Below the pieces are notes generated by a model. The model was not told the DNA's origin and did no database searches. It was given only the letters and a program-made list of their open reading frames with translations. From Candidatus Uhrbacteria bacterium (GTDB lineage Bacteria > Patescibacteriota > Patescibacteriia > 2-12-FULL-60-25): a stretch of DNA of 61,601 bases. Both the position numbers and the translations under genes were made by a program. Below are positions 1 through 61,601 of this stretch, piece by piece. The stretch is taken from assembly GCA_003231955.1 (NCBI GenBank), contig QIKL01000063.1:1-61601 (forward strand), written 5' to 3'. Each line of letters starts with the position of its first letter. The first letter of the stretch is position 1.

Positions 1-2214
1 CTGGCGCCGAGAACTACCGAGAAGCTGTGCAACATTCATCCGTCCGCGCGCTTCCGGTATCGCGTCAGGATGTCCGAAGACTACTTCTTTTCCATCTGCT
101 GATTTGCTCATCAACATACGCGCTGATCCTGGATCCGCACTTGTCTCCAAAGAAGTATTCAGTGCCTGCAAATCGGCACGTCCTTTAGACGATGCAAAGT
201 GACGAACAGCTGCTCGAAGATATGTCCCACGATCACCAGTCAACATCTTCTTAATCGGAACTGCTTCTAATGTTTCATCTTCACTCATCCGCAATGTCCC
301 GTCATCTCCAACGAGATTATGCTTCTTCAAAAGCGCAGCATCAACTGTGAAGTCTCGCAACGCATCAGCGGTAAGTTGCCTGTCGTCAGTATTATTGATC
401 GTTTTTTGGATACCTTTACCTTCACCCTGCAACCCAGGATTCTTTTTATATGCCTCATCGATTTGCTTTACCAACTCCTCGTCGCCATTCTCTATTCCAG
501 ATTTCTTAGCTGTGGCCAAATGTCCTCGAATTGTCTGCTGTGATTGGGCGCTAGCCTTTGCTTTGATTTGATCTTCATCCATCTGCTGAGCTGGAGGTAG
601 GGCATTGTTCTGCTCGGTGACCTTCTTTTCTTCTTGTTTCGATAAAGCTTTTTGACCTTCACCCTTCGTGAGCAATGTCGCGCGTGACTGTTCAAGCGCA
701 GCACGACGGTCATTGGGAATATATCCACGACCGCCTTCAAGCTGAGCGCCAATAGCCGTAAGCCGCTCCTCGGTCGTTAGCCCGCTCATCTCTTTCTCAG
801 AACGTTTGGATGCAGCTCCATGGATACCACCCTGGAACCGCCGGAGCTGGGCGCCGCGCTTAACCATTTTTCCAGCAAGTAATCGACCAACGCCTGGAAC
901 ATTCGCAACCTTCTTTGAGGCGGCAATCGCTCCGCTTCCTAACCTACCTGCAAACCTACCGGCAGCAGGAGCAGCTGCACGGCCTGCGGAACGTCCCGCA
1001 CGCCGTGCGATCCATGTTGCTGGCCCACCTGACGATCGGATACGCGCAGCAGCGGTACCAAGCATCGGATTTGCTTGTTGCGAAACGCTCACTGCGGTTT
1101 GGACACCTATCAGCATGAGTGCGACCGAGACAAAAAGGATACCAATGTTCTTCGGTTTACTAATGTCCGTGGTCGTTGCCTGAAGAATGGATTGCTCGCC
1201 TGACGAAGTAGGAGCAGTAATGCTAGAAAGCTCATTGCCCCCCTGTTGGACAACAGCAAGACTTAACCATAAAAAAAATGCGACAATAGGTCCGCCCACG
1301 AGCCACGCAGAGAGTTTTGTCCACCAACTATCCGAGATGCTTGAAACTGCTTTTTTCATTTTGTCGGGCAGAGCTGTTGCAAAAAAGGCAATTGGCGAAA
1401 GAATAAGCAGTATCCAGAGCATGATAATAAGAACAAGAAAATAAATTACAAGAATCGTCAGCGTCGCTGTACTGATTGTAAGGATGATGATTGCGAAAAC
1501 AAGACTGATGAAAATATTCCCAACATCTGCGACACCCGTTACGTTCTTCGACGCCTGCAGCAGTTTTGTAATTCCAAATGCCTTTGCAAAATTCCCGAAC
1601 GCCGACTGCTTAAAACCATTCACAAAAGTTAGAGTGACAACTTGAGAAAAATCGATCATGATCCCCACAAGTGTCCGAGAAAAATTGATAAGGACAGCCA
1701 TGAGCAAAAGCTTGGGCAGATGTTGCTTATAATGAAACGGTTTGTACCCAATAATCGTCGAGAATGCGATAATAAGAAGCACGACGATAAAGAACATGTT
1801 CACTAAATCCCGCACGAGTTTCCAGCCTAGCTCAACCGCGGTTGCATTAACAAAATTATTATACGATGCGGCATTAATAAGAACGTACGTCAAGAGCTGG
1901 TTGATCCCAAAAAGGAGATAAACGGAGAGAAGCATAATCGCAGCTACGATCCCAATGCTCACGAGTAGTGCAATACATGCTGGACCTAATGCCGTGCACG
2001 CCACAGCCGTTATTCCGAGACCTCCATGGTAATTACCGACATCTTGTTGGGCTGCAACACCAACAGTATGACCGCCGATAACCGCAAGAGCGATAAACAG
2101 CGCCAATACCGCTCGCGAAGCCTTGCGACTAATTCTCACTTGATGAAATACACGCACATACCAGAGCATCAATTGCTCACGGACAAAGGAAACCCACGTG
2201 AGTTCACGTGTCAT
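1..2214 (-). CDS. VirB6/TrbL-like polytopic membrane protein with long soluble tail (partial, runs off left edge)
   Basis: The frame is open for all 738 codons from an ATG at 2214 to the window edge, so the C-terminus is missing. Reading the minus strand gives a short N-terminus, a hydrophobic signal-like segment ending near AAQQD, and then about seven more membrane segments within the first 350 residues, including a WKLVRDLVNMFFI stretch. After a last membrane segment the chain becomes Ala/Arg/Gly-rich and then hydrophilic and Lys/Glu-rich for over 300 residues. Multi-spanning N-terminal blocks with a large soluble tail are common in CPR proteins tentatively linked to type IV secretion or pilus machineries (VirB6/TrbL-like). 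That assignment rests on topology and family resemblance; no catalytic motif is visible. It diverges from the LytR-type gene at 2304. Confidence 0.6.
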   Translation of the reverse strand, partial: MTRELTWVSFVREQLMLWYVRVFHQVRISRKASRAVLALFIALAVIGGHTVGVAAQQDVGNYHGGLGITAVACTALGPACIALLVSIGIVAAIMLLSVYLLFGINQLLTYVLINAASYNNFVNATAVELGWKLVRDLVNMFFIVVLLIIAFSTIIGYKPFHYKQHLPKLLLMAVLINFSRTLVGIMIDFSQVVTLTFVNGFKQSAFGNFAKAFGITKLLQASKNVTGVADVGNIFISLVFAIIILTISTATLTILVIYFLVLIIMLWILLILSPIAFFATALPDKMKKAVSSISDSWWTKLSAWLVGGPIVAFFLWLSLAVVQQGGNELSSITAPTSSGEQSILQATTTDISKPKNIGILFVSVALMLIGVQTAVSVSQQANPMLGTAAARIRSSGGPATWIARRAGRSAGRAAAPAAGRFAGRLGSGAIAASKKVANVPGVGRLLAGKMVKRGAQLRRFQGGIHGAASKRSEKEMSGLTTEERLTAIGAQLEGGRGYIPNDRRAALEQSRATLLTKGEGQKALSKQEEKKVTEQNNALPPAQQMDEDQIKAKASAQSQQTIRGHLATAKKSGIENGDEELVKQIDEAYKKNPGLQGEGKGIQKTINNTDDRQLTADALRDFTVDAALLKKHNLVGDDGTLRMSEDETLEAVPIKKMLTGDRGTYLRAAVRHFASSKGRADLQALNTSLETSADPGSARMLMSKSADGKEVVFGHPDAIPEARGRMNVAQLLGSSRRQ

Positions 2215-2257
2215 AATGTAGTTCAGTATATCATAAAAACATACAAGAGAACGACGC

Positions 2258-2286
2258 TCGTCAAATAGTATGTAAACTGCTATAAT
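2258..2286 (+). promoter_or_regulatory. Sigma70-type promoter of the LytR-CpsA-Psr gene
   Basis: A perfect -10 box TATAAT lies at 2281-2286, with a -35-like TCGTCA at 2258-2263 and a 17-bp spacer. The predicted transcription start near 2293 leaves a leader of only about 11 bases before the ATG at 2304, in agreement with the lack of a clear Shine-Dalgarno. Confidence 0.5.
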
Positions 2287-2303
2287 CACGCTACATTAGT
2301 AGC

Positions 2304-3788
2304 ATGAAAAAAAAACCATTAAAGATTAACTTTCTCGGAACCAATGCAGGACAAAAGGCCCGACAGACGACTATCATCGCCGCCGGGATTTTTACGCTTT
2401 TTGTTGGTCTGCTTGCCGCCCTTGGCGCTGGCGCGTCGTACCGCGCTGCAACACACGGAACAACCGTCCTAAGCGAGGTTGGCCAAATTTTGACGCTCTC
2501 AGATATCACACATTTCACATGGGGAGGAACCGTAGCGGATGCAGCGAATACATTCGCAACACCAGACGGACGTCTCAATATCCTCTTGCTCGGTATCGGC
2601 GGCGCAGGCCACGACGGATCCCAACTGACGGACACCATCATCCTCGCATCCATTGACCGTGCTCATAAGCGTGTCGGACTAGTCTCAATCCCCCGTGATC
2701 TTGCCTACCCATTAGGAGGTGGACGCTTTGAAAAAATTAATGCTGTTAACGCGTATGCAGAGCGAGAGCATCCTGGCGAAGGAGCACGACTGACCGCAAA
2801 CGCATTCCAGAAACTCTTTAATATCCGTATTGACCGCGTTGTAAGAATAGACTTCAAAGGATTTACTCAATTTGTCGATGCGCTCGGTGGACTTGATATC
2901 AACGTAACAAATTCCTTCACGGATTATCAGTATCCGACGGCGGATAATGGACCCAATCCGCATCAGTACCAAGTCATCTCATTCAAACGAGGTCTCCAAC
3001 ACATGAATGGGAAACGTGTACTTGAATTCGTCCGCTCACGTCACGGCACAAACGGCGAAGGATCCGACTTTGCTCGCAATCGCCGTCAACAAATCGTACT
3101 CACTGCCATCCGATCAAAATTCCTTTCACTTGGTACGCTCAGTAATCCCAAAAAACTCACTGACCTCTGGACGGCGATTTCATCGCATGTAGAATCCGAT
3201 ATCAGCGCATGGGACCTCCTCAAACTCGCGCCGCTCGCCATTGATTACTCATCAACACGAATCACAAGCAATGTCCTCACCGATGCCGCGAATGGAGAGC
3301 TTGTACCAACAACCGTAAATGGAGCATTCATGCTTTTTCCCAAAAAACCAGACTGGTCACAAATCCGTAATATCATTGCGAATCCTTTTTTGACTAAAAA
3401 AGAACTCGCTCAACAAAATCGCCCCCAACAAGCGACGACTGTAGAAGTACGCAACGGAACATTTCGTACCGGTTTTGCATCGCAGGTATCCAAAAAACTC
3501 GGTAGAATGGGTTACACTGTCGATTCGACGGGAAATGCCGTTTCGCGCGGATATGAAAAAACTGTGATTTATGATCTTACGAATGGGAAAAAGACAAGTG
3601 AACTTGCTCAACTCAAAAAACTCCTAGATGCCAATGTTGCTTCTTCTCTAACCGTTGGGCATGGTGTTCGAATGGAAAACGGCAAAACCGAGACACTAAA
3701 CAACACATCCACAGACTTTTTGATTATTCTAGGAAATTCAAGCACCGGCCTTGTAAATCCATATTATGCCACTACACAGAACCCATAA
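2304..3788 (+). CDS. LytR-CpsA-Psr (LCP) family cell-wall glycopolymer ligase
   Basis: This 494-residue protein has one N-terminal membrane anchor (about residues 20-45) and an extracytoplasmic LCP domain. Family landmarks are LLLGIGG, TDTIILASID, VSIPRDL, INAVNAY and the Arg/Asp-rich RSRHGTNGEGSDFARNRRQQ segment that binds the polyprenyl pyrophosphate head group. A C-terminal LytR_C-type domain starts near residue 375 (VEVRNGT). LCP enzymes transfer lipid-linked glycopolymers to peptidoglycan or surface proteins, so this probably acts in envelope assembly. The 3' end overlaps der by 23 bases, and the order LCP-der-pth-dprA-topA suggests one rightward transcript started by the promoter just upstream. 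Confidence 0.9.
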   Translation: MKKKPLKINFLGTNAGQKARQTTIIAAGIFTLFVGLLAALGAGASYRAATHGTTVLSEVGQILTLSDITHFTWGGTVADAANTFATPDGRLNILLLGIGGAGHDGSQLTDTIILASIDRAHKRVGLVSIPRDLAYPLGGGRFEKINAVNAYAEREHPGEGARLTANAFQKLFNIRIDRVVRIDFKGFTQFVDALGGLDINVTNSFTDYQYPTADNGPNPHQYQVISFKRGLQHMNGKRVLEFVRSRHGTNGEGSDFARNRRQQIVLTAIRSKFLSLGTLSNPKKLTDLWTAISSHVESDISAWDLLKLAPLAIDYSSTRITSNVLTDAANGELVPTTVNGAFMLFPKKPDWSQIRNIIANPFLTKKELAQQNRPQQATTVEVRNGTFRTGFASQVSKKLGRMGYTVDSTGNAVSRGYEKTVIYDLTNGKKTSELAQLKKLLDANVASSLTVGHGVRMENGKTETLNNTSTDFLIILGNSSTGLVNPYYATTQNP

Positions 3789-5229
3789 CCGTCCAGTCGT
3801 TGCGCTCGCCGGACGAACGAACGTCGGCAAATCCACACTCTGGAATCGCCTAACGGAGAGCGGACGCGCTCTCGTTTCTCCTGAATCGCATACGACTCGA
3901 GATCGAAACGCCGCACCCGTCTTGTGGCGTGGTATGACATTTGATCTTGTAGATACGGGAGGGATGGATGTAGAACGAAATATCGTTGGAGAAAACATTC
4001 TTCGGCAGGCAGACCTCGCGGCGGCGTCAGCGAACCTCGTCCTTTTTGTCGTAGATGCAAAGACAGGGATCATTCCCCAAGACGCAGCTCTCGCCACGCG
4101 CATCCGCGGACATCAAAAACATGTACTCCTCATCGCGAACAAGGCGGACGATCTCCGAAACGCACCAGGTACATTAGATAAGGCCGCTTATGCACTCCGT
4201 TTCGGCGAACCAATTTATGGCTCCGCCGCAACGGGACGAGGCCTCGGCGATATTTTGGATCGTGTCACGGAAGAACTCTCACGCATGAATAAACCACCCG
4301 TACCAGCAGAAGAGAGATCTGGGCTAAAAATCGTTGTCATGGGACGAGCAAACGCAGGGAAATCATCGCTCGTCAACGCGATCCTCGGAGAGGAACGTGT
4401 CATTGTCTCTCCCGTTCCGCATACCACACGTGAGCCTATTGATACGACATTTGAATGGAAAGACGAAACTATCACGCTTATTGATACAGCTGGCATGCGC
4501 AAGCGCTCCAAAATTGAGAAAGGTCTAGAAGAGGCAGCATTGGAACGCAATCGCGAAGCCCTATCCCGTGCGGATATGGCTTTTCTCGTGATCGATGTGA
4601 CCGAAAAACCAGGACAAACAGACAAACGTTTAGCTGGACTCATGAAGAATGCAACCAAGGGCCTTATCATCGTCGCAAATAAGTGGGATTTAGTCCCAGA
4701 TAAAGATACGAACACTGTTAAAAAATACGAGATGCATATACGCCGCGCGTTGCCATTTTTGTCATGGGCGCCAATCATCTTTGTTTCTGCTGCTGAACAT
4801 CTCCGCGCAACTAAACTCCTCGACATCGCATTTCACATTCGCGAAGAACGCCGCCGCCAGATTACATACAACGCGCTCCAACGATTGTTAAAGACGGTCG
4901 TTGCGCGTAAAAAACCACTTGCAGAAATCGGAGCATTCTCGCCCTATCTCCATGACATTACACAAATCGGGATTAATCCACCGACATTTCTCATCACAAT
5001 TCGAGGCACCAAGGCGAGCCTCAATGTGGCATGGATCCGTTATTTTGAAAATCAACTCCGAAAAAAGTTCAATTTTGAAGGGACACCTGTCGTTGTAAAG
5101 GTCCAGCTTCTTCCAATTCAAAGACTAGAAGAACGTACGCCTGAGGCGCAGGAAAAAATCGCCAAGGATAAAAAAAAGAACCCATGGAGACGAAAACGTC
5201 CAATCGGACGCAAAGGTATGCGATATTAA
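3766..5229 (+). CDS. der: Ribosome assembly GTPase Der (EngA)
   Basis: Der is an essential 50S-assembly GTPase with two tandem G domains and a C-terminal KH-like domain. All parts are present in 487 residues: first G domain GRTNVGKST, DTGG and NKAD; second G domain GRANAGKSS, DTAG and NKWD; then the KH-like region (about residues 345-440) and a basic tail. The chosen start overlaps the LCP stop by 23 bases; a later ATG would cut into the first P-loop strand, so the overlap is probably real. The basic C-terminal extension (KDKKKNPWRRKRPIGRKG) is common for rRNA-binding versions. Confidence 0.97.
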   Translation: MPLHRTHNRPVVALAGRTNVGKSTLWNRLTESGRALVSPESHTTRDRNAAPVLWRGMTFDLVDTGGMDVERNIVGENILRQADLAAASANLVLFVVDAKTGIIPQDAALATRIRGHQKHVLLIANKADDLRNAPGTLDKAAYALRFGEPIYGSAATGRGLGDILDRVTEELSRMNKPPVPAEERSGLKIVVMGRANAGKSSLVNAILGEERVIVSPVPHTTREPIDTTFEWKDETITLIDTAGMRKRSKIEKGLEEAALERNREALSRADMAFLVIDVTEKPGQTDKRLAGLMKNATKGLIIVANKWDLVPDKDTNTVKKYEMHIRRALPFLSWAPIIFVSAAEHLRATKLLDIAFHIREERRRQITYNALQRLLKTVVARKKPLAEIGAFSPYLHDITQIGINPPTFLITIRGTKASLNVAWIRYFENQLRKKFNFEGTPVVVKVQLLPIQRLEERTPEAQEKIAKDKKKNPWRRKRPIGRKGMRY

Positions 5230-5257
5230 GCCTCTATCGTGCGGAAAAGCAAAAGAT

Positions 5258-5821
5258 ATGAAACTGATCGTTGGATTAGGGAATCCTGGAAAGGAACACG
5301 AATGTTCAAGGCATAACGCGGGATTTTTAACGGTTGATGCAATAGCAAAGCGTGAAGGTATTCCATGGACGGAAGACAACAAACGACATGCATTAACGGC
5401 AAGAGTGATAATGAATAACGCTACGGCCATCCTTGCGAAGCCAACAACTTTTATGAACCTCTCTGGCGAAGCGGTCCAGGCGCTTGTTTCTTATTACAAA
5501 CTTAAATCCGCCGATATTTTGATTATCCAGGATGAGATGGATCTTCTGCCAGGAGAAATGCGATTCTCACTGAATGGCTCTGCGGCTGGACATCACGGCG
5601 TCGAATCAATCTACAAGCTTCTCGGACCTTCACATACAGACCTCTCTCGCCTCCGTGTCGGCATCGGACATCCAAAAGAACCAATATCAATCGAGGATTG
5701 GGTTCTCGGAAAGATGAACGATGCAACATTGGAGATAACACAACGTGCCGCAAACGCCATCGTAGACTGGATCACAAACGGCCTAGAAAAAACAAGGAAC
5801 GACTGGAACGGGGAAAAATAA
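5258..5821 (+). CDS. pth: Peptidyl-tRNA hydrolase
   Basis: Pth frees tRNA from stalled peptidyl-tRNA in the cytoplasm. The 187-residue length is normal. The family motifs are visible: GLGNPG near the N-terminus, the catalytic His in RHNAGF, KPTTFMNLSGE, DEMDL and the SAAGHHGVESI loop. The ATG at 5258 lies 28 bases after der and is the only sensible start because the first strand (MKLIVGLGNPG) begins there. It probably shares the der transcript. Confidence 0.96.
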   Translation: MKLIVGLGNPGKEHECSRHNAGFLTVDAIAKREGIPWTEDNKRHALTARVIMNNATAILAKPTTFMNLSGEAVQALVSYYKLKSADILIIQDEMDLLPGEMRFSLNGSAAGHHGVESIYKLLGPSHTDLSRLRVGIGHPKEPISIEDWVLGKMNDATLEITQRAANAIVDWITNGLEKTRNDWNGEK

Positions 5822-5869
5822 AGATTCACGATCTTGACAAAGTGTCCAACGTCCGGCAGCGGTAGTAGT

Positions 5870-6991
5870 ATGCCGGATGTTTGTTTTGACGACGACCGCC
5901 TTGCATGGCTCACACTCGCGTCCTTCCCTGGGTTCGGCAATAAAACCCTTAGGCGTCTCCGCGAGCGCTATGGTTTACGTGCTTCCGCGCTACGAATTTC
6001 ATTGTCGGATCTGGAAGCATGGGGACATGGATCAGGCGTGCAGGAACGCTTTGCAGAATATCGGAGGATATTTAATTCACATTCAGCTGTAGAACGTTTG
6101 GAGCGCAATGGAATCCGGTTCGTGTTAATGGATGATGCAGAATATCCCCCGCTCCTGCGTCAAATCTCAGATCCGCCCGTCGCACTCTTTGTTCGCGGTA
6201 CATTTCCCGATCCTATAATGCCTACCCTCGCGATTGTTGGGACTCGTTCATGCACTTCATATGGACGACGCGTGACGCGCGAGCTTGCACAGGATCTTGC
6301 AATGTCTGGGCTGACTATCGTTTCAGGCCTCGCACTCGGAATTGATGCGATCGCACACGATGCGGCACTAGATGCTGGCGGTGGATGTATAGCGGTGCTC
6401 GGATCTGGACCAGATGATGCATCTCTCTACCCGCGCTCAAATCTTCGACTTGCTCATCGAATCATTACTACAGGCGGGGCTGTAGTGAGCGAATTTTCGC
6501 CCGGAACCGAATCGTTTAAGCATCATTTTCCGCTTCGGAACCGAATTATTGCCGGACTATCTCGGACTGTCCTCGTGACAGAAGCTGCTCTAGGATCCGG
6601 ATCACTTATCACAGCCCATCTTGCCACTTCCTACAACAGAGACGTTTATGCCGTTCCAGGATCCATTCTTTGCCCACAAAGCTCAGGAACAAATCATCTT
6701 ATCTCCCAAGGTGCTATGCTCGCCACGGAAGCTCGTGATATCCTCGCAGAATTCCACTCACCTGTATCCTCACACATTCCCTCCCAGCGAATATCTGAGC
6801 TAGAAGAGAACGAACGAAGAATTATGGAAGCACTTGATGAGCCCTGTCATGTAAACGATCTTGCGCGTATGCTCCGCTGTGGAATCCGCGATCTCCAGCG
6901 CCGTCTCACAGTGCTTGAAATTAAAGGTTTTATCGAGACACAAAGCGGACAAATAATCGCACGATCCCGACACGTCTTTTCAGGCAAATGA
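5870..6991 (+). CDS. dprA: DNA-processing protein DprA
   Basis: DprA binds incoming single-stranded DNA and loads RecA during natural transformation. The protein has an N-terminal helix-hairpin region (about residues 10-60), a Rossmann-like DprA domain with IVGTRSCTSYG, VSGLALGIDAIAH, GGGCIAVLGSG, FPLRNRIIAGLS and GSGSLITA, and a C-terminal winged-helix domain (about residues 300-370). I chose the ATG at 5870 (MPDVC) over a TTG 36 bases upstream. It lies between pth and topA and just touches the topA upstream region. DprA is one of the few competence proteins kept in CPR genomes and fits a DNA-uptake lifestyle. Confidence 0.95.
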   Translation: MPDVCFDDDRLAWLTLASFPGFGNKTLRRLRERYGLRASALRISLSDLEAWGHGSGVQERFAEYRRIFNSHSAVERLERNGIRFVLMDDAEYPPLLRQISDPPVALFVRGTFPDPIMPTLAIVGTRSCTSYGRRVTRELAQDLAMSGLTIVSGLALGIDAIAHDAALDAGGGCIAVLGSGPDDASLYPRSNLRLAHRIITTGGAVVSEFSPGTESFKHHFPLRNRIIAGLSRTVLVTEAALGSGSLITAHLATSYNRDVYAVPGSILCPQSSGTNHLISQGAMLATEARDILAEFHSPVSSHIPSQRISELEENERRIMEALDEPCHVNDLARMLRCGIRDLQRRLTVLEIKGFIETQSGQIIARSRHVFSGK

Positions 6992-7020
6992 TTGACATTT
7001 TTACAAAAACTGGTAATGCT
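6992..7020 (+). promoter_or_regulatory. Possible internal promoter for topA
   Basis: A consensus -35 TTGACA begins at 6992, overlapping the dprA stop region. A weak -10 (TAATGC, 7014-7019) follows at 16 bases, preceded by a TGG extended element. It would allow topA transcription independent of the upstream run. The -10 is poor, so this is tentative. Confidence 0.3.
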
Positions 7021-7053
7021 AGTAACTTCTCTGTTATCTTTGGCCCGTTACTT

Positions 7054-9288
7054 ATGAACCTCGTCATCGTCGAATCTCCCACAAAAGCAAAAACTATCTC
7101 ACGCTTCCTCGGCAAGGATTACACAGTCCTCGCCAGCTTTGGACACATCCGCGATCTCCCTAAATCTAAACTTGGCGTCGATATTGAAAATGGATTTGAA
7201 CCGACTTATGTCGTATCAAAAGATCATAAGGAAAAAGTAAAAGATATTCTGAAAGTTGCAAAAAAGGCAAAACAAATTCTACTTGCGACTGATGAAGATC
7301 GCGAAGGAGAAGCAATCTCGTGGCATCTTGCACATATCTTGGATCAAGATACGGACAAGGTAAAACGCATCACATTCCATGAAATCACTGAGGATGCCAT
7401 TCTGCACGCTTTAGAACACCCGCGCACTCTCGACATGAAACTTATAAACGCACAGCAAGCACGACGTATTCTGGACCGACTTGTCGGCTATCAGCTCTCT
7501 CCGTTCCTGTGGCGTAAAGTTCGTCGCGGTCTCTCGGCCGGACGCGTACAATCTGTCGCGGTTCGCATGATCGTAGAACGTGAACGAGAGGTCCAAGCGT
7601 TTATACCCAAAGAATACTGGTCAATTGAAGGTACATTCCAAAGTATAAACGATAATGTGATATTCGACGGCAAACTACACATGCTTGAAGAAAAAATCCT
7701 CGACAAAATGGCGCTGTCATCAAAAGACCAAGCTGATACGATCGTTACAGAGCTTACAAAGAAACCATTTTCTGTGACTGCAGTCGACACCAAAAATCGA
7801 CATACATCACCGCCTGCGCCGTTCACGACATCCACACTCCAACAGGAGGCCAATAAACGCCTCGGCTTCTCAGCCAAACAGACAATGGCAATCGCTCAGC
7901 GCCTCTATGAAGGTGTGGAACTCGGTATAAAAGGCGCCGTCGGTCTCATCACGTACATGCGTACAGACTCCGTCAACCTTTCAGAAAAATTCCTTACAGA
8001 ATCATCCGCCTATATCTCATCAGCATTCGGCAAAGAGTACGCACTCATAAAACCACGCACATATAAAACTAAGTCAAAAGGCGCGCAAGAAGCCCACGAG
8101 GCTATTCGGCCATCCGATCCGTCACGCACACCTGATACCGTCGCGCCATTCCTAGATGCGACAGACCTCAAACTTTACAAACTCATCTGGCAACGTGCGG
8201 TCGCAACACAGATGGCGGAAGCGCACCTTCAAGGTACATCCGCAGATCTCACGTGCGGTCGCGCCATGTTCCGTGCGACAGGACAACATGTGGTGTTCGA
8301 CGGCTATCTCAAATTATATCCAGATCAGGACAAGGAAAAATTTTTACCAAAATTAGAAAAAAACTCTGCCGTGACTGCTGTGACGATTGAGGGCAAACAA
8401 CATTTTACCGAACCGCTCCCTCGCTACACGGACGCATCTCTTGTCAAAGCGATGGAAGACGCTGGCATCGGACGCCCATCGACTTATGCACCGACCATTT
8501 CAACAATTATTGAACGCGAATACGTAGAACGCGACGACAAAAAACGTCTCCTCCCAACACAAACAGGCACAGAGGTCACAGATCTCCTAGTCAAACACTT
8601 CCCAGATATTGTGGACTATGATTTTACGTCGCGGATGGAGAACTCTCTCGACAAAATCGCAAATGGCGAAATGGAATGGAAACCCCTCTTGTCCGCATTT
8701 TACGGTCCGTTTGATATTCATTTAAAACAAGAAGAAAAAGAAGTTGAAAAAGAGGAACAAAAACTCGCTGAAGGCCATACATGCGGAAAATGTAAAAGTC
8801 CAATGATTGTCAAACGCGGACGGTTCGGAAAATTCCTCGCCTGTTCGCGCTATCCTGAGTGTACATTCACAGAGCCTCTGCCTGGCGATGCTAAACGCGC
8901 GGAGCCAGAACCAACAGACGAGATCTGTCCAACATGTAGTGCAACTATGGTTAAAAAGGTTGGCCGTTATGGTCCGTTCCTATCCTGCTCACGCTATCCC
9001 GAATGTAAAACGATTAAAAATATTGAAAAGATTGTAACGAACGAGAATGGCCAGCCTATCATGTGTCCCGAATGCAAGACCGGAACGATTATTGAGCGCA
9101 TGTCTAAGAAACGAAAAATCTTTTACTCCTGTAATCGCTATCCAGAATGCACTCAGGCATTCTGGGATCGCCCCACTGGAGAACCCTGTCCGCAATGTGG
9201 ATACTCAACGCTTATTATGAAAGGAAAAAACAAAATTGTTTGCCCTCATGAGGGCTGCGGCTACGTCCGCATACGCGACGATACCTGA
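7054..9288 (+). CDS. topA: DNA topoisomerase I (type IA) with four C-terminal zinc ribbons
   Basis: This 744-residue enzyme relaxes negative supercoils. The TOPRIM domain begins at once (VIVESPTKAKTISRFLG) and has the metal-binding DEDREGEAISWHL. The catalytic tyrosine lies in GLITYMRTDSVNLS. The C-terminus carries three CxxC...C-type zinc ribbons ending in SRYPEC or NRYPEC and a fourth, variant one (CPQCG...CPHEGC). A frame extension 22 codons upstream exists, but MNLVIVESPTK at 7054 matches the family N-terminus. It ends 26 bases before the convergent coiled-coil gene, with a T-run at 9307-9315 between them. Confidence 0.97.
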   Translation: MNLVIVESPTKAKTISRFLGKDYTVLASFGHIRDLPKSKLGVDIENGFEPTYVVSKDHKEKVKDILKVAKKAKQILLATDEDREGEAISWHLAHILDQDTDKVKRITFHEITEDAILHALEHPRTLDMKLINAQQARRILDRLVGYQLSPFLWRKVRRGLSAGRVQSVAVRMIVEREREVQAFIPKEYWSIEGTFQSINDNVIFDGKLHMLEEKILDKMALSSKDQADTIVTELTKKPFSVTAVDTKNRHTSPPAPFTTSTLQQEANKRLGFSAKQTMAIAQRLYEGVELGIKGAVGLITYMRTDSVNLSEKFLTESSAYISSAFGKEYALIKPRTYKTKSKGAQEAHEAIRPSDPSRTPDTVAPFLDATDLKLYKLIWQRAVATQMAEAHLQGTSADLTCGRAMFRATGQHVVFDGYLKLYPDQDKEKFLPKLEKNSAVTAVTIEGKQHFTEPLPRYTDASLVKAMEDAGIGRPSTYAPTISTIIEREYVERDDKKRLLPTQTGTEVTDLLVKHFPDIVDYDFTSRMENSLDKIANGEMEWKPLLSAFYGPFDIHLKQEEKEVEKEEQKLAEGHTCGKCKSPMIVKRGRFGKFLACSRYPECTFTEPLPGDAKRAEPEPTDEICPTCSATMVKKVGRYGPFLSCSRYPECKTIKNIEKIVTNENGQPIMCPECKTGTIIERMSKKRKIFYSCNRYPECTQAFWDRPTGEPCPQCGYSTLIMKGKNKIVCPHEGCGYVRIRDDT

Positions 9289-9313
9289 AGTAAAAAATTC
9301 CGAGTTCTTTTTT

Positions 9314-10486
9314 TTAACCAGATGCCTTTGTATCACCAATAATCCGATCTAATGCTTTAAGCGCAACCTTCCCTGGATCGATTATTCCCTCTCCAACAGC
9401 TGCGACCACATTTTCGATTGTTTTCCCAGCATCAACCGCACCAGGCATTTCGGTCGCTTTCACGGATTCGAGCATATAATCGTATGATGCTTGCTGTCCA
9501 TGAAGAGTATTTATTCGGCCTTTCTTTTCCGCAAGCTTCTTATTGATCTCCGACAGCCGCTCGTTAGCATTGGCGAGTCTCTCTGGGTCGTGGCTGTCCG
9601 CAAGCGTGATAATTTCTGCTTCAATGACTTTTTTTTCTTCCTCAAGTTTCCGAAGCTCTGACATCCCCGTCCGTATTTCCTTTTCATTCTCCAGAGCGGC
9701 AATTTCAAGACTCAACCGTTCAACTTCCCTACGCTGCCTTTCTCCAAGGTTAGACATCATCTGAAATATTTTGGACAAATTCCGTTTCGTCGCAAGAAGC
9801 TCTAAGAGTTTCTTGTCATACACCTCGGACTGACCGTTGAGCTTTGCCTGATTCATTTCACGATCAATCTCCGATGCCTCGGCGCGAAGATTCTTGATCT
9901 CCGCACTCTCTGGCGTCTCTGACTCTTCTTGTGTCTTTTTCTTTGCCTCGTCCGTCACATCCACTTCTGATTCTAATGTGGCCATTACCTCTTCGGACGT
10001 GCCCATCGTGGCACCGTTAGCAAATTCATTTTTATTATTTGAAACTTCCGCCTGAATTTCCTCATCAGGCGCTTCAACCTTTTGTGAATCATCTACAGCC
10101 TCTTCGCCGAGTGAAATAATTTTTATCGGCTCGATTTTTTCTGAATCTTTTGGCAACGTCTCGCCGATCGAGATCACCCGTATCGGCTCGATTTTTACTC
10201 CGCCATCTACAATCTGATCAATTTCCTGCTCCGCTGCCTTGGCTATTATCGATAATTCTTCATGCGTATGTGCCGTAATCTCTGCAGCCTGTGATGTAAT
10301 TTCTGTCTCGCCCGCCACGTGTGCAAAGAGATCAATACGGGATCCCGCCTCTTTGGAGTTCTGTTCGATATACGACTTAGCCGTTTCTGATTCAGAGCTC
10401 ACAAGCTCCAAACGCGGACGCTTTTCTGGAGGACGCGAAACTTCGGCGCCGTTAAGCTCTTGTGCAGTGGACGATTCTTGTGACAT
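9314..10486 (-). CDS. Glu-rich coiled-coil hypothetical protein
   Basis: I do not recognise a family. The 390-residue product is acidic and low in complexity. Residues about 70-120 hold two copies of a KIEPI(R/K)(V/I)IS(I/L)GE unit about 20 residues apart. The middle and C-terminal parts (about 200-340) have the heptad-like Leu/Glu/Lys/Arg pattern of a long coiled coil. There is no membrane segment or signal peptide. The ATG at 10486 (MSQESS) is preferred over a longer frame, because the extension would run through the short divergent spacer to rel. It is convergent with topA. Confidence 0.6.
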   Translation of the reverse strand: MSQESSTAQELNGAEVSRPPEKRPRLELVSSESETAKSYIEQNSKEAGSRIDLFAHVAGETEITSQAAEITAHTHEELSIIAKAAEQEIDQIVDGGVKIEPIRVISIGETLPKDSEKIEPIKIISLGEEAVDDSQKVEAPDEEIQAEVSNNKNEFANGATMGTSEEVMATLESEVDVTDEAKKKTQEESETPESAEIKNLRAEASEIDREMNQAKLNGQSEVYDKKLLELLATKRNLSKIFQMMSNLGERQRREVERLSLEIAALENEKEIRTGMSELRKLEEEKKVIEAEIITLADSHDPERLANANERLSEINKKLAEKKGRINTLHGQQASYDYMLESVKATEMPGAVDAGKTIENVVAAVGEGIIDPGKVALKALDRIIGDTKASG

Positions 10487-10571
10487 ACATATACTTAATA
10501 ATAGTGTAGCAGAACGTGGATGGAGTTGCCAGTATCCAGAAGTCGGCATAACATAAAAAAATCCACTATCT

Positions 10572-12068
10572 ATGGCACAAATTGATACCCTGATCGACCG
10601 TGTTCGATCCTATGATCCCGACGCCAACATGGAAGAGATCCGGGCGGCGTATGTCTTTGCCGAAGAAGCGCACCGCGGACAAAAACGTGCGAGTGGAGAG
10701 CCATACATCACCCACCCACTAGCTGCTGCTGAAATACTTGTAAAAATGAAACTGCCGCCCGTCATCATTGAAGCATCACTTCTGCACGACGTTCCAGAGG
10801 ATACAAACCGAACACTCGATGAGATCCGTACGCAATTCGGTGATGAGGTCGCAAAACTCGTCGGAGGCATCACAAAACTTGGCAAGATCAAATATCGCGG
10901 AATGGAACGATATATTGAGAACCTTCGAAAAATGTTCCTTGCTATCTCAGAAGACGTTCGAGTCGTCATTATTAAATTTGCGGACCGTTTACACAATCTG
11001 GAGACCCTTGATGTTCTTCCTCCAAAAAAACAGTACCGTATTGCGCTCGAGAGCCTCGAAATCTACGCGCCAATCGCGAATCGACTTGGTATGGGCGAAA
11101 TGAAAGGACGTCTGGAGGATGCCGCTTTCCGCTATGTCCTGCCAAAAGAATATGAATGGACGCAGAACCTCGTGCAAAACACACTCACGCGGCGCGAAGG
11201 CTATCTTGAGCGGATCATGACGCAAACTCGTAAAGACCTACAAGAGCTTGATCTCAGTATCGTGGACGTCCATGGACGTACAAAGCATCTCTACTCGCTC
11301 TACAAAAAACTTCTTAAGAATGACCGGAATATATCGCGAGTCTACGATATCATTGCAACTCGTGTCATCGTACCGACCGTCGCCGATTGTTATGCAGCTC
11401 TCGGTGTTATTCATGGCCGTTGGACGCCGCTCAAGGGCCGCATTAAGGATTATATTGCCCAACCAAAACCCAACGGATACCGTTCTCTCCACACGACCGT
11501 ATTCTGTGAGGACGGCGAAATCGTTGAATTCCAAATCCGCACGACAAAGATGCACCATGATGCGGAGTTCGGCATTGTCTCGCACTGGTCGTACGACGAA
11601 CAAAAAGGAAAAAGGCTATACAATGGATCCACACCAAAAATCGACTGGGTAGGACAGCTTGCGGAGACACAAAAGGAACTTTCGAATAAGAAAAAATATC
11701 TCCGGTCACTTGAAGAGATTAAGATTGATATTTTTAATGACCGTATCTTTGTGTTTACCCCGCAGGGCGATGTGCTGGATCTACCTGAAGATTCCACCCC
11801 CGTCGACGTAGCTTATGCAGTTCATACTGATGTCGGCAATACTTGTGCATCTGCGAAAGTTAATAACGAGATAGCTCCGCTAGACCGTATGCTCCGGTCT
11901 GGCGATGTGGTCGAGATCATCACAGATCGCAACCGTAAAGGGCCAAATCCAAACTGGCTCAGTTCTGCAAAGACACGGCACGCACGTGCCAAAATCCGAC
12001 AATTTGCCCGCGCAAGCCTCACATCATGGATCAAAGGCGTGATCCCAGGAAAAATACGGAAGAAATAA
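10572..12068 (+). CDS. Bifunctional (p)ppGpp synthetase/hydrolase, short Rel form
   Basis: Rel-family proteins make and degrade the alarmone (p)ppGpp. The hydrolase domain has HRGQKRASGEPYITHP, an intact LLHDVPEDT HD motif and FADRLHNLETL. The synthetase domain has YDIIATRVIV and GRIKDYIAQPKPNGYRSLHTT. The RxKD signature there is that of bifunctional Rel/SpoT enzymes, as opposed to the ExDD of synthetase-only RelA. A TGS domain follows (about residues 385-450). The protein stops at 498 residues, so the zinc-finger and ACT domains of 700-residue Rel proteins are absent. Its stop abuts the parB stop (12068/12069) with no terminator between. Confidence 0.95.
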   Translation: MAQIDTLIDRVRSYDPDANMEEIRAAYVFAEEAHRGQKRASGEPYITHPLAAAEILVKMKLPPVIIEASLLHDVPEDTNRTLDEIRTQFGDEVAKLVGGITKLGKIKYRGMERYIENLRKMFLAISEDVRVVIIKFADRLHNLETLDVLPPKKQYRIALESLEIYAPIANRLGMGEMKGRLEDAAFRYVLPKEYEWTQNLVQNTLTRREGYLERIMTQTRKDLQELDLSIVDVHGRTKHLYSLYKKLLKNDRNISRVYDIIATRVIVPTVADCYAALGVIHGRWTPLKGRIKDYIAQPKPNGYRSLHTTVFCEDGEIVEFQIRTTKMHHDAEFGIVSHWSYDEQKGKRLYNGSTPKIDWVGQLAETQKELSNKKKYLRSLEEIKIDIFNDRIFVFTPQGDVLDLPEDSTPVDVAYAVHTDVGNTCASAKVNNEIAPLDRMLRSGDVVEIITDRNRKGPNPNWLSSAKTRHARAKIRQFARASLTSWIKGVIPGKIRKK

Positions 12069-12995
12069 TTACTCCCTCGTCACTTTCTTCACGATCGCTT
12101 GGAGATCCTCATCATTAAAAAATGCAATCCGAACCTCGCCCTCACCACGCACACCTCGCTTTACAATAACCTTAGCGCCGAGTGCGCGCCGCATTTGATC
12201 CTCCGCATCGGCGACGTTCGGATCCACAGAAATAGTTTTTCGCGTATGCAAATGCGGTACACGGGCCTCGGTCTGGCGGACAGTAAAATTTCCCTGCACC
12301 ATCGCGTGAAAAAGTGCCATTTGATCTTCTTCCGTCGGTATAGAAAGTAGCGTCCGCGCATTAGAAACAGATATTTTACCTTCAACGAGGACATTTTGGA
12401 TCGCATCTGGAAGTTGGAGTAGACGGATAATATTCGCGACCTGCGGGCGACTTTTACCGACGCGCCGTCCGACTTCCTCCTGTGTTAAATTAAATTCGTC
12501 CTGTAGACGGAGATATGATCGCGCTTCTTCAAGGGGGTTCAAATCCTGACGCTGAACATTTTCGATAATTGCAATTTCAAGTTTTTGCTGATCGGTCGCA
12601 GTACGAATAATAGCAGGGACAGTTAAAAGTCCAGCAATCTTGGACGCTCGGAGACGACGCTCCCCCACTATAAGTTCATAACGACCATCTGGTGCCGGTG
12701 TGACCACAATCGGCTGAATTACACCATGCTCTTTGATTGATTCGATAAGGTCCTCAAGCTGAGCATGATCAAAATGCGTACGAGGTTGATGCGGATTCGG
12801 ATCAACCTGATCGACTAAAATCTGCCGTACCTCGCTCGTATTATTAGGATGACGGTCTTGTGCATCCGTAGCATACGGCGTGTGATGTGCATCCTGCCCG
12901 CTAGCCACAGATGAGGCACTGGAATCTATCGTTTGCGGTTTCGGTGGAATAAGTGCACCCAGCCCTCTTCCCAACCCTGATTGACGTCCAATCAT
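12069..12995 (-). CDS. parB: Chromosome partitioning protein ParB (Spo0J)
   Basis: ParB binds parS sites and spreads as a CTP-dependent clamp. The 308-residue protein has a GLGRGLGALIPP start, a disordered linker, then the ParB/Sulfiredoxin-like CTPase domain with QPRTHF and the GERRLRASKIAG nucleotide motif. A helix-turn-helix core follows (LTQEEVGRRVGKSRPQVANIIRLL is split over about residues 175-200), with a C-terminal dimerisation segment. Its ATG overlaps the parA TGA (ATGA at 12992-12995), so translation is coupled to parA. I found no perfect parS palindrome in this window. Confidence 0.95.
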   Translation of the reverse strand: MIGRQSGLGRGLGALIPPKPQTIDSSASSVASGQDAHHTPYATDAQDRHPNNTSEVRQILVDQVDPNPHQPRTHFDHAQLEDLIESIKEHGVIQPIVVTPAPDGRYELIVGERRLRASKIAGLLTVPAIIRTATDQQKLEIAIIENVQRQDLNPLEEARSYLRLQDEFNLTQEEVGRRVGKSRPQVANIIRLLQLPDAIQNVLVEGKISVSNARTLLSIPTEEDQMALFHAMVQGNFTVRQTEARVPHLHTRKTISVDPNVADAEDQMRRALGAKVIVKRGVRGEGEVRIAFFNDEDLQAIVKKVTRE

Positions 12996-13771
12996 ACGGT
13001 AATCTGTTCAACTTCGGAATCAAGAATCTCACGTGCGAGACGTTCATATGCCTTAGCGCCTTTAGACGTCGCATCAAACATGACGATGGAGCGTCCAAAC
13101 GAAGGAGCCTCAGCGAGGCGTACGCTACGCGGAATCACGGAACGAAAAATGTTGTTAGGAAAATATTTATATAGCTCCTGCATCACATCGTCCGAAAGTT
13201 TAGTCCGACTGTCATACATCGTAAGAACCGCACCAAGAACACCGACCTCGGGTCGGATCCGCTCGCGAACCAAATTCACGGTTTCCAAGAGCTGACCAAG
13301 GCCTTCAAGCGCGTAGTACTCTGCCTGAACCGGAATAAGGACCTCGTCGGCCGCAACAATCCCATTTAGTGTGATAAGTCCAAGTGTCGGCGGACAATCA
13401 ATGAGAACGTAGTCATAATCATTGCGAACCTCGAGGAGCGAATCAAAAAGTTTAAATTCACGGCGCTCCATGTCAACGAGCTCAATATTGAGTCCAGCCA
13501 ATCCCTGCGTCGCCGGCGCGACATGTAATGTCTCATGTGCCGTCAGCTGGACGATGTCGCGCATCCGCGCAGTCCCGAGGACCGCCTCGTAGACACCACG
13601 CTCAAGATTTCGATGATCAATCCCAAGTCCGGATGTCGCATTAGCTTGTGGGTCAAGATCTATAACAAGGACAAATTTTCCCGCCTCAGCGAGATATGCA
13701 CCAAGGTTTATCGCGGTCGTCGTCTTTCCGACACCGCCTTTTTGATTGACAACAGAAATAATTCGTCCCAT
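12992..13771 (-). CDS. parA: Chromosome partitioning ATPase ParA (Soj)
   Basis: ParA is a deviant-Walker ATPase that moves or separates ParB-bound origins. MGRIISVVNQKGGVGKTTTA contains the signature deviant Walker A motif (KGGVGKTT). DLDPQANATSG and IDCPPTLGLITLNG are the Walker A' and B regions. The 259-residue length is normal. The ATG at 13771 matches the usual start; an upstream frame extension of 11 codons looks spurious. It is first in a parA-parB pair. A GGGTA-GTT-TACCC palindrome (13787-13799) just upstream could be an operator, but this is unproven. Confidence 0.96.
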   Translation of the reverse strand: MGRIISVVNQKGGVGKTTTAINLGAYLAEAGKFVLVIDLDPQANATSGLGIDHRNLERGVYEAVLGTARMRDIVQLTAHETLHVAPATQGLAGLNIELVDMERREFKLFDSLLEVRNDYDYVLIDCPPTLGLITLNGIVAADEVLIPVQAEYYALEGLGQLLETVNLVRERIRPEVGVLGAVLTMYDSRTKLSDDVMQELYKYFPNNIFRSVIPRSVRLAEAPSFGRSIVMFDATSKGAKAYERLAREILDSEVEQITV

Positions 13772-13900
13772 AGACCTAAAATTCGTGGGTAGTTTACCCT
13801 CCAAAACGGGAAAAGAGCAAGAGGTAACAAATACCTAAAAAAATCCCATCTCATAAAACGCAAACTGCATATCCACAGAAACCATTTGTACCTGTACCTC

Positions 13901-13929
13901 TTGTCTTTTTGAGAATATCCGGCTATATT
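13901..13929 (+). promoter_or_regulatory. Candidate promoter of tRNA-Leu
   Basis: TTGTCT at 13901-13906 and TATATT at 13924-13929 are separated by 17 bases. The predicted start near 13936 leaves about 63 bases of leader before the tRNA. Confidence 0.45.
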
Positions 13930-13998
13930 CCGCCCATTCGCGATTGCACATAGAAAATTCTAGTAAGAGAGATCCTAAGTACTAGCTAATATAAACAA

Positions 13999-14085
13999 GG
14001 GCGAGTGGCGGAACTGGTAGACGCACAGGACTCAAAATCCTGCGACCGTAAGGTCATGAGAGTTCGAGTCTCTCCCCGCCCACCA
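13999..14085 (+). tRNA. tRNA-Leu (anticodon CAA)
   Basis: A class II tRNA with a long variable arm and encoded CCA. The anticodon stem CAGGA/TCCTG encloses CTCAAAA, giving anticodon CAA. The T arm is GAGAG-TTCGAGT-CTCTC. The acceptor GGGCGAG pairs with CCCGCCC except for an A6/C67 mismatch, which is unusual. Discriminator A73 is as expected for leucine. Confidence 0.95.
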
Positions 14086-14466
14086 ATACAGAACGAATCA
14101 GTTGAAAACCAACGATGGAATGAGCAGCGTTTCGCGCCGCCCTGAAATGGTTAGAAAAATTCCAAAAAGTCAAATTGTGATGCAATTATACGACTTCACT
14201 TGAACATATTTCGGATAAAACGTCTGACGCGCGCGAAACATATAGTAACTCCGAATAAAATCATATCCTTATTTTTCAAAAACCAACACCAGTATATTTG
14301 GGAAATTATTAAAAAATCCCTGCAATTTTCGTATCAAGTTTTGGATCAAATTTGAATCACTGTATCTTTTCCGTTTCAATATCTTGTTTAGTGCTTCTAT
14401 CCTTCCCCGTATCAAATATGTTTGCCTGTTTAGTATTTTTTCTCTCATATTATTCATCTCCCTTAT

Positions 14467-14483
14467 ACAAAGGCGTGCTTTGT
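14467..14483 (+). repeat. Left hairpin repeat flanking the REP-associated transposase
   Basis: ACAAAGGCGTGCTTTGT forms a 6-bp stem (ACAAAG/CTTTGT) with loop GCGTG. It is the exact reverse complement of the repeat at 15155-15171, and both are preceded on the top strand by an AT-rich TATA-like tract. Such hairpins are the expected substrates of REP-associated Y1 transposases. Confidence 0.75.
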
Positions 14484-14500
14484 GAACACTAAGATTGTTA

Positions 14501-15115
14501 TTATTCAAACTTAAATTCTCTTAATTTCTTGTTTATTCTTAATACAGGAAGTGCATCATCAAAAAACTTTTTAATCCCATGCAAGTCTTTCAATTTCTCA
14601 AAAATAAAACTTTTGTCACAAAATCCATTTAGCATACCTATTATCTCTCGATAACTACTCCATTCATACTTGGTTATATTATCTACAAATTTATCAATAA
14701 CAGGATTTAAATTTATATAAGCTTGTATCCATAATAACTGTTCATCATCTTCTATATTTACCTGTTTAAACCTATCTTGAAAAACATGCCCTACCTTTTT
14801 ATATTTTTTATTAAAATATTTAGAATAACTTGTGCACACTCTTAGTAAGAATTTTTGCACGGGATATTCTTTATTTTGTCGTAATAATAGATGAAAATGA
14901 TTGGGCATTAAACAATATGAAAATATAGAGAATGATCCTTCTGGCAAAGGTCTCATTCTTTTAAGTGTCTCATCTGGAAAAAGATTTTGTTTTAATTTTA
15001 AAAGAAAAAATTTATAATCTTCATTATCCAAAAATATATTTTGCATTCCATTCCCACGATTAAAAAGATGAAAATATCCACCCTCACCAGTTAATTTATA
15101 ATCTCGTTTATTCAT
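14501..15115 (-). CDS. REP-associated Y1/HUH transposase (RAYT, IS200/IS605-like superfamily)
   Basis: The 204-residue protein begins with a GGYFHLFNRGN strand, carries the HUH pair in LMPNHFHLLLR (His73 and His75), and continues with the NKKYKKVGHVFQDRFK and WIQAYINLNPV segments typical of Y1_Tnp-domain RAYT proteins. These enzymes nick and rejoin single-stranded hairpins through a tyrosine. The gene is much richer in A+T than the par, rel and ribosomal genes around it, which suggests acquisition. Inverted hairpin repeats lie about 18 bases past its stop and 40 bases before its start. It looks intact, so it may still be active. Confidence 0.9.
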   Translation of the reverse strand: MNKRDYKLTGEGGYFHLFNRGNGMQNIFLDNEDYKFFLLKLKQNLFPDETLKRMRPLPEGSFSIFSYCLMPNHFHLLLRQNKEYPVQKFLLRVCTSYSKYFNKKYKKVGHVFQDRFKQVNIEDDEQLLWIQAYINLNPVIDKFVDNITKYEWSSYREIIGMLNGFCDKSFIFEKLKDLHGIKKFFDDALPVLRINKKLREFKFE

Positions 15116-15154
15116 ATATTTTTACTTTTATTTTTGCATACAACCTTAGTATAT

Positions 15155-15171
15155 ACAAAGCACGCCTTTGT
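15155..15171 (-). repeat. Right hairpin repeat flanking the REP-associated transposase
   Basis: ACAAAGCACGCCTTTGT is the perfect 17-base inverse of the repeat at 14467-14483. Together they enclose the transposase gene as an inverted pair of short REP-like hairpins. Confidence 0.75.
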
Positions 15172-15187
15172 TTTATGCATTGTATTT

Positions 15188-15218
15188 TTTGTATTTAAAT
15201 ACTACTATAGTATACAAA
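15188..15218 (+). promoter_or_regulatory. Overlapping palindromes upstream of the DoxX-like gene
   Basis: ATACTA-CTA-TAGTAT (15199-15213) is a perfect dyad five codons' length from the ATG at 15223. A wider pair TTTGTAT/ATACAAA (15188-15194 and 15212-15218) overlaps it. The AT-rich region also contains TATAGT, so a repressor site over a promoter is plausible. The binding protein is unknown. Confidence 0.3.
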
Positions 15219-15222
15219 TACT

Positions 15223-15726
15223 ATGAAACAAAATAAAAATAAACCATTTGCAATCCTCCGTATTATTTTTGGATGTATATGGCTCATTGATGCCTCTTTC
15301 AAATGGAGTCCCACATTTATAAATAACTTCTCTCATTATTTAATTGAAGGAGCACAGGGACAACCCGCCATTGTACAAGCATGGATAAATTTTTGGTTGC
15401 ATACGATATCTGTGAATCCAAACTTCTTTGCTATTGTTGTCGCTGTTGCGGAAACAGCAATTGCCCTTGGGCTTATTTTCGGTTTTTTTACCAGAACAGC
15501 AATGGCAGGTGGCATTGCACTTGCATTTGTCATTTGGTCAACCGCCGAAGGTTTCGGTGGACCTTACATATCCGGTTCAACCGACGTTGGAACGGCAATC
15601 ATCTACATAATAGTTTTTGTAGCGCTATGGTTTGGTAAAAGTTGGGAGTATTACAGTATTGACAACTTCATCACAAAATGGCGCATGCGCCCTACTCTCA
15701 AAAAATCATCAAGAATATCTTTGTAG
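15223..15726 (+). CDS. DoxX-like integral membrane protein
   Basis: The 167-residue protein has four predicted membrane helices, an ILRIIFGCIWLIDASFKW start and the AETAIALGLIFGFFTRTAMAGG block typical of DoxX/thiosulfate:quinone oxidoreductase small-subunit relatives. Family members sit in the cytoplasmic membrane and are linked with redox or sulfur metabolism, but the reaction here cannot be deduced. It is AT-rich like the transposase next to it and stands alone, so it may belong to the same acquired island. Confidence 0.8.
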   Translation: MKQNKNKPFAILRIIFGCIWLIDASFKWSPTFINNFSHYLIEGAQGQPAIVQAWINFWLHTISVNPNFFAIVVAVAETAIALGLIFGFFTRTAMAGGIALAFVIWSTAEGFGGPYISGSTDVGTAIIYIIVFVALWFGKSWEYYSIDNFITKWRMRPTLKKSSRISL

Positions 15727-15953
15727 CGATGTATTTTTGCTCTAATACGGCCTCATCTAAAGCGACAATTATTTAGTCAACATAAAATTGTTTAGCCTTT
15801 ATAGATATATCGGGATTAAAATTTAAAAATCTTCTTTTTTTATAAAAAAATGAATGCCAGCTTCAAACGTCTTCTACTTGAATCATAACGCATTTTATGA
15901 TACATACAATCTAGTTCATTCTCTGTAAATATAGCCCTACAGGAGGGAGTCGA

Positions 15954-16715
15954 ATGCATCGTCTTGCGTCCGTATTTGCCGCATGTTTGCTTACAAGTTT
16001 CGTGGTAAGTTGTTCTTCAACCGCGATCAAAATAAAGACCTATGGTCTCATGGACAGTGCCGTCGTCTGCACGACCTGCTCACCCGCAAATCTTCATGCG
16101 AAAACCGTTGGAATCATGCGCGCGATGCGTGTCATGATCCAACAGATCGGCGATATACGTCCACGAAATGGAAAGATTACATTTCATCTCGATATGGATA
16201 AAACCTGTTCCGATGCGCTCAAACGTCTAAAAAAAATGGGAGGCACACTGGAAACAATGGGATTTGTACAGTGCGAAAAAGTAAATGGCGTCCCCGATAC
16301 CTGTGATGTTTGCCTCGATGGACACACAAAACAAAACCTTGAAACTGCAAAATCTCTCGCAGGTCAGGTTCTTCCCATCCATGAAGCTGGACATGTCTGG
16401 TGGAAAGGACGAGAAGATTTATACAATGCCGAAGAGCCACTCGTGCAAATGCTGTCGTACACCCTGAGCGGCAATGTAAACTACTGCACAAAATATACAT
16501 GGTCTGGTATCCCGCTCTCCCTCGTCGGAGATCTGTGCCAACGAGGAATTACAAAAAATCAGATCATCCAAATCTACACGTCCTGTGCGGATCGTGCGGA
16601 CCGACTCGGTCGACCATTAACCGAAGAGGAGCTCGTACGAATCGTTTCAAGCGTCGTAGAACAAGATATGCGCCCGTCGTTTATCGATGCTGGAATTATT
16701 ACCAGCGGTACATAA
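15954..16715 (+). CDS. Putative secreted lipoprotein with HExxH zinc-protease motif
   Basis: The 253-residue protein has a signal peptide ending in a lipobox (FVVSC, Cys20) and is therefore probably lipid-anchored outside the membrane. Residues 143-147 read HEAGH, an HExxH metallopeptidase signature, followed by Glu160/Glu161 as possible third metal ligands. The mature part has many cysteines (for example CTTC, CDVC), suggesting disulfides or metal binding. I recognise no named family. Translation should be strong: AGGAGGGAG lies 7-8 bases before the ATG, far better than most genes here. A 12-bp terminator follows at once, so it is a single-gene unit. Confidence 0.7.
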   Translation: MHRLASVFAACLLTSFVVSCSSTAIKIKTYGLMDSAVVCTTCSPANLHAKTVGIMRAMRVMIQQIGDIRPRNGKITFHLDMDKTCSDALKRLKKMGGTLETMGFVQCEKVNGVPDTCDVCLDGHTKQNLETAKSLAGQVLPIHEAGHVWWKGREDLYNAEEPLVQMLSYTLSGNVNYCTKYTWSGIPLSLVGDLCQRGITKNQIIQIYTSCADRADRLGRPLTEEELVRIVSSVVEQDMRPSFIDAGIITSGT

Positions 16716-16724
16716 TCGTCTTCC

Positions 16725-16755
16725 AATCGCCTCGAGCCTTCTCGAGGCGATTTTA
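16725..16755 (+). terminator. Intrinsic terminator of the lipoprotein gene
   Basis: A perfect 12-bp stem AATCGCCTCGAG/CTCGAGGCGATT with loop CCTT begins 10 bases after the stop, and the right arm runs into TTTTA. Confidence 0.85.
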
Positions 16756-16826
16756 TCCGCGTCATATCCCAACTCCACAAAGATTCTATTATATTTTTCC
16801 CTTCCTTTACCATGATCATGTGGACA

Positions 16827-17036
16827 TCATCCTTTTCTCACAAGACTACGATGAAGCAGCCGTCTGACGTGAAAAATTCCAACATCATCGTCAAAATTCT
16901 TGATGATATATCGTAGCACAGTACTCCAGATACGAATTTTACACCGAACTAACAAAAAAAATCTGTGAAACTGATCAGCTCTCTCGCTCCGGTCGCCAGC
17001 CAAGGTATTAAAAACGCCCTTGTCACTTAGATTCAT
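16827..17036 (-). CDS. Small hypothetical protein with strong ribosome-binding site
   Basis: The only support beyond the 69-codon frame is a good Shine-Dalgarno (TGGAGGT) nine bases before the ATG at 17036, preceded by a TTGACA hexamer at 17062-17067. The product is basic, with no membrane segment or known motif (MNLSDKGVF start). It lies opposite the lipoprotein terminator. It could be real or chance. Confidence 0.35.
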   Translation of the reverse strand: MNLSDKGVFNTLAGDRSERADQFHRFFLLVRCKIRIWSTVLRYIIKNFDDDVGIFHVRRLLHRSLVRKG

Positions 17037-17436
17037 GGCTAGTTACCTCCAGTTATTTATTTGTCAAAGAACGAAATTTTGTATCCTCGAGACCTTCCCA
17101 AAGATATTTGAATTTACCATCTCTTTAACTTTTTATAAAAATCCATCGGGGTTTTGGCGAGCGGACAAAAATTGGGGGAGTTTGAGTGAAAAAAATTTCA
17201 GCCCGCGAGCCGAAGCGTGATCCCATTATCCTGCGCAGCAGCGTGTGGAGCTGAGCGAAAAATTTTGTTTTACATCTTTGGCTCCGCGCGTACTTAAAAA
17301 TTTTCTGCGAGGTAGTATCACTTGGCGATATAACGACGGGGCCGGGAGCGTGCGGCATTGTCAGAAATCACCACGCGCTCCGCACGTGCGTCAACCGTTC
17401 CGTTCAAAAAACGTTCGAGCAAAGTCGTATAATTCC
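17037..17436. other. Intergenic region without recognisable gene
   Basis: About 400 bases between the small frame and the tRNA-Met terminator. Both strands carry only short frames with atypical codon use. I see no tRNA, no RNase P or SRP RNA core, and no long helix. It could hold a decayed gene or an unrecognised RNA. Confidence 0.5.
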
Positions 17437-17480
17437 ACCATAAAAAGAGACCGATCTCTTAACCGGTCTCTTTTTATGGT
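17437..17480 (-). terminator. Terminator hairpin of tRNA-Met
   Basis: A perfect 17-bp inverted repeat (ACCATAAAAAGAGACCG at 17437-17453 with its complement at 17464-17480) begins within the encoded CCA end of the tRNA. The A/T-rich outer part gives a U-rich 3' arm for leftward transcription. Confidence 0.75.
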
Positions 17481-17553
17481 ATCGGGGGCCGGAATCGAAC
17501 CGGCGACCTCGGGCTTATGAGTCCCACGCTCTAACCAACTGAGCTACCCCGAC
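17477..17553 (-). tRNA. tRNA with CAT anticodon (elongator Met, or Ile2 if lysidine-modified)
   Basis: The minus strand folds as a cloverleaf with D arm GCTC/GAGC, anticodon loop CTCATAA, T arm GCCGG-TTCGATT-CCGGC, A73 and encoded CCA. Acceptor position 1-72 is a G-U wobble, and the anticodon stem has A31/G39 opposed at the loop. It lacks the initiator C1/A72 mismatch. Met versus Ile2 cannot be settled from the gene alone. Confidence 0.9.
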
Positions 17554-17767
17554 ATATTTGGCTATGCACGTTTAGAAGAATCTCGTATGTCTTCAGCACT
17601 CTAGATCGACTCATCACGCCTGTATTCTTTAAATCTTCTCCTCTATTCCCTTTCTAACCGTACTTATAACTAGCTCTATGTCTTCGCCAGCAAATATATC
17701 ACTACTGAACGTGGCGAAAATATATCCGACCTGACACATTTTGACAAGCTATTCAGTAAAACGTAAA

Positions 17768-17791
17768 ACGGCGCCCAAATTAGGACGCCGT
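17768..17791 (-). terminator. Terminator of the DsbA-like gene
   Basis: Read leftward, ACGGCGTCC-TAATTT-GGGCGCCGT forms a 9-bp stem (one G-U) starting about 18 bases after the stop at 17809 and followed by TTTACG. Confidence 0.6.
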
Positions 17792-17808
17792 CTACCGGGT
17801 CTCGAACA

Positions 17809-18567
17809 CTATTTTGCTAATGCCGCGTCAATGACCTGCTTGATCTGCGCATATGGTACAGCGCCTACAATGGTTTTTCCATTAATGAAGAACGTCGGTG
17901 TTCCGCTCACGCCAGCTGCTTCTCCTTCGCTCAAATCCTTCTGTACCTGTGATGCATACTTATCTGAATTTAGACAACTCGCAAATTTTTGTTTATTTAA
18001 TCCAAGATTCGTAGCATATGTAATCAGATTAGCTTTGGAGTAATACCCCGTGTTGCTCTCTGATGCCTGATTCTCATACAACCAATCATGAAACTTCCAG
18101 AATTTGCCCTGCGCATTCGCACACTCCGCAGCCTCGGAGGCGACCGTCGATGCTGGTCCAAGGAATGCAAAACTTCGGAAGTAAAAAGCGATTTTCCCGG
18201 TTGCAATATAATCCTTTTTGAGACTCTTCTCACTGCTTTGATAGAACCTCTCACAATACGGACAACGAAAATCTCCAAACTCAATTACCTTGACTTTAGC
18301 TTTGACATTTCCTCTAACGGGAAAGTGTCCTGTACCAACATTCACGGACCCAGTTGGCGCCGCAGTCGGACGAGTAGTACCTGCGGGTGCGGCAGCGAGA
18401 GGAGCCACGGCTGTTGAAGCAGTATTTGATGAAGCGCCTCCACGAAGAAAAAGTATAAGGAGAAAGATAAATCCGATAGTCCCTATCACGAGGATACTCG
18501 CAATAAAACCAAGGATCATCGCCGTCTTGCTGTCTAGGGTGTCAAAGAGTCGATGATGGTCTGTCAT
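17809..18567 (-). CDS. Membrane-anchored DsbA-like thiol-disulfide oxidoreductase
   Basis: The protein has a short cytoplasmic N-terminus, one membrane helix (about residues 17-41), a Pro/Ala/Thr-rich linker and an extracytoplasmic thioredoxin-fold domain. The active site is CPYC (Cys102, Cys105) after VIEFGDFR, with the cis-proline loop GTPTFF near residue 220. This fits the DsbA/BdbD group that introduces or isomerises disulfides in exported proteins. A CcdA/DsbD-type membrane electron carrier lies just upstream on the same strand, a natural redox partner. Several Cys-rich exported proteins in this window could be substrates. Confidence 0.92.
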   Translation of the reverse strand: MTDHHRLFDTLDSKTAMILGFIASILVIGTIGFIFLLILFLRGGASSNTASTAVAPLAAAPAGTTRPTAAPTGSVNVGTGHFPVRGNVKAKVKVIEFGDFRCPYCERFYQSSEKSLKKDYIATGKIAFYFRSFAFLGPASTVASEAAECANAQGKFWKFHDWLYENQASESNTGYYSKANLITYATNLGLNKQKFASCLNSDKYASQVQKDLSEGEAAGVSGTPTFFINGKTIVGAVPYAQIKQVIDAALAK

Positions 18568-18690
18568 AAAAGAGATGATGAGTAATTGGAGTCAAAATAT
18601 AACATACGGAAACAAAACATCAAAATAACCAGCTAGATAATTTTGACGCTGTCAATAGCTAGAGATGCACGGAACCCAATAAATAAATGC

Positions 18691-19434
18691 TCATATATGG
18701 AAGAAGTGAAGGATGCTAAACGCAAAAGAAGTCCAAAAAAAGAGGTTTCCACTCACCAATAAAACACCGAGAAAGACAATAAAAGCGCCACTTGCGACTG
18801 TTAAACCACCAAGGTATTTCGAAAAAAATCGAATAGCATAGCTTGCTTGTCCAATAAAACCAGCGACAAGAAGGAATGGTATTGCAAAGCCAATAGAGTA
18901 TACAAAAAGAAGAACCACCCCGCTAAAGATTGTAGAGTTGGATGACGCGAGAAATAGAATCGTACCGAGAATTGGACCGATACATGCCGTCCATCCAAGC
19001 GCGAACGAGGCTCCAAAAATGAATGCACTCCACGGACGACCTGGTGTAAGACGACGGACGATTGGGAGACGGCGTTCGGCATTCATCCACCTAAGCCAGG
19101 GATAATTGAGCAGATTCATGAGATGTAAACCAAATAAGATCACGAGTACACCGCCGATACGCTCAAGCCAAATCCGATATACTCCCAGAGCGACACCTCC
19201 AGCACTAAAAATCAATCCAAATGTCATGAATATAATTGTGAACCCAATCACATACATGACACCGTTCAAAAAAATTTTCCATCGAACAGTCTTAACTTTT
19301 TCTGGATCCTGCAGATCCTTCCACGATGCTCCACTGATGAAAACGAGATACCCCGGCACAAGCGGCAACGTACATGGTGCGAGAAATGTTAGAATACCCG
19401 CAACAAACGATGGAATAATAAGTGAAAACTGCAT
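18691..19434 (-). CDS. CcdA/DsbD-type transmembrane thiol electron carrier
   Basis: The 247-residue protein has six to seven membrane helices. The two redox cysteines of the family sit in the first and fourth helices: LAPCTLPLVPGY and GWTACIGPILG. CcdA-type proteins pass electrons from cytoplasmic thioredoxin to extracytoplasmic thiol proteins. No cytochrome c maturation gene is nearby, so the role is more likely to serve the DsbA-like protein 123 bases downstream than cytochrome assembly. Confidence 0.92.
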   Translation of the reverse strand: MQFSLIIPSFVAGILTFLAPCTLPLVPGYLVFISGASWKDLQDPEKVKTVRWKIFLNGVMYVIGFTIIFMTFGLIFSAGGVALGVYRIWLERIGGVLVILFGLHLMNLLNYPWLRWMNAERRLPIVRRLTPGRPWSAFIFGASFALGWTACIGPILGTILFLASSNSTIFSGVVLLFVYSIGFAIPFLLVAGFIGQASYAIRFFSKYLGGLTVASGAFIVFLGVLLVSGNLFFWTSFAFSILHFFHI

Positions 19435-19505
19435 AACGAAATAGATTCTTTCAGAGCGTATATTCTACCTTAGAATATCAACACGGGAATAAGAATGGAA
19501 CTAAT

Positions 19506-19534
19506 ACAAAGCTCCCCATTTAGGGGAGCTTTGT
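19506..19534. terminator. Bidirectional terminator hairpin next to the initiator tRNA
   Basis: A perfect 12-bp stem ACAAAGCTCCCC/GGGGAGCTTTGT with loop ATTTA, three bases past the tRNA CCA end on the minus strand. Confidence 0.8.
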
Positions 19535-19536
19535 GC

Positions 19537-19612
19537 TGGTTGCGGGAGCGGGATTCGAACCCGCGACCTCCAGGTTATGGGCCTGGCGAGCTGCCAACTG
19601 CTCTATCCCGCG
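19537..19612 (-). tRNA. Initiator tRNA-fMet (CAT)
   Basis: The hallmark C1/A72 mismatch is present (CGCGGGA...TCCCGCA-ACCA), with loop CCCATAA, T arm GCGGG-TTCGAAT-CCCGC and encoded CCA. The anticodon stem is CCAGG/CCTGG, so the three conserved G-C pairs of initiators read A29-U41, G30-C40, G31-C39: one of the three is replaced by A-U. Confidence 0.96.
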
Positions 19613-19644
19613 ATAAAAATCTTTCGATCTTCGCGTACAATATC

Positions 19645-20787
19645 TTAAATTAAGGTCTTCGTCAAGCTCTCTAGAACAAAATGTGCCGCCCTCCCCCATG
19701 TCATTCCCTGACTTCGTGCTTTCCCCTCTTCGGCAAGACGTTTCCGCGCCTCAGTATCCATAAAAATACCACGAAGCGCATCCGCCCATGCCACTTCATC
19801 GGTCGATGACAATAAAATACCGGCAGTGTCAATGACCTCTGGAAGCGCACCAGCACGAGACGCAAGGACCGCCGTCTCCGCCTGCATTGCCTCCAGTGCA
19901 ACAAGCCCAAACCCTTCGTGCAAGGATGGAACTGTAACAATATCCGCGGAAAGGAGCAGGTCCCGACGGTCGTCCTCGGGAACCGCTTTAATCCGATGGA
20001 GCCGTGGTGATCCTTCGGATGCGTAGACATGACCGCGCATCGCATGCGTTGCTGGACCTAGTTTCCATCCATCGCGTCCAGCGATGATGAGATCAACCGG
20101 ACGATCGATATCCTTTACCGCCGCGCTCCATGCATGAATCAAAAGTGGAAGATTTTTTCGCGGCTCGACTGTTCCCAGTACGAGTACAAACGGCTGTGTA
20201 ACTCCCCGATCCGCCAGACGGAGTTTTGCTCGACGTTTGGCATCACGAAGCGTATCCCCATAAAGAGAAGCAAGGACAGGATCTCCACCCTCGTAGGTAA
20301 CATCAACCACAGAAGGATCAAGCGTAAAAAGTTGAACAAGATCATCCTTAGTGCTCTGTGAAGCCGCAAGGATCCGAGGCGCGTGAACAATACCTCTACG
20401 AAATAACGATGTGGTTACCGCGCGCCGTAAAATGGATTCTCCAAACCATTCTGGATGCTCAAAAATAGCAACATCATGAACCCATGGAACAGCTGGGATA
20501 CGGATACCGCGAGCAACTGCACCTGAAGGCACAAAAAGAAGATCACATGGCGAACGCTGAAGTGCTAATCGTAGCGAGGCTCCAGCCGATGATGAGAGCG
20601 AAATGATACGAAGATCTGATCGTCCATCCATGCCCCACGAAACGCCACGCGGCAGATAAAGCGACCATTCAATCCCTGGTTTCGATTGCGCCAAAAGTGC
20701 ACACGAGACAGCACGAGCGGCATGAGCGATACCTGCCCCCGAATCGCCATCTGGCGGGAGGCATCGAAGATCAATTCCTATCATCAT
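19645..20787 (-). CDS. GT4-type glycosyltransferase
   Basis: The 380-residue GT-B protein has an N-terminal acceptor domain starting MMIGIDLR and a C-terminal Glycos_transf_1 domain with VLGTVEPRKNLPLLIHAW, ADIVTVPSLHEGFGLVALEAM (here split at the EGFGLVALEA nucleotide-sugar site) and SRAGALPEVI. It has no membrane segment and probably acts at the membrane face on a lipid-linked or capsular sugar. The donor and acceptor cannot be predicted. It is next to the D,D-carboxypeptidase gene (73 bases), consistent with an envelope role. Confidence 0.9.
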   Translation of the reverse strand: MMIGIDLRCLPPDGDSGAGIAHAARAVSCALLAQSKPGIEWSLYLPRGVSWGMDGRSDLRIISLSSSAGASLRLALQRSPCDLLFVPSGAVARGIRIPAVPWVHDVAIFEHPEWFGESILRRAVTTSLFRRGIVHAPRILAASQSTKDDLVQLFTLDPSVVDVTYEGGDPVLASLYGDTLRDAKRRAKLRLADRGVTQPFVLVLGTVEPRKNLPLLIHAWSAAVKDIDRPVDLIIAGRDGWKLGPATHAMRGHVYASEGSPRLHRIKAVPEDDRRDLLLSADIVTVPSLHEGFGLVALEAMQAETAVLASRAGALPEVIDTAGILLSSTDEVAWADALRGIFMDTEARKRLAEEGKARSQGMTWGRAAHFVLESLTKTLI

Positions 20788-20860
20788 ATTCGTGAAGTTC
20801 GGAGGAAAAGTGAAATTAGCCGTTTTGTACCGTTAAATCCTACAAACCTTTATTTTAATG

Positions 20861-21772
20861 CTACTTCCATTCGTATGTATCAAACGCCCACGTAGTCAGC
20901 GCTTTAATATCCTGATATCGAGCGAAGTGATTATCACTTCCCAATTCAACTGCGACAATCTCATGACCACCCGCGTTGCGGGTTACCTGCGCCATACAGT
21001 AACCGGCCTCGGGCAATGAACCTGTCTTTCCAGTCACGATCATATACGGTTTCTTATTGAGATACGTTCCGAGGAGAAGATTTGTTGAACGAATCTTAAA
21101 GACGTCATTTGTCGTCAAACTTACAACAGTTGTTTCTGGCAATCTCGTCAGATGCCGAATCTCTGGATATCCAGAAGCAGTTGTAATAATGGCGGCGACA
21201 TCCGCGGCATCGGCTCGATCCCTTGGATCAAGCCCTGTCGGCTCCACAAAAACGGGGGACGTAAGATGAAGCTCATGGACTTTTTTATTCATTGCGACGA
21301 CGAACGCATCCATCCCAAGTGTTGAACGAGCAATTGCCTTAGCAGAGGCATTTACCGATCCAACGAGCATTGATCGGAGCGCAGCTTCGTAAGTCACTGT
21401 TACGCCGGGTTTGAATACCGCTTCGCCTTCATGGTCGAAATCGATTGCCTCGTAAGTAAGTGTTTTTTTCATATTCGGCTTGAGATCAAGGAATACCATA
21501 GCCGTCACAAGCTTTGTAAGACTCGCAATCGGCTGAACATGATAAGGATCTTTTGCATACAGCACTTGTCCCGTCGCGACATCTGCAACAAACGCTGAGC
21601 GCGAAGATGTCTTAACGCCATAACTCTCTAGACGCTTCTTGATCGGCGGAGAAGGGCGCTTAACATCCACGGCTCTCGGCAGTGTATGCAAATATTGTTG
21701 TGCCACGAGAGTGGCATGCGCTGGCTGACTCAATACAAGGGATGCAATGACCCCAAATAGTGCGCCAATCAT
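20861..21772 (-). CDS. D-alanyl-D-alanine carboxypeptidase (S11, PBP5-like)
   Basis: The protein starts with a hydrophobic export signal (ALFGVIASLVLSQPAHA) followed by a penicillin-binding peptidase domain with all three catalytic motifs: SLTK (SxxK), SVN (SxN) and KTG. It trims the terminal D-Ala of peptidoglycan stem peptides outside the membrane. The C-terminal beta domain of PBP5 and a membrane-anchoring amphipathic tail are not evident, so it may be soluble or held by the uncleaved signal. Its ATG overlaps the scpB stop (21769-21772). Confidence 0.93.
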   Translation of the reverse strand: MIGALFGVIASLVLSQPAHATLVAQQYLHTLPRAVDVKRPSPPIKKRLESYGVKTSSRSAFVADVATGQVLYAKDPYHVQPIASLTKLVTAMVFLDLKPNMKKTLTYEAIDFDHEGEAVFKPGVTVTYEAALRSMLVGSVNASAKAIARSTLGMDAFVVAMNKKVHELHLTSPVFVEPTGLDPRDRADAADVAAIITTASGYPEIRHLTRLPETTVVSLTTNDVFKIRSTNLLLGTYLNKKPYMIVTGKTGSLPEAGYCMAQVTRNAGGHEIVAVELGSDNHFARYQDIKALTTWAFDTYEWK

Positions 21773-22371
21773 ACGTTGAGTGTGTGAGAAGGTTTAACCA
21801 TTTCTGCCACTGATTCAAGATCCGTGAGGATCTGCGTCACTGTCTCATTTCCCCGAAGCTGATCATACTCCGGTAGACCTTCAACGTTTGAAAGGCCAAG
21901 ATAATTCAAGAAATCAAACGTGACAGAATACGTTGGCTGACCAAGCTTCGTATCCTCCCGTTGTTCAACCAGACCACGTAACATGAGATTGCGAAGGATA
22001 ATAGCAGAATTGATACCACGGATTTGCTCAAGCTCTGGACGTGTAAGCGGACCACGGTAGGCGAGGATTGTAAGTGCTTCAAGTGCGGAGCGTGTGAGTT
22101 CGCCCTGTACTTCGGCATTCATGAGCTTTGTAACTGTTTCCGCTGTCGCTGGACAAGTAACAAGCTCAATGTCTTTACCATTATATTGCAACATAATCCC
22201 AGATTCCTTAAGGCGCTCCGTAAGATTTTGCAAAGCATTTTCGACATCTTTGGATGAGCTATCTGTTGCGTGTGCAAGCTGAGAAACTGTAAAGGATCGT
22301 GCGGTAGCAAATAATATGGCTTCGATGAGCCTATCAAGTGATACGGACATGCTATTGGATGATTCAGACAT
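21769..22371 (-). CDS. scpB: Segregation and condensation protein ScpB
   Basis: ScpB is the winged-helix kite subunit of the SMC-ScpAB condensin. The 200-residue protein has the two winged-helix domains with the family core ALEALTILAYRGPLTRPELEQIRGINS and the later LGQPTYSVTFDFLNYLGL. It overlaps scpA by 8 bases and the D,D-carboxypeptidase by 4, so the three are translated as a coupled unit. The smc gene is not in the window. Confidence 0.95.
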   Translation of the reverse strand: MSESSNSMSVSLDRLIEAILFATARSFTVSQLAHATDSSSKDVENALQNLTERLKESGIMLQYNGKDIELVTCPATAETVTKLMNAEVQGELTRSALEALTILAYRGPLTRPELEQIRGINSAIILRNLMLRGLVEQREDTKLGQPTYSVTFDFLNYLGLSNVEGLPEYDQLRGNETVTQILTDLESVAEMVKPSHTLNV

Positions 22372-23107
22372 AGGATTCTACGAATGGATCCGCGGCGGGC
22401 GGATCCGGATGGGCTTTGATAGAGATCTCATGAAATAAAGATTCTTGAGAGACATGAACGAAACGCTGCTTTACGAGTTCTAACAACGCCAAAAAACTCG
22501 CAACTGTCTCTGGTTTACTAGCCCTATTTCCCAAGAATTGCGAAAAAGTAATACGAGCTGTCTTTTGGATATGAGCAAAGAGTTGGGTAATCTTCTCCTG
22601 GATTGTCACAACTCGTTCAACGGCAGCCTTTGGTAATGTGATACGCGGCTCTAAATATACAATGACGCGCATCATGGTTTCGCGAAGAATAATTGTCGTA
22701 ATGCCTGACGGCGGGGAGAATACCACATTCGTAAACTTCACTGGACGACGCACCCGTACGAACGACCGTACGTTGGACCTCCAAAGTCTGTCAATTATTC
22801 GCGAGGCGCGAACAAATTCACGATATGTCCGGAGCTGAGTCTCCATATCTGGGCCATCCTCCAGCTCCTGATCATATAACGATGGAAGAAGTAGCTTAGA
22901 TTTCAAATAAATAAGCTTTGCAGCGACAACAAGAAAATCCGCAAGCTCTTCAAGAGGGAGATCCGGACGATTGTTGACATGTTGAACAAATTGATCGGCG
23001 ACGGCAGCCAAAGATAGCGTTGAAATATCAAGCTCCTCCTGCTCAACAAGCTGGAGCAGGAGGTCTAATGGGCCTTCGAAATACTCAATCTTAAACGAGA
23101 GTGGCAC
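22364..23107 (-). CDS. scpA: Segregation and condensation protein ScpA
   Basis: ScpA is the kleisin that bridges SMC heads. The N-terminus FKIEYFEGPLDLLLQLVEQEELDI and the DQFVQHV segment are diagnostic, and the C-terminal winged helix contains TFSQFLGNRASKPETVASFLALLEL (about residues 185-210). The 247-residue length is normal. It is first in the scpA-scpB-carboxypeptidase run. Confidence 0.95.
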   Translation of the reverse strand: MPLSFKIEYFEGPLDLLLQLVEQEELDISTLSLAAVADQFVQHVNNRPDLPLEELADFLVVAAKLIYLKSKLLLPSLYDQELEDGPDMETQLRTYREFVRASRIIDRLWRSNVRSFVRVRRPVKFTNVVFSPPSGITTIILRETMMRVIVYLEPRITLPKAAVERVVTIQEKITQLFAHIQKTARITFSQFLGNRASKPETVASFLALLELVKQRFVHVSQESLFHEISIKAHPDPPAADPFVESYV

Positions 23108-23203
23108 ACATACAGGATAGCGCAGGATTAATAAAAAATCCAGCTAACTAATACAATTTTTAAGCTCTATCCGCGTGCGCCGCCGAACCCATTCCCGAGC
23201 TCT

Positions 23204-24598
23204 CTATTTCTTAATCTGAACGTGTGCTTCATCAAGACGTTTCTGCGGCAGAGGAGACGGCGCACCCATCATGAGATCACGGGCATCACCCGTTTTTGGC
23301 ACTGGAATGACTTCACGAATATTTGGTTCATTTGCCAGAATCATTACAATACGATCAACACCTGGAGCGATCCCACCGTGTGGCGGTGCGCCATAGGAAA
23401 ACGCTTCAAGCATATGACCAAACTGCATATTAATTTCATCATCCGACATGCCAAGAATCTCGAGTACAGCGCGTAAAGCTTCAGGCTTATGATTACGAAT
23501 ACTTCCGCCGCCCACTTCATATCCATTCAAGACGATATCGTACTGTGTCGTCAAGATCTCGCTGATGCGTTCTTTTTTCATAAGCTGATCCATGTACTCC
23601 GGCTTTGGTGCAGAAAATGGATTATGGCTAAATGTCCATCCACCGTCGCCAGTATCTTTAAAGAAAGGAAAATCGACGACCCAACAGAATGCAAGAAGAT
23701 TTGGATCGTTCGTATCCTCACGAAGATCCGGCTTATCGGTACCATATCTTTTCATTACCTCGGCGTATGTAAGACGCGGAAATGGAATTTCCTGGATACG
23801 CTTTCCCGGCGTGCAAATTTTAATCATCTCGATCATCATTTTCTCGATAAGCCGCAGAACGTCCTCTTGTTCTACAAATGACATCTCGACATCAAGTTGA
23901 GTGAATTCCGGCTGACGATCTCCGCGCTGGTCCTCATCACGAAAGCAACGAACTATCTGAAAATACCTCTCGACACCCGCAACCATAAGCAACTGTTTGA
24001 ACTGTTGCGGTGACTGAGGAAGGACATAAAATTTTCCAGCTTGAAGGCGGGACGGCACAAGAAATTCCCGCGCGCCCTCAGGAGTCCCCTTTGTGAGCAT
24101 CGGCGTATCGATATCGATAAATCCCTCCCGATGAAAAAAATCACGGAAGAACGAGATAACCCGGTCACGAAGGATAAGATTCTTCTGCATACGTGGACTA
24201 CGCAGATCGAGATACCGATATTTAAGACGCAATTCCTCGTTAACCTTTGATGTATCCTCCAATTCAAATGGTGGTGTCTTTGATGGATTTAGAATCGTCA
24301 CACTCTTCGCGAGCAACTCGACAGCGCCAGTCTCAATATTCGGATTGATCTGTTTTTCACCGCGTTTTTGGACCACACCGGTAATTGTTAAACAATATTC
24401 TGTACGAATATCCCCCACATTTTTTTTTGAGGCATCATCAATTTCGGATGGCACAAGGACGACCTGAAGCAGTCCCGAACGGTCACGCATATCAAAAAAA
24501 ACGATTTTGCCCATATCGCGACGGGTATTGACCCAACCAGAAATACAGACCGTCTCACCGATCTCTGAAACGACGTCTGTATTCATAATACGTGACAT
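23204..24598 (-). CDS. aspS: Aspartyl-tRNA synthetase lacking the GAD insertion domain
   Basis: A class II synthetase that charges tRNA-Asp. The OB-fold anticodon domain (ISGWVNTRRDMGKIVFFDMRD) is followed by motif 2 (FRDEDQRGDRQPEFTQLD) and motif 3 (GIAPGVDRIVMIL). Bacterial AspRS is about 590 residues and carries a GAD domain after the MKRYGTDKPDLR segment. Here GTDKPDLR is followed within ten residues by LLAFCWVVDFPFF, so the whole insertion is missing and the protein is 464 residues. Otherwise it is of bacterial type. The ATG at 24598 (MSRIMN) is used; the internal MNTDVV is an alternative. Confidence 0.95.
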   Translation of the reverse strand: MSRIMNTDVVSEIGETVCISGWVNTRRDMGKIVFFDMRDRSGLLQVVLVPSEIDDASKKNVGDIRTEYCLTITGVVQKRGEKQINPNIETGAVELLAKSVTILNPSKTPPFELEDTSKVNEELRLKYRYLDLRSPRMQKNLILRDRVISFFRDFFHREGFIDIDTPMLTKGTPEGAREFLVPSRLQAGKFYVLPQSPQQFKQLLMVAGVERYFQIVRCFRDEDQRGDRQPEFTQLDVEMSFVEQEDVLRLIEKMMIEMIKICTPGKRIQEIPFPRLTYAEVMKRYGTDKPDLREDTNDPNLLAFCWVVDFPFFKDTGDGGWTFSHNPFSAPKPEYMDQLMKKERISEILTTQYDIVLNGYEVGGGSIRNHKPEALRAVLEILGMSDDEINMQFGHMLEAFSYGAPPHGGIAPGVDRIVMILANEPNIREVIPVPKTGDARDLMMGAPSPLPQKRLDEAHVQIKK

Positions 24599-24649
24599 AG
24601 AAAAACTTAAAACGAGGTTACCGCGTCTCCCATCTTGCGTAAAGAGTCA

Positions 24650-25366
24650 TCATTTTTTTAACGTATGAACTCGAACGGACTGAACCACAAATCCCAATCC
24701 AGGCGTATCGGCAATGACTTCGACTGATCCAGAGAATCCTACCGGAAGTTTAAAATTTCTAAAATATCCATTCGAACTCTTAGAGAGTGTTCCAAGGTTC
24801 CGAAGCTCCCCAGCATTAGGTCGGCTCCAAAGTGTAACTGTCCGTGCATTCGTGATCGTGGCGTGGACCACTATAGTACTCCCAGCCGGTACAGAATAGA
24901 TCCCAGAATCAAATTGTGCGCCCGCGAGTGTAAATGTTGTAATCTTTGGCGTGTCATTTTCCGCGGTTTTACAAATGCTTTGATTTTCGGCCGATGCACA
25001 CACTAATTGCGGCGCGCATGGGACAGAAGAGTCGCAGACCTCGCCCAACTGGCGAACGTCTTCCGATACACCCTGCGGCTGAACACAAAGGCCAAGAACC
25101 TCAGTCTTCCCACGATCAACACTACACTCAAGCCCTGGACGACATGGCAACCGTAACGGCCCTCCGCAATGGCTACCGAGTTCGCCAAGCGGCTCATTTG
25201 GTGGAATAAACTGACTCGGTGCCGCGCCGTTTGGCATTCCCATCGGGATCTCACGACGAATCTCAATAACACTAATAAGCCTTGTCGTGGCAACAACAAG
25301 AACAATGAGGCCAATACCCAGCCATGCAAAAATCGAGAGAAGACGAATCACGTCGGATCGTTTCAT
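24650..25366 (-). CDS. Membrane-anchored Cys-rich extracytoplasmic hypothetical protein
   Basis: No family recognised. The 238-residue protein has one N-terminal membrane helix (about residues 9-32), then two Cys-rich modules of similar plan (HCGGPLRLPCRPGLEC... and VCDSSVPCAPQLVCA...), and a beta-rich C-terminal half. The repeated modules look like small disulfide-bonded units. The ATG overlaps the stop of the upstream 360-residue gene (25363-25366), so the two are translationally coupled and probably work together at the cell surface. Confidence 0.65.
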   Translation of the reverse strand: MKRSDVIRLLSIFAWLGIGLIVLVVATTRLISVIEIRREIPMGMPNGAAPSQFIPPNEPLGELGSHCGGPLRLPCRPGLECSVDRGKTEVLGLCVQPQGVSEDVRQLGEVCDSSVPCAPQLVCASAENQSICKTAENDTPKITTFTLAGAQFDSGIYSVPAGSTIVVHATITNARTVTLWSRPNAGELRNLGTLSKSSNGYFRNFKLPVGFSGSVEVIADTPGLGFVVQSVRVHTLKK

Positions 25367-26445
25367 AAAACGGAAGACGTAGATGAGGTTACAAATCGTA
25401 CCGACGCGTCAAACACGTCGACATTTCCCTCAGGAATGGCCGTAAGTTTTTGCGGCGTACCACCGTGATGGTCAATACGGACAAGATTAAACCCATCACG
25501 CGCAATCAGGTCACCATTCGCGACAAAGAGCAATGGACGAACCCTGCCCAACAAAATAGCAGCTCCGCCTCCTGCGATATAAGCTTTCCCGTTATCCGTC
25601 ACATATGCGATCCGAACATTCTGTTGCGTCGGATCTGGTACGACAGAAAGAATTACATGAGACTCATCTCGAACTATACGCGTATCGGTGCCGTCCGCAT
25701 CAATCCGATGGACCTCCGACGGACCACGTTGTGGAGATTCAATACCTGGACCAGGAACTGCAGTCGTATACCAAACGGCACTATCTCGTGCAGATAAATA
25801 TGCCAATCCGTCTGGAAGAGAAGCAACGAATCTTGGAGATCCTGCGACAGAAATCGCATAAATCGCGCGCGAACTTGTCACCGTAACTGCGACCGCGAGA
25901 TCACGATTCGAAAACCAACCAAGAATGTCCGCATCTTTGAGGGGGATATTATTATCGCGGAGAATAATCTTTTGCGGGGCTTCAGATCCGCGCGTGATCT
26001 CAATAGCGCTAGCATTGTCATTCTCCGATGGCGGAAGGCGCCGTGCCACATACGTCCCCTGCGGGGAAATAAAAGACTGTTGAGCCGTCGAGGATGAAGC
26101 TCCTATCCTAAACTGAACCGGAGCGCCTGTCGCGGCATTCGACCCATTGATCGGCAATGCATGATTCTTCATACGTGCGGCAAATGCACCGAAGGTTAAC
26201 CGTTCCATTGTCCCATCCGCGGCCATTAAAGATACCGTATCATTATTCACGAGGAACAGTTGCGGCTCCATCACCGTCCCTGTCGCGGCATGCGATGACG
26301 TCACGACGGCTAGCTGAACCGTAGGTGTGTTGCGAAGAGAAGATATATATGCCACACCGACAATCCCCGCAACCACGAGGATTGTCGCAAAAATGACCAA
26401 CGGTTTGTTGGTTGTGGGACCTGAAGATCGTGGCCTCCTACCCAT
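25363..26445 (-). CDS. Membrane-anchored hypothetical protein, possibly beta-propeller
   Basis: No family recognised with certainty. After a basic N-terminus and one membrane helix (about residues 15-35), the 360-residue chain is a run of beta-strand-like repeats (for example SPQGTYVAR, DILGWFSNRDLAV, VHRIDADGTDTRIV, LVRIDHHGGTPQKL) resembling TolB/WD40-type blades. It would lie outside the membrane. It is coupled to the Cys-rich gene downstream and lies 13 bases past the asnS stop, so it may be co-transcribed with the synthetase. Confidence 0.65.
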   Translation of the reverse strand: MGRRPRSSGPTTNKPLVIFATILVVAGIVGVAYISSLRNTPTVQLAVVTSSHAATGTVMEPQLFLVNNDTVSLMAADGTMERLTFGAFAARMKNHALPINGSNAATGAPVQFRIGASSSTAQQSFISPQGTYVARRLPPSENDNASAIEITRGSEAPQKIILRDNNIPLKDADILGWFSNRDLAVAVTVTSSRAIYAISVAGSPRFVASLPDGLAYLSARDSAVWYTTAVPGPGIESPQRGPSEVHRIDADGTDTRIVRDESHVILSVVPDPTQQNVRIAYVTDNGKAYIAGGGAAILLGRVRPLLFVANGDLIARDGFNLVRIDHHGGTPQKLTAIPEGNVDVFDASVRFVTSSTSSVL

Positions 26446-26458
26446 GCTTCTTAGTGTA

Positions 26459-27751
26459 TCACGGTTCCAGCCTATTCAGGAGCCGCGGAAATGGAATCGT
26501 CTCGCGGACATGATGCAGACCACAAATCCACGCTACAATACGCTCCAGTCCATATCCAAAACCCGCATGCGGTACGGAACCATACTTTCGTAAGTCGAGA
26601 TACCACCTGAATGCGTCTTCTGGAAGACATTGCTCGCGAACGCGTGCTACAAGGACTTCATAATTATCTTCGCGTTGCGATCCACCGATGATCTCGCCAT
26701 ATCCTTCGGGTGCGAGTAAATCAGAATTTAGCACACGTGATGTATCTGCAGGGTCGCGCTTCATATAAAATGCCTTCACAGATGCGGGATATTTTTCGAT
26801 AAAAAGCGGCGTGTCGTACAGCCGCATCAATATTGTCTCGTCGTCCGCGCCAAGGTCATCCATCTCGCCAATATCACTTCCCTTTTCACGTAGGATCTGA
26901 ATCGCATCAGCGTGCGTGATGCGCTCAAACGGGGGCTTTACACGTTTTAATAATTCGATATCCCGTTCAAGAATTTTAAACTCCATTTGGCAGCGTTCGA
27001 TAACCCGCACAACGATAAAAGAAATGAGCTGCTCCTGGATCTCCATATTGCCTGTATGGTCCGTAAACGCAGCTTCCGCATCCATCATCCAAAACTCAAT
27101 AAGATGACGACGCGTCTTAGATTTTTCCGCGCGAAAAACTGGACCGAAATCGAAACACCGACCGACCGATGCGATTGCCGCTTCGAGATAAAGCTGCCCC
27201 GACTGTGTCAAATATGCCTTCCGATCCTCAAAATAATCTACTTCAAAAAGCTCCGTCGTCCCTTCACAGGCATTCGGCGTAAAAATAGGCGAATCAATCT
27301 TGATAAAATCGTGATTATGCATCCACTCGTATGTTGCAAGAATAATCTCGTTTCGGATACGTTGAATCGCCCATTGTGTGGGCGTGCGTAACCACAAATG
27401 ACGGTTGTCAAGAAGAAAATCCGGCCCATGTTCTTTTTTTCCAATTGGATACTCTTCCGCACGCTGGATAATGGTGACTTTTGTCGCATGAAGCTCATAT
27501 ACATTCTCATGCTTCGGATGTTTAGAGACTACGCCCGTTACAATAATAGACGATTCAATTGTACACGTACTCGCCTTTTGCCATGACAGTTCATCCACGT
27601 CTTGTTTAGCCACAACCGCCTGAGTAAAACCTGACCCGTCGCGGATCTGGAGAAAAGCAATCAACCCAGAGGACCGGACATTATATGCCCAACCCTTCAC
27701 AGTCACGACCTCACTGATATGATTGGAGAATTTAGAGATGAGAATATCCAT
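26459..27751 (-). CDS. asnS: Asparaginyl-tRNA synthetase
   Basis: A class IIb synthetase for tRNA-Asn. The OB domain (VTVKGWAYNVRSSGLIAFLQIRDG) is followed by the catalytic core with SGQLYLEAA, motif 2 (FGPVFRAEKSKTRRHLIEF) and motif 3 (GFGYGLERIVAWI). The AEKS/TRRH signature marks AsnRS and differs from AspRS. The ATG at 27751 (MDILISKF) gives 430 residues; a longer frame upstream is unlikely. A dedicated AsnRS suggests Asn-tRNA is made directly, without need for transamidation. Confidence 0.93.
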   Translation of the reverse strand: MDILISKFSNHISEVVTVKGWAYNVRSSGLIAFLQIRDGSGFTQAVVAKQDVDELSWQKASTCTIESSIIVTGVVSKHPKHENVYELHATKVTIIQRAEEYPIGKKEHGPDFLLDNRHLWLRTPTQWAIQRIRNEIILATYEWMHNHDFIKIDSPIFTPNACEGTTELFEVDYFEDRKAYLTQSGQLYLEAAIASVGRCFDFGPVFRAEKSKTRRHLIEFWMMDAEAAFTDHTGNMEIQEQLISFIVVRVIERCQMEFKILERDIELLKRVKPPFERITHADAIQILREKGSDIGEMDDLGADDETILMRLYDTPLFIEKYPASVKAFYMKRDPADTSRVLNSDLLAPEGYGEIIGGSQREDNYEVLVARVREQCLPEDAFRWYLDLRKYGSVPHAGFGYGLERIVAWICGLHHVRETIPFPRLLNRLEP

Positions 27752-27956
27752 AGACTTGAATCTTATGGAAAAATCTCTCCACACGCAAATCGTATAGGAG
27801 AGAACCTGCAAAATATGATGATAACAACGAGCTAAATCTCACACAACAAACTTGAAATCCATGATCTCCTAACAGGCCGACGGACGCTTAAGTGGATTGG
27901 GATAATATAGAATAAAATACTACTATGAATTATGATGCCTTAACTGATGCAGACAA

Positions 27957-28625
27957 TCAATCTACAATTGCCGCAACACTCCACCGTCCGTGCGGCTCTC
28001 GATTGAGCGGCGCAGCTTCAAGCGCCTGCGCAACAAATGCACATGCCGAGGCAAAGACGTCCGTCGTACCTGTAAGTCGGAGAATATCCAAAAAGGAACC
28101 ACGGCGAAGAAAAGAGGCCACGGCGAGTGCCGGAACAGATGTACTGCCTGACACAGCCATACCGATTCTCGGCGCATATCCAAGCGCATCAAGAAACTTG
28201 AGTGTCACGGCGGCAAAGAGAAGTTGCGCACGATCTGGCGACGGATCCCGAGGTAAGCTCTCCGTCATCCGAAAAAGATCGTTTAAGAGATCAAATATGC
28301 GTTCATCCACGATCCCAGGGCGCAGGAGTCTGATGGCTAGATCCGCAGCCGCGCCGCACACCGCAAATGCAGCGATTCGTGTACCGCAAAATGGCTGGAG
28401 GAGCCGTGCAACCGCGAGTTTATCAAATGCCGCACCTTTTGCGATCATTACATCGGAAATGGAAAACGGCTCAAGATGCCCAGCTTGTTTTGACGTCCGT
28501 ACCGACGAGCCACGCGCCATAGCAACTAATAAACCATGTTCCTTTCCGTACATCACATACCGCCGATCTTGTTCCCGAAATGGCTCTTTCTTAAGAATGA
28601 TGACACAATCACGGAGATAAGGCAT
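27957..28625 (-). CDS. recO: DNA repair protein RecO
   Basis: RecO works with RecR to load RecA on SSB-coated DNA. The N-terminal OB fold is clear (DCVIILKKEPFREQDRRYVMYGKEHG, then HLEPFSISDVMIAKG), and the helical C-terminal domain follows. No zinc-binding Cys quartet is visible in the C-terminal part. The ATG at 28625 (MPYLRD) starts the OB strand and lies five bases after ruvX; an ATG six codons upstream would overlap ruvX. Confidence 0.88.
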   Translation of the reverse strand: MPYLRDCVIILKKEPFREQDRRYVMYGKEHGLLVAMARGSSVRTSKQAGHLEPFSISDVMIAKGAAFDKLAVARLLQPFCGTRIAAFAVCGAAADLAIRLLRPGIVDERIFDLLNDLFRMTESLPRDPSPDRAQLLFAAVTLKFLDALGYAPRIGMAVSGSTSVPALAVASFLRRGSFLDILRLTGTTDVFASACAFVAQALEAAPLNREPHGRWSVAAIVD

Positions 28626-28630
28626 ACAGA

Positions 28631-29083
28631 TTATGTTGTCCAACTCTTGTCTTTTGCCTCCTTATCGAGCCACGTTTGGAGAATATTTGCAGCTGCTAAA
28701 TCATCACGTTTGGCGAGTGCTCCAGCACCGCGTTTACGACCGCGTTCAATCAGCTTCCCCTCCTCAACCTGCCGCGCTGCGAGTTTGGATGACATCGCCT
28801 CGTTCACTTCATAAACTAGGACACCAAGGCCTTTCAAATCATCAATAAACATATAAATCTCCTTAACCTGTGCATTGACCAGCTTCGTATCTCGAAGCGG
28901 TTTGGGAACACCAACGACAATAGTTTCGACCATGTCACGCGTAACGATATTATGAATTTTCGACAAGAGTGTAAGACGATCACTTTCGGTAATCACACCC
29001 CACGGGCTTGCGATACATGATTCTGTGTCGCCAAGCGCAAGCCCGACGCGTTTTGATCCATAATCAATGCCAAGAATCCTCAT
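28631..29083 (-). CDS. ruvX: RuvX/YqgF-type nuclease (16S pre-rRNA processing)
   Basis: The RNase H-fold protein begins MRILGIDYGSKRVGLAL, the first catalytic Asp strand, with the conserved VVGVPKPL strand, the Glu-containing VYEVNEAMSS and the final DDLAAANILQTWL Asp helix. Family members mature 16S rRNA and resemble Holliday junction resolvases. It is 4 bases downstream of map, inside the adk-map-ruvX-recO run. Confidence 0.92.
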   Translation of the reverse strand: MRILGIDYGSKRVGLALGDTESCIASPWGVITESDRLTLLSKIHNIVTRDMVETIVVGVPKPLRDTKLVNAQVKEIYMFIDDLKGLGVLVYEVNEAMSSKLAARQVEEGKLIERGRKRGAGALAKRDDLAAANILQTWLDKEAKDKSWTT

Positions 29084-29087
29084 ACTC

Positions 29088-29876
29088 CTAAATCCCTTCT
29101 CTATCTGGCCAAGGGGTCAATAGATCATAGCCATCCTTCGTGACAGCAATCGTCACCTCCCAGTGTGCAGCAAATGAGTGGTCACGCGTTGCAATAGTCC
29201 AATTATCATCTTTCACAATCACACGCCAGCCACCAAGCGTAATCATCGGTTCAATCGCAAGTACCATTCCCTCTTCAAGTTGAATCCGCGGCGCGCGCGG
29301 ATCGCGATAATTCGGAATAGCTGGTTCCTCATGGACCTTATAACCCACACCATGTCCAACCATCTCGCGGACGATGCCATATTTCTTCGGTTTTAAATGA
29401 TCTTCAATCGCAGCGCCGATATCACTAATCCATCCTCCAGCTTTAATGGCGGAAATACCGCACACAAGTGATTCGCGCGTATCCTCAACGAGCCTCCGTT
29501 TTTCTGGCATCACAGAACCAACAATGACAGTTGCAGCCATATCAGTCGTAAGGCCCCGATACCAACAACCAACATCTAAACCGACGAGATCGCCGACTGC
29601 AATAGTCCGCGACGGTATTGCCGGTCCGTGGACTACCTCGTCATTTATAGAGATACAGAGCGTCGACGGAAAAGCAGGATTAGAAGCGGAAATACGGTAA
29701 CCAAGAAAGGATGGCATTGCGCCCTCGGCTTCCATAGACTGACGCGCAATCACATCGATTGCCTCGGTTGATGCGCCTACGACGCACGCATCCATGGCTT
29801 TCCGGAGTGCGCACGATAAAATTACTCCGCCTTCGTGCAGCTTTTTAATTTCTTCTGGCGTCTTAATCATTGGCAT
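29088..29876 (-). CDS. map: Methionine aminopeptidase, type I
   Basis: Removes the N-terminal Met from new proteins. The five metal ligands of the pita-bread fold are present: Asp in GLDVG, Asp in TTDMAAT, His in GHGVGYKVHE, Glu in AIEPMITLG and Glu in AHWEVTIAV. The 262-residue length is normal and there is no N-terminal zinc-finger extension. Its place after adk follows the usual secY-adk-map order. Confidence 0.96.
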   Translation of the reverse strand: MPMIKTPEEIKKLHEGGVILSCALRKAMDACVVGASTEAIDVIARQSMEAEGAMPSFLGYRISASNPAFPSTLCISINDEVVHGPAIPSRTIAVGDLVGLDVGCWYRGLTTDMAATVIVGSVMPEKRRLVEDTRESLVCGISAIKAGGWISDIGAAIEDHLKPKKYGIVREMVGHGVGYKVHEEPAIPNYRDPRAPRIQLEEGMVLAIEPMITLGGWRVIVKDDNWTIATRDHSFAAHWEVTIAVTKDGYDLLTPWPDREGI

Positions 29877-29919
29877 ATGAAAAAATCATTCGATACCTTC
29901 CGATCACTGACTATTGATC

Positions 29920-30582
29920 TTAAACGGAAAACCCCAACTTGTGTATTTTCTTAATTAAATCCTCAAATACATAAGAAATAGGCTGTTCGCCATTGACGAC
30001 GAGAAGGACACCATGCTGACGATAATAGGTTGCGAGCGGCTCAGTCATAAAATGATAAGCTGCAAGCCGGCGTCTAATGGCTTCCGCATTATCATCCGCA
30101 CGGCGTACGAGTTTTCCACCGCAAACTGAGCAAATACCATGTTTAGCTGGAGGCGAATCGGTGACATGATAAATAAATTTGCACGTGATACATTGCCGCC
30201 GCCCTTCTAGCCTCCGGAGCGCTTCTTTATCGGATATCTTAATACAAATTGCAAGATTGATTTTGAGTAATCGATCCAAAGTCGCAGCTTGTTCCACATT
30301 TCGTGGATATCCGTCAAGAATAAATCCATGCGACAAATCTAACTGCTTGAGCCTGTGTGCCATAACGGCATTCACGACCTCGTCTGGCGCCAATGATCCA
30401 TGCTCGACATACTCTTTTACGATCTTTCCAAGGACCGTCTTTTCGGAGATTTCTTTGCGAAAGAACTCTCCAGATCCAATTAACGGAACATCAAATCGAT
30501 CAGACAACAGAAGACTTTGTGTACCTTTACCGCAGCCTTGGGGGCCAAAAATAACAGCCTGGATTCGATGCTTTTTATTCAT
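29920..30582 (-). CDS. adk: Adenylate kinase with zinc lid
   Basis: Converts ATP and AMP to two ADP. The P-loop GPQGCGKGT, the AMP-binding FILDGYPRN and the RRADDNAEAIRRRL arginines are present. The lid contains CITC...CSVC, the four-Cys zinc-binding type. It begins inside the 3' end of the presenilin-like gene (4-base overlap), so the two are translated together. Confidence 0.96.
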   Translation of the reverse strand: MNKKHRIQAVIFGPQGCGKGTQSLLLSDRFDVPLIGSGEFFRKEISEKTVLGKIVKEYVEHGSLAPDEVVNAVMAHRLKQLDLSHGFILDGYPRNVEQAATLDRLLKINLAICIKISDKEALRRLEGRRQCITCKFIYHVTDSPPAKHGICSVCGGKLVRRADDNAEAIRRRLAAYHFMTEPLATYYRQHGVLLVVNGEQPISYVFEDLIKKIHKLGFSV

Positions 30583-31409
30583 ACCAGTGAGAATGCTCGA
30601 AGGATGACAAAAGGAAGAGCTGCACCGGCCGCAAGGATAGGCAATACGGCGCGTGGATGACTGTCTCGGAGGCTCCCAAGGAATACCGCTCCCACAACAA
30701 TCCCAGCAAGAACAATGGCGCCCAATGCAGGACCGCCAATTGCTGCTTTTGCAACAAGCGTAAGCGGAAGGATTACATCACCAGCACCGAGAAGCACTAC
30801 GCTGTCTTTGACTGGTGTTTCGACAAGGTCACCAAGTTCACGCAATCGACTTGGGATCACAAATCCCGGAACAATACCCGTCTTCACAAGTTTTGATGTC
30901 AAAATCTCGATTGAGACACCTGGCGGTCCGGCGACTGTATCATAAAACGAGAAGAGTACCAACCCAAAAAGGAGGATGTCTGGACCGAGCCATCCAGCAA
31001 AGTTAATTACGACACCAACACATCCGATGAGATAAAACAGGTCGTGTATTGCAATAATTGGAAAAAAAATTTGAAGGAGCGTTAGCGCCGATGCAGCTGC
31101 AAGTGCATACCCAAACGGGAGGGTGAAAAGAAAAAAATACCACATGCCCAAAAAAACGGCGAGCGCAAAGATACCCTCCCAAAACAACCGCGACCGAATA
31201 CGCTTAAAGAGCATTGTGAGAAGTGCAAGAGCTAAAATGATAATGAAGACCATCTGCCACGACGTCATAATACCCTCGGATGGATGAATGCGCGCATCTT
31301 GGACGAGCCAAATGACGCCAAGAATCGCCAAACCAGCAAAGAGATATATGGATAACAAAACCCAACGCATCCTGCGCCACATCCGTCTTGCAGTTATTTC
31401 TGTCCGCAT
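30579..31409 (-). CDS. Presenilin/signal-peptide-peptidase-like intramembrane aspartyl protease (candidate)
   Basis: The 276-residue protein has about eight or nine predicted membrane helices. Two membrane aspartates sit in family-like motifs: SFYDTVAG (Asp157, the YD motif) and LLGAGDVILP (Asp211, the GxGD motif). The last helix has AGAALPFVI where presenilins have PAL. These fit the archaeal/bacterial presenilin-homologue (SPP_2-like, A22-type) group that cleaves within membranes. The start at 31409 (MRTEI) avoids the secY terminator, which lies inside the longer possible frame. It overlaps adk by 4 bases and directly follows secY, so a role in handling signal peptides or membrane proteins is tempting but inferred. 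Confidence 0.68.
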   Translation of the reverse strand: MRTEITARRMWRRMRWVLLSIYLFAGLAILGVIWLVQDARIHPSEGIMTSWQMVFIIILALALLTMLFKRIRSRLFWEGIFALAVFLGMWYFFLFTLPFGYALAAASALTLLQIFFPIIAIHDLFYLIGCVGVVINFAGWLGPDILLFGLVLFSFYDTVAGPPGVSIEILTSKLVKTGIVPGFVIPSRLRELGDLVETPVKDSVVLLGAGDVILPLTLVAKAAIGGPALGAIVLAGIVVGAVFLGSLRDSHPRAVLPILAAGAALPFVILRAFSLV

Positions 31410-31424
31410 TAATGATAGGATAGC

Positions 31425-31452
31425 AAAAAAACAGCCCGAAGGCTGTTTTTTT
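31425..31452. terminator. Bidirectional terminator at the end of the ribosomal-secY operon
   Basis: A perfect 12-bp hairpin AAAAAAACAGCC/GGCTGTTTTTTT with loop CGAA, 20 bases after the secY stop. A-run and T-run make it work in both directions. It separates the long ribosomal operon from the presenilin-like gene and adk. Confidence 0.9.
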
Positions 31453-31472
31453 CGGATAGACAATCTTATACT

Positions 31473-32747
31473 CTAATATGCATCGTATTCGCGCATCGTA
31501 AGCTGAGACTCAACTTCTTTTACGGATTCAATAATAACAGCGACGACGATTAAGAGTGACGTACCGCCAATGGCAAGCAACCGATTACCACCCGCACCCT
31601 GTGCCAGAATTGGCAGGACCGCAATAAGGCCAAGAAAGGTTGCACCTGCAAGATTGATACGATTCATAACTGACTGAAGATAATCTGCCGTCGGCTTGCC
31701 TGGCCGAATACCAAGGATAAACCCACCCTGTTTTTGCAAGTTCTCGGCAATTTGATCTGGATGAAAAATCACTGCAGTATAAAAGAATGTGAAAACAAAA
31801 ACAAGGACAAAATATAACACACCATAGAGAGTCTGATTCTGAACAATATTTATGGTCCACCCCGCCACTGTAGCGATCCACGGCGTCCGTGCATGGATAA
31901 AGAATTGCGCGACAACTGATGGAAAAAGTAGAATTGAGATGGCAAAAATAATCGGGATTACGCCCGCCATGTTGACGCGAATCGGGAGAGTTGTCGCGAC
32001 ACCGCCGATCTGGCCGCCCCCACGGGTTTGCCGCGCGTACTGTACAGGAATATTTCGTTGGCCCTCGGTGATAAATACGATACCAACGACTGTGAGGACT
32101 GCAATCGCTCCATACAAAAGATACGTCATGAGCTGGGATGGATCATACGCGACGACAAGCTGACTCACCGAGGATGGAAAGCTTGCCAAGATACCTGCAA
32201 AGATTAGGAGCGAGATCCCGTTGCCGACCTTCTTTTCACTAATAAGTTCACCAATCCACATAAGGAAAATCGTCCCGGCAGTAACGGTAACGATAAGCGT
32301 GGCGATATGAAATGGATCTGTATTCGTCAGAATATGAAACTGAGATTGGCGAAGAAGCTGGATCAACGCGAATGATTGGAGGATAGCGAGCGGAACGGTA
32401 GCAAGACGCGTCCATTGGTTAACCTTCTGTTGCCCTTGCTCACCTTCTTTCTGCAGCTCCTCAATGGAGGGAACAATCATCGCAAGCAACTGAAAAATAA
32501 TGGTTGATGTGATGTATGGTGCGACGCCTAATGCGATGACTGCAAAACTTTGGAGCGTCCCTCCTGAAAAGAGACTCAACAAGCCTAGGACTTGATTCGC
32601 CTGAAAATATCGGTCCAATGCTGTAAGATCGACACCCGGCAATGGGACATGTGCCGCGAACCGAAATAAAACCATCATGATAATCACATACAAGATGCCA
32701 TTCCGGACATCTTTTGCGCGCCAAATTTCTTGCAATTTTTCCCACAT
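31473..32747 (-). CDS. secY: Preprotein translocase subunit SecY
   Basis: The channel subunit of the Sec translocon, 424 residues with ten predicted membrane helices. Landmarks include the N-terminal RNGILYVIIMMVLFR helix, PLPGVDL, the plug and pore region GGTLQSFAVIALGVAPYITSTIIFQLL (about residues 60-90), LLIFAGILASFP and the cytoplasmic loop GIRPGKPTADYLQ. It is the last gene of the S10-spc operon, 12 bases after rplO, with a strong terminator behind. Confidence 0.97.
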   Translation of the reverse strand: MWEKLQEIWRAKDVRNGILYVIIMMVLFRFAAHVPLPGVDLTALDRYFQANQVLGLLSLFSGGTLQSFAVIALGVAPYITSTIIFQLLAMIVPSIEELQKEGEQGQQKVNQWTRLATVPLAILQSFALIQLLRQSQFHILTNTDPFHIATLIVTVTAGTIFLMWIGELISEKKVGNGISLLIFAGILASFPSSVSQLVVAYDPSQLMTYLLYGAIAVLTVVGIVFITEGQRNIPVQYARQTRGGGQIGGVATTLPIRVNMAGVIPIIFAISILLFPSVVAQFFIHARTPWIATVAGWTINIVQNQTLYGVLYFVLVFVFTFFYTAVIFHPDQIAENLQKQGGFILGIRPGKPTADYLQSVMNRINLAGATFLGLIAVLPILAQGAGGNRLLAIGGTSLLIVVAVIIESVKEVESQLTMREYDAY

Positions 32748-32759
32748 ATTCCTTTACGG

Positions 32760-33257
32760 CTACACCCGCTTTGCCTTTTTTACTTTGGAAGCCTTTGTGC
32801 GAGTGGTTGTTTTTGTACATTCAAACGAACCACCAGCTTTCTCGATCGCGGCTTTAGCAGATTGCGATGCCATGACGTTTACGAATTTCAGAGGCTTGTC
32901 AATGCCCTCCGTTCCAACGATCTTTACGCGCGTGGAGGATGGATGCACGAGCTTTTTAATTTTTAGTATCTTTAAATCGACACGTTCTCCTGTAGAAAAT
33001 ACTTGCGAAAGTTTGGGTAATGTAACTGTCGCAGCTTTGAGATACCGACTCTTAAATCCACGAAGTTTCGGCGTGCTTAGGAGCATCTGGCGCATACCGA
33101 GCAACTTTAAACCACGTCGCCCACCTGTACGCGCGCGCTGACCTTTTGTTCCTTTTCCTGCCGTTTTTCCGCGGCCAGAACCTTCACCGCGTCCAATGCG
33201 AAAAGCTTTAGTGCGTGCTCCTTTTTTTGGAGCTAGAGTATGGAGAGTAAGAGACAT
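32760..33257 (-). CDS. rplO: 50S ribosomal protein L15 (uL15)
   Basis: The 165-residue protein starts MSLTLHTLAPKKGARTKAFRIGRGEGSGRGKTAGKG, the Gly/Arg-rich rRNA-binding tail, and has the conserved GGRRGLKLLGMRQ and later KIVGTEGI. The ATG at 33257 is the family start. A Lys-rich C-terminal end (TKASKVKKAKRV) extends past the usual core. It follows rpsE by 51 bases, with no rpmD in between. Confidence 0.95.
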   Translation of the reverse strand: MSLTLHTLAPKKGARTKAFRIGRGEGSGRGKTAGKGTKGQRARTGGRRGLKLLGMRQMLLSTPKLRGFKSRYLKAATVTLPKLSQVFSTGERVDLKILKIKKLVHPSSTRVKIVGTEGIDKPLKFVNVMASQSAKAAIEKAGGSFECTKTTTRTKASKVKKAKRV

Positions 33258-33308
33258 AGAGAGTAATAAGTTTTGCGATATTTTAGTCGGCATCCCGACT
33301 GTGCTGTA

Positions 33309-34055
33309 TTAATGATCGTGCGCAATAGGGGTAGCTTGTGAATTCTGTTTAGTTTCCGATTTTAAATCCTTCTCCGATACTTCCGTTCCCGATTTAGACG
33401 AGCTCTTTAACCGACGGAGCGCATCAAAGGTGGCTTTGACATTGTTCACTTTATTACTAGATCCAAGAATCTTAGAGACCACATTTGGGACACCCGCGAG
33501 TTCAAGCACGACGCGCACTGCGCCACCCGCCCTAACCCCAGTTCCTTTTGGAGCAGGCTTGAGCAGAATCTTAGCTGCGCCGAACTTTGCCGAGATCGGA
33601 AATGGAATCGTATCATTCACAAGCGGAACAGTAATAAGTCCTTTTCGTGCCTGTGCTGTGGATTTACCTACTGCGAGCGCGATATCACGCCCCTTGGCAA
33701 GACCATAACCGACACGACCCTTCCGATTGCCAATAACAGTCAGCACACGAAATCGCATTCGTTTTCCCCCCTTAGTCACACGAGTCACACGTGATATCTC
33801 GAGATTTTTTTCTTCGTAATCAGACTCCACTGGCACATCACCCGGTCGTCCGCGGCCTTGGCCTCTCCCAGGTCCGCGACCCTGACCACCTCTCCCAGGT
33901 CCGCGGCTAGGTCCGCGACCCTGACCACCTCTCCCAGGTCCGCGGCTAGATGTGCGATTACTTTGTACAGAAGCCGCTGGCTTTGTCTCCGCAGGAGGTG
34001 GCGTCGGAGCCACCGCCTTGGCCGTCTCTGTCGATTGTTTTATCTCATCGGTCAT
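33309..34055 (-). CDS. rpsE: 30S ribosomal protein S5 (uS5) with Arg/Gly-repeat N-terminal extension
   Basis: The S5 core starts near residue 80 (NLEISRVTRVTKGGKRMRFRVL) and includes GNRKGRVGYGLAKG and the KPAPKGTGVRAGGAVRVVLELAG block. The 248-residue chain is about 80 longer than E. coli S5 because of an N-terminal Thr/Pro/Ala part and an RGPGRGGQGRG repeat region, plus a hydrophilic C-terminal tail ending in His-Asp-His. The RG region is encoded by an exact 39-bp tandem duplication and looks disordered and RNA-binding. Confidence 0.96.
   Translation of the reverse strand: MTDEIKQSTETAKAVAPTPPPAETKPAASVQSNRTSSRGPGRGGQGRGPSRGPGRGGQGRGPGRGQGRGRPGDVPVESDYEEKNLEISRVTRVTKGGKRMRFRVLTVIGNRKGRVGYGLAKGRDIALAVGKSTAQARKGLITVPLVNDTIPFPISAKFGAAKILLKPAPKGTGVRAGGAVRVVLELAGVPNVVSKILGSSNKVNNVKATFDALRRLKSSSKSGTEVSEKDLKSETKQNSQATPIAHDH
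33871..33948 (-). repeat. Exact 39-bp tandem duplication inside rpsE
   Basis: Positions 33871-33909 and 33910-33948 are identical and in frame, each encoding a 13-residue SRGPGRGGQGRGP unit; partial copies lie to the left. Such perfect tandem copies point to recent slippage expansion. Confidence 0.9.
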
Positions 34056-34066
34056 ACGAGTAGTGG

Positions 34067-34423
34067 TTAGAACTGAAGTCCATTAGCACGAGCGCCGTCA
34101 GCCAAAGCCTTTACACGGCCATGGTATTTCTTATCTCGGCGGTCAAATACGACCACCGAAATTTTCTTACTATTGGCGCGGTCTGCCAGCACCTTACCAA
34201 CTTCCGTAGCAACTTCTAATTTAGTCATCTTGCCAACCTTCACATCTTTATCAGAAGCAGCAACGATCGTTGTGCTAGAAACGTCGTCAATTAACTGCGC
34301 ATAAATATGCATCAATGACCGTCGGACGGCGAGACGCGGCCGCTTGGCGGTTCCGCTAATCTTGGCGCGGACACGTTTGATGCGACGCATCGCAGCAGAT
34401 GCTTTTTTCATTTCAGTATTCAT
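34067..34423 (-). CDS. rplR: 50S ribosomal protein L18 (uL18)
   Basis: A 5S rRNA-binding protein of 118 residues. [34 protein letters not shown] (about residues 14-47) and the end [25 protein letters not shown] are diagnostic. It lies 11 bases upstream of rpsE. Confidence 0.95.
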
Positions 34424-34443
34424 AACTCAGACATTATGCGCCT

Positions 34444-34992
34444 TTATTTAGTCGCAGCCTTTCCAGCCTTGCGACGGACGACTTCTGTCGTGTATTTAAT
34501 TCCCTTCCCTTTATACGGCTCTGGCGGACGAATGCGGCGAATTCTCGCAGCCGTCTCACCAACTAGCTGTTTATCGATGCCAGACAACGCGACGATCTGC
34601 TTTTCAACTTTAGCCTCAATTCCCTGCGGGAGTTCAAAAACTACTGGATGTGAGAATCCAACCTCAATATTAAGCTTATTTGAATCGACGAGAGCAACCT
34701 TGAATCCGACGCCAACAAATTCTAGAGATTTCTCATATGGTTTTTGTACGCCACTAACAGCGTTTGCGAGAAGCTGGCGCGTCAGACCCCAGAGTGCACG
34801 CTGCTTAACAACTTTTGTATCCTTAACAGTGACATTCAAGGATTTCGGCTCGTCTTGCATAGTCACGATGACATGCGGATGCAATGGAACGATCAGCGTA
34901 CCTTTCGGACCTTTGATCGTCGCCACACGTTCCGAGATCGTAGCCTCAACACCAGAGGCGAGCGGGATGGGTTTTTTTCCGATACGGGACAT
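34444..34992 (-). CDS. rplF: 50S ribosomal protein L6 (uL6)
   Basis: The two-domain L6 fold starts MSRIGKKPIPLASGVEATI and ends with the signature IRRIRPPEPYKGKGIKY. The 182-residue length is normal. The ATG at 34992 is the family start; twelve upstream codons in frame are excluded because they overlap the rpsH stop. Confidence 0.96.
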   Translation of the reverse strand: MSRIGKKPIPLASGVEATISERVATIKGPKGTLIVPLHPHVIVTMQDEPKSLNVTVKDTKVVKQRALWGLTRQLLANAVSGVQKPYEKSLEFVGVGFKVALVDSNKLNIEVGFSHPVVFELPQGIEAKVEKQIVALSGIDKQLVGETAARIRRIRPPEPYKGKGIKYTTEVVRRKAGKAATK

Positions 34993-34999
34993 AGAAGTA

Positions 35000-35392
35000 T
35001 TAGTAAATTTCACACAAGACTTCGCCACCGAGTTTTCGGCGACGGGCGTCTTTATTAGTCATGACCCCTGCCGACGTCGAGATAATCGCGATACCAATAT
35101 CTGAAAGGACACGCGGAAGCTCCTTTGAACCCTTATACACACGACGGCCTGGTGTTGAAACGCGTGCAATACTACGAATCTTCGGCTCTTTCCCGTCGTA
35201 CTTTAAAACGACAGCCAAATTCTTTTTACCGGCGTTCGTCCGTTCTGAGACTGTACTCACATAGCCTTCACGCTCCATAATCTTTGCGATTGTATATTTC
35301 ATACGCGAAGATGGAGCCTCAACTATGTTCAGATGGGCAGCCTGCGCATTGCGGATGCGCGTGAGAAAATCACTGATGGGATCGGTATTCAT
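35000..35392 (-). CDS. rpsH: 30S ribosomal protein S8 (uS8)
   Basis: The 130-residue protein has DPISDFLTRIRNAQ at the N-terminus and the C-terminal STSAGVMTNKDARRRKLGGEVLCEIY signature (about residues 105-130), the central-domain 16S rRNA-binding surface. Confidence 0.96.
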   Translation of the reverse strand: MNTDPISDFLTRIRNAQAAHLNIVEAPSSRMKYTIAKIMEREGYVSTVSERTNAGKKNLAVVLKYDGKEPKIRSIARVSTPGRRVYKGSKELPRVLSDIGIAIISTSAGVMTNKDARRRKLGGEVLCEIY

Positions 35393-35397
35393 AATAA

Positions 35398-35583
35398 TTA
35401 CCAGCTAGATTTGGTGACGCCGGGAAGTTCGCCCCGGTTTGCGAGTTCGCGAAAGCAGATACGGCACAATCCGAAAGCGCGCATAAAGCCATGCCGACGG
35501 CCACAGCGCCAACAACGGTTAACGGCCCGCGTTGGAAACTTCGGTGTACGGTTAGATTTTGCAATCTGTGAAGTCGTTGCCAT
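35398..35583 (-). CDS. rpsN: 30S ribosomal protein S14, zinc-binding short form (uS14, type Z)
   Basis: At 61 residues this is the short paralogue type, with CWRCG and CRICF forming the zinc ribbon and the [14 protein letters not shown] core. It lies five bases after rplE, in the standard place. The zinc is retained here, in contrast to the Cys-free L32 at 55979. Confidence 0.96.
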
Positions 35584-35588
35584 AGTAT

Positions 35589-36128
35589 TTAGTCCTTAAA
35601 TGGAAATCCGAGAGCCTTATATAAGGCGATCCCGTTGGTCTTGGTCTTTGCGGTCGATGTGATGGTTACTTGGAGCCCATGAATACGTTCCACTTCGTCT
35701 GGGCTTATCTCTGGAAACGAAAGGAATTCTCGGAATCCAATCGTGATATTTCCACTGTCGTCCACGAGTGCGGATGAAATACCACGGAAGTCACGAATAC
35801 GTGGAAACGTCACGTTCAAAAGTTTATCGAGAAAGTGCCACATTCGGATACCGCGCAATGTTACGCGCATACCGACGGTCATTCCCTTTCGGATCTTAAA
35901 GTTGGAGATAGATTGTTTTGCCTTCGTCTTTACTGGCTTCTGGCCTGCGATGCGGGTCAGTACATCCTCTGCTGTCTCTATAAATTTCGGGTCTTTTAAC
36001 CCCTGCGACAAGCCAACCCCAATCGTGATTGCCGTAATCTTAGGCACGCCCATCGGGTTCGCAATCTTGAGCTCGGTGCGCAATTCCGGCAGGATTTCTT
36101 TGGTATAGCGTTCTTTCAGAGTTATCAT
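35589..36128 (-). CDS. rplE: 50S ribosomal protein L5 (uL5)
   Basis: A 5S rRNA-binding protein of 179 residues with the expected [20 protein letters not shown] stretch, GMRVTLRG and the C-terminal [10 protein letters not shown] and [19 protein letters not shown] end. Confidence 0.96.
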
Positions 36129-36134
36129 AAGAAG

Positions 36135-36404
36135 TTAAGCTTTTGGCTTGTCATCATGCCGCACTGTTTTTCCTGAGGCATCAAACGGAAGAATATTAGA
36201 GACATTAATTGGCATAAAGAATTCTATAACCTGTCCTTTCTCGCCCTGTCTCTGTGAACGTACATGTCGTTTAGACGCATTCACGCCTTCAACAACTACT
36301 CGACCGAGCTTGGGAAAAGATTGCAAAACCTTCCCTGTCTTCCCTTTGGACGCGCCGGCAATTACCTTCACCGTATCTCCGGTTTTGATCTTGATTTTGA
36401 TCAT
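36135..36404 (-). CDS. rplX: 50S ribosomal protein L24 (uL24)
   Basis: The KOW motif KTGDTVKVIAGASKGKTGKV near the N-terminus and VEGVNASKRHVRSQRQGEKG define this assembly-initiator protein. It is 89 residues long and fits between rplN and rplE. Confidence 0.95.
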   Translation of the reverse strand: MIKIKIKTGDTVKVIAGASKGKTGKVLQSFPKLGRVVVEGVNASKRHVRSQRQGEKGQVIEFFMPINVSNILPFDASGKTVRHDDKPKA

Positions 36405-36408
36405 ATAA

Positions 36409-36783
36409 TTACACGACCTCAGGGGCTAATGAGAGGATCTTAGTGAATCCACGAACGCGAAGTTCGCGCGCAACTGGACCAAAAATACGAGTCCCTTTGG
36501 GATCCTTGGATTTTTTGTCGATAATGACGACCGCTGCGTTATCATCAAAGCGAACATACGTCCCATCAGGTCGGCGTGTTTCTTTATGGACACGAACGAG
36601 TACAGCGTGCACAATATCAGATTTTTTAACCGCGGCGCGCGGTTCGGCGGACTTAACCACGCAGGTTACGATATCACCGAGGCCGGCATAATGTTTCTTA
36701 TATCCGCCGAGTACACGAATACACTGGAGTTTTTTAGCTCCACTATTATCGGCGACGGCGAGCATTGTACGATGTTGAACCAT
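36409..36783 (-). CDS. rplN: 50S ribosomal protein L14 (uL14)
   Basis: The protein has the highly conserved [39 protein letters not shown] and [13 protein letters not shown] segments. Length 124 is standard. It lies five bases after rpsQ and five before rplX. Confidence 0.97.
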
Positions 36784-36788
36784 AATAT

Positions 36789-37085
36789 TTAGGCGTGAGC
36801 GACTTTCACTGTTGAAATATACCTCCAGCGTTTTTCGCGCGAGAGCGGACGTGTCTCTTCGATCTCAACAATATCGCCAATCTTGGCTGAACCTTTTTCA
36901 TCGTGGACTTTGAGTTTTGTCGATACTGTTATGTACTTCCCATACTTAGGATGTGGCACACGTCGATCAATCCTAATCACAATAGTCTTTGCCATCTTGT
37001 CGGACACGACGGTACCGACAAGTCGACGTCGACAAGCTTTTGAGATCTGGGCCGATTTCTGGGCCGAAGTGGTTGATGTCGTCAT
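36789..37085 (-). CDS. rpsQ: 30S ribosomal protein S17 (uS17)
   Basis: An OB-fold protein with [39 protein letters not shown] and the C-terminal [17 protein letters not shown]. An N-terminal extension of about 18 Ser/Thr residues is present. The ATG overlaps the rpmC stop (37082-37085). Confidence 0.95.
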
Positions 37086-37279
37086 ACAATTGGATGTGTC
37101 GTTTGAGAAAGCACTGTCAGCGTTCGTGAGAGATCGCGTTTTGTGGCACGTAGAGAACGAACCGCCTTTGACTGACCAGTCAGGACTGCAAATCGCAGTT
37201 CACGAATCTTCCCACGGAGTTCACGGACGTCCTCCTCGAGTTCTGTGCATGTCTTGAGTTTAAGTTCTTTGGTTTCCAT
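37082..37279 (-). CDS. rpmC: 50S ribosomal protein L29 (uL29)
   Basis: A 65-residue two-helix protein with the usual ELKLKT...LREL...LRFAVLTGQ pattern. Overlaps rpsQ by 4 bases and starts one base after rplP. Identity is backed mainly by operon position. Confidence 0.9.
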   Translation of the reverse strand: METKELKLKTCTELEEDVRELRGKIRELRFAVLTGQSKAVRSLRATKRDLSRTLTVLSQTTHPIV

Positions 37280-37280
37280 A

Positions 37281-37694
37281 TCAATTTTTGGAAATGAATT
37301 TCACTTTGCACGGGAGTTTATACCCTGCGAGCAATAGCGCTTCTTTGGCTGATGCCGCCGGAATGCCGTCCATCTCAAAGAGCAACATACCAGGCTTCAC
37401 CGTAACGACATAATGATCAACTGCACCTTTCCCAGAACCCATAGGGACCTCACTCCCTTTCTTCGTAACTGGACGGTCTGGAAAAATGCGGATCCAGATC
37501 TTTCCACCACGTCTGGTATACCGTGTAAGAACGCGACGACATGCCTCAATTTGACGAGAATCGACCCATGATCCGGTCGTCGCTTTGAGACCATAAGAAC
37601 CGAATGCTAATTCAATCTTATCCGTCGCCCAACGAATATTCTGAGCGCGGCCCTTATGCCATTTACGATGCTTAACTTTACGTGGAATCAACAT
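37281..37694 (-). CDS. rplP: 50S ribosomal protein L16 (uL16)
   Basis: The family start [16 protein letters not shown] at 37694 is used; the open frame continues 47 codons upstream but only into rpsC. The conserved [40 protein letters not shown] and MGSGKG region follows. The protein lies near the A site and tRNA elbow. Confidence 0.96.
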
Positions 37695-37704
37695 ACGTGT
37701 GTAT

Positions 37705-38457
37705 TCAGATAGACGAAGCTGACGACGACCGTTCCGTACGGCGTGAACGATCACCCATACGGCCGCGCGAATCACGTACCGATGGAGTTGTGGGCTGATA
37801 CTGCGCACGACGGTCTTGTTCAAAAATGTCGCCACGATAAATCCACACTTTTACACCGACGGCACCAGCGATGGTACGAGCCGTATCCGAACAATAATCA
37901 ATATCCGCGCGCAGATTCGTAAGGGGAATCTTACCCCAAAGAAGCTTTTCCGTACGCGCGATTTCAGCACCATTGAGACGCCCAGCCACCATAATTTTTA
38001 CACCCAAAGCACCCGCCTTCTTAACGCGCTCAATTGCCATTTTTAAAACACGACGAAATGGCATACGACGCTCCAGATCCACAATGACTTGTTGTGCAAC
38101 AATTGTCGCATCAAGCGAAGCTTTAGGTACCTCGGATACATTTAGTTGGAATTGAATTTTTTTGCCTGGAAAGAAGGCCTTTAGAAATCTCTTCTTTAGA
38201 TCTTCAATGCCGACACCGGAACGGCCAATAACCATACCTGGCTTCGCCGTTGAAATCGTGATATCGAGAAATCCGCGCGAACGATTAATAACTACCTGGC
38301 TCACGGCGGCCGCACGCAGTTCCTTACGAAAAAAATCACGGATAGAAAGATCTTCGCGAAGATTTTTGCGATAAACGGCGCCGCGGGCAAACCAACGCGA
38401 CGGCCAAGTTGTGGTCGTGCCAAGACGGAAAGATGTGGGATGAACTTTGTGGCCCAT
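37705..38457 (-). CDS. rpsC: 30S ribosomal protein S3 (uS3)
   Basis: The N-terminus MGHKVHPTSFRLG, the KH motif GMVIGRSGVGIEDLKK and the C-terminal GRLNGAEIARTEKLLWGKIPL domain are present. A Ser/Arg-rich tail of about 40 residues extends the 250-residue chain. Confidence 0.97.
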   Translation of the reverse strand: MGHKVHPTSFRLGTTTTWPSRWFARGAVYRKNLREDLSIRDFFRKELRAAAVSQVVINRSRGFLDITISTAKPGMVIGRSGVGIEDLKKRFLKAFFPGKKIQFQLNVSEVPKASLDATIVAQQVIVDLERRMPFRRVLKMAIERVKKAGALGVKIMVAGRLNGAEIARTEKLLWGKIPLTNLRADIDYCSDTARTIAGAVGVKVWIYRGDIFEQDRRAQYQPTTPSVRDSRGRMGDRSRRTERSSSASSI

Positions 38458-38461
38458 AAAA

Positions 38462-38917
38462 TTATACGTTGGTGGATGTTGCCGCCTTTTTTGAAGACGT
38501 CTTCGTGTCCTTTTTTGTTTTCTCTGCCGCTTCAGCCTTAATAATCGCTGCGACTTTTTTTGCCTTTTTCTTGCCTGGCATCGACTTCTCGTCCGAGAGA
38601 ATTAGGGTAATATGTGTGGTCCGTTTACGAATCAACGCAGCAGAACCATGTGCTCGAGCACGCGTACGTTTCAGTGTTGCGCCTCCATCGGCCATAATCG
38701 TCTTCACAAACAAATTCTCGCGATCAAGCTTAAAGTTGTGTTCAGCATTAGCCATAGCAGACTGAAGTAACTTTAAAACAGGTCTGGATGCCGCTTTTGG
38801 CACAAATTTGAGATTAATTTCTGCTTGCAATGCTGGCAGCCCGCGGACCGTATCAATAACGAGACGGACTTTACGAGGCGCCATGCGAAGAGATTTCAAC
38901 GATGCTTTGACATCCAT
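38462..38917 (-). CDS. rplV: 50S ribosomal protein L22 (uL22)
   Basis: The core has RMAPRKVRLVIDTVRG and the tunnel-loop region IMADGGATLKRTRARAHGSAALIRKRTTHITLIL (about residues 75-108). A Lys/Ala-rich tail of about 40 residues follows, as in several other proteins of this operon. Confidence 0.95.
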   Translation of the reverse strand: MDVKASLKSLRMAPRKVRLVIDTVRGLPALQAEINLKFVPKAASRPVLKLLQSAMANAEHNFKLDRENLFVKTIMADGGATLKRTRARAHGSAALIRKRTTHITLILSDEKSMPGKKKAKKVAAIIKAEAAEKTKKDTKTSSKKAATSTNV

Positions 38918-38922
38918 ATCAA

Positions 38923-39219
38923 TTATTTGGACGCAGAGGCTTTACCCTCGAGCGATTTTTGAATTTTTCCGCCATGGCGCTGGAACTTACGCGTTGGCGA
39001 AAATTCTCCGAGCTTATGGCCGACCATATCCTCGACCACGATGACCGAGATATGTTGTTTACCATTATGCACACCAAACGTGAAGCCAACCATCCCAGGG
39101 GTGATGGTGGACGAACGAGACCATGTCTTCACAACGGTCTTATCGCCAGGTTTGAGCTTAGACACCTTTTGGAGCAATTTTGCATCCGTGAAAGCGCCTT
39201 TTTTGAGACTTCGAGACAT
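38923..39219 (-). CDS. rpsS: 30S ribosomal protein S19 (uS19)
   Basis: [36 protein letters not shown] and [20 protein letters not shown] are the expected conserved segments. Length 98. Confidence 0.96.
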
Positions 39220-39232
39220 AAATGGTCGTTGG

Positions 39233-40075
39233 TTATCTGCGTTTACGATCTCTACGACGCGTAATTATAAGTGCGTCGGATGGTCGATTCTTCTTACGCG
39301 TTTTCACACCAAGCGCATGTTTCCCCCACTTAGTCTTTGGGTACTTCAGACCGATCGGGTGCTTCCCTTCTCCGCCGCCGTGCGGATGGTCGACTGGATT
39401 CATAGCCTTCCCACGTACCGTTGGTTTAATACCACGCAGCCGCATCCGTCCAGCCTTTCCGTAACGGACAAGGTGATAATCAGGATTTGATACCGTACCA
39501 ATAGTAGCCATACACTCTTTGAGAACATTCCGTACCTCTCCAGATGGAAGTTTAATCGTAGCATAGCGACCTTCAAGCGCCATAAACTGAATTTTATTCC
39601 CAGCACCACGACCAATCTGTCCACCCTTTCCGGGCGTGATCTCGACAGCGTGTACTGTCATACCGACCGGAATCTTTGTAAGTGGAAGACGATTCCCAAC
39701 CTTAATATCTGCAGTATTCTTGGAAGATACAACTTCTTCGCCTACCTTGAGACCATCTGGGGCAAGAATATAACGTTTTTCCCCGTCCTTGTACACGAGA
39801 AGGGAAATGCGGGCTCCACGGTTCGGATCATACTCGATTGAATCGACACGGGCAGGGATATCGTACTTGTTGCGACGAAAATCAATGATTCGAATATATT
39901 GTTTTACACCTCCACCTTTATGGCGGACCGTGATTTTACCATTAGTCCGGCCAGCAAACTCTTTACGAATCATGATTAATGATTTTTCAGGCTCTTTTCG
40001 CGTGATATCTGAAAAATCCTGGACCGAGGAGATTCGGCGGCCTTTAGTAACGGGACGATATTTCTTAATCGGCAT
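39233..40075 (-). CDS. rplB: 50S ribosomal protein L2 (uL2)
   Basis: A peptidyl-transferase-centre protein, 280 residues. [32 protein letters not shown] and the active-site loop [21 protein letters not shown] with its conserved His are all intact. Confidence 0.97.
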
Positions 40076-40080
40076 AATGG

Positions 40081-40533
40081 TTAGACACCATGGTAGAGGT
40101 CAATTTTCTGATCTCCTTTTAGCGTCACAATAGCTTTTTTCCAATTATTACGACGGCCCGTGATGCGGCCACGATGAACAACCTTGCCAATGCCACGTGC
40201 CGTATTAACACGCACGACCGTTACATTGTAGAGCGTTTCAACCGCTTTACGGATCTCCACCTTCTCGGCCGTTACTGGCACATTAAAAACGTATGTCCCT
40301 TTGGTGGCAAGCATCCCCGCTTTTTCGCTGACACGCGGCGAAAGAAGCAGATACGAAGAACGATCTATTCTTGCTGCAGCCACGCCAACTGTATTAGCCT
40401 CTATTTTCTTTTCGACTTTCTCAACCTTCGCCTCTGTCTTAGAGGACTTTGGCGCAACAATAGCTTTCGATGGTTCATCCGTCGGAGCTACTTTTGTTGT
40501 GTCTTTTTTCTTTATTCGGCTGAAGATTCCCAT
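40081..40533 (-). CDS. rplW: 50S ribosomal protein L23 (uL23) with N-terminal extension
   Basis: The L23 core begins near residue 60 ([24 protein letters not shown]) and ends in the usual loop and strand ([18 protein letters not shown]). The first 55 residues form a Lys/Glu/Ala-rich extension ([14 protein letters not shown]...). L23 lies at the tunnel exit and docks SRP and trigger factor. The ATG at 40533 lies four bases after rplD; 29 more codons upstream are excluded because they run into rplD. Confidence 0.93.
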
Positions 40534-40537
40534 ATCA

Positions 40538-41170
40538 TCAAATATTACGATAAAGCGACTCAAATGCAGGCACTGTTTCCTTCCAAAATACGAGTGTTTG
40601 ATTACCGACAACGTCCACAAGATTCAACGAATTCACAGAAACAAGTTTAATGTTTGGAAGATTGCGCACCATACGCAAGAGATTCGGATCCGATTTTGGA
40701 ATAACTACCAGTGTCTTCCGCACGATAGGAAGTTTTGTAAAAAGTTCTACGGCAAACTTTGTCTTTACCTCTTTCGGTATAAAATCTTCAAGGATCAAAA
40801 GCCTGTCATCATGAACCTTATCGGAGAGTGCCATAAAAAGCGCTTTCTGTTTGGCTTTGCGATTGACTTTCACCGAGAAGTTACGTGTATTCCTTGGCCC
40901 AAATACAACACCGCCGCCCGCCCATTGCGGAGATCGAATAGATCCCTGACGTGCGCGACCTGTCCCTTTTTGGCGCCATGGTTTTTTTCCTCCACCGCGA
41001 ACTTCGCCACGTGTTTTCGTGTGAGCGATCGGGCGACGAGCATTAGCTTGCTGAGCGACTACAACCTCGTGGACGAGCTCTGACTTAACTTTCACACCAA
41101 AAAATTTCGGATTGAGCTCAAGCTCACCTGTCACTTTGCCGTCCTGATTGTAAATAGTAGCTTTCGGCAT
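40538..41170 (-). CDS. rplD: 50S ribosomal protein L4 (uL4)
   Basis: The 210-residue protein has the tunnel loop RRPIAHTKTRGEVRGGGKKPWRQKGTGRARQGSIRSPQWAGGG (about residues 50-93) and a C-terminal Rossmann-like domain. In E. coli L4 represses its own operon by binding an mRNA leader. A structured leader lies two genes upstream here, before rplC. Confidence 0.96.
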   Translation of the reverse strand: MPKATIYNQDGKVTGELELNPKFFGVKVKSELVHEVVVAQQANARRPIAHTKTRGEVRGGGKKPWRQKGTGRARQGSIRSPQWAGGGVVFGPRNTRNFSVKVNRKAKQKALFMALSDKVHDDRLLILEDFIPKEVKTKFAVELFTKLPIVRKTLVVIPKSDPNLLRMVRNLPNIKLVSVNSLNLVDVVGNQTLVFWKETVPAFESLYRNI

Positions 41171-41175
41171 ATAAT

Positions 41176-41781
41176 TTAGATCGTTCGAATCTCAACGACG
41201 GCATTTCGCGGGCCTGGAACTGCACCTTTGACGGCGATCACACCACCATCACGAACCTCAATAACCTCCAGATTCTTTACTGTAACCATATCACCACCCA
41301 TACGACCCGGCTTTTTTGTTCCTTTTAACACGTGCTGAACGCCACCAGGCCCCGAAGACCCCGGCATTCGCGCCTGGTCCTTATGGCCATGTGATGCTGG
41401 ATGGCCACGAAAGTGATATCGCCTAACCACGCCTTGAAACCCCTTTCCCTTAGACGTTCCAGTAACCTCAATCATATCTCCTGGCGCAAATACGACCGCA
41501 TCAATCATGTCACCGCGATTGTATGCCGAGGAGTCTTCAACACGGAACTCCCGAAGAACTCTCATCACTTGCGGAAGATCCTTTTGATGACCAGCTTCTG
41601 GTTTTGAAGGCTTCTTCGCAGGTTGAAAACCAATTTGGACCGCGGTATAGCCATCATGGTCATCATTCTTCACTTGAGTAATGACACAGGGGCCAGCTTG
41701 AACCAAGGTCACAGGAACGACTGCGCCGTCTGGACGAAATACCTGTGACATCTCAAGTTTTTTCGCGAGAATGAATTTCAT
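41176..41781 (-). CDS. rplC: 50S ribosomal protein L3 (uL3)
   Basis: The start MKFILAKKLEMSQVF at 41781 matches the family; the open frame upstream runs through the structured leader. Conserved parts are the VTGTSKGKGFQGVVRRYHFRG loop, ASHGHKDQ, GSSGPGG and KPGRMGGDMVTVKNLEV. The protein is 201 residues and reaches the peptidyl transferase centre. Confidence 0.96.
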   Translation of the reverse strand: MKFILAKKLEMSQVFRPDGAVVPVTLVQAGPCVITQVKNDDHDGYTAVQIGFQPAKKPSKPEAGHQKDLPQVMRVLREFRVEDSSAYNRGDMIDAVVFAPGDMIEVTGTSKGKGFQGVVRRYHFRGHPASHGHKDQARMPGSSGPGGVQHVLKGTKKPGRMGGDMVTVKNLEVIEVRDGGVIAVKGAVPGPRNAVVEIRTI

Positions 41782-42030
41782 ACATCCGTTATGAGTATGT
41801 CCGACAATGCGGACAGTTGTCTGGAATGAATCTGACAATACGTAAAGGCCAGAAGCGCGGATCATGTCCTGATGATATGAGCCACGCTTCTGGCCTCTCT
41901 GCGACGTGAAAGGCAATTGAATTGTAGATGCAGCGTTTGCTCCATTCACATCAAGGAGGTTATGCCAGTCTCACGTCGCGCGTGAGGATTTTCCGTTTTC
42001 ACGGGTGGGCAACTTACTCCTTGGGATGGA
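41782..42030 (-). promoter_or_regulatory. Structured mRNA leader between rpsJ and rplC, candidate autoregulatory element
   Basis: The 325-base gap is exceptional in an operon whose other gaps are 0-51 bases. Read leftward it contains, in order: a closing helix CAAGGAG (42017-42023) with CTCCTTG (41952-41958), extended by GTTGCC/GGC-AT-AAC. Inside it are a CCGT-GAAA-ACGG hairpin (41993-42004) and a CTCACG-CGCGA-CGTGAG hairpin (41970-41986). Downstream is an 11-bp hairpin GGCCAGAAGCG (41885-41895) with CGCTTCTGGCC (41847-41857), then TGTCCG-CATTGT-CGGACA (41798-41815) just before the start. GCGACGTGA (41971-41979) can also pair with TCACGTCGC (41901-41909), which would break the second hairpin. 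A ribosomal-protein-binding switch is inferred. Confidence 0.6.
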
Positions 42031-42106
42031 ACGAACGAGGGTACTGATTTTTATTTTTGATTTGAGATCTTTTAATTTCACGTAACGATCTATTCTTTTT
42101 GATTGA

Positions 42107-42448
42107 TTACATTTTGATCTCGACATCAACTCCAGCTGGCAGATTAAGGCTCGTGAGCGACTCAATCGTCTTGGCGTTAGGATCGAGAATGTCGACAATG
42201 CGCTTATGAATTCGCATCTCGAACTGCTCACGTGCATTTTTATGAACAAACGTCGAACGGTTCACTGTCCATTTCTTCTTCTCCGTCGGGAGCGGGACGG
42301 GACCGACCACATGTGCGCCCGTACGTTCTGCCGTATCAATAATCGTGCGCGTCGACTGATCAATGATCTTGTGATCATACGCGCGGATCTTGATACGAAC
42401 GCGAGGGACAGCAGCTTCCGTCGTCGTTTTTTTCGTTGCTTCAGCCAT
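42107..42448 (-). CDS. rpsJ: 30S ribosomal protein S10 (uS10)
   Basis: The 113-residue protein has a short Thr/Lys N-terminal tail, then [30 protein letters not shown] and [24 protein letters not shown] (about residues 20-80). S10 doubles as NusE in transcription antitermination; a NusB partner is encoded at 56252. It follows tuf by 48 bases. Confidence 0.96.
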
Positions 42449-42496
42449 GGTCGTTCCTGTCCCGCCCCCTTTCGGAGATGAAATGCAATTTAATTA

Positions 42497-43687
42497 TTAT
42501 TTAATGATCTTGGTCACAACACCAGCGCCGACCGTACGACCGCCTTCGCGGATCGCAAAGCGTACCCTTTCTTCCATAGCAACAGGGGAGATAAGTTTGA
42601 TCGTAAGATTTACAGTGTCTCCAGGTTGAACCATGGCAACACCTTCTGGGAGAGTGATCTCACCAGTCACGTCTGTGGTCCGGATGTAGAATTGTGGCTT
42701 ATACCCAGTGATAAACGGTTTGTGACGGCCTCCTTCTTCTTTAGTCAAGGCGTAAACTTCAGCTTCGAACTCAGCATGCGGAGTAATAGATCCCGGTTTG
42801 CAAAGTACCATTCCGCGCTCGACATCTTCTTTTTTGATCCCACGGAGAAGTATTCCCGCGTTATCTCCGGCTCGTCCTTCCTGCAACTGTTTGTTGAACA
42901 TTTCGATACCCGTAACAACGGTCTTGCGAGTCTCAGCAAATCCAACGATCTCAACCTCTTCGTTTAATTTAATCACCCCGCGCTCAATGCGGCCGGTGAC
43001 AACAGTTCCACGACCTTCAATCGAGAACACATCCTCAATCGGCATAAGAAACGGTTTATCTGTATCACGAATTGGCTCTGGAATATATTCGTCCAACGCC
43101 TTCATAAGATCCAAGACCGGCTTCGCGGCGTCTTCGTCATTTGGGTTCTCCAACGCCTTTAACGCAGAACCACGAATAACAGGAACATTGTCCCCATCGT
43201 ACTGATATTTTGTCAGGAGATCTCGGACTTCTTGCTCGACAAGATCAATAAGTTCTGGATCATCCACCATGTCCACCTTATTTAGAAAAACGACAATTGC
43301 AGGGACGCCGACCTGACGGGCAAGCAAAATATGCTCACGAGTTTGCGGCATCGGACCGTCCGTGGCGGAAACGACCAAAATTGCACCATCCATTTGAGCG
43401 GCGCCCGTGATCATATTCTTGATATAATCAGCGTGCCCTGGACAGTCGACGTGTGCGTAATGACGCTTTTCCGTCTCGTACTCCGTATGCGCCGTTGCAA
43501 TCGTAATACCGCGCGAGCGGGATTCCGGCGCTTTGTCTAGGTCCTCAACCTTTTTGGTTTGGGCCTTTTGACCGTGCGCGGCGAGCACTTGAAGAATGGC
43601 CGCCGTAAGCGTGGTCTTGCCATGGTCGACGTGGCCGATAGTCCCGACGTTGACATGTGGCTTTGAGCGATCAAACATTTCCGCCAT
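42497..43687 (-). CDS. tuf: Elongation factor Tu
   Basis: The GTPase that brings aminoacyl-tRNA to the ribosome. G motifs: [25 protein letters not shown] and the SALKALE G5 region. The domain II/III landmarks ([41 protein letters not shown]) are intact. The start [10 protein letters not shown] at 43687 gives 396 residues. An AACCCT/AGGGTT hairpin (about 43709-43726) sits in its leader. Confidence 0.98.
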
Positions 43688-43812
43688 AACTTTGGCTAAA
43701 ATTAGCAACCCTTTGATAGGGTTATTTACCGAGGTTTATAAGAGTGGCAAGACTATAACAGGTCTTACTTTTCCGCGCAAGACCAGTTGGGGGTACTAGC
43801 AAGAATTTAATT

Positions 43813-44142
43813 TTAATCATGATTTTCATCATCAACAGGCTCCAGATAAAAACGTTCTTCCAGCGGAATATCTGAAGAATCCGTGTCCGAAGAATCCAAA
43901 GATTCTTGTGTATCAAGAGGAATTTTTGTGACGTGATTTACCTGCTGACCAGAAATTGCAGGACTCACGGGAACGGATTGCGGATGAGCCGGCTGCTGCG
44001 AATGGGCAGGATGCCCCTCTCCTATCATGGCCTCAAATTGCTCAAGCGATAAAACGACCATAGGTTCTCGACCTGCGGGATCGGTCATAATAACAGGGAC
44101 GCCCAATTTTCGGGCAGATTCAAAGACGCGTTGGATAGACAT
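43813..44142 (-). CDS. Phd/YefM-antitoxin-like small protein
   Basis: The first 40 residues (MSIQRVFESARKLGVPVIM and TDPAGREPMVVLSLEQFEAMI) resemble the fold and terminal EQFEAM helix of Phd/YefM-type antitoxins. The remaining 65 residues are Pro/His/Gln/Asp/Ser-rich and probably disordered. No toxin frame is adjacent. It lies between fusA and tuf, where a housekeeping role or an autorepressor of the str operon seems as likely as a toxin-antitoxin function. Confidence 0.55.
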   Translation of the reverse strand: MSIQRVFESARKLGVPVIMTDPAGREPMVVLSLEQFEAMIGEGHPAHSQQPAHPQSVPVSPAISGQQVNHVTKIPLDTQESLDSSDTDSSDIPLEERFYLEPVDDENHD

Positions 44143-44259
44143 ATATGTGTATGAAAGACACTTCACCACACGGAAACTTCTTCGGCAAGATACCTCATTA
44201 ACACAACGAAACATCCGCTTATAGAATCCGGAAATTACCTACAGGAATCTTTTTTTATA

Positions 44260-44287
44260 CAAAAGAGCAAGTTTTCACCCGCTCTCT
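44260..44287. terminator. Hairpin after fusA, possible terminator
   Basis: AAAAGAGC (44260-44267) pairs with GCTCTCTT (44280-44287) with one wobble. For leftward transcription the U-rich part lies in the 3' arm only; on the plus strand it is followed by TTTT. It may lower readthrough from fusA to the downstream genes. Confidence 0.4.
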
Positions 44288-44296
44288 TTTTTGATC

Positions 44297-46378
44297 TTAT
44301 TTTTTACTACGCCCTTCGACAATTATTGCCTGAACACTCTGCGGCACTTCTTGATAATGATCAAATTCCATTGAGTAAGATGCCCTGCCCTGAGTCATGG
44401 AGCGGAGGCTCGTCGCGTAACCAAACATTTCGGCAAGCGGGACGAATGCATCAATGACCTTAGCACCCATACGATCTGTCATCTCATTGACCTGCCCACG
44501 TTTCGAATTGAGATCACCAATAACGTCACCCATGTACTGTTCCGGCGTTATACATTCAACTTTCATGATCGGTTCAAGCACAGCTACTCCGCCCTTTCGG
44601 CATGCTTCCTGAAATGCCATTGATGCAGCAATTTTGAAAGCGGCTTCAGACGAATCGACCTCGTGGTAGGAACCGTCAAAGAGTGTAACTTTAACGTCGA
44701 CGAATGGATAACCAGCGACGACGCCCCGCGTAAGCGCTCCTTGGATACCTTTATTGATCGGCGTGATATATTCGCGCGGGATGATACCGCCTTTGATCTC
44801 ATCAATAAATTCATACCCCTTCCCACGCTCCTGTGGTTCTACACGGAGCCAACAATCTCCATATTGCCCACGGCCTCCAGACTGACGGATATATTTACCC
44901 TGCGCTTCCGCCGCCTTCTTTAGTGTCTCTTTGTATGATACCTGTGGTTGACCGACGTTCGCCTCGACTTTGAACTCTCGTTTCATTCGATCAACAATAA
45001 TTTCAAGATGGAGTTCGCCCATACCAGCTATGAGAGTCTGCAATGTCTCTTCGTCTGTACGAACGCGGAACGATGGGTCCTCTTCAGCGAGTTTTTGTAG
45101 GGCAACACCCATCTTTTCCTGGTCGGCCTTTGTCTTTGGTTCAATAGCAATCTCAATGACTGGCTCTGGAACAGTAATAGATTCAAGCACAACTGGATAA
45201 TCCTCATCACACAACGTATGCCCGGTAAAAGTCGATTTTAGACCAACGGCCGCAGCAATATCACCCGCATAAACTTGCTCCACATCCTCGCGGTCATTAG
45301 AGTGCATCCGCACAATGCGCCCAATGCGTTCCTTTCCGCCAGTCGTCGTATTAAGAACGTACGATCCAGCCTTAATGGTGCCAGAATAAACACGGAAAAA
45401 AATAAGTTTCCCAACGAACGGATCGGACATAACCTTAAAAGCAAGCGCCACAAACGGAGCGGAATCATTTGCTGGACATCCAACAATCTTTTTTGGATCA
45501 TCGACATCATGACCTTGAACTGGCGGAACATCAAGCGGACTCGGTAAGTAATAACACACGGCATCGAGAAGAAATTGTACACCTTTATTCTTGAGCGCAG
45601 AACCACAAAGGATTGGAAAAATGTCCTGTGCAATCACAGCTTTACGAAGCACAGTACGAATTTCGTCGACAGAGAGCTCCTCGCCCGAAAGGTATTTGTT
45701 CATAAATGCCTCATCCGACTCCGAGAGCGCTTCAAGAAATTCGTTACGTGCAGCCTTCGCGTCATCAAGCATATCGGACGGAATATCAATTTCCTCAATT
45801 TGCTGGCCCATCTCATCCTTGTACATCTCAGCCTTCATAGTGATGAGATCAATAATTCCCGAGAAGTTTGCCTCAGAACCAACGGGAAGTTGAATTGGAT
45901 ATGAACGCTTATTCAAGCGTGTCCGAATGGACTCTACATCCTTCTGAAAATCCGCACCCATGCGGTCGAGTTTATTTACAAAACAGATACGCGGCACGCT
46001 GTACTTATCTGCCTGGCGCCACACAGTCTCAGACTGTGGTTCTACGCCAGCTACGCCGTCGAACACGGTAATTGCACCGTCAAGGACACGAAGTGAACGC
46101 TGGACCTCAATTGTAAAATCGATATGCCCTGGCGTATCGATAAGGTTCAAACGTTTCCCCTTCCAAAAACATGTCGTCGCAGCCGCGGTGATTGTAATGC
46201 CACGCTCGCGCTCCTGTGCCATCCAGTCCATAGTCGCCTCACCCTCATGGACCTCACCGATTTTGTGTTTGCGTCCAGTGTAAAACAAAACACGTTCGGA
46301 GACGGTTGTTTTTCCAGCATCTATGTGTGCGATAATCCCGAAGTTTCGGGTATTCTCTAACGTATATTCACGGGGCAT
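44297..46378 (-). CDS. fusA: Elongation factor G
   Basis: The translocase GTPase, 693 residues and full length. G motifs: [28 protein letters not shown] and [10 protein letters not shown]. The domain IV tip region ([28 protein letters not shown]) and the [10 protein letters not shown] and [16 protein letters not shown] segments of domain V are all present. It is in the str operon after rpsG. Confidence 0.98.
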
Positions 46379-46419
46379 ATATTTTTTTGAAAAAAATCAA
46401 CGATACTATAATGAAATAC

Positions 46420-46463
46420 AAAAAAGGATGTTCAAACCGTGACGACGCGCCGCCCTCGAACAT
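46420..46463 (-). terminator. Possible attenuator between rpsG and fusA
   Basis: Leftward, ATGTTCGAG (46455-46463) can pair with TTTGAACAT (46428-46436), with two G-U pairs, enclosing a GC-rich loop and followed by CCTTTTTTG. It could reduce fusA transcription relative to rpsL-rpsG. The 98-base gap and a downstream TATAGT might give fusA its own promoter. Confidence 0.35.
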
Positions 46464-46476
46464 TCGTCGTTCATAC

Positions 46477-46950
46477 TCAGCGCGCAAAGTGAGCAAATGC
46501 ACGATTAGCCTCGGCCATACGCTGAACATCCTGCTTCTTTTTGACAGCATCACCCTGATTTTCAGCGGCGGCAAGGATTTCACTCGAGAGTTTTATCGCC
46601 ATTGGTTTCCCCTTTTTGGCCCGCGCAGCTGTAAGGAGCCAGCGGAATGCGAGCTGTTGCCTGCGCTCGGCGCGTACCTGAATCGGAATCTGATAGTTTG
46701 CCCCACCGACGCGTTTAGATTTCACCTCGAGTATTGGTGACACATTCTTCAACGCCTCAGTAAAAACCTCGACCGCGGGCTTCTGCGATTTTTCCTCGAC
46801 AATCTTCATCGCATCGTAAACAACTCTCTGCGCAACGGATTTTTTTCCGTCAGACATCACACTATTGATGAGCTTCGCAACCACTGGAGAATTATATTTC
46901 GGGTCTGGAAGAATGTGTCGTTTTGGAGCTTGTTTTCCACGCATAATCAA
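46477..46950 (-). CDS. rpsG: 30S ribosomal protein S7 (uS7)
   Basis: The 157-residue protein has the N-terminal PDPKYNSPVVAKLINSVMSDGKKSVAQRVVYDA block and the VKSKRVGGANYQIPIQV and RWLLTAAR helices. It nucleates the 30S head. Confidence 0.96.
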   Translation of the reverse strand: MIMRGKQAPKRHILPDPKYNSPVVAKLINSVMSDGKKSVAQRVVYDAMKIVEEKSQKPAVEVFTEALKNVSPILEVKSKRVGGANYQIPIQVRAERRQQLAFRWLLTAARAKKGKPMAIKLSSEILAAAENQGDAVKKKQDVQRMAEANRAFAHFAR

Positions 46951-46964
46951 TTCAAAATCATCTG

Positions 46965-47393
46965 TTACTTCTTGGCTTCCTTCGGGCGCTTTGTGCCGTA
47001 GAGCGACCGGCTCTTGCGGCGCGTCGAGACTCCCTGCGCATCATACACACCGCGAACAACGTGATACCGAACACCTGGGAGGTCTTTCACACGACCACCA
47101 CGAAGCATCACAATAGAGTGTTCCTGAAGATTATGTCCTTCTCCCGGAATATACGCGGATACTTCCATCCCGTTCGACAGACGGATACGCGCGATTTTGC
47201 GCAAAGCTGAGTTTGGCTTCTTCGGCGTCATGGTCGTAACTTTTACGCATACGCCGCGCTTAAATGGAGAGCCGCGACGATAAATCGTCTCCTTGCGGTG
47301 GAGGCTATCCAACTTAAACTGAAGAGCTGGACTCTTTGATTTAACCGCCGGAGTTCGACGGGGATGTTTCACTAACTGGTTAATGGTAGGCAT
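46965..47393 (-). CDS. rpsL: 30S ribosomal protein S12 (uS12)
   Basis: Contains the decoding-site loops [14 protein letters not shown] and [28 protein letters not shown], with both lysines associated with streptomycin resistance in the wild-type state. The N-terminal part is longer than in E. coli (142 residues in total) by an insertion before KRGVC, as in Firmicutes-type S12. It is the first gene of the str operon. Confidence 0.97.
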
Positions 47394-47411
47394 GAAAGTA
47401 AATGTGGCGAA

Positions 47412-47441
47412 AATATAGCAGTAACATAGTCAAACCGTCAA
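47412..47441 (-). promoter_or_regulatory. Promoter of the str operon (rpsL)
   Basis: Read leftward, TTGACG (47436-47441) and TATATT (47412-47417) are separated by 18 bases. The predicted start near 47405 leaves a leader of about a dozen bases before the rpsL ATG at 47393. It lies between rpsL and the end of the large membrane gene. Confidence 0.6.
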
Positions 47442-47451
47442 TAGGCAAACA

Positions 47452-49023
47452 TCATACAACGAGAAGCGTAAGTAAATGCGGAAAAAATAACTCAATACAA
47501 ACGATTCCAATCAACAAACCGTAAATGGGATATGCTCCGAATCGATACCACGTAGATGGCTTATGAATAATCCAGATCCATGCACTCACAAACGGAACCA
47601 ACAAATACAACAAGAACGATTGTCGAGCGACCAAGAGTGAAAGGACACATAGAGTAAGCAACAAGATCATAACAGGAAAACGCGCGTCCACAGCGTCACG
47701 AAAACGGTAAAACAACTCACCAATACCGACAAATAAAGCACAGGATAAGATGATCAATGTCATCGCTGGCGTTGCCGTGAGCTGGCGCAGACCAACTTCA
47801 AGTCCAGCCCATCCGAGAAATAGTGAAATAACGACGAAAAATACGGAAACACCCAAAATACCGCTCCCCCATCCTGCGCCATGACGGCGAGCAATCCATG
47901 CCATTGCAGTAGCGGCCGCAAATGGAAGAAAGACAGGCCATCCGAGCAATGCCGCTCCATACAATGCAAATGCGATAGCACAAACGGCTAGCTGACCGAC
48001 GTCCTTCGTAGACGCTTCGCCAGACGGAAGCGGGAGACTCGGCCGCGTCTCAAGATCAATCGAAACATGATCTAAATCACGTTGCATTCTCCACCACACA
48101 AGCCACGAACCGAGCACAAGCAAAAAAATGACCTGTGCAAACGCATCGGTAATCGACGCATGCGGCAAACGATCAATAGTTGCAGCCGTGAGACCCGCAA
48201 TCGCGACGATCGCAAACGCGCCGACGGTCCGCGTCGCGAAGCGCTTCATCAGTACAGCAGAACCCGTAATACGAATCCATGCCAATGTCGCGAGCGCGAG
48301 CGCGCTTGCAATGGTCAAGATAGATGCTTCTATTGCCATAAAACTTACATCAGTCTGATATCCAATAGGTGCAAAGAATCGATTCTGTTGAAGCATTGTC
48401 CAGTATCCATCTCGTTGCATTGTCACGAGCGCTCCGAACATCTCAGTACTAAGAACAGCTGATCCGCTCGCGTGTGTTACCACGCCACCAATCCAAGAAA
48501 GACCTGATAAAAGAAAAAAACAGACAAGATACCACGCAACAGAACCAACAATGGCGCGTACTATACTGACGCGAGAAACAAAAAAAATAAACAAACCGAC
48601 AGAGGTCAGAATTGGAAGAAACCGTGTCAGAAAAAAGATTGATGCGGTATGGGGCAATATTCCCACTGTCACGATGCTAAGAAGCACTTCAAACGGTGTA
48701 AAAATCGGCGAGGAAATTGAATGAACCCATATTGGAAGAAAAGAGAGCGCAAGTGACAGTGCGAGTGCTGCACCCGTTATCCATGTTGACCGAGAAAGAG
48801 ACACCCCCAAACGCTCCCGTCCGATAAAACTCATTATGAATGTAAGGCCGACAATACAGAACACGATCTGCGGCAGGACACCGTAGATAATGGCACTTGG
48901 AAACGGAATAATTCGATATAAAAAGATGGACGAGATGCCGGCAATAATTATAGCGAGAGCAATAACGGCCGACACACCATCCCCTGCCTCCAACGATCGC
49001 CGCGCTTCCGGCAGCCATCTCAT
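47452..49023 (-). CDS. Large polytopic membrane protein, unknown function
   Basis: The 523-residue chain has roughly fourteen hydrophobic helices with short loops, one longer hydrophilic stretch near residues 320-345 and no recognised active-site motif. It is coupled to the M50 protease gene by an ATGA overlap (49020-49023), which suggests joint function in the membrane. I cannot assign a transporter or enzyme family. Confidence 0.65.
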   Translation of the reverse strand: MRWLPEARRSLEAGDGVSAVIALAIIIAGISSIFLYRIIPFPSAIIYGVLPQIVFCIVGLTFIMSFIGRERLGVSLSRSTWITGAALALSLALSFLPIWVHSISSPIFTPFEVLLSIVTVGILPHTASIFFLTRFLPILTSVGLFIFFVSRVSIVRAIVGSVAWYLVCFFLLSGLSWIGGVVTHASGSAVLSTEMFGALVTMQRDGYWTMLQQNRFFAPIGYQTDVSFMAIEASILTIASALALATLAWIRITGSAVLMKRFATRTVGAFAIVAIAGLTAATIDRLPHASITDAFAQVIFLLVLGSWLVWWRMQRDLDHVSIDLETRPSLPLPSGEASTKDVGQLAVCAIAFALYGAALLGWPVFLPFAAATAMAWIARRHGAGWGSGILGVSVFFVVISLFLGWAGLEVGLRQLTATPAMTLIILSCALFVGIGELFYRFRDAVDARFPVMILLLTLCVLSLLVARQSFLLYLLVPFVSAWIWIIHKPSTWYRFGAYPIYGLLIGIVCIELFFPHLLTLLVV

Positions 49024-49667
49024 AAGAGAATATGAAACGTTGCGATACTAGCGACAATTCGAATTGCCCACTGGAACAGTCCGACAAAGATACCGAATCC
49101 GCCGAGTGCATCTGCAAGGATTAAAAAAAGGAGAAGCATCGGTCCGCGCGACTCGATAAACGTCCGTACAGCCGTATATTTTGGATGTGCCAAGAATGCG
49201 AGAAGAACTTTTGATCCGTCGAGTGGTGGAAGTGGAATCAAATTAAACACCATAAGTGCTACATTCAGTTGTGCACATACATCCAGAAGGATTACAAGAA
49301 GATTCCCTGAGGGAAAAAACGGACTAATAAACGAAAGGGCAATAATCGAAACAATCGCAAGAAGAAAATTACTCAGTGGACCTGCGAGTGCGATCGCAAC
49401 AGGACCCCATCTTGGCCACTTGAGATTGTACGGATTGTATGGGACGGGTTTTCCCCATCCGAATCCGATCAGGAGAACAGCAAAAAAACCGATCGGATCA
49501 ATGTGCGCGGCGGGGTTTAGTGTGAGCCTTCCACCACGCTGGGCAGTGGTGTCACCTAAAAGTAATCCGACCCATGCGTGCGCAAACTCATGAACAGAAA
49601 GCGCAATTAAAAATGCAAGAACCCACGCGGCGAACACAAGCGGCTGACTAAATAGGAGGTTGAACAT
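49020..49667 (-). CDS. Site-2-type intramembrane zinc protease (M50B family)
   Basis: The 215-residue protein has about six membrane helices with the catalytic HEFAH in helix 2 (LSVHEFAHAWVGLLLGD), the NPAAHIDPIG loop and the second metal-binding motif FNLIPLPPLDGSKVL containing NxxPxxxLDG. There is no PDZ domain. This is the compact YwhC/Rv2869c-like group often found in bacteria. Its substrate is unknown; the coupled downstream membrane gene is one possibility. Confidence 0.93.
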   Translation of the reverse strand: MFNLLFSQPLVFAAWVLAFLIALSVHEFAHAWVGLLLGDTTAQRGGRLTLNPAAHIDPIGFFAVLLIGFGWGKPVPYNPYNLKWPRWGPVAIALAGPLSNFLLAIVSIIALSFISPFFPSGNLLVILLDVCAQLNVALMVFNLIPLPPLDGSKVLLAFLAHPKYTAVRTFIESRGPMLLLFLILADALGGFGIFVGLFQWAIRIVASIATFHILL

Positions 49668-49713
49668 GCACCGATTCTAAATGGTGCGTCAACATTCGAC
49701 CAGTATCTAGATC

Positions 49714-49742
49714 TTGCCAAAAATAATAATGCAATCTATACT
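49714..49742 (+). promoter_or_regulatory. Promoter of rpmB
   Basis: TTGCCA (49714-49719), a 17-base spacer and TATACT (49737-49742) lie just upstream of the rpmB ATG at 49757, leaving a leader of about 8 bases. Confidence 0.7.
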
Positions 49743-49756
49743 GCGGCCACACCACT

Positions 49757-50014
49757 ATGTCCCGCATTGATCAGCTCACTGGGCGCCGCGCCAATTTTGG
49801 CCAATCCCGTAGCCACTCAAACATCGCCACCAAACGGCGTCAAAATGTAAATTTGCAATCCATCCGCCTCGGAGGGGTAAAAATTCGCGTATCTACACGA
49901 ACGCTAAAAACGCTAAAGAAACTCGCTGAGATAGAACAGGGAGAACGACCTTCAAAAAAGCAGAAAAAAGCCGCCAAAAAAGCAGCACGGAGTGCAGAAG
50001 CGAAAAATACATAA
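49757..50014 (+). CDS. rpmB: 50S ribosomal protein L28 (bL28)
   Basis: The 85-residue protein shows the L28 plan: MSRIDQLTGRRANFGQSRSHSNIATKRRQNVNLQ followed by a strand VKIRVSTRTLKTLKK (motif split over residues 1-60) and a Lys/Ala-rich tail. It has no zinc cysteines. It is a single-gene unit with its own promoter and a possible terminator. Confidence 0.9.
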   Translation: MSRIDQLTGRRANFGQSRSHSNIATKRRQNVNLQSIRLGGVKIRVSTRTLKTLKKLAEIEQGERPSKKQKKAAKKAARSAEAKNT

Positions 50015-50029
50015 GTAAAAAAACTTAAT

Positions 50030-50054
50030 TACCCGCCTTGGCTGGTATTTTTTT
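50030..50054 (+). terminator. Probable terminator of rpmB
   Basis: TACC-C-GCC/GGC-T-GGTA forms a short imperfect hairpin followed directly by seven T residues. Confidence 0.45.
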
Positions 50055-50142
50055 ATCTGCGTAATACTTGACAGAAAGGCAATATTCTGACATCTTCAAA
50101 TGATTGTTCTTTCGCTTCTTTTAATCACAGAAAGGAGTCGCC

Positions 50143-50583
50143 ATGACGGCGAAAATTATTCCATTCCCAAGAAAAATTCCATGCGCTATCTGTGCGTGGT
50201 GCGACAGCGAGATCGCGCCCGACCGCGTATGCCATGATGGAACAGATGTAATCTGCCCGACATGCATGGCGGAGGACTGCGATCGGCTCGCATGGGATTC
50301 GGAACGGCTCGTCATGTGGCACGAGCTCCTTGCGCCCTTCATCGCCGTCTTCGGAAAAAAAAGCGCACGATGTCAGGTCGAGCGCCTACTTCCACAAAAA
50401 TTGAGCTTTTCCGTGACGTTCGCCATCCTTTCTGAGCTGCACTGGATGCTCAAAGCTCGAAAGGAAGTCATGCAGATGACCGACGAACAAACAAAAAAAA
50501 TAGCGCGGGCGGAAAACGCGCTTCATGAAACGCGCAGACTCATGCGCCGCTTCCTCAAGCTCCAGCATGAAGATGCTCAGTAA
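50143..50583 (+). CDS. Small CxxC zinc-ribbon-like hypothetical protein
   Basis: No family recognised. The 146-residue protein starts MTAKIIPFPRKIPCAICAWC, and CxxCxxC plus CPTC (residues about 14-54) look like a zinc site. The rest is helical and ends in a charged helix that could be a coiled coil (EQTKKIARAENALHETRRLM). AAGGAG lies six bases before the ATG, so the start is secure and translation probably strong. A TTGACA at 50068-50073 upstream may be its -35. A strong terminator follows, making it a one-gene unit. Confidence 0.7.
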   Translation: MTAKIIPFPRKIPCAICAWCDSEIAPDRVCHDGTDVICPTCMAEDCDRLAWDSERLVMWHELLAPFIAVFGKKSARCQVERLLPQKLSFSVTFAILSELHWMLKARKEVMQMTDEQTKKIARAENALHETRRLMRRFLKLQHEDAQ

Positions 50584-50598
50584 GTTAGCTCAACGAAA

Positions 50599-50637
50599 CA
50601 CCCCGTCTCTTAAAAAAGGCGGGGTGAAAATTTTTAT
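50599..50637 (+). terminator. Intrinsic terminator
   Basis: CACCCCGTC/GGCGGGGTG (9 bp, one G-U) with a ten-base loop, followed by AAAATTTTTAT, 16 bases after the stop. It may also serve the opposing gene ending at 50649. Confidence 0.8.
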
Positions 50638-50648
50638 ATATTTGATAT

Positions 50649-51461
50649 TTAAGCGGCTTCGTGTTGATCGGCGGAACCGTATTTCTTCTCCAAAAATTGA
50701 ACGTTCTTTTGCTGCGCCGTGATTGCTATTTCGACATCGTCAAGCTGATCCAAAATTTCACGGAGGGGTTCAGAGAGTTCACGGCGCTGCGATTTTGACA
50801 CATCTTCTAGCTTATCGGCCCTAGAACGCATCTCATTTGCCGTGTTTGCCGCCGTCGCGGTTCCTGAAAAATATTCAGGATACACAGGCGGCTTGTCGAT
50901 AACGTCAGCATGCTTTTGGAGACTATCAATCTCCCATTCTTTCGGCGTTGAAACAGTTTTCTTAACCTGCACCATGAGTTGATCACGTTTCTGTATAAGC
51001 TCATCACGCTCTTTTACGAGATCATCCAACTTCTTACGCTGACCCTCGATATCTGGCTGTTCTTCATCTTCTTTTTTTTCCTCGGATTCTGTCTGAAACC
51101 AAGGGTTCTCAACCAGAACTGCTTGTCCAGCCTCTATTTGGCTAACAGCATCTGGGCTTTTAAGGCGCGCATCAATCTTTTCACGAAATGTCTTCAACTC
51201 CACGTACTCGACATCAAGTTTTTTTGTTGGCAACCCGGCCTTCTGATGAGCATCAACATCTTTTGATAGATCTTGAAATTTATCTGCGAGAAATTGATTC
51301 GCCTCTTTTGTTGTCACATACTGCGCGTCTGGACGAAGTCCAATAATCTTTTCTTCCTTTTTGACAATCCCTTCTCGCTGATCTGGAATAGCTGGCGGAA
51401 GTTTTTTTTCGGTCTTTGGTGCTTCTTGTTTTTTTCCCATCAAACGATCAAAGAATCCCAT
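50649..51461 (-). CDS. Coiled-coil hypothetical protein
   Basis: No family recognised. The 270-residue acidic/basic protein begins MGFFDRLMGKKQ, a basic amphipathic start. A Glu/Lys-rich linker and two long heptad-patterned stretches (about residues 145-175, EGQRKKLDDLVKERDELIQK, and 205-260) follow. There is no membrane helix. The ATG at 51461 is chosen because it follows the near-consensus promoter by a sensible distance. Confidence 0.65.
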   Translation of the reverse strand: MGFFDRLMGKKQEAPKTEKKLPPAIPDQREGIVKKEEKIIGLRPDAQYVTTKEANQFLADKFQDLSKDVDAHQKAGLPTKKLDVEYVELKTFREKIDARLKSPDAVSQIEAGQAVLVENPWFQTESEEKKEDEEQPDIEGQRKKLDDLVKERDELIQKRDQLMVQVKKTVSTPKEWEIDSLQKHADVIDKPPVYPEYFSGTATAANTANEMRSRADKLEDVSKSQRRELSEPLREILDQLDDVEIAITAQQKNVQFLEKKYGSADQHEAA

Positions 51462-51495
51462 AGAATTTTTACACATCTTAATGGATTATATTGTC

Positions 51496-51524
51496 ATAAT
51501 AGCAAAAATTCCATGTTTTGTCAA
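51496..51524 (-). promoter_or_regulatory. Near-consensus promoter of the coiled-coil gene
   Basis: Read leftward, TTGACA (51519-51524), a 17-base spacer and TATTAT (51496-51501). The predicted start is near 51489, about 28 bases before the ATG. Confidence 0.8.
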
Positions 51525-51552
51525 TAAAATTAAGATATTTAACCAAAAAATC

Positions 51553-52692
51553 TCACTTCTGGATACTTCGCGCCATAGCCTTATGAAGGCCGCGATCAAA
51601 AATGGAAGGAATAATCCGTTCTGGCGTTGGATGTTTGACGAACGAGGCAAGAGCTTTCGCCGCACGAAGCTTGATCACGTTCGTGACCTTACACACGCGT
51701 TTATCGAGCATACCGCGAAAAAGGCCAGGATAAACGAGTGCATTGTTTATTTGATTAGGAAAATCGCTCCGTCCTGTAGCAACAACAGCCGCACCTGCCG
51801 CATATGCAATATCAGGAAGAATCTCGGGGACAGGATTCGCCATGGCAAAAATAATCGAATCGGTGCGCATCTTTCTCACCATCTTCGACGTAAGCGTACC
51901 AGCAGCTGAGACGCCGATAAAAATATCCGCACCACATAAAACATCCGCAAGATCCCCTTTAACATGGTATTGATTCGTATATGCCGCAAGTTCTGCTTTA
52001 ACGTCGACTAAATCTGGACGGCCGGCCCAAATCGCACCACGCCGATCGCAGCTGATAATATCCATAAATCCAGCGACCCGCAGAAGCTTTGCAATGGCAA
52101 TGCCGGCTGCACCAGCACCGTTTATAATAATCCGAACCTTTTTTGGCACAGTACGACCCGTTGACACCATTGCGTTCAAAATACCCGCGAGTGTCACAAT
52201 TGCTGTCCCGTGTTGATCATCATGCATGATAGGAATCTTCATACTCTTGGACAAACGATCTTCAATCTCAAAACACCGTGGCGAAGAGATGTCCTCAAGT
52301 TGAATCGCGCCGAATGATGATTCTAATGCATGAACCGTATGCACAATCTCGTCTGTATCCTGCGTCGCAAGGACGATCGGCACCGCATCAATCCCAGCGA
52401 ACCGCTTAAAAATCGCACACTTCCCCTCCATGACGGGAAGTGCGGCAAGCGGACCAATATTGCCGAGCCCGAGAACAGCGGATCCATCCGAAACAACAGC
52501 AACGGCATTACGACGCCATGTCATCGTATCCGCGAGTGCTGGACGTTTCGCGATTGCCAAAGATACCGCGCCTACGCCTGGAGTATACACAAGGGATAGG
52601 TCTTGCGGTGTATCAATTCTTGTCTTTCCGCAAACCTCAATCTTCCCATGAAGTTTTTTATGTAATGCTAGAGCTTTCTGCGTCGTATTCAT
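51553..52692 (-). CDS. Malic enzyme (malate dehydrogenase, oxaloacetate-decarboxylating)
   Basis: Converts malate to pyruvate and CO2 with NAD(P). The 379-residue short bacterial form begins MNTTQKALALHKKLHGKIEV and has DLSLVYTPGVG with the catalytic Tyr, SDGSAVLGLGNIGPLAALPVMEGK, the metal-binding QLEDIS and HDDQHGTA, and the Rossmann GAGAAGIAIAKLL. No PTA-like C-terminal domain is attached. The ATG at 52692 matches the family N-terminus; two in-frame ATGs lie upstream. In a CPR cell with limited central metabolism it may supply pyruvate or reducing power. Confidence 0.93.
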   Translation of the reverse strand: MNTTQKALALHKKLHGKIEVCGKTRIDTPQDLSLVYTPGVGAVSLAIAKRPALADTMTWRRNAVAVVSDGSAVLGLGNIGPLAALPVMEGKCAIFKRFAGIDAVPIVLATQDTDEIVHTVHALESSFGAIQLEDISSPRCFEIEDRLSKSMKIPIMHDDQHGTAIVTLAGILNAMVSTGRTVPKKVRIIINGAGAAGIAIAKLLRVAGFMDIISCDRRGAIWAGRPDLVDVKAELAAYTNQYHVKGDLADVLCGADIFIGVSAAGTLTSKMVRKMRTDSIIFAMANPVPEILPDIAYAAGAAVVATGRSDFPNQINNALVYPGLFRGMLDKRVCKVTNVIKLRAAKALASFVKHPTPERIIPSIFDRGLHKAMARSIQK

Positions 52693-52816
52693 TTTTCTTT
52701 TCATAAACTTACTTGTCATCCTAACCAGGGCAGAACATTATGAAGGACTTTTAAAAAGACTTAAAAAAATAAAATTCGCTCACTTCACCGTCGCAAAAGA
52801 AATAGCATGGGGGGGG

Positions 52817-53611
52817 TCAACCAAACGGGCGCTCAAGAGTCTTCGCAATGATCACGATCACTTCTTCGACAGTATCGACGAGATGGATGAGATCAACTTC
52901 TTCCCGCTCGACGTATCGATGATTTTTACACATCGTCGTATTAACCCAGTTCAAAAATGGTTGCCAAAATGCTTTTCCGAACAAGATGACCGGCACGTTC
53001 TTTGGAATTTTACCAGTTTGTACGAGTGTCACCATCTCAGTCATCTCATCCATGGTCCCAAATCCACCGGGGAAAAAAACATACGCTTGTGACGCCGCAG
53101 AGAGCATAACCTTGCGCGCGAAAAAATAATGGAACCCCATCCCCTTTTTCACCCATTTATTAGTGCGCTGTTTGGTCTGAAGTTGGATATTTAATCCGAC
53201 CGATTCTCCACCGCCTTCAAATGCACCCCGATTTGCAGCTTCCATAATACCAGGACCGCCACCCGTAACCATCGTGTATCCTTTCTTACCGAGTTTATAA
53301 CCCAACTCATGTGCCTGTTTGTAATATCGGTCATTCGGCATAGCACGGGCACTTCCAAAAATCGAAACTTCACCCTTAAGACGCGAAAGGAACTCAAACC
53401 CTTCAATAAACTCCGCCATAATACGAAAAATTCGCCATTGCGGACTTTCAGTAAAAAGCGGCTCTTCCGTGGGCATACAGACGCTCCCTGGCGAACAAAG
53501 CCAATTCGTGTACCGTTTTGCACCCGTTTTCATCGTCATCGCTGTAATTTTACGCGCGATCTTCTTTACCTTAGTCTTTGATCGTTTTTTGGCAGGCATA
53601 GGTTGAGACAT
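52817..53611 (-). CDS. LOG-family nucleotide monophosphate hydrolase-like protein (TIGR00730 type)
   Basis: The Rossmann-like domain carries the two LOG motifs: TMVTGGGPGIMEAANRGA and FFPGGFGTMDEM (PGGxGTxxE). Members cleave the N-glycosidic bond of nucleoside monophosphates, and plant homologues activate cytokinins; the older label is lysine decarboxylase-like. About 65 residues of basic and linker sequence precede the domain (MSQPMPAKKRSKTKVKKIARK). The start could be 53611 or the later Met at 53599. The bacterial substrate is not known. Confidence 0.9.
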   Translation of the reverse strand: MSQPMPAKKRSKTKVKKIARKITAMTMKTGAKRYTNWLCSPGSVCMPTEEPLFTESPQWRIFRIMAEFIEGFEFLSRLKGEVSIFGSARAMPNDRYYKQAHELGYKLGKKGYTMVTGGGPGIMEAANRGAFEGGGESVGLNIQLQTKQRTNKWVKKGMGFHYFFARKVMLSAASQAYVFFPGGFGTMDEMTEMVTLVQTGKIPKNVPVILFGKAFWQPFLNWVNTTMCKNHRYVEREEVDLIHLVDTVEEVIVIIAKTLERPFG

Positions 53612-53654
53612 CGTAGCACGCACGCGGAACGTACGGGATAGGCAAACGGATTCA

Positions 53655-54173
53655 TCAAACTTCGTCAAAAAGATGCGGATCACTCAAAACTTCCTCGACG
53701 GAATGGAGGAACGCTTCAAGCTTATGTCTCTGCCAGCAAGGACCGAGCGAGAATTTATCTGGTTGCTCGCCAACACGACGGAATTCGATCGATTCAATAC
53801 CACGATCTAGATTAAAACCTTCATGAACAAGAAACATCGCCTGTAACTCATTGATAGGAATGTGCCTCTTGCGGCTAAAAACCGCACTAAACTCTACCGA
53901 ATGATCAATAAGGCGCAGACGTTCCGTGCAACTGTCCAAAAGATAAATCCAGGATGCAAGCGTCAAAAGTATCACAATCGTAAGCTGAAACGCATTAACC
54001 ATCGGGAGCATGAGTACCATGATCATGATGATCGTGAGGACAATGGCGACCGCGAGAATAATAGCCCCGCCCAATGAAACAAGTTCTGCCCGCACTTCAC
54101 GGACACATTCTTTTTCATCATCATCGTCGAATTGATTGCGCTTAGGCGCGAGCGCGGCAAAAATCTGTGACAT
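53655..54173 (-). CDS. Two-helix membrane protein, hypothetical
   Basis: No family recognised. The 172-residue protein has an acidic cytoplasmic start, two adjacent membrane helices (about residues 35-57 and 62-82) and a C-terminal soluble domain (YLLDSCTERLRLIDHSVEF onward) resembling a PH-like bacterial domain (strand-rich, SVEFSAVFSRKRHIPINEL). The ATG at 54173 is preferred, since the ten upstream codons lie in a terminator hairpin. Confidence 0.6.
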   Translation of the reverse strand: MSQIFAALAPKRNQFDDDDEKECVREVRAELVSLGGAIILAVAIVLTIIMIMVLMLPMVNAFQLTIVILLTLASWIYLLDSCTERLRLIDHSVEFSAVFSRKRHIPINELQAMFLVHEGFNLDRGIESIEFRRVGEQPDKFSLGPCWQRHKLEAFLHSVEEVLSDPHLFDEV

Positions 54174-54188
54174 ATAGCCAAAGAATAG

Positions 54189-54220
54189 CAAAACCCCCGG
54201 CATCTGCCGAGGGGGTTTTG
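54189..54220 (-). terminator. Terminator of the HU gene
   Basis: CAAAACCCCC/GGGGGTTTTG (10 bp) encloses a smaller GGCA-TC-TGCC hairpin. For leftward transcription it ends in TTTTG, about 19 bases after the HU stop. It also lies upstream of the next gene's ATG. Confidence 0.85.
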
Positions 54221-54238
54221 TATACTTGAGACTTTGGA

Positions 54239-54520
54239 CTACAGAACGGCGTCCTTTGCGGCCTTAGCCACGCGGAACTTTACGACAGTCTTAGCCGGAA
54301 TCTTGATCGTTTCACCCGTTGCTGGATTGCGGCCCATGCGCTCCTTGCGGTCCACCTTCACAAGTTTACCGATACCCGGCACCACGAATTCACCCGAGGA
54401 CTTTACCAACTTGTACGCCATGCTGGTCATGGTCTCGAGAACCATCTCGACATCTTTTTTTGCGAGACCGCTCTTATCGGCGAGTTCTCGAATAAGCTGA
54501 GACTTTGTCAGTTTGGCCAT
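54239..54520 (-). CDS. DNA-binding protein HU
   Basis: A nucleoid architectural protein of 93 residues: MAKLTKSQLIRELADKSGLAKKDVEMVL, then GEFVVPGIGKLVKVDRKERMGRNPATGETIKIPAKTVVKF (about residues 45-85), containing the DNA-minor-groove arm RNPATGE. The frame continues 47 codons upstream but with no family similarity. It is an isolated unit with promoter and terminator. Confidence 0.95.
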   Translation of the reverse strand: MAKLTKSQLIRELADKSGLAKKDVEMVLETMTSMAYKLVKSSGEFVVPGIGKLVKVDRKERMGRNPATGETIKIPAKTVVKFRVAKAAKDAVL

Positions 54521-54575
54521 ATTGTTGTGGTCTAAAAAAATAAATAAAATGAATAAATGGATGAATGATTCGCAC

Positions 54576-54604
54576 AGTATAAGTGTGCCGCATGCGAAAA
54601 ACAA
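54576..54604 (-). promoter_or_regulatory. Promoter of the HU gene
   Basis: Read leftward, TTGTTT (54599-54604), 17 bases and TATACT (54576-54581). The -10 sits in a GCACA...TGTGC dyad (about 54571-54587) that could be an operator. The leader is about 49 bases, AT-rich. Confidence 0.55.
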
Positions 54605-54721
54605 GGAGAAACTGCAGAAAACGTCAAGAGGAAGCCCAAGCGCGGCACATGTATCACTCAATAATACGCTTAAAAGCCCAATAAAACATAGAATCCTAAA
54701 AAGAAAATACAGTGCGAATAC

Positions 54722-54750
54722 TTGATATCGCCGCTCATCTCAGGTATAAT
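54722..54750 (+). promoter_or_regulatory. Promoter of tRNA-Pro
   Basis: TTGATA (54722-54727), 17 bases and a perfect TATAAT (54745-54750). The predicted start near 54757 is seven bases before the tRNA. Confidence 0.85.
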
Positions 54751-54763
54751 CTGCTTACTCTAT

Positions 54764-54839
54764 CGGGCTATGGCGCAGTTGGTAGCGCGCTTGCATGGGG
54801 TGCAAGAGGCCGCGAGTTCGAGTCTCGCTAGCCCGACCA
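54764..54839 (+). tRNA. tRNA-Pro (anticodon GGG)
   Basis: Cloverleaf with acceptor CGGGCTA/TAGCCCG, D arm GCGC/GCGC, anticodon stem CTTGC/GCAAG with loop ATGGGGT (anticodon GGG, G37), T arm GCGAG-TTCGAGT-CTCGC, A73 and encoded CCA. Confidence 0.96.
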
Positions 54840-54971
54840 TACGAAACTTTCAGAGCTTTTTATGAATGAAAAGGAATGCTCATTACGCGCCGCTGATAGT
54901 ACACTCGCATTTTTTCTTCTATTTCAAAGTTGCATTAAAAAAAACAAATAAAACGCGAAGAATTCTTAGAC

Positions 54972-55187
54972 AAAAACTAAAATCCGGAGAGTTGGCGAGA
55001 TGTTCGGTTCCGCTCCTAAGTGAGCACAACGTCTTGGGTCGCATCCGGGGGTAGATTACTCCACCGCGGTACGCCCAGGACTGAACGCTGCAGGACCGTT
55101 GCCGCTCCCCCACAAGAGAGCTCAATGCGCGTAGTCCTAAGAACATGATTTAGCCCGAAATCTCGTTCCAACCTAATGTCTCCGGAT
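54972..55187 (-). ncRNA. Structured noncoding RNA of about 216 nt, 6S RNA-like candidate
   Basis: On the minus strand the sequence folds as one long hairpin. Its terminal stem is ATCCGGAGA/TCTCCGGAT (55179-55187 with 54982-54990), GTTGG/CCAAC, CGAGAT/ATCTCG and TTCGG/CCGAA, with small bulges. A large internal loop follows, then TTGAGC/GCTCA, TCTTG/CAAGA, GGGGG/CCCCC and GCGG...CCGC stems. The 5' end falls exactly where the promoter at 55194-55222 predicts, and the 3' arm runs into TTTTAGTTTTT. No frame of note lies inside. Length, single-hairpin plan and open central bubble match 6S RNA, the RNA polymerase holoenzyme decoy. The identity is inferred from shape. Confidence 0.65.
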
Positions 55188-55193
55188 ATTCCA

Positions 55194-55222
55194 AGCATGA
55201 CGGGAGAGAAAAACCATGTCAA
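55194..55222 (-). promoter_or_regulatory. Promoter of the structured RNA
   Basis: Read leftward, a consensus TTGACA (55217-55222), a 17-base spacer and a weak -10 CATGCT (55194-55199). The predicted start near 55187 coincides with the first base of the terminal stem. Confidence 0.6.
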
Positions 55223-55267
55223 TAAAACTTCCTTCATTCTTATTCAATTAAAACGCGCCCTCCTTTT

Positions 55268-55849
55268 TTAACGAAATCGCTTCTCGTCGTACTGAATCGG
55301 ATCCAATGCCGCGTCAACTTTGAGGATTTCCGCAGAGGTAAACCAGATTGCGATCTCGTTCTTTGCCTCATCTACCGTTCCCGATGCATGAATCAAGTTT
55401 CGAACTGGACGACTCTGTTTATTCGAGAGTACATACGTATCCAGAGAAAAATCACCACGAATGGTCCCTGGTGCGGACGAAGCCGGCTCCGTTGCTCCCG
55501 CGATTTTTCGTGTCAATACAACGGCTCGTTCTCCCTCAAAGATAGCAGCTGCGACTGGTGCGGATGCAAGAAATTCAATAAGACCATTTTTGATAGTCGT
55601 CCCATAAGCGATATGATCCACATACGGAAACGTTTCCCCATCAGCTTCATATTTTGCTTTTGCTTTAGTAAAAACGCCCATCATCCACTCTTCGGTTAAA
55701 GCATAATGCCGATCAGCTTGATCACGTGTAGGTTGAAGCATCTTCAAGGCTACAAGCTTCAATCCAACTCGCTCTAAACGGCCCAATATCTCACCGATAA
55801 GACCCCTCTGAACTCCGTCAGGTTTCACTAAAATAAGCGTTTGTTCCAT
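55268..55849 (-). CDS. ndk: Nucleoside diphosphate kinase with internal insertion
   Basis: Transfers gamma-phosphate between nucleotides. The start MEQTLILVKPDGVQRGLIGEI, GTIRGDF, and the catalytic His in NLIHASGTVDEAKNEI are present. At 193 residues it is about 45 longer than usual. The extra length lies after the EEWMMG helix (VFTKAKAKYEADGETFPYVDH, about residues 57-77) and in a C-terminal extension. Longer Ndk forms of this kind occur in archaea and CPR. The ATG at 55849 is the family start. Confidence 0.92.
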   Translation of the reverse strand: MEQTLILVKPDGVQRGLIGEILGRLERVGLKLVALKMLQPTRDQADRHYALTEEWMMGVFTKAKAKYEADGETFPYVDHIAYGTTIKNGLIEFLASAPVAAAIFEGERAVVLTRKIAGATEPASSAPGTIRGDFSLDTYVLSNKQSRPVRNLIHASGTVDEAKNEIAIWFTSAEILKVDAALDPIQYDEKRFR

Positions 55850-55978
55850 ATGTTTTGCCGGACTATAACAGCTCTCCATACACGAAGCAAGCCTCCAAAT
55901 AAACAAAAGCCCTTGTCAAACTGGGTATTTCTTGATAGGTTATGTATATTCTATTCATTTTGAACGAATAATTTTGCT

Positions 55979-56221
55979 ATGGGACTCCCTGGACACCGTC
56001 GAACAAGCTCTGATAAACACCGCCGTGCTTCGCACTTTGCATTAGAAAAGCCGCCAATCTCCAAAGACAAAAAAACAGGACTTCATCATCTGAGCCACCG
56101 CGCCGCTCCAGGCGCCACGGAATATAACGGCATTAAAATCCACCGTAAAGGGAGCCAACGCAAAATCGAGAAACTCATCAAAAAAGCGGAAGCACCTCGC
56201 AAACAAAAACACGAGCACTGA
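55979..56221 (+). CDS. rpmF: 50S ribosomal protein L32 (bL32), zinc-free form
   Basis: The 80-residue protein MGLPGHRRTSSDKHRRASHFAL matches the L32 N-terminal TSxxKRRxRxxHxAL pattern. The usual CxxC...C zinc ribbon is replaced by LHHLSHRAAPGATEYNGI, so no cysteines remain. A Lys-rich tail follows. It precedes nusB and rnc by 30 and about 600 bases; rpmF near rnc-region genes is a common bacterial arrangement. Confidence 0.85.
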   Translation: MGLPGHRRTSSDKHRRASHFALEKPPISKDKKTGLHHLSHRAAPGATEYNGIKIHRKGSQRKIEKLIKKAEAPRKQKHEH

Positions 56222-56251
56222 GCAAACTATCTCAACGTACCTTCGTTCTTT

Positions 56252-56740
56252 ATGTCCAATCGCCATCTTGCGAGAGCTATCACCCTCCAATCGCTCTACG
56301 AGTGGGATTTTCATGATGGAAAACCAAACCCATCAGAGATTATGACGCGCAACCTCAATGAGTTTGCACCAACGCTTGATGAAAAAGACTTTGCAATGAA
56401 ACTCATTGACGGAGTTAAACAACATCAAATAGATATTGACGCGACGATCACCAAATTCGCTCCGGACTGGCCACTTCCAAAAATTACGACTATCGATCGC
56501 AATGTCCTCCGAATCGGAACATACGAGCTTAAATTTGATCCACAGATCCCATCAAAGGTTGCAATTAACGAAGCGATTGAGCTCGCAAAAACCTTTGGCG
56601 GAGAATCTTCTGGTAAATTTGTAAACGGCGTACTCGGCGCCGTCTTCCGCAATCAAGCGGCTCAAGGTATCCAAAAAGATGCCGACAAGCCAAAAGAAGA
56701 AACAAAGAAAAACGAAACAAAAAAGGATGAAGAAAAATAA
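56252..56740 (+). CDS. nusB: Transcription antitermination factor NusB
   Basis: An all-helical RNA-binding factor that pairs with S10 (NusE) on boxA of rRNA operons. [22 protein letters not shown], the central [12 protein letters not shown] and the final [32 protein letters not shown] (about residues 108-140) are typical. A Lys/Glu-rich tail of about 25 residues follows ([15 protein letters not shown]). Confidence 0.94.
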
Positions 56741-56822
56741 AAAAAATTAACCCGCAACGGCGTCGATGATGCGAACGGATCTATTCCGTACACGTCACCG
56801 CTGCCGTTCTCACCACAAAAAT

Positions 56823-57545
56823 ATGAACGACATTATCAAAGATCTCGACGTCCTTGAAGAGCGTCTGGGACACACGTTCACGGAACAACGCTATATCATT
56901 GAAGCGCTAACCCATCGCAGCTATCTCAATGAGCATGCAGATTTTCCGTATACGCACAATGAACGCCTAGAATTTCTTGGAGATGCAGTTCTCGAACTTA
57001 TCGTAACAGAACATCTCTATGTCAAATACGCGAATCCTGAAGGCGACCTCACCAACTGGCGCGCAGCGCTCGTGAATGCGAAGACACTTGCTGGCATTGC
57101 AACACAACTCCAATTTGAAGATTTTCTCCTTCTCTCCAAGGGTGAGGCGCGAGACAGAGATTCTAAAGCGCGCATGTATATCCTTGCAAATGCGATTGAG
57201 GCAATTATTGGCGCTATTTATATGGACGGAAAGATGGAAGCGGCAAGCATATTCATCCATACCCATATTCTATCGCATCTCCCCTTCATCCTAAAAAATG
57301 AACTGTATATCGATCCAAAAAGTAAATTTCAGGAAACTGCACAAGAACTTCTTGGAATCACGCCAAACTACCGTGTACTTGAAGAGGAAGGTCCAGATCA
57401 CGCTAAAGAATTTACTGTCGGCGTCTTTTTGGATAAAGAAATGATCGCCGTCGGACAAGGATCGTCCAAACAAGAAGCGCAGGTCGCTGCTGCTGAAGCG
57501 GGACTGAAGACCAAAGGCTGGAATCATCCAATTGGAACGAAATAA
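56823..57545 (+). CDS. rnc: Ribonuclease III
   Basis: A dsRNA endonuclease of 240 residues with the catalytic signature NERLEFLGDAVLELIV, the second acidic motif LANAIEAIIGAIYMDGK and a C-terminal dsRBD (KFQETAQELLGITPNYRVLEEEGPDHAKEF, about residues 160-190, then GSSKQEAQVAAAEAGL). In the second motif the usual Asp (E. coli D114) is Asn, while the essential Glu (E117) and the first-motif Glu and Asp are kept. The ATG at 56823 (MNDIIKDL) is used. Confidence 0.95.
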   Translation: MNDIIKDLDVLEERLGHTFTEQRYIIEALTHRSYLNEHADFPYTHNERLEFLGDAVLELIVTEHLYVKYANPEGDLTNWRAALVNAKTLAGIATQLQFEDFLLLSKGEARDRDSKARMYILANAIEAIIGAIYMDGKMEAASIFIHTHILSHLPFILKNELYIDPKSKFQETAQELLGITPNYRVLEEEGPDHAKEFTVGVFLDKEMIAVGQGSSKQEAQVAAAEAGLKTKGWNHPIGTK

Positions 57546-57697
57546 AACTGCTTTTACCCATTCCATTCCGTTGTGTATGGAATTTTATTTTAAGCAGTGT
57601 CATAAAGAATCCGAAACTCTAGATCCTGCAAATATTATTAAAATGCCATGGCGGGCTATACTCAATATATATAGTCATCCTTTTCTGCTCTATATTA

Positions 57698-58360
57698 ATG
57701 AGTGACTCAAATCAAATTACTGCCCATGAAAAAAAGTCGGCCAAAGCTCTATGTATCTATACACTCAGTCTTGTTGCCGTAGCAGCGCTGTTTCTCCTCG
57801 TATCTCTTTTTGTTCAAACACATGAACATGAAATGCGATCATTCGCGGAAGTTAGCGGCATGCTTGGCATGCTCTTGTATGTAGGAATCACTATCCTTGC
57901 GATTGTCGTTGCACCCATCTCAACACTTCCACTTATTCCAGTTGCATCTGGTATGTGGGGATGGTTCATAACCGGAGTACTCTCGATTATCGGCTGGCTC
58001 ATCGGTGCGCAAATAGCTTTTTTTCTCGCGCGCCGCTTTGGTAAACCTCTTGTACAGAAATTTGTTTCTATCGAAAAAATAAATACATTTGAAAAACGAC
58101 TACCAAAAAAACACATCTTCTGGACAGTTGTCTTTATGCGAATGTTTATTCCTGTAGACGTACTATCCTATCTGTTGGGACTCCTTTCATCCATGAGTGC
58201 CCTGTCATATTTTTGGGCGACAATTATTGGTATAACCCCATTTGCCTTCATTTTTTCATACGCGGGGATACTTCCCATTCGTCTACAAATCGCTGCATTT
58301 TTTGTGGCAGGACTAATTGCCATTCTTGGATATAGACATGGCGCGCAACCTGTATCATAA
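57698..58360 (+). CDS. TVP38/TMEM64 (SNARE-associated/VTT domain) membrane protein
   Basis: The 220-residue protein has about six hydrophobic segments, the family motif around IPVASGMWGWFITGVLSIIGW and ARRFG, and a second FMRMFIPVDVLSYLLGL motif; VTT-domain proteins include DedA and TMEM64 relatives. Members probably move lipids or other solutes. Genes of this family are often found beside flavin disulfide reductases of the MerA type, and here an ArsR-type regulator and a MerA-like enzyme follow 93 bases downstream. Confidence 0.88.
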   Translation: MSDSNQITAHEKKSAKALCIYTLSLVAVAALFLLVSLFVQTHEHEMRSFAEVSGMLGMLLYVGITILAIVVAPISTLPLIPVASGMWGWFITGVLSIIGWLIGAQIAFFLARRFGKPLVQKFVSIEKINTFEKRLPKKHIFWTVVFMRMFIPVDVLSYLLGLLSSMSALSYFWATIIGITPFAFIFSYAGILPIRLQIAAFFVAGLIAILGYRHGAQPVS

Positions 58361-58415
58361 CGCTGCGCCACCATTGTTACACATATTCACATACGACACG
58401 CTTGTCATGTACCTC

Positions 58416-58443
58416 TTGCATATTTTTTTATTCGTGATATCAT
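58416..58443 (+). promoter_or_regulatory. Promoter with overlapping palindrome before the ArsR-type gene
   Basis: TTGCAT (58416-58421), 16 bases and TATCAT (58438-58443). TGATATCA (58435-58442), a perfect palindrome, overlaps the -10, as expected for an autorepressor operator. The leader is about 4 bases, so the mRNA may be nearly leaderless. Confidence 0.5.
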
Positions 58444-58453
58444 TTGAACAATT

Positions 58454-58771
58454 ATGCAAACGAAAAAAATTAAACAGATTAAAGTGGAACTCAAAAACAA
58501 AGCAGCGCTTATCCAATGTGCCGAGGAGTTTAATATCGTCGGTGATCTAACTCGACTTAAAATTTGCTACCTTCTTTGCAGAAATGGAGAGCTATCCGTT
58601 GGCGAAATAGCAAAAATTATTGATGTCTCTATTTCCGCTGTTTCACACACGCTTCGAATGCTCAAAGAAGCAAATATTGTAGAAAATCGCAGAGATTTTC
58701 GCCACGTTTATTATCAACTTAAACAATCACCTATCGCCGATAGGGTCAGGGAGCGACTCAACGTACTATGA
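58454..58771 (+). CDS. ArsR/SmtB-family transcriptional regulator
   Basis: The 105-residue winged-helix protein has the family core FNIVGDLTRLKICYLLC, ELSVGEIAKIIDVSISAVSHTLRMLKEANIV (helix-turn-helix, about residues 50-80) and the wing NRRDFRHVYYQL. The ELCVCDL metal site of the classic ArsR helix is absent (ELSVGEI). Cysteines occur only in QCAEEF and ICYLLC, so the inducer is unclear. Its stop overlaps the start of the MerA-like gene (58768-58771), implying co-regulation. Confidence 0.92.
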   Translation: MQTKKIKQIKVELKNKAALIQCAEEFNIVGDLTRLKICYLLCRNGELSVGEIAKIIDVSISAVSHTLRMLKEANIVENRRDFRHVYYQLKQSPIADRVRERLNVL

Positions 58772-60171
58772 AAAATTTTGATCTCATTATTATCGGCGGC
58801 GGGGCGGGTGCATTTTCCGCCGCAATCCGCGCAAACGAATTCCATGCCAAAACGGCAATCATTAATGCAGGATTGCCGCTTGGCGGCACATGCGTGAATG
58901 TCGGATGTGTACCGTCAAAAATACTTCTGCACATAGGCGAAATCCTGCATCATACAACGGATCATCACATTCTAGGTATTGAACTTGAAGTGAAAAAAAT
59001 TGATTTTCAAAAAATCATACAAGACGAGCTTTCACTTGTAGCAAAGATGCGCCAAGAAAAATATGAAAACGTATTAAAAAATTTAGAATACGTAACGATG
59101 ATTGAGGGAAAAGCGCAATTTATTTCTTCAAATGAGATAAAAGTAAACGGCGAAACATTACATGCAGAAAAATTTATTATTGCTACCGGATCTACTGCAA
59201 ATGTACCGCCAATCGACGGTATCCACGAGGTTGGATATCTTACACATATAGAGGCTTTGCGCCTAAAAAAACAACCAAAAGAATTAGTCGTCGTCGGAGC
59301 GGGACCGCTCGGTTTGGAGTTTGCCCAAATATTTTCACGCCTTGGTACAAACGTGACTATCTTGCAACGCGGCAAATCAATTTTTTCACCTGCTGAAAAA
59401 GCGCTCACCGATCGCCTTGCCGATATCCTTACAAAAGAAGGAATCATCATCAAAACACAGGTTGAAATAAAAAAAGTGCGTAAAGAAAATAATAAAAAAG
59501 TTATTTCCTATACGATCAACGGCGCACAAGAAGAAGTATCTACGGACGAGATTCTTTTAGCGGCGGGCAAAACGCCTAATACACAAGAGATTGGTCTTAA
59601 TGCGGCCGGTGTTGAGGTTGATACGCGACAGGCAATTATCGTCAATCAAAACTTTCAAACATCAAATAAACAAATTTTTTCAGTCGGTGATGTAACAAAT
59701 GCACCTATACGGTTAGAGACAACCGCGGGGCGCGAAGGAACATTTGCTGCAGAAAATATACTCAAAAATACGACTCTTTCTATCGACTACGATACTGTAC
59801 CTTATGCTATTTTTACCGATCCACAACTTGCAAGTGTCGGATTGACAGAGGAAGCACAGATAAAGCGAATGGGAACCTGCGCATGCCGCACCGTTTCGTT
59901 CGCTGACATTCCCAAGGCTATTATTATGCACCGTACTGATGGAATTATTAAAATGACGATCCATCCAGAGACTAAACAAATCCTCGGCGTACATATTCTT
60001 GCGCCAAATGCCAGCGAACTTATCGCCGAAGCGATGGTGCTCTTAAAAAATAAAAATACTATTGATGATGCGGTAAACTCTTTACCCATATTCCCGACAC
60101 TTTCCGAGGCGATAAAAATCGCCGCACTTTCTTTTACCAAGGATATCTCTACATTGAGTTGCTGCGTATGA
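58768..60171 (+). CDS. merA: Mercuric reductase-like flavin disulfide oxidoreductase
   Basis: The 467-residue protein has the FAD-binding GGGAGAFSAAIRA, redox-active GGTCVNVGCVPSK (Cys42/Cys47), the NADPH-binding VVGAGPLGLEFAQIFSRLG, FSVGDVTNAP and a dimerisation domain with PYAIFTDPQLASVGLTE. The C-terminus reads TLSCCV: the vicinal cysteine pair (465-466) that hands Hg(II) to the active site in true MerA enzymes. The N-terminal heavy-metal-binding NmerA domain is absent. The first-half genes merT/merP are not seen. Mercuric reduction is the most likely reaction, though a related thiol-metal substrate is possible. Confidence 0.88.
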   Translation: MKNFDLIIIGGGAGAFSAAIRANEFHAKTAIINAGLPLGGTCVNVGCVPSKILLHIGEILHHTTDHHILGIELEVKKIDFQKIIQDELSLVAKMRQEKYENVLKNLEYVTMIEGKAQFISSNEIKVNGETLHAEKFIIATGSTANVPPIDGIHEVGYLTHIEALRLKKQPKELVVVGAGPLGLEFAQIFSRLGTNVTILQRGKSIFSPAEKALTDRLADILTKEGIIIKTQVEIKKVRKENNKKVISYTINGAQEEVSTDEILLAAGKTPNTQEIGLNAAGVEVDTRQAIIVNQNFQTSNKQIFSVGDVTNAPIRLETTAGREGTFAAENILKNTTLSIDYDTVPYAIFTDPQLASVGLTEEAQIKRMGTCACRTVSFADIPKAIIMHRTDGIIKMTIHPETKQILGVHILAPNASELIAEAMVLLKNKNTIDDAVNSLPIFPTLSEAIKIAALSFTKDISTLSCCV

Positions 60172-60373
60172 GGCTCTCTTTACGGTTTTATTTATTATCT
60201 AAAAAATATTTATTGCTTAAATATTTAATTGATAGATACTAATAAAGAAAAACCAAAAGAACCTCTTAGAACTACCAAAAAAATACCAAGTTATAGATAT
60301 CTCTTTAAGAGAGACTGTTTTGAGCTAGAGTACAACACCCAAAAATTCATGTACAAAAAAAATCTAGTGCACA

Positions 60374-60916
60374 TTAATTTTCTGCCTCTAAAAATTCTTT
60401 TAATTTATTAAGCGTAATCCTTCTCATACTTATCTCGTTTTTTTCTTTCTGTGTCAGCTCAGCAAAACTTTTAAGAGATCCTTCTGGTTGAAAAATTGAA
60501 TCCCATCCAAAACCAGATTTTCCAACTGGAGAGACAATCGTACCATTGATAGAACCTTCAAAATAATATATCTCTTTAGAATTTTTCGCATAACCAATAA
60601 TCGTCTTGGCTTCTGCTCTGCTATTTCCCAATTTTTCAACAATATTAAATAAGCCGTCATTCCCAAGTGTTTTCATAAACCATTTTATTAATGGTCCCGG
60701 CAACCCATTGAGACAATCAAAATATAAAGAAGTGTCTTCAACGATACATTCAGCTTGTTTATATTTTAAAGCTTCTAGAAGTTTTGCCTTAATAATCTCT
60801 TTTGCATCAATATCTTGAATTTCAGGCAAATCAATATCACATTGTTCAATGTTTGGAAGTATCGCACTCATTTCTGCAAATTTATTCTTATTTCCCGTAA
60901 TAAAATACCGTATCAT
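60374..60916 (-). CDS. Non-canonical purine NTP pyrophosphatase (RdgB/HAM1/ITPase)
   Basis: Hydrolyses ITP, dITP and XTP to prevent their incorporation. The start IRYFITGNKNKFAEMSAIL, the catalytic VEDTSLYFDCLNGLPGPLIKWF, GSINGTIVSPVGKSGFGWDSIFQPEG (about residues 120-145) and the end SFAELTQKEKNEISMR are diagnostic. Its FITGNKNK and KWF features resemble the archaeal/eukaryotic branch more than E. coli RdgB. The gene is AT-rich and follows the mer-like group on the opposite strand. Confidence 0.93.
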   Translation of the reverse strand: MIRYFITGNKNKFAEMSAILPNIEQCDIDLPEIQDIDAKEIIKAKLLEALKYKQAECIVEDTSLYFDCLNGLPGPLIKWFMKTLGNDGLFNIVEKLGNSRAEAKTIIGYAKNSKEIYYFEGSINGTIVSPVGKSGFGWDSIFQPEGSLKSFAELTQKEKNEISMRRITLNKLKEFLEAEN

Positions 60917-61176
60917 AATAATGGATAAAAAATAGTATTACTTAATATTCACCATATCAAAATTTTTTACTCATCATTTTTAACATAAATACAAATTTAC
61001 CATACGGCTATTTTAACATTTTAGATCCTCAATCCCAAATTGGAAGGCAAAAAGGCAAAACCTCTATACTTAGTAGAGCTTTATCTTAAAAGAAAGTTCA
61101 TGGAATTAAAAAAGGGGGCCGCAATAGCATGTCGCGACCTCTCCAAAATTTTTCTAACTCACAACACAGATTGCCG

Positions 61177-61467
61177 CTAGAACTCGACATCGGGATCTCG
61201 ACGGCAGTCCCTGTACTCATCCTCTTCATCCAGACGTGCGAACTCCAATCGACACCGCCTGCAGTACCGCGGCAATGGATGATCCGCCGTATCTTGTCCC
61301 TTGCGGAGCTTGGTCGAAAAATACATTCTAACGTCTACAAGATGCATGCGCTCTGGCCGAACGAAACCTCCCACTTCCCACTCGTCGTCGTCTTGCGACA
61401 ACCAATGCAACGATGTCACAACAAACACAAAGGAAAAGCCACTATGAAAACGAAGTAGTTTTTCCAA
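61177..61467 (-). CDS. Small CxxC-containing hypothetical protein (uncertain)
   Basis: The 96-codon frame starts at a TTG; internal starts are possible. The part WLSQDDDEWEVGGFVRPERM and the C-terminal YCRRCRLEFARLDEEDE have a natural residue mix and GC-rich third positions, and CRRC plus a later Cys could bind zinc. It overlaps the 5' end of the plus-strand partial frame at 61413, so at most one is correct in full. Confidence 0.3.
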   Translation of the reverse strand: MEKLLRFHSGFSFVFVVTSLHWLSQDDDEWEVGGFVRPERMHLVDVRMYFSTKLRKGQDTADHPLPRYCRRCRLEFARLDEEDEYRDCRRDPDVEF

Positions 61468-61601
61468 ATAACGCTAACAAAGAATGGTTAGGCACGCACC
61501 ATTTTTTATGGGATAAGAATTTTTTGCGCTCTTGGTTAAATAAACAAAAATCAACTATTTATCTTTTTGGGCTTGCCGCTAATGTGTTTGATATCATCAA
61601 T
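61413..61601 (+). CDS. Partial open frame running off the right edge (uncertain)
   Basis: From the ATG at 61413 the frame is open for 63 codons to the window end (MSQQTQRKSHYENEVVFP, later WLGTHHFLWDKNFLRSW). The sequence becomes AT-rich after 61450, like the neighbouring island, and the residue mix looks protein-like. There is no good ribosome-binding site and no recognised motif. Confidence 0.35.
   Translation, partial: MSQQTQRKSHYENEVVFPNNANKEWLGTHHFLWDKNFLRSWLNKQKSTIYLFGLAANVFDIIN

Follow-up and report, generated by a model that had tools for sequence, protein, structure and literature searches.

The 325-nt spacer between rpsJ and rplC in a ribosomal operon of Candidatus Uhrbacteria carries a conserved structured RNA, as comparison with sister genomes indicates, and this RNA is probably a cis-acting ribosomal-protein leader that works as a transcription attenuator within the tuf-rpsJ-rplC transcription unit. 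To our knowledge, little is known about the regulation of ribosome synthesis in the reduced and mostly uncultured Patescibacteria. The window, that is, the whole stretch of 61,601 nucleotides analysed here, holds this operon on the minus strand, where the genes follow one another as rpsL, rpsG, fusA, a small ORF, tuf, rpsJ, the spacer, rplC, rplD, and onward. The parts of the locus referred to most often are the following:

42107-42448, minus strand: rpsJ (Pfam: S10)
42106-41782, minus strand: rpsJ-rplC spacer, 325 nt
41176-41781, minus strand: rplC (uL3), first gene of the putatively regulated unit (Pfam PF00297)
40538-41170, minus strand: rplD (uL4), second gene, encoding a candidate ligand (Pfam PF00573)

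The neighbouring intergenic gaps are 48 nt between tuf and rpsJ and 5 nt between rplC and rplD. Since tuf adjoins rpsJ upstream, as it does in the 51 loci examined, a leader at this position would part tuf and rpsJ from the proteins encoded after it. The small ORF between fusA and tuf (43813-44214, minus strand, at most 133 codons) has no Pfam match, and would break up the usual fusA-tuf pair. Several simpler explanations of the spacer were considered and set aside. A coding spacer was ruled out, as its length is a multiple of three in only 15 of 53 cases; a leader peptide starting from GGAG-UAAG-UUG was ruled out as well, because the UUG is not conserved (three members depart from it); and a consensus scan for an internal promoter on the minus strand of the spacer returned no sigma-70-like site.

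The spacer folds far more stably than its composition predicts, with a minimum free energy of -106.1 kcal/mol, where 100 dinucleotide shuffles gave -76.9 ± 4.9 (z = -5.97) and no shuffle equalled the spacer; this bears out the long structured gap between rpsJ and rplC that the first-pass annotation had pointed to. Every element named there is present: the closing helix, the hairpin with the GAAA loop, a second hairpin, an 11-bp hairpin (GGCCAGAAGCG/CGCUUCUGGCC), a hairpin just before the start of rplC, and an exact 9-nt complement between 41971-41979 and 41901-41909. These elements lie where they had been placed in the range 41782-42030, except that the 5' arm of the outermost helix begins at about 42032, just outside that range. 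The hairpin closest to rplC is as follows:

41798-41815, minus strand: small hairpin UGUCCG/CGGACA 5' of the rplC start, read from the sequence of this genome, not clearly conserved among relatives

Directly 5' of the rplC start, a conserved GCGACCAAUCCGA recurs in seven loci, and GGAYCAAUG or GACCAAU variants of this motif occur before rplC in five more.

The evidence for a conserved RNA comes from the family of sister genomes within Candidatus Uhrbacteria, from which spacers were taken in the 40 genomes where rplC was found, the window's own included. All 40 spacers carry the same core, CAAGGAG(U/A)AAGUUG ... CAUAACCUCC(C)UG, with few substitutions, while spacer length ranges from 152 to 623 nt. 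One locus, L025 in genome G014, was set aside from these lengths: an N run in the assembly masks part of rpsJ beside the leader, and its spacer length is uncertain. A covariance model, R1, was built on the first domain of the RNA and searched in a sample of 380 genomes of the class. All 36 family genomes in the sample gave a single match apiece, at places that agree with the rpsJ-rplC spacers, while the roughly 344 other genomes together gave one borderline match (E = 0.01). The first-pass annotation had proposed that related spacers be aligned and checked for covariation; when this was done, the spacer proved neither short nor unconserved, with the RNA in 40/40 family members, and the paired positions vary with compensation.

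The structural plan of the first domain was derived by folding every family member with P1 held. It consists of an outer helix P0; the helix P1 (GGAG/CUCC, lengthened by CA/UG); an internal loop of (A/U)AAGU opposite UAAC, referred to here as the core internal loop; the helix P2 (UGYY/RRCA); and a three-way junction from which P3 and P4 emerge. In about eight members, P2 is instead a plain hairpin with no three-way junction. The elements are located in the window as follows:

42025-42032, minus strand: P0 5' arm (GUUCCAUC), scored as own arms against those of other genera
41939-41952, minus strand: P0 3' region (GAUGUGAAUGGAGC), scored in the same way
42017-42023, minus strand: P1 5' arm CAAGGAG; GGAG/CUCC invariant in 40/40, outer pairs changing with compensation
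41952-41958, minus strand: P1 3' arm CUCCUUG, pairing with the P1 5' arm
42012-42016, minus strand: core internal loop, strand a, UAAGU; xAAG invariant in 40/40
41959-41962, minus strand: core internal loop, strand b, UAAC, with AAC almost unchanged across the family
42008-42011, minus strand: P2 5' arm UGCC; 98.7% of cells paired, both-side changes in 3 of 4 pairs
41963-41966, minus strand: P2 3' arm GGCA, covarying with the P2 5' arm
41993-42004, minus strand: P3 hairpin CCGU-GAAA-ACGG with GAAA tetraloop; both-side changes in 6 of 6 pairs among relatives
41970-41986, minus strand: P4 hairpin CUCACG-CGCGA-CGUGAG; both-side changes in 5 of 5 pairs

Covariation in this domain is strong. For P1 to P4, in an alignment of the 40 sequences fitted to the model and thus leaning towards that structure, 93.4% of pair cells hold standard pairs and 16 of 21 pairs have changed on both sides; the covariation score is 0.415, compared with 0.136 ± 0.011 after shuffling (0 of 500 shuffles reached it) and at most 0.11 when the partners are slid by one to three columns. 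P4 is also recovered in an unfitted MAFFT alignment, where 76-95% of sequences are paired at each of its five pairs. The outer helix was assessed by pairing each member's arms either with each other or with the arms of other genera, using an ad hoc best match in short windows whose scores are comparable only with permutations of the same sequences; on this scale P0 reaches 11.61 for its own 5' and 3' arms against 9.37 for arms of other genera (p < 1e-4; about 0.0008 with one member per genus).

Downstream of this domain lie three further elements:

41893-41914, minus strand: P7, proposed antiterminator hairpin, GCCUUUC-ACGUCGCA-GAGAGGC, with joint arm replacement in relatives
41847-41895, minus strand: P5, proposed intrinsic terminator hairpin (-33 kcal/mol), with stem and U-rich tail in 39/40
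41841-41846, minus strand: U tract after P5, UUUACG, with at least UUUU in most relatives

P7, which is located 3' of P0, has had both of its arms swapped jointly in the course of divergence, for example to CCUCUG/CAGAGG (L047, L050, L054), GUUUCCGU/ACGGAAGC (L018), UUCCGUU/GACGGAA (L049), GCCUUG/CGAGGC (L051), and UGGCC/GGCCA (L024). On the same ad hoc scale, read against permutations of the same sequences, its own arms score 15.62 and mixed arms 12.75 (p < 1e-4), and the result is likewise significant with one member per genus. The loop region of P7 (41901-41909) is complementary to the loop and 3' flank of P4 (41971-41979), and comparison among relatives identifies the two as a kissing pair: scored as above and against the same kind of permutation, own partners give 15.27 compared with 13.12 ± 0.41 (0 of 20,000 permutations; median p = 0.0007 with one member per genus), and clear joint replacements of both sides are seen in L046 (GGAUCGAUC/GAUCGAUCC) and L039 (AACGAAC/GUUCGUU). 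In an alignment not fitted to this pairing, covariation is 0.234, as opposed to 0.133 in the controls (0/500) and at most 0.087 when the partners are slid.

The kissing contact accounts for the 9-nt complement, which the first-pass annotation had read as the basis of two exclusive folds. The complementarity is exact, as claimed, but across the family it is generally a loop-loop contact and not an either/or fold; the pairing is unusually long in this genome, and only here does it reach well into the P4 stem. The exclusive folds are accordingly reinterpreted as P7 against P5. P5 directly follows P7, and the GGC at 41895-41893 belongs both to the 3' arm of P7 and to the 5' arm of P5. Because the 3' arm of P7 holds the first bases of P5, the two hairpins cannot both be complete, and the same overlap is seen in most relatives. 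Thus, the arrangement is that of an attenuator, with two mutually exclusive hairpins of which the later is followed by U residues, termination itself being predicted. We consider P7 (antiterminator) and P5 (terminator) most likely to be the true alternative folds, judging from the sequences compared. In several members the overlap is only 2-3 nt, with which P7 and P5 could partly stack instead of excluding each other. It also follows from the roughly eight members without a three-way junction that kissing as described is not essential in all. The suggestion of the first-pass annotation that rplC onward is under an autoregulatory element of its own, apart from tuf-rpsJ, gains a structured leader with compensatory changes in every helix tested and a copy in 40/40 spacers; the switch, most likely P7 against P5, was not part of that description.

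Strong P5 stems (score at least 15) followed by a U tail are present in 34 of the 40 members but in 0.75% of shuffled sequences. The U tract is short, with UUU in this genome and UUUU in most relatives, and a scan for consensus terminators did not call P5. As a separate observation, the lower stem of the terminator-like hairpin, approximately AGAAG...CUUCU, is also found at six loci of other families, and this likeness far outside the family exceeds what pairing alone would require.

From these features, the following mechanism is proposed. By default, P0 to P4 would be folded and the P4 loop would kiss the P7 loop; P7, stabilised by this contact, would sequester the bases with which the 5' arm of P5 begins and keep P5 open, so that RNA polymerase would read on into rplC-rplD-rplW-rplB and the genes after them. 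Once a large-subunit protein encoded in the operon is in excess of its rRNA sites, its binding to the conserved region formed by P1, the core, and P2 would undo the kissing contact and P7, and P5 would form and halt transcription before rplC. Synthesis of tuf and rpsJ upstream would continue, with rplC and what follows it switched off. It is less probable, though worth serious consideration, that the same leader acts on translation or on mRNA stability, with the bound protein preventing access of ribosomes to rplC or coupling to it, and with P5 as a structural or processing hairpin. The uL4 leader of Escherichia coli acts on transcription and translation alike (PMC10931766), this genome has a weak U tract, and the distance from P5 to the start codon is only 8-20 nt in five members. 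However, this distance ranges up to 146 nt (L025 set aside), no feature other than the core is as constant as the P5 stem and its U tail, and the way in which P7 and P5 overlap is attenuator-like. Moreover, 34 of 40 family members have no Shine-Dalgarno-like sequence before rplC (start at 41781 in the window), which makes simple masking of such a site less likely, if still possible. Attenuation of transcription is the reading preferred here.

As for what the attenuator would sense, the action of uL4 on the S10 operon of E. coli and that of bL20 and L10(L12)4 in Bacillus subtilis (PMC10931766) point by analogy to a protein encoded downstream, and a surplus of such a protein bound at the invariant core is most likely the trigger. 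We tentatively favour uL4, short of an even chance, because it is a known regulator of S10 operons. The product of rplC, uL3, is a somewhat more doubtful candidate, considered because its gene is nearest; we know of no bacterial leader that responds to it. Mimicry of the protein's rRNA site, a frequent but not universal trait of ribosomal-protein leaders, was also examined. The 23S and 16S rRNAs of relatives were used, the metagenome-assembled genome itself having no recognisable 23S, and scanning them for the core with its flanking helices yielded no consistent or convincing site. The H99/H100 region of E. coli 23S rRNA (uL3 region), with the sequence GUAAG...CUAACCGG, resembles the leader core, but mimicry of it was dropped, as the family's own 23S reads GGUGUAAG...CAGCCGAGCC. 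A likeness between the internal loop of P5 in short members (UUGGA/UGCAG) and the uL4 site around H19-H20 was judged by eye alone and was not used as evidence.

The failure to find an rRNA mimic would also suit a ligand of another kind, a small molecule or other factor exerting riboswitch-like control over the operon, and riboswitch aptamers, too, typically combine a compact, invariant core with a kissing loop at the periphery. We regard such a ligand as improbable: the RNA is found solely before rplC, in one copy per genome and without a metabolic gene, and in the sources consulted (PMC10931766, PMC7247131) the leaders at ribosomal-protein operons have a ribosomal protein as their known or predicted ligand.

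Outside the family, 42 spacers belonging to other families of the class were examined for the strict core (P1, xAAGN, P2, WAAC, P1'), and 8 of them have it, where shuffled sequences would give 0.43. The sequences of P1 and P2 differ in these eight, as in L167, which reads CAAGGAG-AAAGA-UCUAA...UUAGA-AAAC-CUCCUUG. Long spacers are the rule in the class: at the further loci nearly all measure at least 91 nt, and one measures 10 nt (L175). In other classes of the phylum, the core was present in 2 of 46 upstream regions compared with 0.4 by chance; both matches (L191, L194) come from one family, and a wider spread across other classes is not claimed. A DNA-pattern scan of 84,980 species genomes gave matches mostly in genomes labelled Candidatus Uhrbacteria or Patescibacteria group bacterium, and a further eight in other phyla or bins; these eight were rejected, scoring at most 23.4 bits against 50-82 for rescored true matches and being about as numerous as chance would give. 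Two other sets of loci deserve mention in their own right. Three loci from other families of the class share a different leader, GGUUCUGRGGAUGAYAAUA ... UUAAUCCUCMGAUAACRAUYUGC, seemingly another conserved RNA in the same place, and five loci from other classes have a recurrent AGUCC...GGAAAC hairpin 5' of rplC, possibly a related or a separate leader; in three of these five (L193, L195, L198), no rpsJ was found beside rplC.

The lineages without the core bear on a further explanation, in which P5 is a plain transcript-end signal that terminates part of tuf-rpsJ transcription, or a processing site, with no sensing involved. Several Patescibacteria outside the class have, by eye, a hairpin and a U run before rplC without the core, and core-less lineages exist, one even with the 10-nt spacer mentioned above. 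Yet a plain end signal explains neither the three-way junction and the invariance of the core nor a kissing contact that covaries, and we consider it very improbable as compared with a sensing attenuator.

If the attenuator reading is correct, the largest ribosomal-protein operon of one Patescibacteria family would contain a concrete regulatory RNA whose core is also present in other families of the class. Control of the S10 operon would then be able to shift to an internal position, where it parts EF-Tu and S10 from the large-subunit proteins, and a new protein-RNA recognition element would be gained. It is possible, although we would not go as far as to call it probable, that the RNA represents a new class of Patescibacteria leader inside the str-S10 superoperon, one that uncouples EF-Tu and S10, is sensed by uL3, or by uL4 via an element that has no relation to uL4 leaders already known, and relies on an antiterminator stabilised by a kissing loop.

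A comparison with Rfam ribosomal-protein-leader models, which the first-pass annotation had suggested, gave no leader match: in Rfam 15, only tRNAs reached the gathering score in the window, and nothing relevant appeared at permissive E-values in the window or in relatives. An earlier report of this leader was not found in the open-access literature, the search having left most subscription journals outside its reach. What is found here agrees with ribosomal-protein leaders in general, namely a conserved RNA structure in cis upstream of a ribosomal-protein gene, with covariation. The leader would work like known ribosomal-protein attenuators, yet it lacks the position before rpsJ that defines the E. 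coli uL4 leader and belongs to no Rfam family. One of the closest known systems is the E. coli S10 operon, which uL4 regulates partly by termination in the leader (PMC10931766). There too, rplC-rplD and later genes are controlled, and a leader hairpin with a U run, here P5, fits termination; but the E. coli leader is the 5' UTR of the operon before rpsJ, with rpsJ included in the control, whereas the present one follows rpsJ, and that source (PMC10931766) describes no such core, kissing contact, or antiterminator for E. coli. The B. subtilis leaders of infC-rpmI-rplT (bL20) and rplJL (L10(L12)4) act through alternative terminator and antiterminator folds under ribosomal-protein control (PMC10931766), in other operons and with other proteins, and the present leader has no match to any Rfam leader family. 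The S10 leader of Firmicutes, named in PMC7247131, is likewise a leader of an S10-type operon, compared here solely through the absent Rfam match. Finally, the L4 leader predicted in Archaeoglobi (rplC, rplD, rplW, rplB) also precedes rplC and has uL4 as its guessed ligand (PMC7247131, Table 1); unlike ours, it is archaeal, and it was rated borderline by its authors, the likeness drawn here being one of position and presumed ligand.

Follow-up and report, generated by a model that had tools for sequence, protein, structure and literature searches.

Here we show that a Candidatus Uhrbacteria contig carries, on the minus strand of the window (the whole 61,601-nt stretch of DNA that was analysed), what is almost certainly a real, conserved gene for a structured RNA. 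Its novelty as an RNA family lies in the failure to match any known one, whether in Rfam 15 or in the open literature that was searched, where no structured RNA particular to Patescibacteria was found either, and very probably it belongs to none. Most likely the RNA serves as scaffold for an RNA-protein complex. To the full reading, in which it represents a new class of structured RNA, transcribed independently, acting in trans, present in single copy and serving as a housekeeping RNP scaffold by the mechanism proposed below, we assign a probability of about 0.6.

The gene, its predicted promoter and the elements of its fold are located as follows (f1 denotes the host family, Candidatus Uhrbacteria):

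54972-55187, minus strand: RNA gene, recognised from homologues and covariation; predicted 5' end at the base of helix P1, 3' end in a U-rich run
55217-55222, minus strand: -35 element TTGACA
55194-55199, minus strand: -10 element CATGCT
55179-55187, minus strand: P1 5' arm AUCCGGAGA, from the fold and the flank-swap test
54982-54990, minus strand: P1 3' arm UCUCCGGAU, from the fold and the flank-swap test
55168-55172, minus strand: P2 5' arm, from the fold and the flank-swap test
54991-54995, minus strand: P2 3' arm, from the fold and the flank-swap test
55155-55164, minus strand: P3 5' arm GAGAUUUCGG, from f1 covariation and the consensus fold
54997-55007, minus strand: P3 3' arm CCGAACAUCUC, from f1 covariation and the consensus fold
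55139-55154, minus strand: junction strand J3/4 GCUAAAUCAUGUUCUU, which with the end of P3 yields near-invariant GGGCUAA
55092-55138, minus strand: hairpin P4 (AGGACU...GGUCCU), from the swap test and covariation within f1 and across families
55026-55091, minus strand: hairpin P5 (GCAGCG...CGUUGU), from the swap test and covariation
55050-55065, minus strand: P5 tip GGUGGA-GUAA-UCUACC with a GNRA-type loop, from the sequence
55011-55025, minus strand: P6, a small hairpin of variable register after conserved GUGCUCAC, weaker than the other helices

The gene appears to be free-standing, with a promoter of its own that suggests independent transcription. As the first-pass annotation had noticed, TTGACA is followed at a spacing of 17 nt by the -10 element, and P1 begins 7 nt downstream of the latter, which puts the predicted start at the base of the stem; sequence and comparison together would place the 5' end of the RNA there approximately. 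The window's CATGCT is distant from TATAAT and agrees with the family consensus CATnCT. Promoter spacing is conserved, with TTGA[CT], exactly 17 nt and NANNNT (mostly CATnCT) occurring at 23 of 30 f1 loci as against 1.1% of random genome windows; loci of the other families mostly carry TGnTAnnnT, 27-32 nt ahead of P3. The RNA terminates in UUUUAGUUUUU, the U-rich 3' end seen in the original description, and downstream of many members lies a terminator-like hairpin with a T run. Aligned f1 homologues have in common TTGAC, the closing stem, GAGAUUUCGGGCUAAA, GCAGCGUUCA, GACGUUGUGCUCAC and CCGAAAAUCUC, often with the terminator-like hairpin next.

The absence of a coding frame, also claimed at the outset, is borne out by the homologues: each of the three forward frames contains a stop in 19 of 32 homologous cores, the lengths of the cores are evenly distributed modulo 3, and neither of the two ORFs overlapping the locus (73 and 75 aa) is a conserved frame.

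In the window the gene lies between tRNA-Pro (54764-54839) and ndk. Among family genomes the upstream neighbour is ndk in 10 cases and an uncharacterised protein of 430-475 aa in 13, and because the neighbours vary in this way the RNA is not tied to a single gene. This bears on the idea that the element acts in cis, as the 3' end of an upstream mRNA or the leader of a downstream gene, which we regard as very improbable: the RNA is frequently found some 100 nt downstream of a gene on the same strand, as such an element would be, but it has its own promoter immediately upstream, the neighbouring genes and their strands vary, and in many members a separate terminator-like hairpin, with its T run, comes next.

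The 430-475 aa protein is conserved, with its gene some 100 nt ahead of the RNA gene in L035, L037, L040, L042, L044, L045, L047, L050, L054, L060, L063 and L064. It has no Pfam match, and its C-terminal half recalls what we take to be a nucleotidyltransferase-like pattern; no copy was found in the window's own genome, which rules it out as an obligatory partner of the RNA. Downstream of the RNA, the window carries a gene for an HU-like DNA-binding protein (54239-54661, minus strand), and related genes lie downstream in seven family genomes.

Homologues were traced with DNA searches and covariance models. A search of 96 genomes at the DNA level yielded true homologues within f1, and a model built from 12 of the f1 homologues (R1) matched 32 of 40 f1 genomes, with a single strong locus in each; among the eight f1 genomes without a match some are incomplete drafts, and members diverge fast. 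R1 also matched one f46 genome weakly (L051), and a DNA search among f46 relatives found the RNA in all five searched members of that genome's genus and in one further genus. A second model (R2), made from six f46 sequences only, recovered f1 loci at the R1 coordinates (G018 with E 1.7e-10, also G011, G006, G036, G023, G025 and others) and further matched sixteen f46 genomes, one f2 genome (E 5e-16) and one f87 genome (E 2e-11); its top match within the window was the locus described here (E 0.0044). Family-specific models and a model of the 5' domain were used because MAFFT misplaced the 3' end of a joint f1 and f46 alignment. This third model, built across families with the window sequence left out, again ranked the locus first in the window (E 8e-5) and added a further f2 member and a likely f33 member (E 0.005), in which the P1 and P3 arms match.

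Judged by these matches, the RNA occurs in f1 and, within the same class, in no fewer than three other families (f46, f2 and f87), with f33 probably a fourth; the class is, we presume, ABY1. In a pattern scan, the hosts of homologues among named genomes were Candidatus Uhrbacteria or other Patescibacteria. Outside the class the 5'-domain model gave only chance-level matches, unrelated in look. Chance matches discarded by eye were L014, L193 (which looks coding), L194 and the phylum-level L203-L208. A plasmid collection gave no match. Since strict filters in large searches lose weak members, a genome without a match is not proven to lack the RNA.

Covariation in related genomes, which the first-pass annotation had held up as a check on its reading, was found in independent families, as looked for in a new RNA class. 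Scored on sequence-only alignments against shuffles that ignore relatedness, the named pairs of f1 held in 88.6% of cells; both partners had changed in 20 pairs, and the covariation score was 0.317 (0.198 when shuffled). The named pairs of f46 held in 93.8% of cells, both partners having changed in 19 pairs, and scored 0.436 (0.214 when shuffled); none of 500 shuffles reached the observed value in either family. For P4 across families the score was 0.647 against 0.242 shuffled, again with 0 of 500 as high. Sliding the partners by one to three columns abolished the signal in f1, in f46 and in the cross-family P4. The structures came from the same alignments on which they were scored, which favours these scores; swap tests are less exposed to such bias. 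The outer flanks forming P1 and P2 paired with their own partner at -19.8 kcal/mol and with a swapped one at -13.2, whereas the next flanks out, taken as a control, showed no difference (-8.9 and -8.7 kcal/mol). P4 gave -18.1 kcal/mol with its own and -11.3 with a swapped partner, and P5, swapped within group A, -26.6 and -20.2 kcal/mol.

These data support the outer part of the hairpin as originally drawn, with its arms at 54982-54990 and 55179-55187 complementary over 9 bp and followed inward by P2 (5 bp) and P3 (about 10 bp), and revise its interior. The minimum free energy (MFE) fold of the window RNA, at -88.1 kcal/mol, is more stable than all 200 shuffles (z = -3.7). Its inner single hairpin, however, pairs 61.7% of cells in a 12-sequence alignment with covariation near the shuffled level, whereas a branched interior on the identical alignment pairs 86.1% of cells and exceeds 500 of 500 shuffles. 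The first-pass annotation's picture of a big central bubble with more stacked stems thus gives way to separate hairpins P4, P5 and P6, and the single-sequence MFE structure was given up for the inner part. The window sequence alone favours the unbranched interior, its energy when constrained to the drawn consensus being -73.9 kcal/mol, a value that is too weak because the constrained fold sets the P5 tip one base off. By the comparative evidence, the fold is a closing helix P1-P3 around the GGGCUAA strand, with separate branches P4 and P5 and a variable P6.

Near-invariant GGGCUAA is common to all families that have the RNA. In the window the tip of P5 carries a GUAA loop. Across f1 this tip often reads CGGA-GNRA-UCUG, and across f46 often CGGU-GAAA-ACUG, with a G-U pair at the equivalent place. 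The base of P5 and P6 are drawn differently in f1 and f46, and P6, with its shifting register, is the least certain part of the structure. In J3/4 of many homologues UUCGG is repeated (the window and some others have no such repeat), and therefore either copy could serve as partner to CCGAA of P3; such alternative pairings could permit switching between two folds. A K-turn had been suspected in f46 P4 from the GGGCUUAGAACCG/CGNGAGAGCCC loop, and was set aside when covariation from U-A to C-G at the loop-closing position favoured a plain pair.

No known family accounts for the RNA. Nothing in Rfam 15 reached the gathering threshold at the locus and no family matched any homologue; extending the locus search to E = 10 gave as sole match a chance microRNA, outside the locus. 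Neither a known-family match nor a conserved protein frame, two of the findings that the first-pass annotation had named as telling against it, thus came to light. It had proposed either a new RNA class or a 6S RNA in divergent form. The new class is upheld by the promoter, the covarying structure and the lack of an Rfam match, and the 6S reading is supported by neither the model search nor the fold. The Rfam 6S model that it had put forward for the search, RF00013, found no match at the locus (E up to 10), in the homologues or in 43 related genomes, and was positive on controls from E. coli, B. subtilis, Caulobacter, Synechococcus and Lactococcus. Two of the models built here, run in the opposite direction, gave no full-length or significant match to the E. 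coli 6S gene. The one long hairpin with a central bubble expected of 6S RNA was not found, its inner hairpin being unsupported and the branched fold supported.

The other identities that the first-pass annotation had dismissed, RNase P RNA, tmRNA and SRP RNA, were likewise dropped, no Rfam model finding any of them at the locus. RNase P RNA (G000:C3:12449-12898, E 5.5e-58) and tmRNA (G000:C48:6546-6980) have their genes at other sites of this genome; the locus showed neither an RF00010 match with a conserved catalytic core nor an RF00023 match with tRNA-like ends and a tag frame.

SRP RNA calls for separate comment, as neither RF00169 nor RF01854 found one in 19 genomes, and the RNA could in principle be a divergent form of this missing component. 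We consider that extremely improbable. The SRP54 domain of Ffh and FtsY is missing too, with none over the curated cut-off in 13 f1 genomes, the window's own included, and one partial match over the cut-off among six other members of the class (controls 14/14 positive); neither a model match nor an Ffh partner was found, and the window RNA has no SRP core motif. As both SRP RNA and the SRP54 domain go undetected in the family, the RNA is not a hidden SRP RNA, and the SRP pathway seems to be absent from the lineage.

Descent from RNase P RNA, or from another RNA that binds the tRNA elbow, is very improbable, though one feature recalls it. Four f46 members (L169, L175, L176 and L179) carry an additional element, CGCGGUAAACCC-hairpin-GGGUGCAGCAA, between P4 and P5, and this resembles what we take to be the specificity-domain motif GGUAAAC...GCAAGG of RNase P. 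Members of f1 lack the element, however, the complete RNase P RNA is separate, the window RNA has no catalytic-core motifs, and at RNase P genes the models built here gave no match that was full-length or significant.

Functional replacement of 6S RNA deserves more weight, although we judge it unlikely. The closing helix would mimic downstream DNA and the junction an open promoter, and RNA polymerase would bind. The RNA resembles 6S RNA (RF00013, ssrS) in being free-standing, about 200 nt long and preceded by a putative sigma70-type promoter; its closing helix is long, and the 5' strand of the junction is conserved and unpaired. In 43 relatives RF00013 found no match. It differs from 6S RNA in its 45-nt hairpin on the 5' side, its branched P4/P5/P6 interior in place of a bubbled hairpin, its near-invariant junction and the failure of models to match in either direction. 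Strongly conserved junction letters are untypical of 6S RNA. A precedent is Ms1 of Actinobacteria, where 6S RNA is not found, an RNA of 6S-related structure with extra hairpins that binds core RNA polymerase (PMC9130861). The present RNA is likewise lineage-specific, has extra hairpins and occurs in a group without recognisable 6S RNA; Ms1 differs in its length of about 300 nt, core RNA polymerase binding has been shown for Ms1 only, we saw no sequence relation between the two, and the branched core of the present RNA speaks against a close resemblance.

We favour a housekeeping RNP scaffold. The RNA would be made constitutively. Its closing helix would gather the GGGCUAA strand and the basal parts of P4 and P5 into a core with several branches, and the P5 tip, frequently closed by a GNRA-type loop, would be either docked or exposed. 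This core, with its conserved junction, would bind a conserved protein or complex, the RNA thereby acting in trans; candidate complexes are RNA polymerase, in 6S/Ms1-like regulation, and the translation machinery. A bolder version, which we offer tentatively as the less probable one, is that this undescribed housekeeping RNA is restricted to a Patescibacteria class without recognisable 6S and SRP RNAs, and forms the core of an RNP with an essential role absent from other bacteria.

The orphan structured RNA classes raiA, OLE, ROOL and GOLLD were conserved and strongly structured, with function unresolved at discovery. The RNA described here is likewise conserved and strongly structured, and matches no Rfam family at the locus or in its homologues. 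A long hairpin-rich stretch elsewhere in the window's genome (L106:4800-5250; G000:C10, about 24600-25050), running CACAGGG...CGGAAGCAG and containing GGUUUCGACUAG, also has no Rfam match and is possibly another RNA of no known family.

When a lineage with genomes of about 1 Mb keeps an RNA in nearly every member, that RNA is usually important, and Patescibacteria make up a very large and poorly cultured share of bacterial diversity. The consensus lets the RNA be sought in metatranscriptomes immediately. If RNA polymerase proves to be its binding partner, the RNA would be a 6S RNA that was built independently; if not, it would point to an RNA-based function that has so far gone unrecognised.
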